DNA from: Gonapodya sp. JEL0774
Lineage: Eukaryota > Monoblepharomycota > Monoblepharidomycetes > Monoblepharidales > Gonapodyaceae
Direction of reading: 5' to 3'
Assembly (NCBI GenBank): GCA_027604505.1
Contig: JADIIX010000036.1
Location: forward strand, 112,613 to 176,612
DNA: 64,000 nt
Below are positions 1 to 64,000 of this stretch, in pieces (the stretch's first letter is position 1; every line of letters begins with the position of its first letter). The translations under genes and the position numbers were made by a program. Under the pieces are notes generated by a model that saw only the letters and a list, made by a program, of their open reading frames with translations, made no database searches and was not told the origin of the DNA.

Positions 1-629
1 GAGAGAGTTTCATCAGTTAATCACTCACCAGCGCGAAGGTAGTGTTTCAGTGAGTGCATGAATGCCACGATTAGTTTAAATGCTTTCTGAATGGCCTCCT
101 CCCCTTGTGGGCTTTTGTTCAAATATACTCCGGTCACCGTAAGCCGCATAATGTTCCTCATTTGAGACGTAATGGTTCCAAAGACCTTGCGACCTTCACT
201 AAAACGATCATATCCTTGATTTGATCTAAAAGCTAGGAGCAGCGACAAAACGACTCCGAGCTGCAAGCCATGGATCAGTTTCAGCGACAGAAAAAGGCAA
301 CGTCTAACATAATTGCAAGATCCTCACAAGAGTAATGAAAGAATTCTGAGAAAGTGATATCGACGCTATTGGGAGAGGCGTGTATGTATTGCAGTCATCG
401 TATATCCTGAAATGGACAACTGAAACGAACCGCCTGCGTAGTAGTTAAGAGCAGCAATCAAAACTGTCCAGATAGTGAGTAGGAAAACTGATGGCAGAAC
501 TTGGAATGCGATGGAGCCGCGGTGGAAGAAGAGAGCCTCGTAAAACCAGCTCTGGGACGAAAAACGGCATGAACACCTCCTAGATTGATGGAAAGCACTT
601 CTCAGTCCGCAAACGCACGCGCTTGACAC
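1..629 (-). CDS. Bestrophin-family anion channel, copy A (3' end cut by window edge)
   Basis: Bestrophins are pentameric anion channels; this fungal/bacterial-type branch is also known as UPF0187. Three exons are visible on the minus strand. The first runs from about 575 to 431 and carries SWFYEALFFHRGSIAF and a hydrophobic segment. A 38-nt exon at 365-328 encodes NSFITL. A long exon at 260-29 starts LGVVLSLLLAFRSNQGYDRF and ends at HYLRA before a GTGAGT donor. The C-terminal half, which in copies B-D holds the last membrane segment and the FGxDxND motif, lies outside the window. The N-terminal start is unresolved; no convincing ATG exon was found in the correct phase. Identity is firm because every visible block aligns with copies B, C and D. 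Confidence 0.82.
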
Positions 630-940
630 GTCGAATGTGCTTATGCACGGGGTGGTGGTGTGGAAAGGAAAACATCTTTCAATCTGGAGAACTATTTACT
701 TTCAAATCTAGGAGAGGAGGTGGCCCTGGAAGCCCACCACCACAACAATCCTCCTTTCACATCCGGAATTTTATTCTCAGTTACAAGGATTTTTGGATTA
801 TGAAATAGGATTTACGTGGGTAGTTGCAAGGATGAAGCTCCCGGGAATAAGCGACAGAGTAATCAACTAAACATGCGCGGCAATAAGCTGAGAGGGCACA
901 ACGGACTTTCAAAAGCGAGTTGAACCTTATTTGCAAGAAA

Positions 941-2752
941 TTAAGGACTGACCCTTTGAAGCTCGTCCTTCAGAACATCGCAATAGAGTTGCAGTGGAAG
1001 GCTTGAGAACGAAGTCGACGCAGTTGAGAACAAACAAAAACCAAGAACAGAAAACAATGACTCACTCGTTGGGATCTGATTTTAAAAGAACCACATCGAG
1101 ACAAATGTGCATGAAGGTACAGGGGTGGTCAGTAGCCGGCCAAGCTCAAAACTGACAAGGAGGATCCCTCACCATCGCTGTTCAAGAGAAGTGAGAAGTT
1201 CGAAATTGAGGTAAAAAGTAGGACATGCGAGTCAAATCTGATGATTCGATCACTTACCCGAAAGGCATCTAGATATATGCAGGGAAGGAAAAGAACGAGA
1301 TGATATAACCGCGCCAATGAATGACGTGTGCGTCTTATCCCACCTCCAATTGCTTGGCAATCATCTCTATACCCAATAGACAATACGAAACCAGCCCAAC
1401 GACCAAAATCATCCACCAACCAAGGTCTTTGCTCAGCTGTATGGGTAGGAATGCGCAATACGCTAGGAGGAGCTGCTTAAGGTGGATGTTGTAGGCAGGC
1501 GGTCTTCAAACCAGAGTTAAGATTTGATATATCGCTCGGGACGGATCCACAAAAATCTGCCCTCACATGGGTGTTGTAGCGATGCGCTCCAACGTTGTCG
1601 TTGCATCCACTATGTTTGAAATCAAACCATCGCAACCATTGGTGTATGGACCGAGATTCATTAGTTTCTGATCCAGACAGTATGCAAAATGTTTGGACAG
1701 AGCTTGGAGGATGCGGACTGCGGTGGAAAAGAGGAACATGCCAATCAATAACTACAGAATGCTCAGTGAAGATCCATCGACGACTTACAAGGCATTCGGT
1801 GTGGGAAAATCTTGACAACCTTGACCGGTTTTCCATCTACATTGCTATCTTCAGTGGCCGGAGCAGCTTGAGCCACAGGATGTGCCGCAGTTACGACAAG
1901 ATCAATGTGGTCCGAAGCAAGCGCACTGTTTGTTCGAAGTAGATTCAGAAGAGGAATGTTCGAAGGTAGCGGAACAACATCCATGACGTCGTCCATGTCC
2001 TTCCAATCCTCGGGGTGATGTTCTTTGCGGCACAGGTCAAGAAATAGCTACGACACCGCACCAACCCGTTCAAAAGAACCTACCACCACGAAGGTAGTGC
2101 CTTAAAGAATAAGCAAAGGCCACAGTAAGCTTGTATGCCTTTGTTATTGCGGCATTGCCTGCCTCTGATGGGTTAACGGTGAGACCCGTCACGAATAGTC
2201 GAGTCATGTTCCGAAGTTGCGAAGTGATGGCTGCCCAAGTCTTTCTGCCCTCGCTATATCGTTCGTACGCTTGAGAAGAGCGAAACGTTACGAGGAGACC
2301 GAGAACAACACTGAGCTTTATGAAACAGGAACGATAAGACGAGCGTGAGCTGGTGCGATCCACCTGAAGCACGCATACCAAAGTTATCAGCGAATTGGGC
2401 AAGACTATCTGCAAGGTCGTATATCGGTTGATCACAGCGATAACGGTGGTCCATATGACCAGGACAATAACGGATCCCAGCTTTTGATCGTGTGGATACG
2501 TGTGGGCCTTCGTTCTCAAAATCGCGACGAACAGCACTTACCACTTGAAATGTCACGGAACCCCGGTGACTCAAGGCTTCAATCCAAAGATTCTAAAATG
2601 TCAGAGGGTTGGTGTGGTTTCATTTGTAGGGAAAGCAAATGTAGAACGGTCACGTTGAGAAGGAAGCCTTCAGCAATTGAAAGGAGGGAGCTCGGCAAAC
2701 GCTGTGCGTACACGGCGACGACTCCGTAGACGTTCCCGCGCAGGATAAGCAA
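941..2752 (-). CDS. Bestrophin-family anion channel, copy B
   Basis: Second bestrophin copy, read as exons 2592-2542, 2480-2379, 2315-2084, 2022-1789, 1717-1567, 1503-1344, 1268-1258 (11 nt), 1177-1173 (5 nt), 1075-1066 (10 nt) and 1001-941, plus a first exon ending at 2654 whose start codon I could not find. Landmarks are NLWIEALSHRGSVTF, LGLLVTFRSSQAYERYSEGR, then the last membrane stretch and LGIEMIAKQLE. The three tiny exons then spell MPFG-DDPND, and the last exon gives LPLQLYCDVLKDELQRV and a TAA. MPFGDDPNDLPL aligns with the NPFGEDDDDFE calcium clasp of human bestrophin-1 (family knowledge). The gene is head-to-head with copy C. Stopping the gene before the microexons would lose this conserved end. 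Confidence 0.85.
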
Positions 2753-2946
2753 TCAGATCAGTGTGGTCGTGGTCTTTGTTCATTATTTTTTTTGTCAATA
2801 GTCGATCTTTTAGTCTGCCACATGAAGCAGCCCTCGTCAATGGGGGCACCTCATTCCCTTTTAGACCCCTTCCACATCCACATCGTATTTCAACCCCCGC
2901 GTCAAAGATTTCGTAGCAAGGATGCCCAATCCCAGCAATCGTCTCC

Positions 2947-4622
2947 ATGTTTTCGCTTCCAAGCAGGTCTGCTCGTGGGATACTGTTGAATCTCAAACAC
3001 CAAGTTCATGTTACATTTTCTGTCCAGAGTTTGCTATCTGAGGCTCTGTCGATTGAAGGGAGCATATTACACCAAGTGGTATGTGTTTTCAGAGAAAAAA
3101 GATCTTTCGAAACTCTCTGGAACCACCCTCTGTGACCTAGCTTCCCTCTGTGCTCGTTATGACCGTTTGGGCTGCTTTAGTCGCCGTGTTAAATCGTTAT
3201 ACAGATCTTGGACTTCAGCTTCCTCAGTCGTTTGTGACTTTGGTGAGTGTGGGAAGTGAGACTGACTGAATCATAGTCACGAAGTGCCGCTGACAGGGTT
3301 AACGCGGTTTCTGTCACCACTGATATCGAGCCATATTTAATTTATCTGTTTATTCCCTCAGCTTGGAGTGGTTCTTGGTTTTCTTCTTTCTTTCAGGTCC
3401 GGTCAAGGATATGACCGATTCAGTGAAGGGCGACGAGCTTGGGGAAGCATGACAAGCAACCTCAGGAATCTAGTGCGCATTTATTGCACGGTTTTAACGG
3501 TAGCCAAGACACCTGAAAGGGAAGAGATTGTCAGCAAAGTTGGAAAACTCGCATTGGGTTATGCTTATGCTGTGAAACACTATCTGCGCGCCGGTAAGAG
3601 CTGGTCGATATTGATTCACCTTGTCAGTGTTCAGGAACAGTGGTTTATCACCCGCAGAATATGACCCGTCTGAGTGGCCCGATCTTGCGGATGTTGCAGA
3701 GTATCTCCCCCTCGATCCGTATCCCGATTTCACCGAGGTGTACCTAAAACCAGATTCTAAAACGCTTGAACACAAAACGAATTATGAAAATCCTCGTCGG
3801 TTCCAGAGTGTGGACTACCCAGAGAAGTACACAGGTATCCCGATGGAAGCACCCTACGGCAAGCTCGATGCAAGATCACCCACTCTCTTGTTTTGGACGT
3901 AGTTCGAATCGCTCAAAGTCTTGGACGTATCAACAGTCAATGTTTGGAAAGAAATTGGTATCCTGCCGCCCCATACGGAGTCTCGATCGAAGCTCTCCTC
4001 ACCGGTATTATAGATTCAATGACATCTCTTGAAAGGATCGCTATCTCACCAGTGTAAGTGTTATCATCTTGTTATCTGTAAACGTCGTGCATCCAACATC
4101 TTTTTTGCTGATGCCTGGTCAGCCCGAGAGCTTACAACATCCACCTCAAGCAGATCCTTTTGATTTACTGTGGTTTCCTCCCTATGCAGCTTATTCAAGG
4201 TATCGGATGGTGGATGGTACTGGTAGTGTTCCTTGTTTCGTACTGCTTACTCGGGATTGAAATGATCGCAAAGGAGCTTGAGATGCCGTTCGGGTGAGTG
4301 TAGCAATTCGACCAGTCCGAAAACTTATTTTCAATCAGTGGTATTTTGCAAAATCTCTTATGCCCATTATCTTGCGGAACTAAGATACGGTAAGTGGAGC
4401 AGTCTTAACGATCCGCAGAAGAGGTCTTAATGCCACAGCAAACTATAATTTAATTCACTTCGAAATTTCAGACTATAATGAGTGAGTTGCAGGTGCTCTC
4501 TCAATATTACTGGGAGAACGACTTTGAGTATTTCATCTCATTTCACAAGCCTGGATCTGGATCTCTTCTGCGACACTCTACGGGACGAGATTGACACGGT
4601 AAGAGATGGATGCGCGTCTTAA
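2947..4622 (+). CDS. Bestrophin-family anion channel, copy C
   Basis: Third copy. The start at 2947 gives an N-terminus reaching SLLSEALSIEGSILHQV, followed by a GTATGT donor at 3079. Later exons are 3141-3242 (LPSVLVMTVWAALVAVLNRY), 3362-3593 (LGFLLSFRSGQGYDRFSEGR), one from 3658, 4123-4293 (last membrane segment to LEMPFG), 4385-4389 (5 nt), 4472-4481 (10 nt) and 4550-4622. The 5- and 10-nt exons join in phase to give FGYDYNDLDLD. Between about 3800 and 3880 the frame must shift to reach HSLVLDVVRIAQSLG. An intron is needed there, but several donor/acceptor pairs fit and I could not choose one. The exon boundary after YLRA is shared with copy B, whereas copy D has no intron there. Confidence 0.85.
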
Positions 4623-4852
4623 ACTTTGAAGTCGAGTAACTTCATTCTGTTGTTAACTGTTAAGATGCTTGCTTCATATGTATAGATACATCGCAAGCAG
4701 GAGCGATAATAGCTGCATTGCACTGAAATCACATATTAACACACAAATGCATATACCAATATATTAAGTTGATATTCGATATCGAGAGTCAGAGTGGTGC
4801 AAGAACGCCAAAGTCAAGTCATTCATCGGGCTCAATTTCCCTCCTTGCCCAT

Positions 4853-6324
4853 TCATGCAGAGAGAATTCCAGCCCTCAAAACCGTCCACACAGCCGCAAC
4901 CGCCCTTTCAGACAAGGACAATGCGTTCCACAATGCCAGGACACCCAGCCCTGCTCCGAAGACCGCAAACACTGAAAGTAGTGTCAAGGCCGCTGTTGCC
5001 CAATTCGGTAAAATGATCTTCCGTCCCAGGTCCAAATCAACACGTAATCCAATCCTAACAACGTTCCGCTTTGGACCACGGGACCTGAAAGATGCCTTTT
5101 GGTTGCTGTGCGCCTCATCAACTTTATCGGCAGAGCTCCCGTGGGTCAAGCCGCGGCGTTGCTCGACCTCAACTCGCGGTTTCCGATTATCGCTGTTCGC
5201 TATTCGAATAGTGCGATGGTTGTGCCCATGCACGTGAAACGGAATGTGGGCAGATTTGGTTTCAAAGGGAGGGAACGTTGTAACTGCTGCAGTCAGAGGT
5301 AGATTACGTGTTGAGGGTGCACCGACCCCAAATGCCGCTTGCACGGCATCATCAGACTCTTCCAAGGAATCTGAATCATTTCCCTCGGTAAGATCAGTGT
5401 CTGAATAGATTGTGGACCCTGACAGATTGGTTCCCCTTCGACCCCGAGAATGGCTGCTATCCGAGATCAAGTACGGGGATGCATCGGCACCTTGATAAGG
5501 TTGACGCGAAAGCTCAATGAAGGATATCGCTTCCTCCCTGCGGAGAAAGGAGGTGAGCAAATACTGGTGGCAATAGAGTTTGTGGAATGTGAGTTCGCGG
5601 CTGGTACCTTTTGAGCATACACCCTGCGTTGCTGATTTCTCAACAAACCTTTTGCTCCTTCGTGCAGATTAACAACGCATTGGGTATCACGAGCGCTGTG
5701 AGTTTCCTTTCGACGCTGACAATCTCAGCGGACGGAATCACTATATTGGTGAGATAGCCGCTTTTCTCGCAAGACTCCCATCATCAAATGCACTGGTGAC
5801 GATAACTTCTGTCATACTCACAGTAAACTAGAGTAGAATGCGATGAAGCTGTCAGTAACATAAAGCTTGCCCTGAATAAGAAGATCTTTCTGCAGTGCAC
5901 AGACGAAATCTTCTACGAAAGTTGCTTTATAGGTATCCGGCAAATTAAATAGTTTCCGTATCTCCGCGATCTTTTTCACAAGAGTGGGTGAATCCACCAG
6001 CTGCTCGACGTCCACGTCTCTTGGGCCATTGATGGAGGACTGGTAGCGCCACGAAGGCCAAAAAGAAGAGTCCGTCCGTTCCATCGGTCGAGTTTCGGAT
6101 GTCGGAGTGCTGACGCCATAATTGTCGTCTGGAGCCTTCTTCTCTTCTTCTTCGTAAGGAATGGAGCCTGCCTGGTCTTCCCCTGAAATTGGCGTCGACT
6201 TTCCATTGCCTCGTCTCAAAGAAAATTTGCGAAGCATGTCTTTCTTCTTGGGGACGGAAATGTTCAGTGAAGTCCCATGTCTCCCCCGAAGCGAAATCCA
6301 GTTCTCGCGTCGCGAGCGAGTCAT
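4853..6324 (-). CDS. GRAM-domain protein with C-terminal membrane anchor
   Basis: Three exons, 6324-5822, 5760-5649 and 5563-4853, predicting 441 residues. The N-terminal 110 residues are charged and Ser-rich. A GRAM domain follows: FNLPDTYKATFVEDFVCAL, LLIQGKLYVTDSFIAFYSSL, then VIPSAEIVSVERK, ALVIPNALLICTKEQ and YLLTSFLRREEAISFIE, split by two introns that keep frame. GRAM domains bind membrane lipids. After a disordered linker, residues around 395-420 form one hydrophobic helix (ALTLLSVFAVFGAGLGVLAL), so the protein looks tail-anchored. This resembles membrane-contact or lipid-transfer proteins of the GRAMD/Lam type, but no VASt/START-like lipid-transfer domain is visible. The specific role is unknown. 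Confidence 0.8.
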
Positions 6325-6651
6325 TCCGCTCCGACCGACAGAGCCGCCTCATGTCGCACAAAATTTCAGTGTCCAATGGAAATCTAACTAAGGAAAATCT
6401 CAGTCTCCTGCTAATTTCATTGCTGTTTACTTCACTGGGAACAAGCACTTCTTTGAACGCCCTGTCTCTTCCATAGTTTTATCAGTTCCCAGATGCGTTT
6501 CGTTGGGTGGGGAGCCCGAATGTGAAGAAGCGTGATGTTTATTTGGAAAGTTGGAAAGGAAGTCTATCAACAGTGTCTACTCTCTAAAATCTTGAAACAC
6601 GCTGTACAAATGGAAGAAAACAATTGTGTGTGTAGATTTGTCCTTCTTCTT
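6325..6651. other. Intergenic gap
   Basis: This stretch lies between two minus-strand genes and should hold the promoter of the GRAM gene and the 3' region of its neighbour. I saw no coding exon, RNA gene or repeat in it. Confidence 0.5.
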
Positions 6652-9326
6652 TCAGTTCAGAAGAAAGTCCAGACCGATCCTCCTGGGTGCTGGTGCGTGA
6701 ATCAGAACTTTCTCGTCTTCGATATCTCTCGGGCTAGAGGAAGTTTCCGCCACAGTCGTCAAAACACCGACATTCCGCAGTCCCAGGCCCGGACTGGCCT
6801 TGATCCTCGAACCAGGCCCCCACAATGCGGGTTCCACAGAGCTTGCGGGAGCAGTCGTGGCCGGAACCACTGACGTGAGTGGTGGAAGTGCAAACGTCCC
6901 CGGACTTGAGCTTCGGATCCTCGATACAGGGCTCAGACGCGAGTTGGCGGCAAGAACGGAGTCCGGACTCCGAACGGTGCCCGGTGTGCCCAGACCGGTG
7001 ATGGGCGACGGCCCTGCATTGGCAATAGACGGTCTTCGAATCATGGCGGCTGCGACAAGATCATCGAGGCTGTGGTGGTTACGAGAAGGGAGGAGGGGCC
7101 CACCACTACTTTGCAAATGAAGTCAGAACACTGTTTCTTCCCTTCACCGATCGCTTGATGGACAACAAACCTTGCTGCAGTAGACAAAGACTCCGCACTT
7201 CCTACCCTCAACTTTAATCGTCCCTGACCACTTCCGCCGTCTGATCCCACGGACCCCGATGACAAGTCAGGACTCGGTGTGTGCGTGGGAACAGCGGGAC
7301 TCGGCACTCTCGTGTACGAAATCTGAGGAGATGGAAGATGAAACTGCGTTTGGGGAAGCTGGGCGTTTGTCATGACACCTTGCATACTGCTGGCACCTGG
7401 ACCCATGGGAGGACTCTGATACGGAGAGTACCTCAGAGCGTGTCGGAGTTGCAAGGCAGGAAGATTATTGGCATCTGTTCCTCCACCGGAAGCGTACAAC
7501 GGGGATTTCGGCCGGTTAGAACCCCGCATATGGCCCATCGAGCTGGTCGGTCGTGGACGTGGGATAGGGGAATGAAGCGGCGAAGTGGAGCCCACTGGGG
7601 CCAATTGCATGTGCGATTGCGCTCGTCGGTTCGGTGCTTGTGGATCGAGATGGATAACACCAGGCCAGCTCCCGACCGTGGACCTCGGCTGTTGCTGCAT
7701 GCTGTACTGTGCTTGGGACATCCCTAGGCTTGTCGCGCTACGTGAAGTCACGAGTGACATGGGCTCCGTGGCCGGTGCGGTTCCAGGCACCAAGGGATAG
7801 TCTCCGTTGGTGGGTCCGTGGGAGGAATATGGAGATGCAACGTTCATCTTCACAGGAGTAACGGCGTGAGACCCTTGCTTCACAGAAGATGATTGGCCAC
7901 TGAGATGGCACCTTGGAGAATCGCGACCTGGCGCGAGACCTTGCTGGGGTAGGAACGGACCCGCAGACCCATTGACTGTTGGTGCAGGTGTCAAGCCGAG
8001 GGAAAGGGATCCCAGCCGTACGTCATGCAGCTCCTGTGCAGGTGTACCCCCTCCTACTCTATTGAAATCATCACCGCCACTACTGCTGCCAGGAGAAAGT
8101 GGGGTTGAGTTTACTCCGTGGTTGTCCTCGTCCACATCAGAGTCCGAGTCCATTATAAAGATACGACCTGACTCCGTGCGCGACACTCGCTGAGCGGTGG
8201 CACGCGTTTGAGGAGGCAGTGTCGGAAGTGGAGCTGACGAAAAGTGGTACCGGACCGGGAGAGGCTGGTCAATCTCCATCATGGAGTGAGGACGAGGAGG
8301 AGGAGGTGCAGGTGTAGGGTTGACCATGGTCCTGTGCACCATCAAATCAGGAGGAGACGCATTGCTCAAATCTGTCGCGCGACGTTGTCTCTTGTTGGGG
8401 ACGATCTCATTATCAACATTCTCTTCCTCATGCTCGTGCACACCATGAGGAGGGTTCGGGCTGGAAGCACTGTCACTTCCGGCTGACCGGGATCCTTGCA
8501 CTTCGCCCTTCGCTACCAACGCATCCCATACACGGTTAACGAATGTGCTGGTAACGCCGTCCGGATTGTTCCCAGTTTTGGCGAGGACGGCGGTCCAGAG
8601 AGTTCGGAGATCTTCAGGCGTTTTGGCGAGACGTTTCAAGGAGCGGCACAGACGTTCGTGCGAGGGCTGCGAGTCAAAAGATTCAAGAGCCTTAATGGAC
8701 CATGTTCGTTAGCATTGATGAGTTCGTTGCGATCTATTTTACGCTTGCAACCTACCTCCAGAACCTGCGCGCAGTCGATAAACCTGTACACCTGCGCCCT
8801 GGAAATTTTCCATACCTCTCGAAAATATGCTTCGAGGCTGATGATCCAACAGGAAGAGCAAGAGCATCGATGTGACGGAGTCGGAGTGGGTGACAGTAGG
8901 ATGCGTCATGCTGTGATACAATGTGGGCAAAGAATCACGTGCTCGCCCTCACCTTGGGGCTTTTGCTTTGTATAATTTTCCTTTCACAATGGCATCTGCT
9001 GCCATGACAGTCTTCCGAAAACGCTCCTGCTTCTTAGAGTAGTCGTCGCGCGAGAGATAGTGGAACACCTGGGAATCAATTTGAGATTCCAAGAGAAGAA
9101 GCTCTTCTTCTCCTCCAGTTCCCATTGCTGTTCCTGAGCCCCCTAGACTTCTATCCATCTTGTCTGCTCCCACTTTGAGTGCAGGAGGGAGGGGATTGGA
9201 TCCGACTGCTGGCACAGGGCTTTGAGCCACGTGTCGCATGTCGCCAGGGTTGAAATAGCTGAGAGGTCGAGCCAGCGGGCTGGCGCGGCCATGCTGGAAG
9301 TCCAAAAGTCCATGTGAGTCCATCAT
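6652..9326 (-). CDS. Large disordered protein with a bacterial-like helix-turn-helix/ParB-like region
   Basis: Exons 9326-8953, 8837-8756, 8666-7171 and 7108-6652 predict 802 residues. The start at 9326 is the first of two ATGs (MMDSHGLLDF). Residues around 90-200 form one ordered block. It contains SQVFHYLSRDDYSKKQERFR, then SLEAYFREVWKISRAQVYRF ending IDCAQVLE, then PSHERLCRSLKRLAKTPEDL, LRTLWTAVLAKTG and VTSTFVNRVWDAL. The YFRE-WKISRAQVYR segment looks like a helix-turn-helix, and the PSHER...LAKTPEDLRTLW segment resembles the region after the DNA-binding domain in bacterial ParB/plasmid partition proteins. That resemblance is my inference from pattern memory. The remaining 600 residues are Pro/Ser-rich with an acidic patch (DSDSDVDEDN). 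A chromatin or transcription role is plausible but not shown. Confidence 0.65.
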
Positions 9327-10545
9327 GATGAGGGAGCGGCGGACTGGTGCGATTCGGAATTTTTTCTGCACTAGGCGGTTTTGGAACCGATTCCGCGGCC
9401 AGAGATAAGGGCAGATAAGAGACGCAGACCCCCGGAACCAACAGACTAGGCGATGAGCAAAGGGTGTTCGCAAAAGGGGGGGGGTGGGCTCGTGGTCACT
9501 CTGTGCTGTCGACGGTGGTTCCTTATCGGTGTATAACCCACAAAAAGACGATGAGACTCCAAAACCACCCTGGGAGACTCCGGGGGAAAGGCAGGCTGAT
9601 TACACCCGAGAGCAGGCTGTCTATTTGCTGGAGCGTAGATGGATCAGTGGCAAAATGGAAGAGTATTGCGATTTTTGTTGGAAGATTCAGCTTTGAGGAT
9701 TCTTGTCTCAACACCCCCTCCGAACGATGCACCGAAACCCAAATAGCCGCTCTCACCGATTAAATTGCTTTCCCCTGTATAAAGAATACCGAAGATACCA
9801 AAAAATATGACAACTACATAAAAAGTCAAGGTGCAGGAGTACAAGGCAACTTGTCCTGGTGCGTGGATTGACCAAGTGTCTCCCATGGGGTGGGCGGCCT
9901 TGCTCTTCCTGGAAAATTCGCATCCGTCACAATCCAATTAACTACCAAGAAATGTACCTCAAGTTATTGGATTACCGACAGTCAGTCCGAATTGGAATTT
10001 TATTTCTTGCCCATATGTTCTCTACCGCAAGTGTCACCCACTCCTAAATTCAGCCAAGCCCACCAGTTCAGCCACAACAGCAAAGAGAGAAAGTCTCTCG
10101 ACAATCTTCAAAGGTCATAATATCGATGTGGTTGTGGTGATGCTCTTACCGACTTGATGGTCAAGAGATCCAGTTGGAGATTAGCAGAGCCAGTGGGAGC
10201 CGGCAGCGACTCGCCTTGTTAGTTGTCTTCCTTCCACCGTGACAGCACTGTTAGTGCGACCATATCCTGAACCAAGCAAACCCCATGACATGTATCTGGC
10301 CATTTGGTTGGTCGTTGAATACACATGCCATAGGAGACTGTGGGAGATCTGACGAACCGGGGGCGCTCTCGCCGCACACAGCATGTCCAACATTGCATTG
10401 AAACTTTAAACAATTCTTTCTTTACTCAGTTATGACCGCTACTTTTACCGATGTTCAAATTCCTGTGCCCCGCCACTGTTTGCTATGCCGTTTTTAATGC
10501 AAAACCGCATCAGCAGTGGAACCAAACCCTCGGAAAGGCAGACCG
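9327..10545. other. 1.2-kb gap without a confident gene
   Basis: This stretch lies between the divergent starts of the 6652-9326 gene and the isomerase gene. The minus strand has a short open frame at 10393-10181 beginning MLDMLCAARAPPVRQISHS, which resembles a mitochondrial targeting start. It also has GTAAGA and GTGAGA donor-like sites and a frame with one membrane helix near 9830-9760. I could not join these pieces in phase, so a small mitochondrial or membrane protein gene is possible but unproven. Confidence 0.4.
9644..9937 (-). CDS. Possible exon of a small membrane protein (weak)
   Basis: This open frame contains a single strongly hydrophobic stretch, LTFYVVVIFFGIFGILY, followed by a Gly-rich segment. 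A GTGAGA motif just after it could be a donor. I do not recognise the family and could not link it in phase to the upstream open frame near 10393-10150. It could equally be chance translation of intergenic sequence. Confidence 0.2.
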   Translation of the reverse strand: MDCDGCEFSRKSKAAHPMGDTWSIHAPGQVALYSCTLTFYVVVIFFGIFGILYTGESNLIGESGYLGFGASFGGGVETRILKAESSNKNRNTLPFCH

Positions 10546-11772
10546 ATGTTGCGTATCACTCAAAGCCTCGCCGCCGGCAGCTTCAAATGTTCATTTGGAA
10601 CAGGAATTCTCCCTCGAGGCAGAGGTTGGACGTTCTCTCCTGGATTGTCTTTGAAACTGTCCACAACCACCATTACCCACGACTCGACACCCCATTTCGA
10701 GTCCCATTCCAGAATCGCTCCATCTTCTTCTTCCAACTCCCTTGTCCGAATCGATGTCGATTCCAACTCCGGACTTGCTGTGTTGAACCTCAACAACGGT
10801 CCTGTCAACTCAATGACGCCGGATTTTCTCAATGCAATTGCTGATACCGTACAGCAAGCTGGAGCGGGTTACCCGGACGTTGAAGGCGTGAAGGGATTGG
10901 TTGTCAGAAGTTCTCAGCGTGTCTTTTCAGCCGGACTGAACATTGGAGGAGTTGTTGGTGAGCCTGCAATTTACACTGCTTTACCTGCCTGAGATATTGC
11001 ATTTTGTGATTCAATTATTCAGCAACTATGGTTCCCACCAACCAGACCCGAGTGACGAGTCACTCCGCCAGCTCAGCCTCGCACTACGACGGTTCGTCCT
11101 AACTTTTCTGACCACACCACTGCCAACTGTAGCTGAAGTATCTGGCTCTGCTATCGCCGGTGGTGCTGTGCTCGCGATGATATGTGGGTTGATAACAAAA
11201 AAACAGTTAATCGCAAGTCGATCACCCTCCTCTTCCGACACCTGACACGGCATAGGTGACCAACGAGTGGTACTAGACAACCCGAAACTTGTTATTGGGT
11301 TAAGTGAAACAGCAGTTGGATTGCCGCCACCACGGTTTGTAACCGCCCTTGCCGAGGACATCTTGGGAAAGCGAGTTGCATATCGCCATTTGCTGCTGGG
11401 ATCCTTGGTAAGAAGAAAAGAGAAGCGTTCACTTGCCAATACTGTCTACGGAAGCGTTGCTCATTGAATCTTTGCCTGTCCTGTCAGCTCTCCCCACGCG
11501 ACGCTCTTGAGGCGGGGTACGTGGACGAAGTGGTGTCTGACGCCGCATCGCTCTCCACAGTAGCGCTTGCTCGGCTTGGTGAGCTTGCACGGCTACCTGC
11601 TCACTCTCGGTACTCAGCGAAATTGCAGTTGCGCCGGAACGCAATCTGGGCTCTTGGAGAGGACGAGGAGGCGTTTGTGGCGGAAATGACGGAGCTGGTT
11701 AAGGACCCGAGGTCTCAAGAAGCATTGGGCAAAGTGTGGGGAGAAATGCAAAAGAAGAAGAGTCAGAAGTGA
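10546..11772 (+). CDS. ECI1: Mitochondrial enoyl-CoA delta isomerase (crotonase fold)
   Basis: Converts 3-enoyl-CoA to trans-2-enoyl-CoA so that unsaturated fatty acids can complete beta-oxidation. The start at 10546 gives MLRITQSLAAGSFKCSFG, an Arg/Ser-rich, acid-poor leader fitting mitochondrial import. The crotonase core reads LVRIDVDSNSGLAVLNLNN, PVNSMTP, KGLVVRSSQRVFSAGLNI, then PTVAEVSGSAIAGGAVLAMI with CDQRV completed across the next intron. The last exon starts LSPRDALEAGYVDEVV. Exons: 10546 to about 10956, a second ending 11183, 11256-11407 and 11488-11772. The first intron (about 10957-11030) does not close in phase with an obvious acceptor, so that join is uncertain. Beta-oxidation also fits the acyl-CoA synthetase gene elsewhere in the window. 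Confidence 0.88.
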
Positions 11773-11871
11773 AGCGTCAGAAGTGAAACTCATACAAATT
11801 GTTGTATGCATCTGCTCGATCAACTCTCGGCCCGCAACACTCTTCATCAGTCCCAGTCGTCGTCCGCCACA

Positions 11872-13647
11872 ATGACAACGTTGCCGCATACCCCTTCGCT
11901 CATTGTTTTCCACGGCCCAATCATCCATACACCCGCTCGAGGCTGCCTCGAAATCCTCACTTCCGCGATTCTGTGCTTGGACACAAGTGTATCTGGTCGA
12001 ATCCTTTTCGTGAGACAGCTCGATCCGAGAGAGAGCGCGCGAGAATGTACTAAAAGAGAACTAGAAAAGTTTGGTGTTGGTCCGGATGTTGGATTCGAGT
12101 TTAAACCGTTGAGGAAGGGACAAATGTTGCTGCCAGGACTGATCGACACACATATCCACGCTCCACAAGTGGGTACGAGCGCGCGCCTATTCCTCAGCTT
12201 TTCTTGGACTCACAAAGATGGATCGTGCAGTACCGGTTTGTGGGAGGAGCAACGGACAAACCTCTGATGGAGTGGTGCGTTTCTGTGTGACGGGTCGGAC
12301 GGTGTCTTGCTACATTCATTGTACCATTCCAATTGAGTAGGCTTGGTCATTACACCTTTCCGACAGAAGCAAAACTGAAGGATCTTAGTTTCGCTCAAGA
12401 GGTGTACGGGAAACTTGTCAGACGCCTCCTCAGGTACAGAGTCGTTTGCTCGGTCTCCCAAGCTCTTCGAATGTTTTCGTTTTGAGTTGATTGCTTTTGA
12501 CTCTTAGAAATGGGACTACGGCAGCGTTGTATTTTGCCACAATTGATTTGGAGCCAACAAAGTTGCTCGCAACAATATGCGGAGAATACGGACAAAGAGC
12601 CTGCATTGGCAAGGTTGGTGTGTGATCATACTGCAGTCAACCGTTTTCGCTTCGAATTCAACTCATTGAGAAGTTCAACCGTGGTTGCAGGTCTGTGCTG
12701 ATCAGCACTCACCTTCTTACTACATTGAAACCACAGCCGACTCGCTGTCTTCGACGGAGGCTTTTATTCAATTCGTACACGCGAAATGGCCCAAGGCGTC
12801 GCCTGATGGCCATCCCCTCATATATCCTGTTGTCACTCCACGTTTCACTCCCACTTGCTCACATCATCTCCTCGCCGGACTTGGGCGCCTTGCCACGCAG
12901 TATGACGTCCACGTACAATCACACATCTCAGAGTCTCTAGATCAGATCGCTTTTACTCGGTCATTGTATCCTGAGACCGAGGCACCACATTTCGGCTCGG
13001 ATGCAGCAATTTTTGATTCGCATGGACTGCTCACGAAGAAAAGTGTCTGGGCACACGGTGTGCATCTTACCAAGAGGGACCTTGAGCTTATGGCTGGTAG
13101 AGGCGCGGCAGTTTCGTGCTGTCCGCTCAGCAACGTGTATTTTGCACACGGGAATTTGGACATTAGAAAATGTTGGGACGAAGGCGTGGATGTTGGGCTT
13201 GGCACGGATATCTCTGGGGGTCCCCTGACGACAGTGGTCCAGGCAATGAGGTGGGCAGTTGGGAACTCGAGACAATTGGAAGTTTCGGAAATGCTGGTGA
13301 ACGGCGGGAAGCAGGAGCCGGGAACTAAGGAGTCTCCAGTTATCTCATGGAAGGACGCCTTTTATCTTGCTACACTTGGTGGTGCACAAGCTCTCTCTCT
13401 TGATGATCACATTGGCTCGCTCGAGGCTGGAAAGGAATTTGACGCTTTGCTGGTGGACGTGAAGCCTGAATGGGAGACGAGTTGGGATGTTTTTGAGGAA
13501 GAAATGGTTGATGGACCTCCTACCGTCGAGCAGATTGAGATGTGGGTTGAGAAGTTTATTAACCTGGGCGATGATCGGAATCTGGCAGAAGTTTATGTAA
13601 AGGGAAGGAGGGTAGCTGGATACGGATTGAGAGGGCCAGATTCATAA
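11872..13647 (+). CDS. GDA: Guanine deaminase
   Basis: Hydrolyses guanine to xanthine and ammonia in purine salvage. Five exons, 11872-12168, 12231-12274, 12341-12433, 12508-12613 and 12691-13647, give 498 residues in one frame. Amidohydrolase zinc ligands are visible: LIDTHIHAPQ (residues near 90-100), QSHISES, VWAHGVHLTKRDLELM and the metal-binding Asp in GLGTDISGG. Family-specific stretches include PLMEWLGHYTFPTE, NGTTAALYFATI and the substrate-site region RFTPTCSHHLLAGLG. The start at 11872 lies about 90 codons before the first zinc motif, as expected. Length and motifs match the fungal/animal enzyme closely, so this is a confident call. Confidence 0.95.
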
Positions 13648-13846
13648 TACAGAGGTTCTTTACTTATTCAACAAGGCAGACAAATCAAATATTTATGCAT
13701 TGAATGCCTGAAAGAGTTTTGGCAGGCCATCGACAATTGAATGCCAACTAATTATAAAGCACGCATAACAAGACGCGTACGGCTAACCACCCCTCCGTTC
13801 GCCAGGCTGTCGCTGCAAAATTGTGGCTGCAAAATATTATCGGGCC

Positions 13847-14419
13847 ATGACCAAAAAGCCCAAGCGGTTTGGGGCCGCCATCAAGGTTGGAATCTGCTGT
13901 TCCGTGTCTTCATTCCGCGCTTACATAACCTTCCACTTTTCCACTTTAGCTCCGCCCTGGCACGCTTGCGAAATACCACGAGTATCACAATAAGCCATCA
14001 GAAATTCGATCGGCTGTCTTGCAGAGGCTGTACGAATCAAATATCAGAAACTACGTCATTTATTATACCGTATTGGAAGGGTTGGGCGACGTACTGTTTT
14101 CTAGTCTGGAATGGTTCGGAGAATGGGATGAATTAAAAGGACAAGATGGTTGGAAGGAATCGTTCGCGAAAGGTATGTGCGCCAGATGACAGTTCAGCTT
14201 CTTTGAGCTGATTATGTATTGCATGGACATACAGACATGGCTGCTGTTGCTGCAGACCCAAAGACCCGAGAATGGTGGGCGATAATGGAAGAATTTCAGG
14301 TGCCTTTTGCATGGACGGGTCCACCTCCGTCCCAAGGGGGGGTTGGAGACTGGTGGCAGCCCATGACGGAAGTCTTCCACAGCGGCAGTGAACCGAAAAG
14401 TTACGACTCTGGACAGTAA
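13847..14419 (+). CDS. L-rhamnose mutarotase-like protein (dimeric alpha-beta barrel)
   Basis: Exons 13847-13885, 13950-14172 and 14235-14419 give 148 residues. The start MTKKPKRFGAAIK runs into LRPGTLAKYHEYHNKPSEI, NIRNYVIYYTVLEG, LFSSLEWFGEWDEL, DMAAVAADPKTREWWAIM and WWQPMTEVFHSG. This order (KRFG, EYH, NIRNY, ADP-T-WW, EVFH) is the RhaM/YiiL signature. In bacteria the enzyme interconverts L-rhamnose anomers. The usual bacterial HxxVWPEV stretch is here HNKPSEIRSAVL, so the active-site region is altered and the substrate may differ. The gene sits just downstream of guanine deaminase, with no other sugar genes nearby. Confidence 0.85.
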
Positions 14420-14506
14420 ACAATCAGAAATATTAAAATACACCATAGTCATAAGCATAAGTGACTCCCTGTACGATCCTGCGCACAATCAAATTGCCTA
14501 TCTCCA

Positions 14507-16533
14507 TTATTTCCGCCTAGATGATCGTGGATCACCGTTATCGGAACCCAAGTACTCGCTGTCATACGCGTCGAAAGGATCGTGCTACGAAAGAATGCGG
14601 ACAAACATAGAATGAGCAAAGCGCGGGTATTGTTTACAGAACAGGGGAGGAAGGTCACATCGCACCCACCTCTGGTATTGCGTAACCATCACGATCCGCC
14701 TCATTCGGGTCGTTGTATCCAACCGTGTACGTGGAAATCGTATCCTGCTTCTTCTTCCGATCTTTTTTGCTCCCTTTACGCTGCGCGCCTTCCTCAACTC
14801 CAGACTCTTCTGCGGTATATCCAGAGGATTCCCCAGTCCCAACTTGACTTTTCCGCTTCGACTTTTTCGATTTGGTTTGTTTCGGCCTGGTACCATTCAC
14901 AGCCCCAGATTTTCCATTGGCACCAGCGATGGAGTCCTGTCCCCATTCTAATTCCATATCACTCTCCTCCATCATTGGCGTAAACTGCGGCATGGAGAGT
15001 CCTGGGCCCCCCGGTGTCCAATTGGCAAGTCCGGGACGGGCCGGTGACTCAGGCGGCGTTGGAATGACGTTAAAAAGGGACGGAGCGCGAGAATCACCTT
15101 TGCTCAGCCAGGGTGGTGCAGCACCGCCATCTGTGAGATTGCGATCCTTGGGTTTAAACCCATTCGCCGATTCTATGTCCCTTAAAGCAGCGTCCCGACC
15201 CGCGAAAGATTCACCAAATACAGCCATCGGCTTGCCGGACCTGGACAAACTTCCATTTGGATCTGAGCCCCCTTGCTTGCTGAAGGTCATCGTGAAAAAC
15301 CGCTTTCGCATCCGCACGATAACCGACGGATGTTTGCGAGAGATGTAGAAATAGGCAGCGACACTACCCAGAACCACCAAAAGGACTGCAAAGATTCCCC
15401 CAACAATTCCACCAACATTAGAACCTGACCCTGAGCTCACAGATGAGAGGAACAGTGGCGAGGAAGATCCCGCGGCGAACGAAGGACCGTATTCAGTACC
15501 CACAGCTGAAAGCGAATCACAGCATGTAGGGCGTGGTGACACGGAATTGCAATAGGTAGAAGCGACATAGTTGCTAACGAAGCCTTTAGCAAGAAAGAAC
15601 GAACGACCTGAGGGTTAAACTTCCATCGGGCAAAAACTACACTTCAAATCTCCCACTGACCACATCTTCCAGCCTCTGCAGCTACCGCTGAAATACAACT
15701 AGGATTTGTGGCACTAGCCGTCCCAGAAGCGCACACCTTAGTCAAATTCGCCAAGATTCCCACACGAAAGGCTTGGATAGAATCGCTCGCCGGCGGACAG
15801 ATGCTACCCGAGTTCAGAATGGCTGACAGAGAATCGATGTACGATTGGCAGGTGGTCCGGCACATTGGCTACAATAAAAACAGAGTTGAGACGTGGTGTT
15901 AATTCATTCCCCGAAAGATAGTTTCAAATCGGCTCCATGCTCACTGGAGTACCAGCCGACTGGCATTCCCGGTGCTGCACGATACTGACGGCGCAGCCAT
16001 ATGTTAGCTGATATCGCAGCCCTGCTCCATCCCACCTGTCCGACCATAAATAGGAATCATGGAATCAGAATCTTGACGGACTCTAAGTGCAAGTGCTCTG
16101 ATAGCAGCTAAATCTCACTTGCAACCAAATTTGGCGTTGAAATCACCAATCGCAGCGTTACCAACTGCCCAGGATACGAGAGTGGAGCTATATTGTCGAT
16201 CACATAGTGGAGAAAAGACGTTCAAAGAATCACAACGAAGAAGAGCAGCTCAGCACTATCGGAAACTTACTCGAAATCCTGGAAAGTTGGTACAGCCGTT
16301 CCGTTCTTTGTCACTGGCAAAGACATCCCGTTCCAGACGTTACATATCGCAGCACTGGCGTTCGCTGGAACACACGAATACGAGGCAGCACTCGGAAAAT
16401 TGGGTACAGGATCGATTGCAATGGTTGCCCCTCTAACGCAGCATGCGGTGGTCAAGAACGCAAGAACAGTTGCCCGAAGTAGGAAACAGTAACCGGGAGG
16501 GGCGTCGAATACGGCACTCTGGGCTCCTGACAT
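14507..16533 (-). CDS. Cys-rich single-pass surface glycoprotein with cytoplasmic tail
   Basis: Six exons, 16533-16271, 16187-16119, 15984-15945 (40 nt), 15868-15661, 15607-14670 and 14584-14507, give 531 residues with all phases matching. A signal sequence is visible near residues 18-36 (LLRATVLAFLTTACCVRG). The roughly 180-residue ectodomain has scattered Cys, with small motifs such as PMCRTTCQSY, GSICPPASDS, CGRSFF and PTCCDSLS, plus Asn-X-Ser/Thr sites. One membrane helix follows (GGIVGGIFAVLLVVLGSVAAYF) and then a basic, Ser/Pro-rich tail ending DPRSSRRK. The layout resembles fungal wall-associated or sensor proteins. I know no specific family and make no functional claim beyond cell-surface location. 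Confidence 0.75.
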
Positions 16534-16750
16534 GGTCTCGTCTAGGTTAGCTAGCGGTCTGAGAGATGCGTCCTTTGCTGAAGTGAAAATGGTCGTCGAT
16601 TATGTGCCGTTTGCCCTTTTGTCCGAAGTCGTTTGTGGGGAGGTCGGTCAGTCAGGGACGAAGGTCAAAATCACACATGAATCGGAAGAAAGATTTCATA
16701 ATTTGTGACGAAATGCCTGTAAATATATGTTACATCATTATTGTTATCAT

Positions 16751-18626
16751 TTAAGCCTTTGATTTCGTCTTGTTCGTCTGTCTTAAGCGGTTGTTCGAAG
16801 TTCGTGGGCGAGTTCCTCCCCTTGGTCCGATAAGATACTGGTCTGTCGGAAAAGTAAAGAAAGCAGATTTGAGAATGAGAAGGAGCGCGGAAAGCCACTG
16901 AGCATGCAACTCACCACCAATTTGCTCTGATGCAACCTCTGCTGCTCTCCTCCGCTCTCTTCGAACAGAGAACTCTTGCCCATCGCGATCCAATTCGATC
17001 TTTAGAGCCTGAGACTCGTCGTTCTCCTTTTCCTCATCCAGTCCGTTGAGCTTGGAGACTTCCCCAGCAAGAGACTCCACGATTGTTGTGCACTCTTGAT
17101 CAGTATGCGAAGACTTCGACCCTGCTGATTGTAAGACAAGCAGTGAAGGTCTGGAGGGGCGGCTACCACCGTGAGGACCGTAAGCGTATTGGTCTGCGTC
17201 ATTTAGAGTGCAATGTGAGGAGCGACCCAAACACTCAATGCCACAGGTCATCAACCCATAAGCTTACCAGTGATCTGTTCCCCCGCTACTTGCGCCGCCC
17301 TTCTCGTCGGTCTGGCGACCCTGTATAGGCTTCTGTGAGATCCGCTCCCGGTATCCGTCTCCTCCGTCGCAGCGACAGACTGGTCATCGTCAACTGTGTC
17401 ATCATCGTAGCCAGATTGTTCTCGATGATCAGAAAATTTTGATTTATGGATGTTGTTTGCAGCTGGATCCGCAATTCTGACATGGATGGAATCCGCCCGG
17501 GTACGCTCTGCTTTCTCTCGATCCCGCTGAGGCATTTCGTTTGTCAAGTCGATTGCAGTCCGATCTCCGTGAAATGATGATGGAAGTGGAAGAGTGCAGA
17601 TATCCGTTTCCCCGTTCTCATGTTCTTCTGTGTGACCGCTCATGCGTCCTTGCTCATTGGGTAGGTCGATCGCGAGGACTGGGATATATTTCAACTGGAA
17701 ATCCTTCTCGCGCCGGAAGAGAAAAATGTGAGGTTCGGGTCCGTGAAGCAGATAGTGCTGCCAGCCTGGCGATCTGTATCAAGAGGGTTTAGAGTTGAAT
17801 CAGGCAGTTGGGACTCGAAACCCACTGTTGAATACCTATAAGCAACAAGAACAAGGTAAGTGCCCAGAAGTTAGGGTGTAGAATTAAACTGACGAACCAA
17901 TTGCGCGCCATTCAGCTTCATTTAGAAGACGATTACGAAGACGGTCGGGTATGTATTGGAAAAGACGTTTTGGGAGGATCACGTGCCTGTGAGAAATGCA
18001 AGTGCACGAGGATGCACCGCAATTGAAATAAGCATTTGTTATCCAGTATATAGAGTTGATTACGCCTTATGGCGCAGCATTTGAGGGAATCCATCCCGTG
18101 TGGTAGGCAAACAGAAGGTCACTCACCGGAACTCGTGTACATCGTCGTTATACTTGTCCGCATAGAAAATGGCCTCCTTCAGCTTTCTGACCGTCTTTTG
18201 AGTGGCAGCATCACAAGATTCATATGGGTCGGGAAGCTCGATCGGCGGCTCGTACAGAAATTCGATGGGTTGAGCGGGGATGCTCTGCTTGAGGTGCCGG
18301 ACCTTAGGCTTTGCCGCCAGTAACTGCGTGCAAGCCTTATCAGAATCGGGATGCGACACGGAGAGTATTTTCGCAGAGTCTCTTTTGTTTTGGGGGGGAA
18401 AGTCGAATGTGGTCGTCATCCGCGCCGTTTTTCGCTTCTTCTCCTTGGAGGATCCCAGCAACCCATAGTCACTCGTTTCCATATCAGATCCGGCCGAATC
18501 AAAAAGCGAATCCATAAAACAGCGACGTCTTTTGTGTTCGCCATCACGCTGAAGGATGTCCACCTCTGGTTCGGACCCTGCAGGTAAAGTGGGTCGAGAA
18601 TCACTAGATGATGATATTTGAGGCAT
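16751..18626 (-). CDS. CKS1: Cks1-type CDK regulatory subunit with long N- and C-terminal extensions
   Basis: Six exons, 18626-18127, 17986-17898, 17835-17826 (10 nt), 17773-17268, 17193-16915 and 16842-16751, give 491 residues. The Cks fold spans residues about 150-225: [47 protein letters not shown] and [17 protein letters not shown]. It includes the PEPH hinge used in strand exchange and phosphate binding. Cks proteins dock on Cdk1 and read phosphorylated substrates. Typical members have 75-150 residues, so the N-terminal 150 and C-terminal 265 residues are unusual. The tail carries two copies of a module reading RAAxVAxEQIxDQYxxGPxGGxRP, each interrupted by an intron at the same phase-1 position. 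Confidence 0.88.
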
Positions 18627-18691
18627 TTTTATGGATATCGTGGTGTTTTGATCGAGAATCAAAGACGGATTGCGAGTTTGGTGTTATATTA

Positions 18692-18710
18692 TGAAATCAC
18701 CGTGATTTCA
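18692..18710. promoter_or_regulatory. 19-nt perfect palindrome upstream of the Cks1 gene
   Basis: TGAAATCACCGTGATTTCA reads the same on both strands around a single central base. It lies 66-84 nt upstream of the Cks1 ATG and about 220 nt upstream of the divergent R3H gene. A dimeric transcription-factor site is possible; no factor is implied. Confidence 0.35.
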
Positions 18711-18931
18711 ATCGATTGGTAGGAGGTGATGCCTTTCGTAACGGGAAGGAGCAAGCTTGCACTAGTTGCAGTCCGAAACTGGGATTCTGAATGGTGTGCC
18801 TCGGTTTTGCGGAATGAATCAATTGGTATTTGAATCTTATCAGACAGTCCCAGCCTGTCAACCTTACTCTATTTAGTTGCACAGCACAGGCCTCACTCGC
18901 CACTCCCACAAACGACTCAACACTGCACATC

Positions 18932-20593
18932 ATGCAAAATCCGAAATTGTCGCGAGATATCTGGGCATCACATGTCTTGCCACTGCTACCCCTCGAAACA
19001 GTCGTGATGATGCGGCAAGCGTCCAGGTGGTTTCAGCAAACATCGTCACGTGAAGTAATCTCTCGGACATTATCCCGTCGTTGGCTTCAAAGATCTGATG
19101 TCGTTGATGAGGAGGACCGGAGCAAACTGGCGATTTGGCGTTTAGGGATAAGAGATATCACCACCGCCAGTCAGATTCAAATTGCGTACGATCGGCTCGT
19201 ACGGGAAGCATCAGAGATGGCAAAGAAGATTGAGAGTAAGCAAAGGCAAGGAAAGCAAGGATTGGAACGGGAAGAAAGAGCGCAAACGGTGACTGAGGAG
19301 AAGAAAACATCCGCTTTTCGAAGACATCGGGATGGGAGCGGACGACCATCTTCTCCACCGAGCGCGGATAAAGAATCAACTCCTTTCCGAAGGGAAGACA
19401 AGAGAAGTCGCAAGAAGAAGGCACGTGAGCAGAGTGACGAAGAAACTTCATTCCAACAGCCGATCAAGAACTCTCGGACGCTCATATCGCCGGAAACCAC
19501 AATGGACCCATCGGAGCTCTTGATCACCTCAAAACTTCATCATTTCATCTCAGATGCGGTTTATGAGGAAGTTGGCGATGCGCCTCCCAAGCTCACCGCT
19601 GAATGTGAGTATTCTTAACGGTATAACTCTCAGGCTTCAACGTAACGGACACTTGACTCCAATTTCTTCGCTTAAGTTCACGAATGGGTACACTTCACGC
19701 CAGCGAGTGATAACCTGGACCTGATGGATGATTTCCGTCGGGAGATGTTGCACAATCGGGATCGAGGAGTTTTGTCACGCAAGCACGCGGAATGGGAGCG
19801 ACGCACGGAGTGTATAGTGTCAGAGCTTAGGAGGATCGTTTCAGTGTGCTGGGCAGTGGGAGCGAGGAAGTGAGTCATTCAGAATGCACTGATCATCCGC
19901 AAAGTTGTGAACGTACCGTTGGTCTTCGTGGAGCACAGACTCTTTCCGTTCACACCTCGAGAGAACAAAGAGTGGAAACATCGAAAGCAAGCTCGCCTTG
20001 CTGCGCAACTGATGGCCGCGAATGGGGACGGTGCAAAACTGCGATTGAACGCAGAGGAACTTTTCCTTAGGGCAATTCACACAACCGCGATCGTCACTGC
20101 GGCAACATACGGTTTTGATGACCTTTCTCCAATATCATCAGCGGATAGTGTGGCGCATGTCATGGATATAAGTTCCTCAGAAACGCCATCAGATATTCCC
20201 TTTGACATTCCTGACGAGGAGTTTTCAAGTGAGGGTGAAGACCCCACTCCAACACCTCCACCTTCGGTATCACACCTGCAATCTTCGGTATCATCACCCA
20301 CCGTGGACACTTCCAGGATACGAAACCGTCCAGTTACTACGAATTCATATCGCACTGATTACGTGCTTCTGCTGTTCCGTTTCATGCGCGATTTATCTCC
20401 GGAAGCGCGTGTTCTTCGCTTTCCACCTGGTTTGAGCAATCGAGATCGCAAGCGAATTCACCAATGGACTCGACGTCTATCGACAAGGTCTGCAAGTGGA
20501 TGGGGAAAGGGCTCAAAGAGCTACAGCTTCGGGGAAGGTGCTGAGAGATTCGTCGCGGTGGTCAAAGACGGAGTGGAAGTGACGAACATATGA
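18932..20593 (+). CDS. F-box-like and R3H-domain protein
   Basis: The start at 18932 gives MQNPKLSRDIWASHVLPLLP, and the next residues (LETVVMMRQASRWFQQT) resemble a weak F-box. Exon 1 ends 19604; exon 2 starts 19677 (HEWVHFTPASDNLDLMDDF). Around 19820-19880 an in-frame TGA must be removed by a short intron with acceptor near 19880, most likely with a donor GTGTCA near 19817; this join is uncertain. The C-terminus holds an R3H domain, VLRFPPGLSNRDRKRIHQWT, with the RxxxH motif, followed by SGWGKGSKSYSF. R3H domains bind single-stranded nucleic acid. The middle is rich in Lys/Glu and then Ser/Pro. A nucleic-acid-binding role is likely; an SCF adaptor role is speculative. Confidence 0.7.
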
Positions 20594-20946
20594 GCCACCG
20601 CTCACCAATTAGCCAATTAAACCAATTAAACAATTAACTTTATCGAATGTTTCGAGGGTAGTTAACGAATTTTATTTGCCACCCGCCGTCACGACACCTA
20701 CTCTGGTTTTGCAGACGTCAATGTTGGCAGATCGGGGACCAAGTGCAAATTGTGACTCTCCGCCAAGAAGCCTCTCTGTGTGTGGTGGGCTGCGGCTGCC
20801 AACCAAGCGCCAACTTCAATTCCCATACATATATTGATAGTTTCAAGGTAAGCTGATTGATGGCGCGCGATTCCCCAATCTACTTCACAGATGGAACAAT
20901 TGAACGCCACCGATTAGAGAAACCTGGTTCGACCTAGATTTTCAGA
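20594..20946. other. Intergenic gap
   Basis: This AT-rich stretch follows the R3H gene and begins with repeated CCAATTA-like words near 20608-20640. It presumably holds the 3' end of the R3H gene and the promoter of bestrophin copy D. No coding or RNA gene was seen. Confidence 0.5.
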
Positions 20947-22618
20947 ATGTCAGCCAGTGGCCGAAATGTGACGCGGACCAATAGCTCGTCATCCTTGGGC
21001 TCTATTGCACCATCTGTGTCCGAGCACTTATGGTTCGAGGCCTTTACGGTCAGAGGAAGTATTGCTCTCCAGGTGAGTGCACAAATCGGAGAATCAAGAT
21101 CCGATCCACTACCCTGACCACTTCTCACCAGGTCTTGCCCCCAGTTGTCGTCCTGGTGCTATGGACGACACTTGTGGCGTATCTTAACCTGAGCATGACC
21201 ACTGATTTCAGACTTCCCACCACGTTCATCACTCTGGTAAGCAACTCGTTGAAAAATTCCGCCATGGCTTCATGAACGAAGTCCGACGTTTTTGCCAGCT
21301 CGGGGTTGTCCTCGGCCTTTTACTTGCATTTCGATCGGGTCAAGCATACGACCGTTACTCCGAGGGAAGAAAAACATGGGGGACCCTGCAAGGCCAGTGC
21401 CGGAACGGGGTCCGTTCGATGATGCTGGCCTACGTGGACACAGAAGAAGGAATTGCCGCACGAGCAAAGGCCGTGAAACTGGTCATTGCGTTCGTTTTCT
21501 CCTTGAAACATTATTTGAGAGCTGAAAGAGACCCAAGCCAGCTTTCGGACATGCTGGATTTAATGGACGTAATTCCAATTGCCGCCTTTTCGTCTCCAAG
21601 TGGAACCGAGAATGGAAAGTATGAGGTCACAGAGTCGGATCCTCTTCTCGGCCCGTATGCCTCTATTGTATTTGAAAACGGGGAGGGGATGCCTTGTAAG
21701 TGAATCTGTACTACTCTTCTCCGATTGCGACTGCGACTGATACGTTGATTGCCTGCTCATCATACTACAGTCAAGATCGTTTATGTTTTGGCGAAACACC
21801 TTCAAAAGTCCGTCCATGATAACCTTTTGGTGGGAATTTACTCAAGTACAGTTCAAGGGTTGCCCGCTGCGTTCACTGAGACAGGAACCACATTGGAGCG
21901 CATCGCAACGTCACCAATGTGAGCCATTTATGTTATGCAGAGATCCTTCAGGAGTCCACCCTTTGGTGACACCTTGTTGTTTTGTTGTTTCCACACCAGA
22001 CCACCTGCTTACTCGATTCACCTGAAACAAATTTTGTTCATCTATTGTTTCTTCTTGCCTCTTCAGCTTGTCAAAGATCTCCAGTGGATGGTAATATTAG
22101 TGGTATTCTTGGCTTCGTATTGCTTGCTTGGGATAGAAATGATTGCACGACAACGTAAGTTGGTTAAGTTCCGGTAAAAAGAGTAACTTCGCCGGCGTTT
22201 GATATTTTTTTCCCTTGCATTCGTATAATTTTATCCATAATTTGGCAGTTGAAATGCCCTTTGGGTGAGTTCAGAAGCTTTCGCTGCTGTTCCCTTCCTG
22301 ACCTTTTATGTCTTCCTTCAGGTACGGTGGGTTCAATGCGACCGCAATGTTGAATGAAACCATAACTCATTGACCTCACGCGGTGGTCTGCGCCAATACC
22401 TTTTTAATCAACGTGCAGATGAGAATGAGTGAGGATAAACCAGTTTTTTGGAATCCACTTTATGGTCTTAATTGCCTTACTCTTACAGTCTCCCAATGGA
22501 TGCTCTGGCTCAGGACGTCAAGAGGGAAATTCTTGATGTGAGCAGTTGTCCCAATTATATTTGCCTGCCATGCAAACACCTCCCTTGTGTGCATAAGATT
22601 GTCAACACGCAATTGTAA
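20947..22618 (+). CDS. Bestrophin-family anion channel, copy D (complete, nine exons)
   Basis: The best-resolved bestrophin: exons 20947-21072, 21132-21236, 21299-21695, 21771-21918, 22000-22154, 22249-22264 (16 nt), 22322-22326 (5 nt), 22419-22428 (10 nt) and 22489-22618. They sum to 363 residues in one frame. It starts MSASGRNVTRTNSSSSLG. Landmarks are HLWFEAFTVRGSIALQ, VLPPVVVLVLWTTLVAYLNL, LGVVLGLLLAFRSGQAYDRY, LVKDLQWMVILVVFLASYCL, LGIEMIARQLEMPFG and, across the tiny exons, YDENDLPMD. Bestrophins form pentameric chloride/anion channels; the last motif aligns with the animal calcium clasp (family knowledge). The gene lies 16 kb from copies A-C, so it is a dispersed paralogue. Confidence 0.93.
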
Positions 22619-22778
22619 ATTCGAATCTATTCACATTCCCCACTTTGCTAATGGAAATGGAAAATTATATAACGGGTTATATGTCAACCCAATTGACAGT
22701 GACACTCTGTACATCTGTAGTCGAACAATCTCACAATGTTTGTGCAAAAGTCTTGCAAATGCCACGTTCCGTAGAACA

Positions 22779-24044
22779 TTAAGAAGACCCTCTTAGTGCA
22801 GTAAGACGGGCCATTAAATCGTCTTCAGGGGACTTCACGGCGGTAGGTTGTGCTGGGAGAACAGAGCCTGGAGAAGAGATGGAGAATCGGCATCAGATGT
22901 CCAACGATGTTGACTCGGTGCATCCAGTTGTCAATCAGACGCAGCGTTCTTTGCTAACTGTCCTATAGACGGTGCTCACACCGGCTTTCCCGGGTTCTTT
23001 TCATTCCTGAATGCCTTTGCACATGAGAATTGAAGTACTAACCTGCAATGGGCATATCCGTTTTGAGTTCCAGGTTATGCTCGTCCGCCACCTGCTGCAT
23101 AAGTTGTTCAACCTGATCCAACGGTGTGGCAGATGCTGTAGTATTCTGCATCGTCTTCTCCATCGTCGCAGACTGGACCTCAAGGTTTTCCATTTGCTTT
23201 TCGAAGCTATCCATGACCGTAGAAATCTACAAGACCGGGGATGGGATGACCGTACCAGAATGTTAACCGACCACTGATGTGTTTCGTACACTCCGAAGAA
23301 TGGAGCGGATCAATCACTGATCTCCAATGAGGGACGGAAGTGCGACCCGCAGACGGAAGTGACGGTACAGCAATACGTGAGAAGCTGAGGAGCTCTCTTC
23401 ACAACTCTTAGAGTTCAATCCAGGGTGAGAACCCGTGTTCGGTGCTCCCACGAGAAGACTCTATTCGGCTCGGTGCTGGAGACCTGTTGTTTGAAATTAT
23501 TCTGCCAACGTACCTGTTCCAAATTCATGGTATTCATAGCCTTCTCCATATTCTTTGTCACAATTCCAATGTTCGACACCATCTGTCGGGTCATTAAGGC
23601 ATTTTGTATCTGAGATGCTGCTGCATCCAATCGTGATGAAAGACGGATGTAATTTGCTTGCTCTGACTGCTTTCGAATCGCGTTGGCGGCATGAATCCGC
23701 GCGATATCATTTTGACCCTTCTCGATGGCCTTCCATGGTGGGAAGTAAGCAGTCGGTACAGGTGAAATGTTGTGTTGCGGCAGAACACGATTGTGGAACC
23801 GTCACCTTTTTGACCTTCGTTCGTTCCTGTTTTTCCTCCTTCTCGCACTTTCGTGCAGCCATCTGCATCTGTTTCGCGCTGAACTTAAACTGGAAGAGTT
23901 GGTCTGTAAGCAGAACATGTGAGATGGGGTCGAGTGATCAAGTCGGCAGGACATCATGAATCAGGGACCGCATCATTCAGCAGAGTTTGCGGTAACAGTT
24001 GCAAACTAATCAGCCAAAGACGCACTCTCGAGTTGCTTCGACAT
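22779..24044 (-). CDS. DID2: ESCRT-III protein Did2/CHMP1
   Basis: Five exons, 24044-24026 (19 nt), 23903-23806, 23729-23514, 23226-23043 and 22867-22779, give 201 residues, the normal family length. The protein starts MSKQLENQLFQFKFSAKQM. It continues with KCEKEEKQERTKVKKAIEKG, IARIHAANAIRKQSEQANYI, MVSNIGIVTKNMEKAMNTMN and LMQQVADEHNLEL. It ends EDDLMARLTALRGSS, a canonical MIT-interacting motif type 1 for Vps4 and other MIT proteins. Did2/CHMP1 recruits Vps4 to disassemble ESCRT-III in multivesicular body formation and cytokinesis. The first exon was chosen because its phase-1 end joins the family N-terminus exactly. Confidence 0.95.
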
Positions 24045-24223
24045 GGTTCGATACTTTGTCGTATTATAGTAGTTTGCTTGATCGCAATCACCCCTGCGCA
24101 CCACACGTACAACCTTGCACGGAGCGCGGAGTGAATCGTTGTTGCGACAGTAGACACCTAGGTAGTATGTATAATACTTTCTTTAGCTAATGAGCACGAC
24201 CCTTTGGTGTGGAATTACACTAT

Positions 24224-25286
24224 TTACAATTTTGAGGCCTCATCTTCGATGGAAGCCTTCTTCTGTGCTGCTGGTTCTGGCGCACCGCCAGGAATTACAG
24301 GCGCAAGCTCTTCCGTCGTTCTCAGTCTCGTCCCATATGCGAATTCGTTCACATCAGAAAACGTAAACTGCGATAGCTGCTCCAACGTTTTGATTTGCGG
24401 AGTGATCAGGAATATTTCTTTTCGTTGAGCCATCTGAAGCGCTTCCTGCGGTCGTAACCACGCCAGAGAAACGGATTCGTGTCCGTCTGCAGAGACGGTG
24501 TTTGACCCAATCGGTTTTGCGAGTGTAGTGAGGAAGAATCGCGCATCAAAGCGCTTAGGTGCTACCGGTGGGGTGATCCATCGGGACCTGAAATGGAGTG
24601 AATAGATTGTAATATGAATGCAAAGAAACGAATGGCGTCGGTCTGTGAGCTCACCAAGGTGCAAGGTTCGCCACTTTTGGTCTCAATCCCAATTCTTGAC
24701 ACATTTTCTCGAATTCTTTTGCCGATTTTGTAGCCTGAAATCAGATCGGTTGTGGGAACTGTCAGATCGAGTGTAATTCTGTGTTGCACCTTCTTTCTCC
24801 AGATTTCCACCATCCGTGGGTCGGCCTTTTGCGTATTTTTGTCGAAAACCATCACACCCGTTTCTTCGAACGTCTCTCTGATTGCTGCGACAGCAGCCAC
24901 AAAAGTATGGAATTCGGCGCCGGGCGTTCCCATTCTGAGATGTCTTGCCAGAGACGCAAAAGAGGTCGATTCATCTGCCTGATCTATTTTTCCGCCAGGG
25001 AAGACAGTGAGAGAGCCAAAGAACCCATGGCTGGAACTGGTTCACGAATCGGAAATTCACACCGAATTGCTTCCGAGTAATTCCGATCAAAAGCTCTGAA
25101 ACCAAAGACTCACCGCTTAATCATCAAGACTTTAAACCCTCCTTTTTGATCGATTCCGTCTTCTCCGGGAGAGAGAGGAGCACAAACGAGCAGGGTTGCT
25201 GCAGGAACAGGTGCTGCGGGAGCTTTCCTGCTCTTCGCCGCTTCTTGCGAGATTCCGTTAGTACTTAGCGTGCTCGGATGAGGCAT
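24224..25286 (-). CDS. Nudix hydrolase, NUDT19-like (probable CoA/acyl-CoA diphosphatase)
   Basis: Exons 25286-25114, 25030-24790, 24734-24655 and 24587-24224 give 285 residues. Visible blocks are FKVLMIKRHGFFGSLTVFPG, GGKIDQADESTSFASLARH, the Nudix core IRETFEETGVMVF (REUXEETG), ATKSAKEFEKMCQELGLRPK, LAPWSRWITPPVAPKRFDAR and LRPQEALQMAQ. The WSRWITP-x-RFD pattern, and the long insert between the upstream Gly pair and REUXEETG, are typical of the NUDT19 group. Members hydrolyse CoA or acyl-CoA, often in peroxisomes. The C-terminus is EASKL, and an SKL tripeptide is a classic PTS1 peroxisomal signal, which fits. An upstream in-frame ATG at 25463 exists, but its leader looks non-conserved. Confidence 0.88.
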
Positions 25287-25680
25287 AGTCGATTCTCGGA
25301 GAGTAAGGAACAAATTGGGAGTGTGGACAATTTTGCTGGTATCACTGTACGCAGCAGATGAATGTGGCACGATATTCAGCCGGATGAACCCAATATCGGT
25401 TCTCCGACAAAAGGAAAATGAGCACATTTCTATTGTTGAAACCATTCTTATTGGGTTACTCATATCTTAGGTTCCTTACCAAAGTCTTCCAAGACGAGGG
25501 TCTCTGGTAACAGAATTACCAGAATGGAACCACATATGCTTAAACGGTTCATTGTGTGGTGATTAAATGAAAACTCTTGGTAGGGGCAGTTGAAGTCACC
25601 GTGCTGATGTATGTAGCCAATTGTTGGTTGCTGCAGCTGTCCTCGCGACCAGAAACTTTGTCCCCACACCAAGAAGCAAA
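25287..25680. other. Divergent intergenic region
   Basis: This shared upstream region separates the minus-strand Nudix gene from the plus-strand complex I subunit candidate. Open frames continue upstream of both starts without conserved character. No RNA gene or repeat was seen. Confidence 0.45.
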
Positions 25681-26021
25681 ATGGGAGGAGAGCACGAAGG
25701 GCACATTAAGAACCCGTTTCTCGACCCTCACTATCCCTCATACTCCAATCCGCACCCGTCGTGGATCCCGCGCGCCCCGGGATGGCAGCGCCTTGTCGCA
25801 ACAGGACTGGGCTCGTTGATGTTCGGTTGGATGTCCATCATGATTTACAAGGAATTGGACCACATAACTGTGAGCTACGCCTCTTAATACTCGCTTCAAT
25901 GTGGGCAGCCTTTCTGACCGTGATGTAATCGCATCCTACCGAACAGGGTGTTCACCCATGGGACCGGAATCCGGACGCATACCGGCCCTACTACCCGAAG
26001 GAGTACAAGCCCCACCACTGA
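25681..26021 (+). CDS. Small inner-membrane protein, probable complex I subunit NDUFB2-like
   Basis: Two exons, 25681-25869 and 25947-26021, give 87 residues starting MGGEHEGHIKNPFLDPHYPS. One hydrophobic helix (ATGLGSLMFGWMSIMIY) is followed by ELDHITGVHPWDRN and a basic C-terminus ending KPHH. The size, single helix and HPW motif after the helix recall the AGGG/NDUFB2 accessory subunit of respiratory complex I. The match is by short pattern only. It could be another small mitochondrial membrane subunit. An open frame continues upstream to about 25594 without an ATG. Confidence 0.5.
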
Positions 26022-26278
26022 ATACAACGGAGCTGAGATGGACAAGGAGCGTTTCGGTTGGCATGCCAGTGCTGGGTTAGGGAACGTTTGGCAGTAGCAC
26101 CATTATGTGAATGGATTATGGCGGGAACACAGTTTTGTCCAACATGGAAACCGTCCGTACGATGGAGCAATGTTCTTTTCTTCTTCTCCCCGCTCGTTTC
26201 AATATGCATCTATTCTCCGACTCGACAAAAGCCCCCAACCTTATTTCGATGCTATACGAGAAATCATACCTCTGTTCC

Positions 26279-29200
26279 TCAATCGGCTTTGTGAGATTGA
26301 TAAAGCTCTGAAATAAGATCCACAGACGGGGAAAATGCACCATTACGTTTCATTGTCCCCCCAACTGAAAAGCCCTTTTCGCTTACCATCGACTGTCTTC
26401 TGGTAGTGCTTTTTCAATTGAGGCCTCTTGTTTTTGAACTGCATGAATCATTAACGAATGAAATGCCGATTATGTTCAGTACGCCCTGACCGCACGCCTA
26501 TCTCTCACCGTGGGGGTAAGCAAGTCAGCCTCCATGGTGAAAGGCTTCGACTCAAGATACACGGCCCTTGGTACTTCAAACCCATGGAGCTCGTTCGCTC
26601 TTCCAATCGCTCTGAGATCGTCCAACACCACGCTCGCGACGTTCTTGTCCTGACACAGCTTCGCGTACAGCCTCTGTTCTGACGTCATACCCGCAGCCGG
26701 CTCATCAATTGATGATGCAAAATCAGTCGCAGGGGGACTAGCTTCGAATATGGACGAGCGGCGCCGGGCATCCCGTCGCTGTGACTGTGCGTCCAGAGGA
26801 GTGTAGCCAGTGGACTTGGCCCAGTCGATAAGAACCTCAGGATCTGGAACAATGACTGCAACAAGAAATGATTGGAGGCTATCCCCATACACGAAGATTT
26901 GCGAGACTAATGCGATTGTGTGGTGGAGATCAACGAGTTCCGGATGGGCTGAAGCGCCAAATCTTACCAAAGCCCGACTTTTGTAGGGTGTTCTCCACCT
27001 TCTCAGCAGCAATATATTCGCCCTGGCTGAGCTTGCTGTAATACCCGGATTGGAATTTTCAGATGGTGATGTATAACATAATTCCGCGTCAAGACTCTCT
27101 CACAAAATGTTCTTTCGACGGTCAATTATTTTGACGTTTCCGGTCTTCCCACATGCAAAGGTCCCCATGCAAAGGTCGAATTCACTTTCCCTTAGGTCCT
27201 ACGGATTAAAACATTATGAATCTCACCGGCAAGAACTGCCCGATATCTGCAGCGAACAGCGCCTTTTTCAGCAAGGACAGAATTTTTCAGCCTGCCCAGT
27301 ACAGCAAACATACCTCCACTGTGAAGCCAGCCGTTCTCGTCTATTGCGTCTGCTGTCTGCTTGGGGTCTTTGTAGTAACCCTTCATCATCGACCTGCCGC
27401 GGTAGCAGATCTGATAATTATGCACCGTATGACAATGGGACGGAACAGATGTGAAGTGAGACGCCAATGCCCCGTAAACCCACCTCCCCCCTCGGTCCCG
27501 GTCGGTCCTAGGTGGCGGGACAACAGTCGAGAATCGAAAAACGACGACAAATGGAATCACAACCTCACTCACCGTGGCAAAGTAGTTCAACTCTGGGACA
27601 TCTATTAGTTTCATTTCGGCGTGAGGTGAAGGGCACCCAACGTGGCTTCCGAAGGGGAAATTGAAGTCTCCTGCCTCAGTGAGTGTGAAGCAAGCGGCGT
27701 TCTCTAGTGATGAGTAAGTTACCGTGACACACTGCGCACTGACGCGATCCTCGCGTGAGAGGACTTCTTTCTCTCACCAGTTTGCCCATACCCCTCGAGC
27801 ACTTGGCAAGATCCAAGCGTGGCCCTCAAAAAAGTAACTACATCGTGAGGAATCGGCGCGCTCCCAGTAATAACCATTTTAAGGTCTCCACCGAGCTTAT
27901 TGCGGATGCCGGAGAAAACAAGTCTATCTGCCCACGTATCGGAAGTGGCGCTGGGATGTGCGAACGGAGATTGCCATAGACGTGGGAACACAACCAGCAC
28001 ATTTCAAAGCAGTATTCGAAAATGCCCTCACATTCCTTCGTTGAGATCTGAAGCACAATTTGTGAGAATTCCAATACTCATAGTCGACGGAATTTTTTGC
28101 TCGTTCACTTACATGTTTTCTTGTACTCCATGGCGGTGTTAAACAACGTGCGATTGACAAGTCCCGACTTCTCAACCGACTGTATCGTTTTCTCGTAGAA
28201 TTTGTTCAAAAGCCGTGGAACCGAAGGGAAATCTGCATTTGCAAACAGGTTCAGTCTACTTGGTCAATTATCAGTGTTCGATGACTTCACTCACAAGCTG
28301 GTTTCAATTCTTCCATGTCATCAAACAACTTGCCCACGTCCCCGCGGAAGAACCCTCCAGCACCGCCAACGTAGGTCATTCTGTTGGGTTATCGTATGAA
28401 TTTACACTTCCAATCACACAAAGGCAACGTGAACCTACAAGAACAAATCGATCTTCTCAAAACAGTGCTGGAGATATGCAGAAGTGTTGTATTGGGACTT
28501 TTGTGCAGAGGACGACAGGGCAATGTATACCCACCGCAAGAGGAAGATACGAGATCCACCTGTCCCCCGGCACAAATGGATTGTAGCGGTATGCTATCCC
28601 ACTTAATCCCGCCACCCAATTGTTTTGAGTAAGCATTGCACCTTTTGGAAGTCCCGTGGTTCCTAGCGTCCATGTTGTACTTTGGCCTGGCACATCGGAA
28701 AAAACAAATCATCAGCTACTCACCACTCGTGAAACAGATCGTTTGCAGCTCATCCTTCTCCGCCGGATCAAATTCCCTTGACCTTCTAGAACCCAGATCT
28801 TCCAATTCTCTGAATGTAATCAGCGTGACTCCTTTTGACTTGGCTTCTGCAACTTCATCGGGCTCCAGGTAAAGCTCTTCGGAATGTGGAACACTGTTCG
28901 AAGGATCACACAAAACGATGCATGTAACCGTCGGGATGTCCGTCCGAATATCGAGAAGCCGCACTGCAGTATTTCGAGAAAGGTTCGCCGGGAAGTGTTT
29001 TTGGAGAGCGCCACTCGTGGCACTTACCAAGGTGCTTGCGAGTTGTGACAATCAGAGACATCGAAGTGATGGAAATGATATGCTTTATGGCTTTAGAGTC
29101 GAAAGTTTCGTACAGAGGCCTGACAAAGGTAAAGAGATCACAATCAATGTCAAACGTCGCCGGACTTCCAAAGCATTCAACCTCACACCGTGACGTAGCT

Positions 29201-29814
29201 TTGGGAGCGAAGGTGCGGTACGCTAATGTAAGCACATTTCAGAACAAGATATTCACCAAGTGCAATATCACCTGAAAGCTCCACCCGCGAGATCGGTGAT
29301 GGCCCACTCGGGACAGTTCCCCATGTATATCCCAACGCAGGACTCGGAGTGCGGCTGAATACCTGTGATCTCAAGTATTCCGGATCCAACATTCCGAATT
29401 CTTTCTTCGACAGTAGCTTCAGGGCATGACATTGAGCGCGTTGAAATGCAGCTCTGGGTAACCTCGATGTGTAAACCACCAACCATAAGATTGCCAGACG
29501 TAGGGACCACCCTTTATTCCATACTCCCGAACTCCGAAGTAAGGACCTGGAGCAGGAACCGAACCCAAGTTAGCTGTCTTAAAATGCGGTATGCTGCAAC
29601 CGTGTACAAGACCTTCGCCTTCTAGATCTCACCATCTGGTCCAGACTTGGCTTTACCCGCTTGGAATACCTCCCAAGTAGTGAATGTTTTGCCATCGGGC
29701 GAGTTCTTGAGTGGAGTACCAAAGGGGGTGGACTTGTGACTGGAGAAAGGCACCAGGCGGTGACGTCAGCGTAAAAACACTGTCACCGTCCACCGAACAC
29801 ACTACTCACCGCAT
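26279..29814 (-). CDS. Long-chain acyl-CoA synthetase (21 coding exons)
   Basis: Activates long-chain fatty acids to acyl-CoA with ATP for lipid synthesis or beta-oxidation. Twenty-one exons sum to 687 residues in one frame. Signatures in order are FGVREYGIKGGPYVWQSY, GIYMGNCPEWAITDL, ICFTSGTTGLPKGAM (AMP-binding P-loop), RWISYLPLAHCFEK, FPSVPRLLNKFYE, GSAPIPHDVV, LEGYGQTE, RGEICYRG, GWLHSGDIGQFLPTGNVKII, DRRKNIFKLSQGEYIAAEKV and a C-terminal LLTPTFKNKRPQLKKHY. Very small exons are 28047-28032 (16 nt), 27507-27484 (24 nt) and 27246-27227 (20 nt). The start codon lies in a 5-nt coding segment (29814-29810) spliced to HKSTPFGTPL. That start is the least certain part. No peroxisomal SKL is present. 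Confidence 0.92.
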
Positions 29815-30273
29815 GATACACGACTCCCCGTCCCTCTCAGGAATGTCAGAAAAGATACAACTCAATGAGCTCAGATCCCACTCTTGGGTCGCCTTGTGCG
29901 ATTGTTAAGGAATGTGAAATGGTGAAAAGGGGACAGAGGGATATTTTGCAAAAGGCATGATAGACTGAGTGTCATGTTATACCTGTGGGTTCGTACGCTT
30001 GGTCATCGCTTGGCTGTTCTCACAAATGCTGCCTTGGCCTCAACGATATTGTGATCAATGAGGGAGGCACTTTACAATCGCATTCAATTGATGCACCGCC
30101 GAGTCAGCCTTTCGCTTTGAAAACAGAATTATGTATGATAAACGATCTAATGTATGATACATCAAGAATGAGTCTGCATCGCAGCACCGCTCTCACAAAA
30201 TTATGTACAGATCGTTGACAGTTGATTGGTGCGGCATCTTTGCTCTCGCCAACCACCGCGCCCTCGAATCCAT
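29815..30273. other. Intergenic gap
   Basis: This stretch lies upstream of the acyl-CoA synthetase start and downstream of the homeodomain gene stop. Around 30130-30165 the word ATGTATGAT is repeated. No gene or RNA was recognised. Confidence 0.45.
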
Positions 30274-31768
30274 TCAAACCACTAGCGGGGATTTCGCTTC
30301 AAGCTCTGCAAACAAACTACGGATTCCTGGTAGCCTTTCTCCCAAAGGAGCAGATATTGCCGACGGTGAGGTTGCACGGTCCGACTGGAGAGGAGAGTGT
30401 GTAGGGACCCACATGCGCTGTGGCAGCACGTTGAGATGGTCCGAGAGAGACGGGAGGGAGGGCGGAGGAGTCGGGAAGGTGCGTGTTTGGTGGCACGATG
30501 AGGGGTATGATGTGGGGAACATTGGCTGAGGCCATGCCTCCCAGGTGAATTGTTGCGGCTGAATATGTTGCGGTGGCGCATGGGCCCACACACGAGGAGT
30601 GGCCGCCGGAGTAGGAGGTGTGGGGGTTGGGACAGTTTGGATGGTGTGCGGATGGGCCAGGTACGCCGAGGTTGTGGGACAAAGATGTGCAGCAATATCC
30701 TCCCTAAACACATGTTCGCGATCAAGCACAAGGTGCTCTACGTTATGTGATGCAGACCGATCCACAGCACTGACGACGCCGGACGGTTTGATGGATGGTG
30801 ATTTGGAGACTTTTTCGACGACCCGCTGCTTTGCGGACGCAGCAAACGTTCGGTCTTGAAGGTGGCGTTTAGTAACGCCAAGTGCCTGTCGGCGGTTTTG
30901 GAACCTGGCGGTGTGGGAGGGAGAGAGGCAGAGGGTGAGGGGTGATATCCGGGGTCCACAACACATGCAGTACAGCTGCATCCATAGAGATAGAAATGCA
31001 ATAATAAAGCGAGATAAAGAAATGGCCCCATTTTCGACACAAGAGACTCCTTCCGGGCGCCTGCAGAACACTCAATCCGCACCACCTTCGGCTTTGGCCA
31101 AGAGCGCATGATCTGCGATAGAAAACTCAAAACTCACCATATCTGCACTTTTCGAGGTGTCATACCAAGCTTGCGGGCAAGGGTGAGTCGGAGTTCGGTG
31201 TCGGGAAAGAATGTTTGAGTCAAAACGGAATTGAGGACCTAACGAGAGGATAGGATGGGGAGGGAGCGGTAGTCAAACCAGTGAACAATACTTATTAGTT
31301 TGGTGCACGCGCACCCACGAAAGGGTGGTTTGATATATGCTTCCAGCCTTTAAATCCTGAAGATGTCCTCCATCGTTCAAGAGCTCAACTCACCATTGTT
31401 GCGTCAGGACTTGCCCGCTTCCTCTTTGCCGATGGTCTCTTATCATCGACCCCAAACTCAGCAACGCTCTTCTCACTTCCACTCTCTCCGTCGTCGCTCT
31501 CATTGTCGTCTTCGTCGGATAATGGACGTTTTGCCGGCGCGACCGGAACACAGAGGTCTGGTTCCGGATGAGCCACCGTCCCCTGCCTGAAACCAGTAGC
31601 GTCTGAGAAGGAGAAAGCAGCAGCGAGCAGAATGCCGAGCTTTGCGTCTGCCGGGCCGGGTGAAGGGGGTTCAGCCCAGGAGGCGTCGTGCCGTGGAGAA
31701 TGCGCAGAGTACGGAGACTGGGGAGGAGTGGTGGGGACCTCTTGGCTGGGCGGTGATGGGTGTTCCAT
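30274..31768 (-). CDS. Homeodomain transcription factor
   Basis: Exons 31768-31394, 31238-31138 and 30904-30274 give 368 residues. The homeodomain (residues about 115-175) is spread over all three: KRKRASPDATM, VLNSVLTQTFFPDTELRLTL, ARKLGMTPRKVQIW and FQNRRQALG. The recognition helix keeps the invariant W, F, N and R. Upstream is an acidic stretch (DEDDNESDDGESGSEKS) and downstream a long Pro/Thr-rich tail, typical of fungal homeodomain regulators. The start at 31768 (MEHPSPPSQEV) is the ATG nearest the conserved part; the open frame continues upstream to 32065, so a longer N-terminus is possible. Its targets are unknown. Confidence 0.88.
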
Positions 31769-32818
31769 TGTCTGTGGAATTTGCTGTTGACCCGGGTTGA
31801 CCAGCTGGTTGACTTTATGAATTTGAACCTCGTCAGGCCGAGAAAATTTGATTATTTGCCAAGACTTCTTGGCACGCCCAGAACCCAAACTCAGATTGAG
31901 TCCCGATTGCAGATATAAATAATCAGAAACTAATAATGATGTCTTCAAAATCCTTAATTCGAAGTCCTTGCTCGTTAGTAGTACATGGGCATCTTTGACT
32001 CTCGCTACGCGTTGGACGCTCCTTGCCGTCACAGCCAACTCTATTTGGTCGACCGTTCCGAGCAATGGGTGGCGCCGTTCTGTTATTCATCAGTCTCCGA
32101 ACGACACAGACTCCGTTTTTTTCTTTGGCCTGTTACACTTTATACGTCATCAAATTTCATATCGGAGAATAATACAGTTCAATTGCACCGCAAAGGGTGA
32201 CGTGGCGCAGTTGAGGAATTGCAAGACTTTTGAACTCACAAGAGATCCAGCACTGTGAATACCACAAAGAGCTGATTGATATGGTTGTATCAGTTCTTTT
32301 ACTTTACATTTGTTCTTTGTTTCAGTGCCGGAGGAAACGATTTCTGTTTGTTGTGTTTGAATTAGAGTTTCCTTTTCGAGTCCGAAAATATTACTTCATG
32401 CGGCCCGAAAGTTTCACGGTTCGTTCCACATTCGTCTCCAGAGTAGCTGCGAACTTCCCTGCCACCTTTTGCTTACATTGTGGTGGAGCGAGTCGATCTT
32501 TCGACCAAACAAACGACCCATCACCTGGACACGATCAGCCTCCCATGGTATCTCAGAGAGCTTTGGGCTGGTAAGAGCGATTTACGCCTTCAGCCCCGGT
32601 GAAGCTGGGAGAGCCTACATGCAGGTAGGTGATTTGCAGTACATAATCCATAGTATTGGGTTTGCACAAATCACGGAAAAGATCAGTGAGGACACGTAAC
32701 TTTTGTTTTCATACATTGTAGTCTCGAGCATGAGATGCACCAGCTTGATTCGGAATCACAGTTTGCTGTGTTATTGAGTGGTTGCGCAAGTTGCGACGGG
32801 TTGCGTGTCTTCGCAAAT
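31769..32818. other. 1-kb divergent intergenic region
   Basis: This is the shared upstream region of the homeodomain gene (minus) and the Wss1 gene (plus). Short AT-rich open frames occur but none has family features or splice-linked neighbours. Either gene may have 5' leader exons here. No tRNA or repeat was seen. Confidence 0.45.
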
Positions 32819-34303
32819 ATGAATCAGAGTCGGGCAGACCTTCAACCCATTCTCCGGCAACCCAGTTCCCAGACAATGGTTCTTGACGGATCCCGCTTAC
32901 CCAAACCCCGCGTTCCAGCGTCATCTTCAGCGGCCTCAAAACCCGAACACAATCCCTATGCTGAAGTTATCGGAGAGTTTCGTGCACTCAAGAGGTGGGC
33001 GGAAACCTCCATCTGATCGAAGGAAGATTATATATCAGTGAAACTCATCCGACGCTGTGTTCAACGTGCTGTTCAAAAGGTCGGGAGAGGCGGCGGCGAT
33101 GGCTTTGTTGAAGCAGGTCGCGTCTCAGGTATTTGAAGCGAGAAGATGTTGGACATGTGACACAAAGTTGAGAACCGTTTCACCTGATACAACGAGTCTT
33201 TTCAAATAGGTTAAACCTATCATGAAGAAGCGGGGATGGCGCGTGGGGATTCTGGAGGAGTTCTTCGTGAGTGGAGACATGTCGGTGTTGCAACGTAAGC
33301 GAGTGCAGGCAACGTAGGCGAACCCCGGCACCTCTCATCTCCCTCCCCACAGCCCTCCAACGCCTCACTCCTCGGCCTCAACACCAACGGAGGGCAGAAA
33401 ATCTCCCTCCGCCTCCGCCCCTCCTCGTCGCCTGAAACGTTTCTGCCCCTCGAAGACTGTGTGGGGACCATGCTTCATGAGCTCGCGCACATCATCCGCG
33501 GGCCGCATGACGAACAATTTTACAAGGCGCTCGATGCGCTGGAGAAGGAGCACGATGCGCTTGTGGAAGGGGGTTACAGGGGGGAAGGATTTGAGGCGCC
33601 AGGCATGAGAGTCGGGCACGGCGTTTCGCATGATGTACCGATCCATACGGCGAAGCAAAAGGCCGTAGAAGCCGCAGAGAAGCGCCGGCGCCTCAATTCG
33701 TGGGGTGGAACAGGCGCGGGAAGTGGGAGGAGGCTTGGTGCGCGGACAGCCGGAGGTGTCTCTGATGAGGCGAGAGTTTTGGAGAAGGTACTCTCACCAG
33801 TGGAAATGGCGGCATGGGCGGCAGAGAGGAGAGCCAAGAGAGATGGCGAGTGGTGTGGGAGTCAAGGTGGGCCCGGAGAGGAGTCTGAGAGGAGGAACGG
33901 GGAGGGAGCGGAGAGTAGGAAGCAGAGCGGAGAGGCGAAAACCGTCAGCAACAATACCGAATCTCGAGCTGTACTTGCACCGAACAAGGCAAGTCCACCT
34001 CAACCCACCTCAACCGTCACTCCTTCAGTTCGGAATACTCCTTCCTCCGTTCGCCCATCCAACTCACTCCCTCTTTACCCTGTGCCAACTTCTGCTTCCA
34101 CACAAACGTGGCCTTGTCCCGCTTGTACTTTGTTGAATCCGGTGACCCTCTCCTCGTGCGATGCCTGTACCACTGCAAAGCCACCGCTTTCTGGGATTGG
34201 GGTTGGAGTGGCAGAATGGACCTGCGATGTTTGTACGTTGATAAACAAAGCGGGCGCTTTGGATTGTGAGGCATGTGGTGGGAGGAGGAAATATTTGAAT
34301 TGA
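32819..34303 (+). CDS. WSS1: Wss1-type DNA-protein crosslink metalloprotease
   Basis: Wss1 degrades proteins covalently trapped on DNA and acts with Cdc48 and SUMO. Exons 32819-32994, 33080-33128, 33210-33266 and 33353-34303 give 410 residues. The WLM domain reads EVIGEFRALKRSGEAAAMAL, VKPIMKKRGWRVGILEEFF, NASLLGLNTNGGQKISLRLR and GTMLHELAHIIRGPHDEQFY, with HELAHxxxGPH supplying the zinc ligands and catalytic Glu. Two RanBP2-type zinc fingers close the protein: WPCPACTLLNPVTLSSCDAC and WTCDVCTLINKAGALDCEAC. The region between is charged and disordered. The start is one of three in-frame ATGs (32735, 32819, 32876), none clearly favoured. Confidence 0.92.
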
Positions 34304-34711
34304 TGGAGTGAACAATGGGAGCGAACAAAGCTCAGTTTTGCAGTAGAGTCCGGGGTATGATCTTTGATTAACGTGATTTTTTGGTTTGTGAATGAAATAA
34401 GGATTTGAAGTCTCTCAGTAAATACTTTGGAAACAGTCCATGAAACTTTATGTGACGCAGCTTGCATTGTATTGTTGTTTGACAGTGGGGGTCTGTGGTG
34501 CATCAATGAAGAGTATTCCATGCCTAACGAGCAAGGGAAACACGGCACTTCAATGACCTCGAACTTCGTGAAGATTCTCAATTCGCCGTTATTTCGTGTG
34601 TGATGTGGCACCTCACAGAGCAGACCCAGCTCCGAGTGAATGCAACACCAACTGCATGTGTGCATACCCCATTTGGTCCACTGCAGGCCCTTTCTTCATT
34701 CCCGTTGCCCA
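34304..34711. other. Intergenic gap
   Basis: This stretch lies between the Wss1 gene and the cupin gene, both on the plus strand. It presumably holds a terminator and a promoter. No coding feature is supported. Confidence 0.45.
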
Positions 34712-35795
34712 ATGAAACTCAACGCCGATCTCACGCAGCCCGCCTCTGCGCTTTATTCGGACACAAAATGGGTCAAATCGCCTGGTGGCGAAGTTGACCG
34801 AGGCATGCTTGGTTAGAATCGATTGATTGTGCAGAACCCGACTCCTCGATTTCAAATGTAGTTTCACATTGCTCATTGCGATATCGATATCCACCTTCCC
34901 ACGACCACGTTGCATTCAAATCTGACTACTCCAAGATCGTGATGGGGATGAAGTCGCTCGAGCGACGTCTCTTGTGCGTTACGAGGCCGGCTCACGTTTT
35001 CCAGCACACATACACGGAGGTGGGGAGGAGTTCTTTGTTTTGGAAGGTGTGTTTGGTGATGAGCACGCCGAGTATCCAACTGGATGGTACGTGAGGAATA
35101 AGGTGGGTGTCCTGTCGAAGATTTTGGGAAGTATGCATTTATTTGTGAACTCCTTGACCCCAACACTCCAGGTCGGATCTTCCCATTCCCCCTACGTTGG
35201 CCCGACTGGGTGTCTCATATTTGTGAAGTTGCGTTGGATGCGCCCAGACGAGCCAGATCTTCGAGTCGACACTACTAAGATGCATGGGACACACGGAATC
35301 CACACCTTGTACACTGACGAGGCGACACGAGCAAAGGTCGCATTTGTGGTGCTTCAAGCTGGGAAAAGTGTGGAATTGGGTGGGGATGAAGTGGGATGGA
35401 ATTACCTTCTCCAAGGCGGCTGGGAAACTGTCGTTGCCAATGGTAACGTACAGCTTTCCTGGGGAGCCGAGGTGAGAACTAGCGCAATTTGATTTTCATT
35501 CTTATTCCTCGCTTGTGCTATGACCGTGATGTATTACCTTAACACATTACCCCTCAAAAATCACCCGACCTCTACGCGCTCCAACGTGGTGCTCCCGTTT
35601 CTCGCCCTCTACCTCTCTATCAAGACATCAACGTTCTCAAGTTTTGATTGGATCCGATTTCCACCCAGGGCTTCTGAGAAACTTCTCATGAGGAACATTG
35701 GTGCGAACGAGGCACGGATTCTACTGAGAGCAGGATATGCAAGAGCTTGGATTAAAGAGGCTGGAGACGAAAACACTACAGGAGCAGGATCATAA
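34712..35795 (+). CDS. ChrR-type double-cupin protein
   Basis: Exons 34712-34811, 34936-35102, 35172-35471 and 35625-35795 give 245 residues. It starts MKLNADLTQPASALYSDTKW. The first cupin has EVARATSLVRYEAGSRFPAH, IHGGGEEFFVLEGVFGDEH and YPTGWYVRNKVGSSHSP, the metal-binding pattern of the ChrR anti-sigma-like cupin family. A second, degenerate cupin follows (WNYLLQGGWETVV; DWIRFPPRASEKLLM) and lacks the paired metal His residues. In bacteria ChrR binds zinc and senses singlet oxygen, but free-standing relatives are common and mostly uncharacterised. The first intron has an unusual GTTAGA donor; joining there restores GMLDRDGDEVARA in frame. The function here is unknown. Confidence 0.82.
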
Positions 35796-36070
35796 GCACA
35801 GTTGTGTGTTAGCGCAAACTTGGAGGCCTGAAATGTATCAAGCCATTGGTGCTCTGTGAGCCTCTTGGTTAAACAAACTGAAATCTCCTAGTTCCGAATT
35901 GTCATGCATTATCATGGTCTTAAGATACTGATACGCTGGTGGAGAATGTTATATCTGTGTACAAACTCATTTCAGACGAGTTCACACTTCCGATTCCAAC
36001 CAACAGGACCGTCATTTTGCCAAAACCCAAAGCATCGTGGGCGCGCGAGTGAGAGGTTCTCCAACCTCGA

Positions 36071-39000
36071 ATGGATGAACGGGAAGGCGCTGCAGGCTTG
36101 CCGATCGCAGGAGAAGGGGAGGGTCCTCTGGCGAAGACACGGCGGAAAAAGGCACGATCGGACGCGTCGCTGGACGATACTTCGAGCCAACAATACAATG
36201 AAAACTCGCTGGACTCTGTGCAACTGGAAGCTGACCACGATGTGGCGGGAAACGCGTCTGAAATTGTCACGAGGAAGGGGCGAAGGAAGAGCGGGGACGG
36301 GAGAGCAGGATCGGCGTCTACTTCGACGAGAGATCTGCGTGCCGAGGAAAATGCCGACGACCGGAGTCGCTCACCGGGGTCTATGTCATCCTTGCAACAA
36401 CTCGCCATGCGAGAGAATGACAGTGCCGACCCCAAGCCCTTACACCCTTCCTTACCGCCTCTGCCGGCACCTGCGACCTCGAAAATTCCACTACCGGGGA
36501 TGACGCCAGTGTCGGCCTTGGCGGGAAGGGCTCGTCGTATGTCCCGACAGGCCCTCAACATATCGACAATGGAGACTGCCATCCCACCTGTTGTTTCGGT
36601 ACAACCGGCGTTCTCCGCCCTTGTACAGCCGCTGTGAGCACCAAGCACGCACTGCTCTGTCCTGAACATGAGTTTCATTTAGCCTCATTCTCTACCACAG
36701 CACACCAATTCCTCCAGAGCTATCGCCTCTTGAGCGGGCCCGTCTGCGTGTGCAGATGCGCAGAGCCAGTGCTGGGGCTGGGAATGCTGCCACGCTGTCA
36801 GGGTCCGCAGATGTTGCGGACGTTCTGGGTTACGAGGTTAGGGAGGTGAGCGAAACCTTTGACTTAACGTTTTACCCAGCCACTTCGAAAATGGAGGTGC
36901 TTCATGTCGTCAAAGTTCAGCACGGCAATCGCAAGTGTTGGAGAGTAGGGTGCCGCGGGTGAGGAATAGAGGAGAAAGTTGGTGAGGGCCGTGCCTCCTA
37001 CAAGCTTTCAGAGTGGAAAAGATCCCACTGCACCTCCGAAAGATGGGCGTCATCTTTCCATCTGTCAAAGTGAGAACAGAGTCCAGCAACGTGGATTTGG
37101 GTATCGAAAAGGCCAGGAACAGTCCATCCACCACTTTGGGCATCCCCTCTGGAGAGAGCTGTCGCGATTGGAGATATAACGTGACTCCGTTCCGTCATTA
37201 GGCAACCCACCCCGCCCCTCCACCTCGTGCCTCGACCCCAACCACCAGCGCCAGGTTGCCCCCACGCTCTCCAACACCTTTGGCGGAACGACTCTATGCG
37301 TCCACCCACGAACTTTCTCACTCTACTCCTGTTCTGGCCGGCGCTCCGCATGAATCGCACTTCCCACCTGGTGCCCGTCCGTCTTTAACTCCCGCTGCCA
37401 TGCCTTTCGGAAGCAGAAGAAGAAAAGCCCGAGCTGCCGGCGCCGCTGTGGGAGGCGCCCCGACTGTAGGCGCTGGGGGATTGCCGGAAGTCGCAGAGAC
37501 CAGTGCCGATAGTGTAGTGATACCTCAGGATGAAGATGAGGGACAGAAGGAATATGGAGGTGAGTGGAACACAGGGCGATTCGTTCGTTTATGTTCAGCT
37601 TAGTTCGTGTCAAATATTTCTCGCCATAAATTTCGCTTCACTTCCATGAAAGGGGACTTTGCCAATCTATCTATCCTCTCTGTGCCTCTCCCACCGACGT
37701 GCTTGATTCCCCCATTTAGACACCCCACCACATCCACCGCAGGGACAATGGCTGATCTCGTTCGCCCTTTGCCACCAGTTGCCTTACTTCCGATCGCCAG
37801 TGGTGAATCATGGGCGATGGAAAGAGAGGGAGAGGGTTTCTACGTCGGTAATGGTTTCGGAAGGGAGACAAGCGGGGTTCGAAAGAGCAATGTGTCGCGA
37901 ACGCTCGCAAGAATGACAGCGTCAGGGTGGAGGTTTGTTCTTTTCTCCATTTTGCCGATTTTGTCTGAATCCCTATGACCGTTTAACTCCGAAAACACTT
38001 CGTCTGCCAGCCCCACCCCTCCCTTTCCAGCTCCATCTCCGCTTCTCCCGACATATATGCGCCCGCATTCTCTTCAAAAGAATCTCTGCACTGTCTCACC
38101 TTGTCTATCTACTGTTCCTGCCCCTCCATCGTCACCACTCCATAGCCACGTGACCACACCTCACACACCTTTGGTGCTGGTACTCGACCTCCCACACGTG
38201 CAGTTTATTGATCATGAACTCATGTCCTCCGAACACATAGCAGCACGCATCCTTGTTTCCGCATCTGCCGAATTGCGGGATCAACGTCAGTCGAGCGCCG
38301 AAGAATGGCTTCGTGGCCGAGTAGAGGCCCTCCGAATACATTTGAAGGAAGTTGACGGTGAAGGAATGGACACTGCCCGTTTGAGAATATTGCAGGACCT
38401 CGAAATCGCGCGGACAGCGCTTCACGACGAGCGAGCTAGAACGAGGGAGCTCACTCACGCAGTCTTGAAGGCGTGGGAAGAAGTGAAACGTATCCGCGTG
38501 GAGCAGGGATTTGTCGCTACTGGTGTGGGCATTTCTGTGAGGTTGGGGCCCGAACCTGGACAGAGGGAAATGGAAGAACGAGACCGCGAACTCGAAGACG
38601 AGGTAGAAGAGCGCCGCTTCCGGTGGGAGGCAGATCGAGACGCCCGGATGAGACGATTTAGGAAGCGTGTTGCAAAGTACGAAGGCACGAAAGTATCACA
38701 GGATGGCTTAACCTCGCTTGGGTCAGTGGCATCTATAGGTGGTTCTGAAAATCAGCTCCCGCATCGCACTCCTAAACCCCCGCGATTGGATCCATTTGAT
38801 GAGGTACTGGTAAGAGGATTGGTTCTAAACCTTCTGGAGAGAGGGGGGACGGGAGCAAGGCAGTTGGACGTGCGGGTATCGGAGAAAGGTGAGGTAACAC
38901 CCGTGGGGAAGTGCCCAAAAGTGAGTTTCCAACAGTCCTCTAGCAAAATTATCATTGTGTAAAGCAACTTCTCGCAGCATGAGCAAGTCCGCCGCAATCG

Positions 39001-42000
39001 TCTCTTCACCTCTCATCGTGTGCAGTTGCGGGTGGTATGTAATGGAAAGCGTGTCGCAGCGTCACCGGAGAGGAGCATAACGGGAGCTACCTTTGGAGTG
39101 GACTTTTTGGGAGCAACTCCGGTGAGAAATGGGAGTACGTATGGAGGATTGATGACCGACAGAAAAGTTGGAGTGGACGGTCGAGGATCTTCGACTGCCC
39201 CGGAGGATGCGGAAGAAGAAAGGTCGAAGAATACACAGGACTCCTTGAATGCAGCTGGATGGGTCGTGGTTATGCAACTTACGGAGGTGCCCGCCTCACT
39301 GGCTCTGGAGATTGTGGAAGCAGGAAGCGTAGTTGGACAAGTTGAGCTGCCTGTGCCTGGACCAAATGAGACAGTCGGGAACGTGGATGCGGAAGGAAGA
39401 CGAATCGGGTTTGTTGGTGGGAAGATCCCGTTAGCCTCTGGAAAGACAAGAGTGGAGAGGCGGGTGACAGGGGAGGTGATCGCGAAAGTGATGTGGGGTG
39501 TGGGAAGGAATGGGGAATCTTTAGGACCTGGAACGAGACAAAGGATTGCGTGGTTGGATAGTTGGGATGTTGACGATGTGGAAGGCTTGAAATCAGCTGG
39601 TATGGTCAGGAGCAGAGTCGGAATATACAATATTCGGAAGCTAGTGGTGAGCTGGCAATAATTCTCCAGGTCAAAACTAGTGTCATGTTCAATTCCTTGG
39701 TGTGACTGATAGGAGTGGGTGTCGCACTTGAGGCTAGACCCGAACAACCCTCTTACGCGCGACCTCGTTCACCTCCGCGACCTTGTCACCTCGTCCAATC
39801 CCACTGTTGGGGCGAATCCCGATCTAGCCTCTGCGGTTGCGTACTGGATCAAGCGTCGATTCTTCAGGTTGTGTCTGCCAACTCAGCTGGAGAGGCTAAC
39901 TATTACTGTGGGAGCCGAATGGATTGCCGCGAAAAGGATCGAACTTTGCAAGTTGAGATGGAGGAATCGGGTGGTCGTGAAGGGTCCATTGCCGGGATGG
40001 GATGACGCGGTCACTCCAGATGTGTGGGAAAAGGTCAAAGTAGAGATTGATGAGGAGAAAGAAGCGGTGAGAGTTCTTTTCGATTGGTTTGTTTCACCAT
40101 GGAGCAGCGGTTGTAAATGAAGTGCTATTTGCTCTCGTCAATGCAGGCCGACGGTCATCAACGACGGATATCTACCCGCGATCAAGCGGCTCTGCCTCAC
40201 TTGTCCACCAGTGTGCTCGAGCTCGCCACCTCCCGCTCTCATCTCGAAGCCTCGGTCTCCCCCCCTCCGTCTCCTATCTCGCAGATCTCTTTACTCAAGC
40301 GCGTTCGTGCTCATCATATATTCCGGCAAGCTCGCCTGAACCGCCCGTCGTGTGTTGGTGACTTTGTTCGAGAGGAGGTTTTGCCCCCTGCAGAACCACT
40401 CACCATTTCGCTCGCCAAGTACGTCCGCACAAGACGCCCTCTCAATCCAGAACGATTGGAAAGAGCGAAAGTTGCAATGCCGGATACTCCCAGCAAGTGC
40501 GAGCTTGTTGTGCAGATTCTTAGAGGATTCAACATTCCAGTGAGGAAAGAATCCAACACTAAAAAGTCATCAGGTGTGAACAATGGTGGTGCCAATGCGA
40601 CAAACCGAGTGATGCCAAATGAAACTCAATCAACTTTGGTTCGACCTTACGTTGAGGTGCACTTTCAGCGGCACAGGGCACGTACGGTCGCGTGCGAGGG
40701 TCCAAATCCGCAATGGAATGAAACACTATCTCTGCCATTCATACCTTTCCAGAATGAATTCGTCCGTGAGAACTTACTCGAGACGGAGGCCTTGTTGGAG
40801 ACAATTTACATTAACCTCTTCGACGAAGTCGTCGTGGATCTTACAGTCGACGAAAGGGACAAAGACAAGATCACACATCAACGGAGAGAAAAAAACTGGC
40901 TTGGCTCGGTTGCAGTGCCGTTTTCCTTTGTCTATGAGCAAATGCGGGTGCATGTCGGAAAGTTTTGATTATGAGACTACAGGCACCTTACTGACCACAT
41001 CTTCTGTATCACTACTTTTGCAGGTTGACGGAGTTTTCCCGATTAAACTGCCCTTGGTGCTTCTCAATTACGAGAAGAATCGATCTGCTGCTCGGGAGAA
41101 CGAAATCCTCATTGGTGTTGATGGCACATCTGAAACACTATTGCACCTATTTATCACTCTTGAGCCGCCACTTGCGAGACCAGAGCCCCTGAATCTGAAG
41201 TTTAGATCGGATGAATCGCCCAAAATCCTGGAGATGTGTGAGGCATGGAAGAGACGAGTTCGACAATCCTGGGGTTTGCTGCCGGATAACAAAGGGGCTG
41301 GACGTAATATTGAGGTGTGTAGTAGCGCCAATTGTTCTAGGAAACCATGACGTAGTGCGGGCATTCACGTGCTGTTCGACGCAGACCAACGCGCTGGATA
41401 TATCTGGTCGCACAGTCCTTCTGCCTCGATACATACACCCACAGCAGCCCCCTCCCGAGCTCGAAACCATAATGAAGCTTGTGCGATACGTTTCGTTAAT
41501 ACCCACCGTTCCGTCGGACATTTCTTTCATGTCTCGCACAGACATTGTGTGCACTTCAAAGGAATTTCTGGATGTTATGTGTGGTGACAAAACAGAACAC
41601 GCGATTCTTCTTTGCAATTTTTTTCAGAGTTGGGGCAGAGATTCTTACGTGGTCGTCGGAGAGGCGGTTCCGGAAGGACGTACAGCTTGGGTCCTCGTGG
41701 TGGACGACCGTGCATCAGACGCACGAGCATCCATGATCGGTGCTTTACCGGGGTCCCGAAAAGCATCGACGGTGGACGGGGGGCGAAACCAACGCCCTGT
41801 GGGAACTCGTCTGTACAACCCCGTTACCGGCGAACTTTTTGAAACGTGGGAAGCCCACGGGGGCCTGCAGCGTGTGTCCTACCTATTCAATAACCAAAAC
41901 GTGTGGGCTAATGTGCAGACGTACGACGATCCTCCGAGAATGTCGTGGAACTTGGCAGATGGAAAGAGCTGGAACCGGATGGTGGACGAGTCACAAGCCA

Positions 42001-42596
42001 AGAATAAATGGTTTGGAACAAACGATGGGAATAGGTTTTGGTGGGCGGGGTTGCCATCGTGGAAGGGCAAAGCGGAGTTCCGGACGATTCAGGTGTGCAT
42101 TTATTTCTGTCCGAATGTCAAGACCATGGTATTCAACTTTCTGCACCTTCCTCAGGCTTCCACGCTCAGTTACCCCTCCACGTATGCCTCGTTCCCACGT
42201 GACCTTGAAATTCTCCTTCATCGGACCCTTACCGCCAAATTCGAATCCTGGCGCTCGATCCGTTCCACAACGCGTTGGAACCGCCTCATCTCACGGACAC
42301 TGGGCACCTTCCTCCCAAAACTGGAAACTGATCATCTTTCGGGCACATCTTCAGGTGCAGCTGGTCTTCAGAGTGAAATTGACGGCTTGCAGAGAACAGC
42401 CGGGTACTTAGTCCGCGGCTTTACGTTGCAACAAGGTTGGGCAGACGTAAAGAGCGTCGTGGATGCAGTTTGGAACACTGGCTGCTGGGAATTCGATGAA
42501 GAAGGAGTAGAATTTGCGATGGCTGTTCATTGCGCGGGTTATCCGGGTGGTGTGGTTAGCGTGTGGGTCTTCGTGGCCAGCGTCTTGAGAAGATAG
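36071..42596 (+). CDS. CC2D2A: CC2D2A, ciliary transition-zone protein
   Basis: CC2D2A is part of the MKS module at the ciliary/flagellar transition zone, where it gates membrane proteins. The start used is 36071 (MDEREGAAGLPIAGEGEG). The N-terminal third is disordered. Residues encoded near 38220-38700 are coiled coil (DLEIARTALHDERARTRELT). A C2 domain lies at about 40480-41300: CELVVQILRGFNIPV, RPYVEVHFQRHRARTVACEG, NPQWNETLSLPF and NWLGSVAVPFSF. The C-terminal part (41440-42590) is the CC2D2A/CEP76 transglutaminase-like region: VRYVSLIPTVPSDI, DIVCTSKEFLDVMCGDKTEH, AILLCNFFQSWG, TTRWNRLISRTLGTFLP and YPGGVVSVWVFVASVLRR. Roughly 15 exons. Joins between 36845 and 38020 are only approximate. 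Confidence 0.9.
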
Positions 42597-42854
42597 GGTG
42601 TCAACAGTGGGCAAAGCTTTTACGCCAACTATTTATTACTTACTGCAATTTGACATAGCTAGTATTGAATTGAGTTATACGTGGTATATGTATTGGCGTT
42701 CGTATTCAACCATCTGCTTGTACTTGTTCTGTTATGCATTTACCTCATGTACATGTCTCTGTTCTCCCAAATAAGCAAGAAAGATACGGACAGGAGAATA
42801 GTATTTCAAAGATCCTTTTAAGAATGATCAAGATCCTCCAGTTTAATATCCATA

Positions 42855-45312
42855 TTAATCCGCCCTGCTCTCCACCCTCCACCCCTCCACCGCCGCAGTT
42901 GCGATTTTTGCGGCAAACCCGTTGACGGACACTTTTCCGGGATCTTGTGCCAATACGTGCGGATACGACAATCCGTACTGTCGTTTGTGTTGGTGTCGGA
43001 ATTGTTGAACGGTTAAAGAGAGACGATCCTTCCTTGGCAGGGAGAAAATACTCACCCCCTCTACCTCCACGACTTCATATGAACCCCCTTCCACAACTAC
43101 TAGATCGCCTTGCCGGATACTCCCCTGAGCTGTATTGCACAGGGTCAGAACCACAGGCTGTAGAGACGGATCGATGGTTATGAAGGAACTAGGGTATGTT
43201 GGGGACCGGTTCAGGTCGTTGCTGATCATTCAACACCGGGCGTTAATAACCCACCTGCCAACGCCTCCAACTTGAGGCACGACTCCAATAACCCTCAGGC
43301 CAACCTTCGCCTTCGCCTTGCCCTTTGCATCCTTTGCCTGCCCAAAAGTCCCTGCAACTCCGGGTAGGGGCGGCACCCCCTTACCTTTTCCCGTACCGAC
43401 ACTCCTCTCTCTTTCTTCAACTGCCCGAGCCCTTGCCAATCCTCCAGCCACGACTTCCCTCCACGCTAGTTCATGTGCAGAATCCGCCGGGTCCATCTGG
43501 GCGGCCTTCTTCAAGTCTCTCGCGGCCGATGCCGGTCTGCCGAGGTGAACGAGCACAGTTGCACGTGCAGCAAGATAAGTGGGGAGAGTGGAGGGCGGAG
43601 AAAGGAGGACAGCACGGTCGAGCGCGGCGAGAGATTTGGATAGGGATGACGAGTGTTCGCTGGCATGAAGGTGAAATGAAGTAAGGAGGTGAGTGGTTGC
43701 GAGGCCAGCTGTTTCGCGGTGATAAACGGTTTGCCGACGTTAAACCCCAAAACTTGGCAGACGTGAAATCTCCAAAGACGCCACCCACCCCATGCCTCCG
43801 CACATCCCAAATCCATAGCTACGGCTTCCTTTGTCAACTTTAAGCTCCTAGCAAGCAAAGCATCCGCAGAAGCATCTTCCACGTCCATTTCCAAATCCAA
43901 ATCCGAATCGGGATCCACGCCAGCTGGAGTGGAGACGTTTACGGTGGGCGCGACGGTGGTGGGAGTGGGGGTGGACGGAGCGGAGCTTTTGTTCCCTGTC
44001 GTACTAATGCGGGTGCGAGAGGAAGGTTGCGCAGACTCGTTCGCTCGACATCTCGCTGCTGATGCCGTGGCGAGTTGGCGGAGTGCCAAGGCAAGCGCGC
44101 AGAGCGTTTGCGGAGTGCGAGACTGCAACGTGAGGTGGGACGGGAAGTAGTGAGATTCTGGTGGCAGGTACACTCTCTCATTTGCACCTTTACCACATGT
44201 CAGATGCAACAACAAACCACTATTCCAACTTCGATGGCAAGTACACAACCCCATCGTGTCATTTCACACCGGAACATGGCAAGAATACCCACCGCATCAA
44301 CTCCTCCAACCCAACACCTGATCGCCTCCTGCCGTTCCCCCATCTCCCAATATACCTCTGCCAGAGCACACCATGCATCTGATCTCGTCGGGTCCAGTTT
44401 CACGGATTTCGAGAGGTCGAGAAATGAGAGTTGCAGATGGGTGTTTTGGGGAGTGGACTGGGAGGAACTTGATAGAGGAAAGGACAAGGTGGCAAGAATA
44501 AACTGCAGCCGGCCGCGAACATAGTGGTACAAGGCCCGCTGTAAAGGTGTAAGCGTTGGGTCGAACGGTGGCGCAGACCAGAGGGGGTCTGGTGGTGGTA
44601 AGAAGGTTGAAACGCTAGCTAACGTGGTGGGAGCTGGTGGCGAAGTGAGAGGTTGCTGATTCTTGCGGGGTGAAGGTGAGCTGAGTGGGGACAGACTAGA
44701 TAGAGGTTCTTTGGTAGAACGGCTAGCCGGGTATGCGGACGTTGGAGCAACGTGGGAACTTGGAAGCACAATGTTTGGTATATTCTCCTTCCCCGAGTGA
44801 ACTTGCGCAGGAGGGGAACCTTGTCCGTTGGCCCTCTCGGCCTCAGCCCTCTTCTCTCTTCTCCGAGCGGCATACGGTTTGGTGAGCTCAGCAAGTCTCA
44901 CGAGACACTTTTGTGCCGCAGAGGTCAGGTTTTGTGCACGGTCACGCGCAAGCGACGCAGATGCAGCGCGAACGCGGGCGAGTGCAGCATCCCCGGCGAG
45001 CTGGGCGATGTGTGTGCGGTAGGGTTTCGGATCTGGTGCGAGGAGGATCTGGCGAGGGTTTGCAGGCGGAGCAGGTGGTGGAGGTGGTAAAGAGGACGCG
45101 CTTGGTGGAAAGAGGGAGAAGTAGGTGTCCCGGGCGGCGATGAGACCGTGGAGGAGGGAGAGGAGCTCTTGCGAGTGCTGGGAGAAATCAAGAGATGGTG
45201 ACGTGAAAGAGGGTGGTGCAGTGGGGACAGAGAAAGAGAAGGCGGTAGGTGGATTGGGGGGCGGAATGGAGAGCTCCGAGGGAACAGTGAGACGAGAAGA
45301 AGGGGAAAGCAT
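42855..45312 (-). CDS. TTC5/Strap-like tetratricopeptide protein
   Basis: The start at 45312 (MLSPSSRLTVPSELSIPPPN) precedes a long Pro/Ser-rich N-terminus. TPR units follow: LHGLIAARDTYFS near the start, YHYVRGRLQFILATLSF, LDLSKSVKLDPTRSDAWCAL, AEVYWEMGERQEAIRCW, LTKEAVAMDLGCAEAW and RATVLVHLGRPASAARDLKK. The C-terminal fold reads QPVVLTLCNTAQGSIRQGD, LVVVEGGSYEVVEVEG, then YGLSYPHVLAQDPGKVSVNG, matching the OB-fold end of TTC5. In animals TTC5 is a p300 cofactor and recognises nascent tubulins to trigger tubulin mRNA decay. The divergent N-terminus makes orthology likely rather than certain. Exon 1 is 45312-44293; the last exon ends at the TAA at 42857-42855. Confidence 0.75.
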
Positions 45313-46086
45313 GACGAACTCTCTGGGGTTGAGAGACTGACGACCGAAAATACAAGCAGGTAGGCCAAAAGTGGGAGCTGACTGCGAATGCGAGTCCGAG
45401 TCGAGAAGTATATATGTCGACAGTGCCGCAACGTGACGGAAGGACCCCTTTCCTTGAGCCAGCCCGCTTAGATTTCACGCTCCTACTATCCCTGCGTTTC
45501 TGCTTTTGTGAAGATTTGCTACGCGAGTGCCGCCCTGCAAAACTACAACAAATCATTATACACTGAATCAACATCCACACGACCCCGCAAAACCAGGCCC
45601 ACCTCTACCAGATTCTAAAGCGAGTAATCCACTCAGATTCTCTTTATACCCTATTTTCCCGCTTCCGGGTGTTTTCTGTCCCGTTTCCACCTCAAATCAC
45701 GTTGGGGCGTCAACCACGCTCTCGATGTCGACAGAGAGAGGCCAATACAGACCCTCGGTGACCTGGAAATTCGTTCGAGAGAAGTGAAATCGGCTCGACT
45801 GCTACACGCCGTTCCCCGATTGTCGGTGTTTGAATCTTTTACTGTTCTGGGTGTTGGTCTGGGAGTTGTTCGAGTCACAGCACGGCGAGACCAGAACACC
45901 ATTGGGTTAAATTGTGACTCAAAATATTTCGACAAATAGTTCTCGACGTTACAGCAACTGTCCAAAATATGCTCATTCACTGGTAATTACAGCCTGACAC
46001 TTTAAGGAGCCATGGGCTCGGGAGTTGTGCAGGAGCGCTGTGAGCCGATTACAAATATCAACAAGAACCCGCATCAACTCAAGCAA
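45313..46086. other. Divergent intergenic region
   Basis: This 0.8-kb region lies between the TTC5-like gene (minus) and the thioredoxin-UBX gene (plus). An in-frame ATG at 46012 could lengthen the thioredoxin protein by 25 residues. No other coding signal, tRNA or repeat was seen. Confidence 0.45.
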
Positions 46087-47744
46087 ATGGCGCCTGCTGT
46101 CCGCGATGTTTCGTCTGATGCCGATTTTGACAAAGAGCTTTCATCCGCAAAATCGAGACCTGTGAGCCCTCTCCAAGCACATATATTTATCGCCAGATAC
46201 ATTCTGAACCAATTGCTGATTCCCTTCCGTCCCGCGTCAACAATGAAATCTAGGTTGTCGTTGACTTCTACGCTGACTGGTGCGGTATGTGCTTCTACAG
46301 AGCGGTCCACGTTTACCCCAAAGCTTACTTCGCTCTTTGCTCGGCTGGGTCATTCATAAACTACACCTTTCGAGGACCGTGCAAATTCATTTCACCCGAG
46401 TTTGAGCGCATGGCTCCCAAGGTATCTGTCAAACGGATGAACAGGGAGAGCTGTCGAGTACGGAATGCATTGAATGGCGGACCAGTACAAGATAATACCC
46501 TAACCACAAAGCGTTCGGGTGGCCTTTTTTGAGGATAAATTATGGTGGAAAATGCGTGAATGGGAAAATGCGAGAATCGACTCTCGAGAGGTGTTGGAGG
46601 TTGGAGCAGTAATGAAGGTGCTTCCTAACCCTTCGAACCCGTTCCTCATCAATCACTTAGTACCCCGCGCTCGTCTTCCTCAAAGTTAATGTTGACAACC
46701 TCCCCTCCACCTCCGCCCGCGCCTCCGTTCGCGCCATGCCCACGTTCGCCGTTTTCATACGTGGGAGCAAGGTAGACGAAGTCGTGGGAGCTGACAAGGG
46801 CGCCTTAGAAAGCATGGTCGCGAAGCACGCCAAAGCTGCGGGGCCCGCCGGTGGCCCCGGCTACTGGAATGAAATGTCAGGCGGTCGGAAGCTGGGCGGG
46901 GACACTTCTGCGGGAGAATCTAGTGGTACTAGCTCCGCAGACACGCCTTCCCCTGCCTCAGGCTCCATGCTCGGTGCCGCGGCGTCGCTCGTGGGATCGT
47001 TTTTAGGAAGTGTGGGTGGTTTGGCTGTGGGATCTGGTGCTGATGCGACAGCAGAAGAGAGGATTCCAGGAGGGTTCAGTGAGAATGCCGGAGGTAGCAC
47101 CGTTGGAGAGGTGAGTTTATTCGTAGTGAATTTTATAGAGGGGTATACAGGACGGAACAATGTACCCTTCGAGTAGCCGTCGTGACTTGCTTGCCGTCCA
47201 CGACTTGCGTCCAGACTGCGGGCGCTCAAGTGTTATATGAACTAACATCCCCTCCCCTCCACCCTCTCGATGTCGCACCTGCATCCCATACTTTCCTTCC
47301 CCTGACCCCCAGTCTGCCTCCGCAGCTCCCTCCACCGCAACCATTACAACAACCTATGACGCACCTTGCTCTGCTCCTGGCCCTCAAACTACCCTCGCCG
47401 TCCGTCTAGCAACAGGCGCGGTCATCACTGGCACATTCTCCACGCAGGACAAGATGGGCACAGTGGTGGAGTGGGTGGCTGGGAAGGTTGGCAAGAAGGT
47501 GGACGTGGGGACCACTTTCCCACGAAAGTGAGTACGATTTTGTATCCATGAAAAGTTTAAGTACTGATGCTTTTTGAAATTTATGTTGGATCGCGTTGTC
47601 CGACTCGCTTCCCCAACCCAAATTCTTCTCACCCCACCGACTTTCTTGTCATACACTGTCCATAGGAAGTACACTGGCGCACTACTGGATAGAACACTTG
47701 CGGAAGAGGGACTGGCAAATCGGGGGCAGGTTGTGGTGATGTAG
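46087..47744 (+). CDS. Thioredoxin-UBX fusion protein
   Basis: Exons 46087-46161, 46254-46284, 46375-46421, 46661-47110, 47313-47527 and 47666-47744 give 298 residues. The N-terminal thioredoxin domain reads AVRDVSSDADFDKEL, RPVVVDFYADWCGPCKFI, YPALVFLKVNVDNLP, VRAMPTFAVFIRGSKVDEVV and ends near residue 110. The active site WCGPC is intact and is split by an intron. A Gly/Ser/Ala linker of about 80 residues follows. The last 85 residues are a UBX domain: TTLAVRLATGAVITGTFSTQ, TFPRKKYTGALLDRTLAEEG and LANRGQVVVM, including the FPRK turn used for Cdc48/p97 binding. This combination suggests redox chemistry targeted to Cdc48. The common thioredoxin partner domain PITH is absent. Confidence 0.85.
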
Positions 47745-48208
47745 CGGGCTCGGCCGCTGATGACGAGGGGACTGGTGTACGGCACCATACTGCCCGGTTT
47801 TGAATCCAGTGGAGCTTGCATTCAGCGGTATCAAGCGTACGCATGCTTAAGAGAGGTTACGTGGAGTATTCCTTGTTTAGGTTTTGATGTGTATGGGGTA
47901 CGGAGGATGACTTCTGGGAGCACTCTCTGAGTTGCAATAATAATTTTGGTCATGCTCCGGATTCACAAAGGTCAAGTAGCGAACCTGTAGCCATTCTGCA
48001 TCCCGAGCAATTTGTGTTGGGTATTACGTAAAGTTTACGACATATTGGGCACGCGGACCCGGATCAGTCTCCCAACCAAGAACATCTGCCAAACCCAAAG
48101 TGTAGCTGAAGCGGAGAGTGACAAGCACAACCGCAAAACAGAACCGCTAATTGTCAGTCCATCTCATTCCATATCAATTCCAACTATTCTCACGCGCCAG
48201 TAACTCAA
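47745..48208. other. Intergenic gap
   Basis: This gap lies between two plus-strand genes. No coding exon, RNA gene or repeat was recognised. Confidence 0.45.
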
Positions 48209-48838
48209 ATGGATACCCCATCTGCTGTTGACACCGTCTCCGTTACTGTGGCACCTTCTCCGCTGAAATTCGTGGTCGTTTTCGGCTCTATGCGTCGCGA
48301 TCGCATTGGAATCCGCCTCGCACGATTCATCGTCGCACAGATCCGCAGTCGCGGGCACATCTGCACCCTCCTTGATGCGATGGAAGAAAATTTGCCGCTC
48401 TTGGACCGCATGTACAAGGAATATGCCAAAGGCACCGCGCCGGCGAATCTAGAACGCATTGCCGGTTTGCTCCGCGCAGCAGATGGGTTTGTCATCGTCG
48501 CTGGAGAGTACAATCACTCCATACAACCCGGCCTGTCCAACATCATCGATCACTTCCTTGAAGAGTGGTTTTGGCGACCCAGTGGCATTGCCGCCTACTC
48601 TGCGGGTCAGTGGGGCGGGACTCGCGCCGCATCTCAGTTGCGAATGTTGCTTGGAGAGATCGGAACAGTGCCGGTACCAAGTGAGGTTCTCGTGCCGCAC
48701 TGCGAGAAGCAGTTTGAGGAGGACGGGACGCCGAAAGCAGACGAATGGGGAAGGAGAGCGGGCAGATTTTTGAGCGAGTTAGAATGGTACGCAAAAGCCT
48801 TGAGGACGGAGAGAGAGAAAGGGCCGACACCGTATTAG
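48209..48838 (+). CDS. NADPH-dependent FMN reductase-like flavoprotein
   Basis: A single uninterrupted exon of 209 residues, unusual in this intron-rich neighbourhood. Flavodoxin-fold signatures are FVVVFGSMRRDRIGIRLARF (the GSxR phosphate-binding loop), LLRAADGFVIVAGEYNHSIQ and PGLSNIIDHFLEEW (EYNxSxPxxLxNxID), and AYSAGQWGGTRAASQLRMLL. Such enzymes reduce FMN, quinones, azo compounds or metals with NADPH. The lack of introns could mean a retrocopy or acquisition from bacteria; base composition does not look obviously different by eye. The substrate cannot be predicted. Confidence 0.9.
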   Translation: MDTPSAVDTVSVTVAPSPLKFVVVFGSMRRDRIGIRLARFIVAQIRSRGHICTLLDAMEENLPLLDRMYKEYAKGTAPANLERIAGLLRAADGFVIVAGEYNHSIQPGLSNIIDHFLEEWFWRPSGIAAYSAGQWGGTRAASQLRMLLGEIGTVPVPSEVLVPHCEKQFEEDGTPKADEWGRRAGRFLSELEWYAKALRTEREKGPTPY

Positions 48839-49512
48839 GTTCTTGGAGTAGGCGATCGCTCCTTCAGGTGGCTGATTCATGTGGGCGATGTTTTCCTCGA
48901 AAGCTTCTTGCCCGTGATTAAAGCTAGTTGGCACGGACATATGAACGAACTTGTGCGGAGGACGGAGACGAAGAAAAGACCCGCTGGAACCACATAGGAC
49001 TTAGCTGCTAAGTACTATTTTGACTGTAAGACGTTTTCGTAGTCTTGAGGTTGACTCCTGGTTGCTTTCTTTCATGTATATATCAGTTTTTCGCCAGTCG
49101 TTGCTCAGACTCTCTGTTTCCAACTACTGAAGATCAATGAATGTACACGGTAAACTTTGTTTACTGTAATCGGGCTTTTGGTATGTTCGTATGGGGCAGG
49201 TTATGTAATCGGAAGCAAAATTGAGTAGACAATAAAGATATCACAATATCCTTTATGTGTCATTCACTGGAGTCCATCATCGTATCGGGACACGAAAATA
49301 TGCACTGTACATATATGGACATGGAACACAAAATGGGTGCAAAATGAGGTCGTAAAGTGTTTGGTCAGGGTCCACCAACATTCTGGTTCCTCTTCCGCTC
49401 GCCACATTTCCGCGAATTGTTTCGTCTCTTCATCTCTGCTACCGTGCGAGAATTCGAGAGTTTTGCTTCTTCTCGTCTTGTGTCGGCGCTTTCAAGATCA
49501 TTCTGGTAGCAC
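48839..49512. other. Intergenic gap
   Basis: This 0.7-kb stretch lies between the flavin reductase and zinc-finger genes. It is AT-rich with several TATA-like words near 49070-49330. No gene, tRNA or repeat was recognised. Confidence 0.45.
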
Positions 49513-50901
<1,389 letters not shown>

Positions 50902-51311
50902 AGGCACACTGTGGTCGCGCACACTTTTGTGCAGCAAATGTCGAAGGCACAGATAAAAGTGGACGTCCTGACATCGAGGTAAACACAACACCCACCTAAT
51001 ATCTCGGCACCCGACGATTTTGGCAAGCATACTACTAATATATCCAATGCAAAGACTGTGCGAGGCATTTATTCTTGTACTCTATGTGGCCTTTCCCCGA
51101 TTTAGAAGGGCATTTGGAGCAGAACGTACATCAAGTTAGTTACTAGGGTTGGAATTGCCATCAAGCTGCATATTGAATTGAAATTGATTTTGGTGTTTCC
51201 TTACACGTACAAAAACAGTTGTGTATGGCGCTGTGCACGGCGATGCACATGCTGTGGTCTCGTCAAGCTGATCGGCCGCGGAGCCTCCCCCGGTTCTCGT
51301 TGATCAACTCT
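50902..51311. other. Gap with possible 5' exon of the hydroxylase gene
   Basis: This stretch follows the zinc-finger gene. The hydroxylase reading frame is open upstream to 51219, so a leader exon could start here. Nothing else was recognised. Confidence 0.4.
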
Positions 51312-52419
51312 TTATCGATGTCCACGTTTTCCACCAGGCCGAACTCTCCGCTATTCCTGCCATCGCGCATCCTCCAATCTATTGTGCAATGTCTGTCCCA
51401 GCCCAACTCTCACGTTCGCCTACCCAAGGTTCTGGTGTTCATGATTCTCCGAAATGTCACTGTTTCCCTGGTTCGCATTCCATACTCTCGAATGATCGCG
51501 TGGGTGGATAAGAATCCCAAGTGGAAGACGGCATGGAAAATACAGAAAAAAGAGTGGGATCCGGTCCAAATGAAGGAAATGGACCCGACTGTAGTCGGAT
51601 CACTCCAAAGCGTGAGTATCAAATCAGTAGCACAACGTCCCCGGCATTAATACCGTTCGCATTTCTTAAGCTCCTCGTAGAAGCCCTTCTTTTGTACCCC
51701 ATAGTATCGTCTTATGGGATTCTGGATTTTGAGAAGAAACCCCTTCCCACTTCGCTGGGGAAATGGATCAAAGGTTTCTTAACCGTCTTTCTCCTCGCGG
51801 ATTGTCTTGATTTCTGGCAGCACTTTGCTTCTCATAGAGTCAAGTGGCTCTGTACGTTCCCCCTTTTACTTCACATTGATGGAGTTGTGCTGACACGAGG
51901 TGGTATTTCCACAGACACTTACCACAAAGTGCATCACCGTGTCGTCACACCGTTCCCCACATCCGGCGCATACAGTCATCAGATTGATGCCTGGTGGGTG
52001 TATGTGTGGACTCACCTTGTCCCTGCAATCGTGTTCCGCCCGGATCTCCTGTCCTATTTGACCTGGAGAGCGGTGGTGGAGTACGCCGTTCTGGCAGTGC
52101 ACTCAGGATACCGCGTGGTGTGTACTCTCATGCGACACTGTGCTTGTTTGCAGTGTACAGTGAGAGACAGGATGCTGACCAAACTTTGGAACCCACGCAT
52201 CTCTTTTATAACAACAATCAGCCCTGGGACGTATGGAATGTTCTACCCCTTACGTACACATCCATCCACCACGACTTTCATCACTCCCAAAATGTTGGAT
52301 CTTATGGGCAACTATTGAGTGTGTGGGATAGACTTTGTGGGACATTAAAGGCGTGCGACGAATGGGAGACCAGACGAGCAAAATTAGAAGATGACTTGCC
52401 TACGGTACGGGAGGAATAG
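51312..52419 (+). CDS. Fatty acid hydroxylase/sterol desaturase family protein
   Basis: Integral membrane di-iron oxygenase of the ER; the closest pattern I recognise is sphinganine C4-hydroxylase. Exons 51312-51611, 51671-51851, 51915-52117 and 52222-52419 give about 293 residues. Visible are membrane stretches (LKGF/FLTVFLLADCLDFWQHF type), the His boxes WQHFASHR, YHKVHHRVV and SIHHDFHHSQNVGSYGQ, and HSGYRVPWD. The usual first box HRLMH is shortened: the sequence runs from SHRVKWLY directly to TYHKVHH, so the first HX3H may be supplied by HFASH instead. The start codon is uncertain; 51219 is an alternative. The substrate (sterol, fatty acid or sphingoid base) cannot be fixed from sequence alone. 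Confidence 0.8.
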
Positions 52420-52593
52420 TAGGTTTCATGTATCAAATAGAGGTTGCTCTGGCTGCAATGTTTGCACCGTTCCTCCCTTTGGGCGAGTTGGTGTGGTCAC
52501 AAACCACCTCGAACTTCACACTGAAAGCACAAGTACATTTCAGCTCATTCAAATAATATTAATATAATGTCCAAGAAGAAATAATGGTGCAAA

Positions 52594-54713
52594 TCACAAC
52601 TTGGGCTCTGGACCTTCCTCGTCAACAAAGACCTTGCCTGGGTTCACTGAACGCAGAACAATGTTTAAATCGCCCATACGGAGCACACTTTTCCACACAA
52701 TTCCAAATCGGTACTTACTGATACCCTTTGGATCAACGGCCTTCTTTAATCTCCTCATTAGCAAGATAGCATCCTCACCAAGTTCCTTCACGAGTAAGTG
52801 ACGTTTACCCGATCCCACACCGTGTTCTCCGGCTGATTTTCGACGAGTGAAGGGGATAGATGAAGTCCTTCCAACAAAACAAGTCAGGTCGATGAATACT
52901 CACTGCAGGTGCCTTCCATCGCAATGGCGGCCTCTGCCATCTCGTCCCTAAACGCCTCCGACACCTTGATCTCCTTCTCATCACTCTCATCAACCAGCAA
53001 AAAGCAGTGGAAGTTTCCGTCCCCCGCGTGTGCCACAATCGGGGCCACCACACCATGCTTCACGATCAGCTGTCGTGTCACAGCCAGAATATCTGGCAAG
53101 CGGGAGGGTGGTACGGCGACATCGGTTGTCAAAGTGGCGATACGAGGTTTGGATGGATTTGGGCCGTGGGAGGCACCAGCGCGGAGGGATTTTGCGGCGA
53201 AAAGAGCGCGTTTTCGAACCGACCAAAGTTTCTCGGCTTGAATGGGATCCTTCGTGATGGAGAGGTCTTCGCACCCTGGTGTGAGGGGCATGAAAGGATA
53301 AAAGATCAGCCAACGTGTACCCCTGTTACAAGACACTCGACTCATCAGAGGATCAATCAAGCAAACCCACCGAACTCTTTATCCCTCGCCAGCGCCTCCA
53401 CCTCCCTAATTTGCCCTTCCACATCCGCCTCACTAGTTCCAGCAAAGTCTAACAACACCACACTCTTCTCCACCATGTCTTGGTCGAACGCCAAATTTAC
53501 CGACCGGACTGCAACTTCGTCCATGACTTCAAGTCGCTGGAGAGGGATGGAGAGGCGGACGAGCATGGCGGAGAACCGCGCAGCATGATCTAGTGTGGGG
53601 AATTGGAATTTGGCAGCGGCAGAAATCTAGGAGGTTTTGGGCCGAAGATGGTGAAGAATAGAGGAGGTACAGTTGGGAAGCCAACGAGTCAAGCAAAACA
53701 TTCACCACCCTCACCGTGGGGATCTTCTTCAATCTCAACGTCGCCTGCGTAATGACTCCCAAAGTACCTTCACTACCCACAAATAAGCGGGTGAGGTCGT
53801 AACCTGCACTAGACTTTGTCGCTCGGCTGCGTGTGCGAATGATTTCACCGGTGGGCAGTACCACACGGAGAGAAAGAACATTCTCTTTCATGGTACCTTC
53901 ATGGTTTTGGAGTTGTGATGGGATTTGAATTTGACGTATAGTGATTTTGAAGGGCACGGAGACTCACCATACCGCCACGCCAACGTTCCCGACGCGCAGG
54001 TTCCACACATTCCACCGACAGTAGCAGCGGCACCGGGATCGGGTGGGAAGAAAAGGCCGTGGTCTTTGAGTTCCCGGTTGAGTTCCATCCAGTTGATCCC
54101 TGATGGCGCGTAGCGCGTAGAACGGATGAAGTGGTGGTTTTGTGGATCAGTCAATTGAAGTGGGGCAAAGCAGAGACCGAAATGAATCCCTACCGGGCTC
54201 AACGACGCAATCAAGATCGCCCTGGATAGCGCGGATGAAATAGTCGTGTTGTGAATGGTCATTTTGTTGTAAAACAGAAGATGGGGAGGCAGACATACCG
54301 GGTGAACTGCTATCAACTTGTCAAACATGCTTAGGTCCAACACAACACATGCCTCCCTTCCCGGCACAACTTGCCCTTCCAAAGATGTTCCCGCTGGTGA
54401 CACAATTCACGGTATTGCGATGTTAAATCGCCGAAACCCCTCCCCGCAACTCGTTCATTCCCCACCCACCAGCAAACACCACCACGCCAACACCGTGCTT
54501 GTTACAAATTGTGAGTGCTTTGCTGACATCTTCCTCACTCATGATTGAAACGATTCCAACAGGCATGACTGGCTCGTGGTAACTGAGATCCTTGGAACGG
54601 ACTTTGAGCTGGGATGGGCTGGTCTCGACATTGATTTTCTCTGCCAGTTCCGTGAGGCAGGCAGCGATCGCAGCTGGAGAAGCGCGAGATTTGGGAACTG
54701 GGTGAACGGTCAT
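52594..54713 (-). CDS. DLD1: D-lactate dehydrogenase (FAD-dependent, cytochrome type)
   Basis: Oxidises D-lactate to pyruvate and passes electrons to cytochrome c. The FAD-binding part reads [68 protein letters not shown] and [19 protein letters not shown]. The C-terminal cap has [33 protein letters not shown] and, across an intron, [14 protein letters not shown], ending NPGKVF. About ten exons include a 28-nt one ([10 protein letters not shown]). The start at 54713 ([20 protein letters not shown]) gives no clear mitochondrial presequence; either an upstream exon is missing or the enzyme is not matrix-targeted. The glycolate oxidase/D-2-hydroxyglutarate branch is a less likely alternative. 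Confidence 0.88.
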
Positions 54714-54977
54714 TGTAAGTTCGCAAGTTCGGGAAGGTTTTCATATTCTGTGCCTCACTTATATGTATGAGGCAAATGTGTTGACTCATGCCCACCGAAA
54801 ACCCCCGTCTTGGGTACCAAAGCCCCGCTCATCTCGTACTAATGCATAATACACATATTACAATGCAAGTGGGTATTGCACTTGAGCTAATTTTATAAGC
54901 ATGAAGTAGATTGGAGAATGCAGAGCCCGATGTCCCACTAACACATGTTGGAATGACACCCGCTCGTGCAACTAATT

Positions 54978-57900
54978 TTACCCTTTGTTCTTCCCCGCCG
55001 GAGCGGGATAAACATTGTTCACCATTTCAGGCAGTTGCTCTTGCTGCCCACCTTTAGCGCCTTTCCTTTTCGCATACCGCATTAGCCCAACACCGACCAG
55101 AACTTTTGTCCCCCACAAACCCATCCAGACCCCTAAAACAACAGGTACCCAACGCCATGGCGGTTGTGTGACAGGTACATCCAGATACACGGGACTGTCG
55201 GAGCTGTAGTCAGAGTCCGTGTCCAATTCAAAGGGTGATGAGGACAAGTACCCGACCATGTGCAATGTTTCAATGGCCACGCGCAGCACGAGGCAGAAGA
55301 GAGGTAAAGGAACGAAGCCGATTCGCCGGGCAACCGCCGGCGAGGCGTCAGTGGCGGGTAGCTAAGCGAACAAGAGCATGGTAGACGGATTGAGCCATGA
55401 GAAGAGGGTGATGATATGGATACCCAACTTAGTTTAGTATTCCACGAGATGACAATAAGACACCTCCACATCAACATACCGGTGCCCCAATACCTCCCTC
55501 CTCTTCCTCCACCCTCCACTTCTCCCTTCCTCTCATATCGGCTAAGGGCCTCTCCCCCATTCTGTCCCTCCCTCGTGCTTCTGTTCCACCACTCTGCCCT
55601 TGTCCTGCTCCTAACTCTCCACACAAACCAGCAACAAATTTGGAGTACACCTCTGGTTCAATACCATTGAACTTTGTCACAAACGCATGCTTGAGCCAGT
55701 CCACCAGAACCTCTGATGAAAGGACGACGAGAGTCGGCAACGACACAGAGACTGCCAGATGCAGTGCAGGACTCGACCCCACACGGGCTACCCATGACAT
55801 CACCAGCGGAACGACTTCAACGACCCAAGTCATACCTGACAGCATAGCTCTCCCGATCGCCGGCGGTATCAATGCTGGATTCAACTGATCCACCTGTACA
55901 CCTGCAATGGCTCCAACAGCCGACCGGGCGACGTCAACCACATCCCGCGGATCGTAGGAAAACGGGAACAAGGATGCGGCGGACAACCACCAGCTCGCTT
56001 CTGCAGTAGACGGTGCGGACGAAGTGGTACCGGCACCCGAGAGCTCAAGGTAGTTGCGGCTGGCGATAATGAGGAGGTATATCGAGAGTTGGAACCGCTC
56101 AACGACATCTGAAATTGTATTGGGGGTGTAGCATGTGATGCATGGGGTCCGGGTTGAGTCGAGTAGAGCCAAAGATCGGCGTTATCCAGGTGCCCAGACA
56201 TCTCCCGACTTCTCCTGCCACATATCCAACTCACCCGCGCACGCTACCTGCCACACTCCATCCGAATCCATTTTCTTCCAGACCGCGCCTTTTACCTCCA
56301 CAAACTGGTTCGACAACAGCAAAGTGAGTAATGCGTTGGAATGTGAATTCACAGCGACGTTCAGCGTGGTTGTGGCGGCAAAAAGGGAGAGCGAATGAAG
56401 AACTGAAAGAGAATTGATTTTGGTAAGATCGGTCTCGGGGAGGAGCCCGAAAGAGAGATTGACCACACACTCACAAACGTAAACCACTCCCAACAAAGTT
56501 AACCCCACAAAGCCCACAACTGTCGAGCCACCGTGCGCTTGCCCATCAGAATCTCCCTGCCACTCGCCGGTTCGGCTGTGGTCAAACGCTGATCCCGAGG
56601 AAGGGGTGTCACCGGATTCGGGTTTCGGTCCTCCCCCGAGTGTGGATGAGGAAAAGAGAGAGTCGAGAATATCGTGTCCCAGTGATTGGAATAGCTTGTC
56701 AAGGACCTAGTTGTAGCATTGAGTCGAGTTTCGAAACGGGGTGTTTGTGTTGGAACCAACTTCGACCTCCAACCGATTTCCGCCCAGTTCACTCACCTCA
56801 AGAACATTAAAAATGACATACAGCTTCACTACGCTTTGTGCCCTTACCGAATGATACACCGCGCTGGCATCCACCCGTAACAGCATTGCCACTGCCGAAA
56901 CCACGAGCACCAGCTTCACCAAATCGGCTCTTTCCGCCGTGTCCAGTGCGAACCTTTTCCTTTGGCTTTGGGGAAAAGCGAAAGAACCACACGTCCACAA
57001 GACGATCTTGCCTACTGCAATACACCAGCGGACCGGAAGGGCGGTGAAACACCACAGGAATGCGTCTGTGCACACGGCCAAGCCCAGCCACAAGAACCGC
57101 TCGAGTTCCAGAGGTGCGCGGAGAAATCGACGCACCCGGCGAGCGTGGAGGTCGGGATTGCGTGGAGAGAGTTGTGGGTGGAGGACGGTGGAGGTTAGAT
57201 GATGGAAAATTAGCTGACGGGTGGATCGAGGGGCTTTGCGCATTGATGCGGTGGACGAGAATACTTGGCTGGGTGTACGAGTGGTAGGTGCTGTCCACAG
57301 TTGGGAGGGGAACACAGGATTTGGGGTTGGTGGCCGTTTGGAAGGGGTCGGGGGTCGTGGTAGCGTCTGTCTACTCGACATATTGAGATTGGTATCGTCG
57401 AATGCTTTGCCACTTCGAGAAAGAATTCCCCTCTCCGGTGTGCGTGATCGGGCACTGAGTGATAATCCGTCCCCCGAAATACCGTCTTGGAACGAAAACA
57501 CTCGCGATTGCTTTCGTTGAGAGAGCAACGGAACCTCCGATAATTGAGATTGAGAGAACGGGTTAACATCGAGAGACCAAGTCGACACAGTGGATTTGCG
57601 TCTGTAATTAAAGGCTTCAGGCACATTTTGATCAGTAGCAGGGTCCTGATAGTCTCTTGATTCGCGAGAGACTTCGGGTGCTTGAAGTCCGTCATCCTCT
57701 GAAAATAAGCTGGTATCCGAAAGCACGTACGAAGTATCGGGAGACGGCAAGGCAGGATGTTCTTGAATCGGAGGTTCAAACGGCTGCGCGAGCGGGGGGA
57801 GACTAAAGTGCGAACTGGGACTGGGTTTTATAGTGTCAAGGAGCAAGTCCTTTTTGAGTGACGGACCGTCCATGTCCACACAATTGTCGTCTTCAGCATC

Positions 57901-58077
57901 ATCAGATCCATGCACGAGTTCATCATCGCTGTCCGTGCTTTGGAGGGTTCCATTCATTGGTAGAGACAACGACGCGTTTTCAAACTCCGAACCGTGCCCG
58001 GGGACCAGCTGCTCTTCATCATTTTCCAGTTTTTCTAGTGGCCTCATCCTTTGAGCCAGGACAGCCTTGACTGGCAT
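54978..58077 (-). CDS. TAPT1/Emp65-family multipass membrane protein
   Basis: The start at 58077 (MPVKAVLAQRMRPLEKLEND) is followed by about 300 disordered residues. The conserved TAPT1 (DUF747) core begins RRVRRFLRAPLELERFLWLG, CTDAFLWCFTALPVRW and LVKLVLVVSAVAMLLRVDAS. It continues over introns with VLDKLFQSLGHDILDSLF, FLHSLSLFAATTTLNVAVNS, NALLTLLLSNQFVEVKGAVW, VERFQLSIYLLIIASRNYLE and LVDWLKHAFVTKFNGI. Six or more membrane helices are evident. Vertebrate TAPT1 is linked to ciliary basal bodies and skeletal patterning; yeast Emp65 works in ER protein quality control. Either role is possible in a flagellated fungus. Exon 1 is 58077-56797; the stop is at 54980-54978. Confidence 0.88.
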
Positions 58078-58208
58078 TCGCGAACCTGTTTGGATGAGAT
58101 TGCTTAAAATGTAATAAGATCCTGTAACGATCGTCCCCACTTCGAACAAATGCACATGGAGATGCCACTGCAGCAATAATATCACTCAAAAGCAGAATAC
58201 TTTTGAAA
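58078..58208. promoter_or_regulatory. 131-bp shared upstream region of two divergent genes
   Basis: Only 131 bp separate the ATG of the TAPT1-family gene (minus) from the ATG of the BtuF-like gene (plus), so the two probably share a bidirectional promoter. No specific motif was identified. Confidence 0.4.
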
Positions 58209-59558
58209 ATGGCACCCCGAGTTATTTCGCTTCTTCCGTCTGCCACTGAATTGCTCTGCATTCTTCCCTCCGGCGCTAAACTCCTCGTCGCCCGATCGCA
58301 CGAGTGCGACTTCCCGAAGTCCATCACCCATCTTCCGGTCGTTACTGGACAGCTCACAACCTTCACCACGAGCGCTGATGTTGATAGGCAGGTCAGCGAG
58401 GCGTTGAGTCAGGGAAAGGCATTGTATAACATCGACGAACAGGTTATTCGGGAACTCAAACCCGATGTCATCATCACCCAAGTAAGGATTCGAAACGTTT
58501 TCCCTTCCACTGTAAAGATCAAGACTCTGAGATGGTTTGAGTCTGGCCGAACAGTCATTGTGAGGGGAGCAACTATACGAGGTCATCCCGAGCATCTGTA
58601 CGCCAACCTCAAGACTTTTGGTATTTGAGCGGAATCAACATTGGATGGCAATTTTTCTGGGCGATGCTTCGGGCAAAGAATTAACAATTTCAAGGAAGAC
58701 CCCAACATGACGACTTTCGAATCTCAAACTCCATTCTCATGCCCTTAACAGAGTCTCTGCAACGTTTGTGCCATTGACCTTGCCACGGTGCACCGCTTAG
58801 CTCGCACCCTCAACCCACGCCCCAAAGTGATCACGCTCAACCCGCAATCCATCGAAGACGTTCTCGCGGATGTCGAATTGGTGGGAGAGGCAGTTGGACT
58901 GGTCTCTGAAGCTGAAAAGGTGCGGAAGCAACTTGAGGCGAGGGTGGAGCTCGCGGTGGCGACCGGTGCTAGGATGGCGGGACTACACGGTTCACGATCA
59001 CCGCGCGTGGGGTTCATGGAATGGTCCGACCCGATATATCCAGGTGGCCACTGGACTCCGCAATTAATCCACCTCGCTGGTGGAACTCATCCTGTGCATC
59101 CACCACATTCGCTTCTCCCCCGGCCGTCGCCAGCGGGCCCTTCAGTCCGGATCACGACAGAGCACTTTGTGTCGACTGACCCCGAAGTCGTGATCACGTG
59201 CTTTTGCGGACTGGATATGATCGCAACGAGGAAGGAGGTGGCTCTTCTGGAAGAGCGGGAGTGGTGGCGAAATATGGTTAAAAGCAGAGCTCCAAGGATC
59301 GTGCTGGTGGACGGGAACGAGATGTTCAACAGACCTGGGCCAAGGCAAGTCCCTGGGATCTCCGTTGTTTATGTCTTGACTTGAGTTTGACTGTGATCGC
59401 TTTAACTTTCAACTCTATCGGTTTGTTGCATTGGCCTCAGACTGGTTGATGCTCTTGAGTTCCTCGTTGGTTATCTCTGGAATCTACCGGAAGTTATTCC
59501 CAACAGCTTCCCTTACGAGGAATATGCCGGTGTTTCATTGGGGAATAGGAAAGAGTGA
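58209..59558 (+). CDS. BtuF/TroA-like helical-backbone metal-receptor protein
   Basis: Exons 58209-58481, 58752-59344 and 59441-59558 give 327 residues. The fold is that of bacterial substrate-binding proteins for cobalamin and iron complexes. Matches are RVISLLPSATELLCILPSG, ARSHECDFPKSITHLPVVT, IRELKPDVIITQSLCNVCAI, KVITLNPQSIEDVLADVELV and LMEWSDPIYPGGHWTPQLIH-type blocks (FMEWSDPIYPGGHW). The THECDYP/CxVC pattern is typical of the cobalamin-binding branch. No signal peptide or lipobox is present, so it is probably cytosolic and not part of an ABC importer. The second intron begins GCAAGT, a GC-AG intron; using it is the only way to keep RLVDALEFLVGYLWNLPEVI in frame. Confidence 0.85.
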
Positions 59559-59968
59559 TTACTTTGCATTGGATGACAAGCGCACTCACACCGGTGTCAA
59601 CACAACCTCTCTGGTTGTCCTTACAAACCCATCTCATCTGCATGCATGCCTTGAACGATCGGTCCGTCTTAAACTTAAATTGTACATTGGAACGCAAAAT
59701 AGTGAATATGTGGAGACCGAGAGTCGCAAAATATTATCTGCTACTACTGTTTCACACAGCAGCTCGTCCACTTCAACATTGTCGGACGCTCACTCAACGC
59801 AAGGAGGGTCAGCAATCGTCTCTACTGCGCGCATGGCTTAAAGAAACATTGTCCGCACCTAAATCAAACCTTAGGCTGAAACCAAAGACCTCGCTATTGT
59901 CTGTCTTCACCGGGACGCAGGCAAACGCACCACCTGTCAAATCTCCGTTTTCTCTCTTGCGGTGGACT
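59559..59968. other. Gap upstream of the orphan gene
   Basis: The orphan gene's frame stays open through this stretch back to 59555 and contains several in-frame starts, so the protein could be longer at its N-terminus. The translated sequence here looks non-conserved. No other feature was seen. Confidence 0.4.
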
Positions 59969-62055
59969 ATGCCACCCAGGGAAAGCCGCACTCGCACCAA
60001 TGCATCATCACGTGTGACGGAAGGCAGCTCCGGTGTGGGTCGGGCGGTGGGGAAGACGGAGTCCCGTGGCCTCTCTTTGTCTTTGCCCAACGGCGCTCTT
60101 GTCAGCACGAAACACAGTGGCCAGGGTCCGTTTTTAAGTCTTGGAGTGGCATCAAATGGGAATTCTCGCCCGGGAACGGGCCCGGACGATGGTGCGGATG
60201 TCATCTCCCATACAGGCCTTAGAGAACCCGCCAATATTTCAACTCAACCCACCACCATGCTAAACTCAGGCTTGATATCTTCACCGCGTTCGAGCCTCGT
60301 TTTCTCTAATATGCCACCTGAGCCTCAACCGCACCCGCACCACGCGGCAGGAGGAGGACAGAATGATAAGGCTACGCGGGACCGACTGCGCTCCTCGTCG
60401 GGTTCATCGACTTCCAGCCTTATGACGCAAGTCGTTCTTGTCAAAGGTGCATCACCGTTGTCTTCTGCGACGTCATCACCGAATAGGCCCCATGGAGTCG
60501 GTGGGGTGGCCATCCCGGATGTGTCCACCCGAACTGACCCGACTGGACAGGTCCATCTCGATCTCCCCCCCAACTGGAGAGATCGATTCCTACCCAGCGA
60601 AGAAGAACGTCAAAAGGCAAGGGCAGAAATTATTAGCACAGGCCGATATGCGAAGGTCCGTTCAGCACCACGCACCGAAACCCACGATCAGGCCACCACA
60701 CCTCATGCGCCAGCTGTTACTGCCACGCGCCGTGTAAATTCTTCCACTACGTATCGTCCCCTATCATTCCCGCAGACTCGTACTCGGCCATCTACGACGC
60801 AGTCCCTCCGGTCCTGGCGAGATACACATTACCATGAGTCGGCATCATCGTCCCCCTTAGCGTCCCCCACCAGTTCCTCGTCACGATCTGCCCACTCTGC
60901 AAGTCTTGCGTTACCTACTGCGGCACGCCCTTTCGATGCAAATCGGCGCACAAAATCCGCAGTGGACGTCGGGCTCGGCATCGGGCAAGCGCAGGTCGCA
61001 TCCTCTTCACGCGTCCCTAACAATGGCAAGGGGATATCGGTACTCCTGTTTCCTGAACATGCTGCGCCTATTCAGGGCACTGCATCTCCCCAGATGCGTC
61101 CCATTCCATACCGCGAACTCGACCCATCTCGCATCGTGGATCCCCGCTACCGTGCAGCCCTCGGCTTCCCCGAGATCGATCCACGTATTATGCGAGTACC
61201 AGCATACTCTGGCACAGTCGATCCCAACACGACCGCCAACATCGGACAGAACCATAACTCTCCCAGCTCTTCCGACACAGCCACCGTATTCGACCGACCG
61301 GTGCCCAATAGCTCGCGCGTGACGTTGGCACGGTTGCAGGAGCTTGATAGAATGGAAAAAGAGGAGATGGACGAGGTGACGGCTGTCGCGAGACTCCTCA
61401 AGGACAAAGGAGTTGCTCGTGCCGTGAATGAGAGGGTGACTTCCAAGGTAACCAATGTACGATGCACGGTGCTCCTTCCGCTTGCTTATATTTTTCCTGC
61501 TTGTTTCATCATGTACGCAGGCGACCAACATTCCAAGGTCCGCCATTCTCTATCCGGACCTCGAGCGAATACCGTCACCGACACTGCGCTACGATGACGT
61601 AAGCGGCGGAGGGAAGGGGAAGTCCTCATTCACATCAACATTTATGACCAAACCTCGAGCGAAAAAAGCTTTGTCAAAGCTGTGGATCGAAGAACGAGCC
61701 GGTCCAAAACCCAATATCGACTATCTGTGAGAAATCCTGCAATATCGTTCCATCCGATTTCTGCTAAACGACAACCTTTTCTTCTCACCATTGCATTTGG
61801 CATGAAAGTCGACCTCGGATTCTCGAATATGACACGATCGCCGTCCCGTACCCAATGCAACTAGATGACCCACGGCTCCCACCGTCTCGATACCCTCCCG
61901 GCCACGTACCCCCATGCGCCGGTGTAGAACTGGCCGTATCTAGCATGGAAGTAAATGGCAAGGATTGGAAGCGTGAGCGATTCTACGAGAGAAGACTGAG
62001 CATGAGTGAATTTGACAGGGAGAGAGATCGTCTGGGATTGGCCAGCGCCGAGTAG
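59969..62055 (+). CDS. Uncharacterised disordered protein with conserved-looking C-terminus
   Basis: Exons 59969-61447, 61521-61726 and 61809-62055 give 643 residues. The start used is MPPRESRTRTNASSRVTEGS. Most of the protein is Ser/Thr/Pro-rich and low in order. Structured-looking patches are VHLDLPPNWRDRFLPSEEER, RAEIISTGRYAKV, REIDPSR-like PYRELDPSRIVDPRYRAALG, and a helical stretch RVTLARLQELDRMEKEEMDE. The C-terminus reads AKKALSKLWIEERAGPKPNI, RPRILEYDTIAVPYPMQLDD and DWKRERFYERRLSMSEFDRE. The last join (LYS-free phase-2 boundary at 61726/61809) turns an early stop into a longer conserved-looking tail, which supports it. I recognise no family. A scaffold or cytoskeletal role would be guesswork. 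Confidence 0.65.
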
Positions 62056-62349
62056 CATGTTGGAGATGATGAGCAAGCAGGGAAACCCTTGGATGCGAGG
62101 AAAACTGAAACCAAATTCGGTCTTGATCTGTTCTGTTCCGGCGAATCACCTACATATTTGTGTGCCCTGGATGATGTATTTTTCTCGTGATGTATCTCTA
62201 ATGAAAAAGTTCAAAAAGCAGCCAAAACGCCAAATAACTGACGTGCGAAAAAAGATCCTCATCAGTTGGAGGGAGAACAACCAATTTGGCACTCGATCAA
62301 CATCAGTCACGATCAGCCGACCCACGATCCCGCAGTTCGCTCAATTCCG

Positions 62350-63696
62350 ATGCCAGCGAAAACTCATGACACAGAATTGCAGCCAGCTATTCCAATTATT
62401 GACTTTTCTGCCTTTGATGGAGAGCCATCGTCACCCGGGACGCGTGCGATCGCAGAGAAGGTGTTGAAAGCTTGCAGGTTGGTTCTCTCCATGATGTAAG
62501 AAGTTGGAGATCGGACTTGATCATAAACGGTAAAAATGTACAGAGATGTCGGCTTTATGTATGTGACAGGCTTCTCCGAGCCCACTCCGGTGGTTATCGA
62601 TGGCATGTTCGACTTAGCCAAGCGTCTGTTTGTGAATCTCACGCCCGAAGAAAAGCTTCGTTACGCGCGCGCAGGAAAGCCTTCAGGATTCACTGATGTC
62701 GGGACTGAGACTCTGGAACCGGGCGTGTTTGACGTCAAGGAATGCTATAATTTGGCGAGAAGGGTTCTGGACCCACGCCGTGGAGGTCCCACAGAAGAAG
62801 AGCTCCCATCCTTCCTGAGGGAAACGGCAAATTTGGTTATTCTCCGCGAGTTTGTCTCTCAGTCCCATGAATTGAGTCTCCGTGTACTGAGGGCTTTTGC
62901 AATATCGCTTCAACTGGACCCCGAGTTTTTTGTGGAAAAGCACTCGTACGATTTGGACGATGAAGGAGGAGACAATCTGAGATTGTTGCATTACCCGCCG
63001 GTGCCGGATCATGTTTTGGAGAAATGGAAGGAGGGGGGATTCGTGGAGGGGAAGAGGGCTATACGTGCGGGCGCCCACGGGGACTACGGTGAGTGATGCA
63101 CGTACTCTTCTGATGATTTCAGTCTTACTTTCATATGTCTTTTTTGAGGCTCTTTGACTCTATTGGTACGTTTTCTTCTCGACTTTTTTTGGATCGAATA
63201 AATTATTATGACACTCTCCCCTTGACTATAGTTCCAGAGAGATGAGTCTGGTCTCCAAGTACTCGATAAACACACTGACGGGGATGTGTGGATCGATGCA
63301 CCCGTCATACCTGGAAGCGTTGTCGTGAACACCGGTGACCTGATGGAGTACTGGACCCGTGGTCTTTACAAGTCTACGACTCATCGAGTAGCGATTCCAG
63401 TAGACATTGGGAGCCAAAAGCGGAGCCGATACAGTATTCGTGAGTGTTTGGTCTCCGCTTTCCCAGTTTATACATCGTCTCGACAGTTCCATTTTTCGTC
63501 GTTCCACCCGCAAGCTTTCTTCGTCCAGCCTAACGACGATGTCGTACTCTCCCCAGTACCCTCTCCTCTAATCGCCGACAGTGTGGATAAGTTTGAGAAG
63601 AACAGAATAGAGCAGAACTTGCCGCCCCCAGCGCAGGAGTTCACATCACTTGGGTACCTGTTGTGGAGGCTGACGGGTACATATAAAAGTTCGTAA
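62350..63696 (+). CDS. 2-oxoglutarate/Fe(II)-dependent dioxygenase (isopenicillin-N-synthase-like)
   Basis: Five exons, 62350-62477, 62544-63088, 63149-63165 (17 nt), 63232-63439 and 63515-63696, give 359 residues. The N-terminal DIOX_N part has AIPIIDFSAFDGEP, RDVGFMYVTGFSEP and GVFDVKECYNL. The catalytic part has NLRLLHYPPVPDH, AGAHGDYG joined through the 17-nt exon (SLTLL) to FQRDESGLQVLD, then VVNTGDLMEYWTRGLYKSTT with HRV and RYSIPFFVQPNDDVVLSPV. The iron ligands HxD...H and the RxS 2-oxoglutarate site (RYS) are present. Such enzymes oxidise small molecules, often in secondary metabolism or hormone turnover. The substrate is not predictable. No biosynthetic cluster is visible nearby within the window. 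Confidence 0.92.
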
Positions 63697-64000
63697 ACAT
63701 GGACCAAATTTGACTATGATTGCATAAAGTTGAAATATAGACCAAGAAGGAGAGAGATATATGATCAGATTTGAAAGCGTAGATTGGATAGTGGGAGTAT
63801 GAATGTTTCTTACAGTGTACAACGAACTTAATTTCGAGTATCCCTTCCTTCGAATGTCTCGATATCGAATGTATCATTTCGAATGTCTCCATTACAGCGA
63901 AGTGCACAGGATCACCCACATAGCAGTCTGCGAACCGTGGGTCATGGGTCACCAAGGGCAGGTCATGACCCACGGTTAATAAACATGCAGGTAACATCAC
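63697..64000. other. 3' tail of window with short repeats
   Basis: No gene start is supported here. Around 63850-63890 the word TCGAATGT occurs three times with roughly 15-nt spacing. A hairpin-forming inverted repeat follows (separate entry). Confidence 0.5.
63933..63977. repeat. Inverted repeat with 14-bp perfect arms
   Basis: AACCGTGGGTCATG at 63933-63946 is matched by its exact reverse complement CATGACCCACGGTT at 63964-63977, around a 17-nt loop. It could be a terminator-like hairpin, a dimeric binding site or the end of a small transposable element cut by the window edge. Confidence 0.55.

What the first reader, a model, noticed from the sequence alone, without database searches (positions are those of the whole stretch)
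22322..22428. Constitutive-looking 5-nt and 10-nt exons in bestrophin copy D
In copy D the coding sequence between MPFG and LPMD exists only as a 5-nt exon (GTACG, 22322-22326) and a 10-nt exon (ATGAGAATGA, 22419-22428), each flanked by AG and GT. Splicing them gives FGYDENDLPMD, the expected family motif, and the full gene then sums to an exact 363-codon frame. Five-nucleotide exons are among the smallest known, and the exon-definition model of splicing struggles to explain them.
Basis: partly seen in the sequence, partly recalled or inferred. Interest (0 to 1): 0.85.

Follow-up and report, generated by a model that had tools for sequence, protein, structure and literature searches.

The report
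Two tiny exons in fungal channels
In an aquatic fungus, a five-amino-acid piece of a channel-like membrane protein appears to be encoded by two exons only 5 and 10 letters long, and the five related genes that could be read share this arrangement; such tiny exons are rare but already known in plants, people and other fungi.

Summary
Copy D carries AG|GTACG|GT (22322-22326) and AG|ATGAGAATGA|GT (22419-22428); spliced, they restore FG-YDEND-LP of the Bestrophin_2 family. The genome is Gonapodya sp. JEL0774. All 5 bestrophin genes found in the held assembly have a 5-nt then a 10-nt exon at the same place, phases 2-1-2. These paralogues are 41-49% identical and the introns around the tiny exons no longer align, so selection has kept the layout. 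The 5+10 solution ranks first in 5 of 5 genes. Correction: the 363-codon frame probably reads through a 60-nt intron (22538-22597); D is then 343 aa. No transcript data were available. Precedents exist: a 1-nt exon in Fusarium P450 genes (PMC12940212), a 5-nt + 12-nt pair in rice (PMC8831610), a constitutive 4-bp exon in human MPC1 (PMC9929638). Most likely mechanism: ordinary, one-after-another removal of short introns by intron definition. New member of a known kind.

The parts
20947..22618 (+). Copy D, Bestrophin_2 gene: exons 20947-21072, 21132-21236, 21299-21695, 21771-21918, 22000-22154, 22249-22264, 22322-22326, 22419-22428, 22489-22537, 22598-22618; 343 aa. The start codon is the one of the deposited protein P0001.
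   Evidence: Hand-built model, open frame; Pfam PF25539 237.6 bits with the 363-aa version; P0001
22249..22264 (+). 16-nt exon directly before the pair (LEMPFG)
   Evidence: same length and phase in copy A
22322..22326 (+). 5-nt exon GTACG
   Evidence: AG before, GT after; best-scoring solution
22419..22428 (+). 10-nt exon ATGAGAATGA
   Evidence: AG before, GT after; best-scoring solution
22265..22321 (+). 57-nt intron before the 5-nt exon
22327..22418 (+). 92-nt intron between the micro-exons
22429..22488 (+). 60-nt intron after the 10-nt exon
22538..22597 (+).
   Evidence: Position shared with A, B and C; junctions of A and B agree with deposited protein P0003
3028..4685 (+). Copy C (first coding exon not modelled)
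4385..4389 (+). Copy C 5-nt exon ATACG
   Evidence: weakest acceptor of fifteen and only 1.9 bits ahead of another 5-nt candidate
4472..4481 (+). Copy C 10-nt exon ACTATAATGA
867..2586 (-). Copy B (first coding exon not modelled); 11-nt exon 1258-1268
1173..1177 (-). Copy B 5-nt exon CGATG (minus strand)
1066..1075 (-). Copy B 10-nt exon ATCCCAACGA (minus strand)
29..551 (-). Copy A, three upstream exons inside the window; its micro-exons lie outside the window at contig C36:111609-111613 (ATATG) and C36:111509-111518 (ATGAAAACGA)

Best explanation
The 5-nt and 10-nt segments are genuine coding exons of a Bestrophin_2-type channel gene of Gonapodya sp. JEL0774, inherited from before its five paralogues split, and both are normally included because including only one breaks the reading frame. 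Shown by sequence: canonical splice sites, fixed lengths and phases, and a restored conserved loop (YDEND in D) in 5 of 5 copies. Inferred: each short flanking intron (57, 92 and 60 nt in D) is recognised as a unit (intron definition) and the three are removed one after another, so that after the first removal the tiny exon is part of a larger one and nothing has to be recognised across 5 nt. Inferred too: the micro-exons arose when introns settled close together in an intron-dense genome and stayed because the motif cannot be lost.
For: Exact layout in 5 of 5 genes. Best-scoring solution in 5 of 5 genes; 0 of 20,000 shuffles reproduce the motif through a 5+10 pair. Paralogues 41-49% identical; introns of the trio align no better than shuffles (mean z -0.05, -0.14, 0.34) while the next exon does (3.14). 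The 15 introns touching the micro-exons have stronger donors and acceptors than the 32 others (p 0.024 and 0.002). Deposited protein P0003 holds both micro-exon peptides for B and A. 4 of 5 G. prolifera orthologues (P0004, P0006, P0007, P0127) carry the segment; the fifth, P0002, ends in a tail that, read two bases out of frame, fits NDLPMDALAQDVKREI at 12 of 16 positions (next place 9; 11 of 2,000 shuffled tails reach 12 or more anywhere in D). Each single skip or intron retention tried breaks the frame or brings a stop in 5 of 5 genes.
Against: No transcript was seen. All splice sites in the models are GT/AG because the models were built so. In C the margin over a second 5-nt candidate is 1.9 bits and the acceptor is weak. 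The deposited models of D and of its G. prolifera orthologue do not contain these exons. A sixth paralogue could not be tested. Splicing order and intron definition were not tested. Splice-site scores come from few, related genes.
Confidence: 0.9

Rival explanations
1. The two micro-exons are a both-or-none cassette under regulation: skipping both removes exactly five codons in frame and gives a channel lacking the loop that stands where animal bestrophins bind calcium.
For: 5+10=15: skipping both keeps the frame in 5 of 5 genes, while skipping one does not. The peptide lies in the loop between the last transmembrane helix and the next helix in a model of orthologue P0006.
Against: No intronic similarity is left that could hold a shared regulatory element. 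The segment is present in 19 of 21 listed other fungal proteins, and the other two records end within or before it, so the loop seems needed. Splice sites are strong, not weak.
Confidence: 0.05
2. There is one long intron (224 nt in D), the protein simply lacks the five residues, and the micro-exon matches are chance.
For: Skipping both leaves an open frame.
Against: Skipping both ranks 8th of 8, 13th of 14, 21st of 27, 31st of 42 and 6th of 8 in D, A, B, C and E. Gaps of 224-269 nt would be twice the longest other intron (131 nt). Shuffles. Five copies agree.
Confidence: 0.03
3. The 5-nt exon is a recursive splice site rather than an exon: it starts with GT in copy D and is cut out again.
For: Copy D's exon begins with GT.
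Against: The exons of A, B, C and E begin with AT, CG, AT and TC. Losing only the 5 nt breaks the frame in 5 of 5 genes.
Confidence: 0.01

Closest known systems
1-nt exon of CYP621A P450 genes of Fusarium (PMC12940212; parts 1 and 2 of 3 of the text read)
   Same: Fungal; ultra-small exon inside a conserved motif; kept across orthologues (20 CYP621A genes in its abstract); automatic gene models wrong there; inferred first from phase and homology
   Different: One exon of 1 nt, with RNA reads as support; here a tandem 5-nt + 10-nt pair in five paralogues without reads
Conserved plant micro-exons of 1-15 nt, including adjacent 5-nt and 12-nt exons of rice Os08t0562700 (PMC8831610; abstract and passages)
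   Same: Tandem ultra-small coding exons, kept over long times, often missed by annotation
   Different: Plants; supported by RNA-seq and RT-PCR; another gene
4-bp micro-exon of human MPC1 (PMC9929638; abstract and passages)
   Same: Ultra-small exon not divisible by three, reported as constitutively included
   Different: Flanked by long introns and attributed to strong exon definition; here the introns are 57-92 nt
Fungal micro-exons: 20 nt in Xlr2 of Trichoderma virens (PMC11121469; abstract and passages) and exons down to 6 bp in P450 genes of Phanerochaete chrysosporium (PMC1184071; abstract and passages)
   Same: Fungal genes with very small exons
   Different: Xlr2's exon is regulated by glucose and four times longer; neither concerns bestrophins or, in what was seen, a fixed tandem pair

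Membership tests
Ultra-small conserved coding micro-exon (plant/Fusarium kind) | Internal exon of 15 nt or less with GT/AG sites | tested here: met
   5 and 10 nt in 5 of 5 genes; sites chosen as GT/AG when modelling
Ultra-small conserved coding micro-exon (plant/Fusarium kind) | Needed for the frame and for a conserved motif | tested here: met
   Best profile score with both; loss of one breaks the frame
Ultra-small conserved coding micro-exon (plant/Fusarium kind) | Conserved among homologous genes | tested here: met
   5 of 5 paralogues in one genome; DNA of other species was not available
Ultra-small conserved coding micro-exon (plant/Fusarium kind) | Spliced into mature mRNA | not testable with these tools
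   No reads available; deposited P0003 contains the peptides of A and B, method of prediction unknown
Regulated, frame-neutral micro-exon (animal neuronal kind; features recalled) | Each exon length divisible by three | tested here: not met
   5 and 10 nt; only the sum, 15, is divisible
Regulated, frame-neutral micro-exon (animal neuronal kind; features recalled) | Inclusion changes with cell state | not testable with these tools
   No expression data
Recursive-splicing exon (features recalled) | Exon begins with a 5' splice site, conserved among copies | tested here: not met
   1 of 5 copies begins with GT
Bestrophin_2 (PF25539, bacterial/fungal bestrophin) | Score above the curated cut-off | tested here: met
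   237.6 bits, cut-off 27, copy D in the 363-aa version
Bestrophin_2 (PF25539, bacterial/fungal bestrophin) | Bestrophin fold | tested here: met
Calcium-gated animal bestrophin | Calcium clasp that binds Ca2+ | not testable with these tools
   The loop lies at a comparable place (passage of PMC9076864); binding unknown; KpBest lacks the site (passage of PMC8496536)

The most novel reading that the evidence does not exclude
The paired 5+10-nt exons are an ancient, obligately coupled splicing cassette: two micro-exons, neither divisible by three, are handled by the spliceosome as one 15-nt unit, and their joint skipping removes the loop after the last transmembrane helix in a whole family of fungal channels.
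Probability: 0.05. Interest if true: 0.7.

Novelty: new member of a known kind. Interest (0 to 1): 0.4.

Why it matters
Five diverged paralogues whose introns no longer align are a natural series for asking what a spliceosome that removes short introns needs in order to include a 5-nt exon. The case also shows how the C-terminal part of a channel gets lost or garbled in deposited proteins: the models of copy D and of its G. prolifera orthologue are both wrong in this region.

Tried and rejected
A PF01062 search of the own genome found nothing and its controls rang nowhere, so it says nothing; the Pfam family is PF25539. Rfam gave no match in the window at gathering thresholds. Considered and rejected: recursive splicing, one long intron, the stretch 22322-22428 as one retained exon (early stop in D). 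A P0005-like sixth paralogue could not be tested: none of the 11 matches in the held assembly is it. Null for intron placement: 9 introns placed at random in 1,032 nt give an internal exon of 5 nt or less in 30% of trials, and two adjacent ones of at most 10 nt each and 15 nt together in 3.6%. Dense introns alone can thus produce such exons; what is notable is that they are tolerated and kept. The branch-point scan was crude and settled nothing. Literature: the library holds open-access papers only and terms were few. 'bestrophin'+'microexon' gave 1 paper, seen only as a listing; 'bestrophin'+'fung'+'exon' gave 40, 15 listed, none about this by title; 'microexon'+'chytrid' gave 3; 'microexon'+'fung' gave 88, 25 listed. 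Protein searches listed 120 of 157 and 120 of 1,282 hits; motif statements cover listed rows only. The fungal rows (29, of which 8 Gonapodya) were picked by me by their names from those lists; some of them were in the query alignment. Structure jobs take no hand-spliced protein, so I modelled the G. prolifera orthologue P0006 and did not submit copy D.

Full report
What was checked. The window lies in contig C36 of a 25.0-Mb, 381-contig assembly. Copy D belongs to Gonapodya sp. JEL0774: the deposited protein HDU93_006163 (P0001) is 100% identical over 71% of the query and lies on a contig of the same length as C36, 176,612 bp. The spliced product matches Pfam Bestrophin_2 (PF25539) with 237.6 bits.

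The observation. At 22322-22326 stands GTACG and at 22419-22428 ATGAGAATGA, each between AG and GT. Joined to TTTGG upstream and TCTCCC downstream they encode FG-YDEND-LP. No unspliced frame of 22265-22488 on either strand encodes this. With the outer splice sites fixed, placements of 0, 1 or 2 GT/AG exons with introns of at least 45 nt were enumerated: in D 36 were tried, 8 are open and in frame, and 5+10 wins with 251.7 bits against 237.2 for the next and 225.9 for skipping both. The profile came from the 113 of 120 first-search hits that are not Gonapodya.

Paralogues. Genome searches found five bestrophin genes: A (C36, straddling the left end of the window), B, C and D (window) and E (contig C27). 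The models of A, B, C and E lack the first coding exon. Each gene has a 5-nt and then a 10-nt exon with phases 2, 1, 2: A ATATG/ATGAAAACGA, B CGATG/ATCCCAACGA, C ATACG/ACTATAATGA, D GTACG/ATGAGAATGA, E TCTTG/ATTACAATGA. The 5+10 solution is first in 5 of 5 genes. In C it is only 1.9 bits ahead of another 5-nt candidate, and its acceptor is the weakest of the fifteen. A and D have a 16-nt exon directly before the pair, B an 11-nt exon with a shifted start, C and E no intron there; the shared pair is therefore probably older than those introns.

Chance and selection. In 4,000 shuffles for each of five genes, the motif arose through a 5+10 pair in 0 of 20,000 and through any one or two exons totalling 15 nt in 1 of 20,000. 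The paralogues share 41-49% identity, and in the tree each pairs with a G. prolifera protein; the pairs of A, B, C and E are strongly supported, the D pair less so (86/81, with P0005 next to it). The three introns around the micro-exons align between paralogues no better than shuffles (mean z -0.05, -0.14, 0.34; 10 pairs each), while the following exon does (3.14). Lengths, phases and coding sense were thus kept while the introns drifted. The 15 introns touching the micro-exons have better donors and acceptors than the 32 others (p 0.024 and 0.002); these samples are small and come from related genes.

Deposited models. P0001 stops at the end of exon 4. P0002, the G. prolifera orthologue of D, continues after EMPFG with an unrelated tail; read two bases out of frame, the tail fits NDLPMDALAQDVKREI at 12 of 16 positions, the best place in D (next 9), a value that 11 of 2,000 shuffled tails reach somewhere in D. 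So the coding exon seems to be there but the model missed the micro-exons. P0003 fuses B and A and contains both micro-exon peptides, in agreement with my B and A models; how it was predicted is unknown. Four of five G. prolifera orthologues carry the segment (P0004, P0006, P0007, P0127), and so do 19 of 21 other fungal proteins picked from the lists; the other two records end within or before it.

The 363-codon sum is right for that model. But A, B and C have a phase-0 intron right after the 49-nt exon, and P0003 bears out the A and B junctions. In D the same place offers gtgagc...cataag, 60 nt, divisible by three and stop-free, leading into IVNTQL-stop: 343 aa. The frame cannot decide between the two; the paralogues favour 343. 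E has no intron there.

How it probably works. The 47 modelled introns are 57-131 nt long, and D has 8.7 introns per kb of coding sequence. G. prolifera had the highest intron density of the fungi in one large analysis, 4.5 per kb (passages of PMC8476143). Recognition across such introns needs no complex spanning the 5-nt exon. A plant study argues that the introns flanking micro-exons are removed consecutively rather than at once (passages of PMC8831610); the same is the most economical reading here, and is inferred. Each single skip or retention tried breaks the frame or brings a stop in 5 of 5 genes; only skipping both keeps the frame. Constitutive inclusion is thus the expected state, and double skipping the only silent alternative.

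Known precedents. A 1-nt exon in Fusarium CYP621A genes with RNA support (PMC12940212, parts 1 and 2 of 3 read); plant micro-exons of 1-15 nt, including adjacent 5-nt and 12-nt exons in rice (PMC8831610, abstract and passages); the 4-bp human MPC1 exon (PMC9929638, abstract and passages); a 20-nt exon in Xlr2 of Trichoderma virens (PMC11121469, abstract and passages); exons down to 6 bp in Phanerochaete P450 genes (PMC1184071, abstract and passages). The finding is a well-supported new case of this kind. Distinctive are the tandem pair, neither member divisible by three, and its presence in five old paralogues of a zoosporic fungus. Missing are transcripts and the DNA of other species.

Noticed in passing
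window 20947-22618 and 867-2586; contig C36:111299-113163: Deposited JEL0774 models are wrong here: HDU93_006163 (P0001) is cut short at the end of exon 4 of D, and HDU93_006156 (P0003) fuses B and A.
   Followed up: partly
window 22249-22264, 1258-1268; contig C36:111709-111694, 112036-112009: Further small exons in the same family: 16 nt in D and A, 11 nt in B, 28 nt in A, so that D and B have three consecutive exons of 16 nt or less.
   Followed up: partly
window 22538-22597: A probable 60-nt intron that is divisible by three and stop-free, so that its retention would be invisible to a frame check.
   Followed up: partly
P0005 (HDU93_009612), deposited 4,691-bp contig: A sixth JEL0774 bestrophin, closest to D (58% identical), not found in the held assembly; its deposited model also ends early.
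   Followed up: partly
window 1-4685 and contig C36 to the left: A, B and C lie side by side (A and B on the minus strand, C on the plus strand); the G. prolifera orthologues of A, B and C also share one contig length (370,423 bp).
   Followed up: no
L013:2590-2815 (upstream of copy E): Long C runs, a very G+C-rich stretch and a short run of N just upstream of copy E, perhaps an assembly gap or artefact.
   Followed up: no
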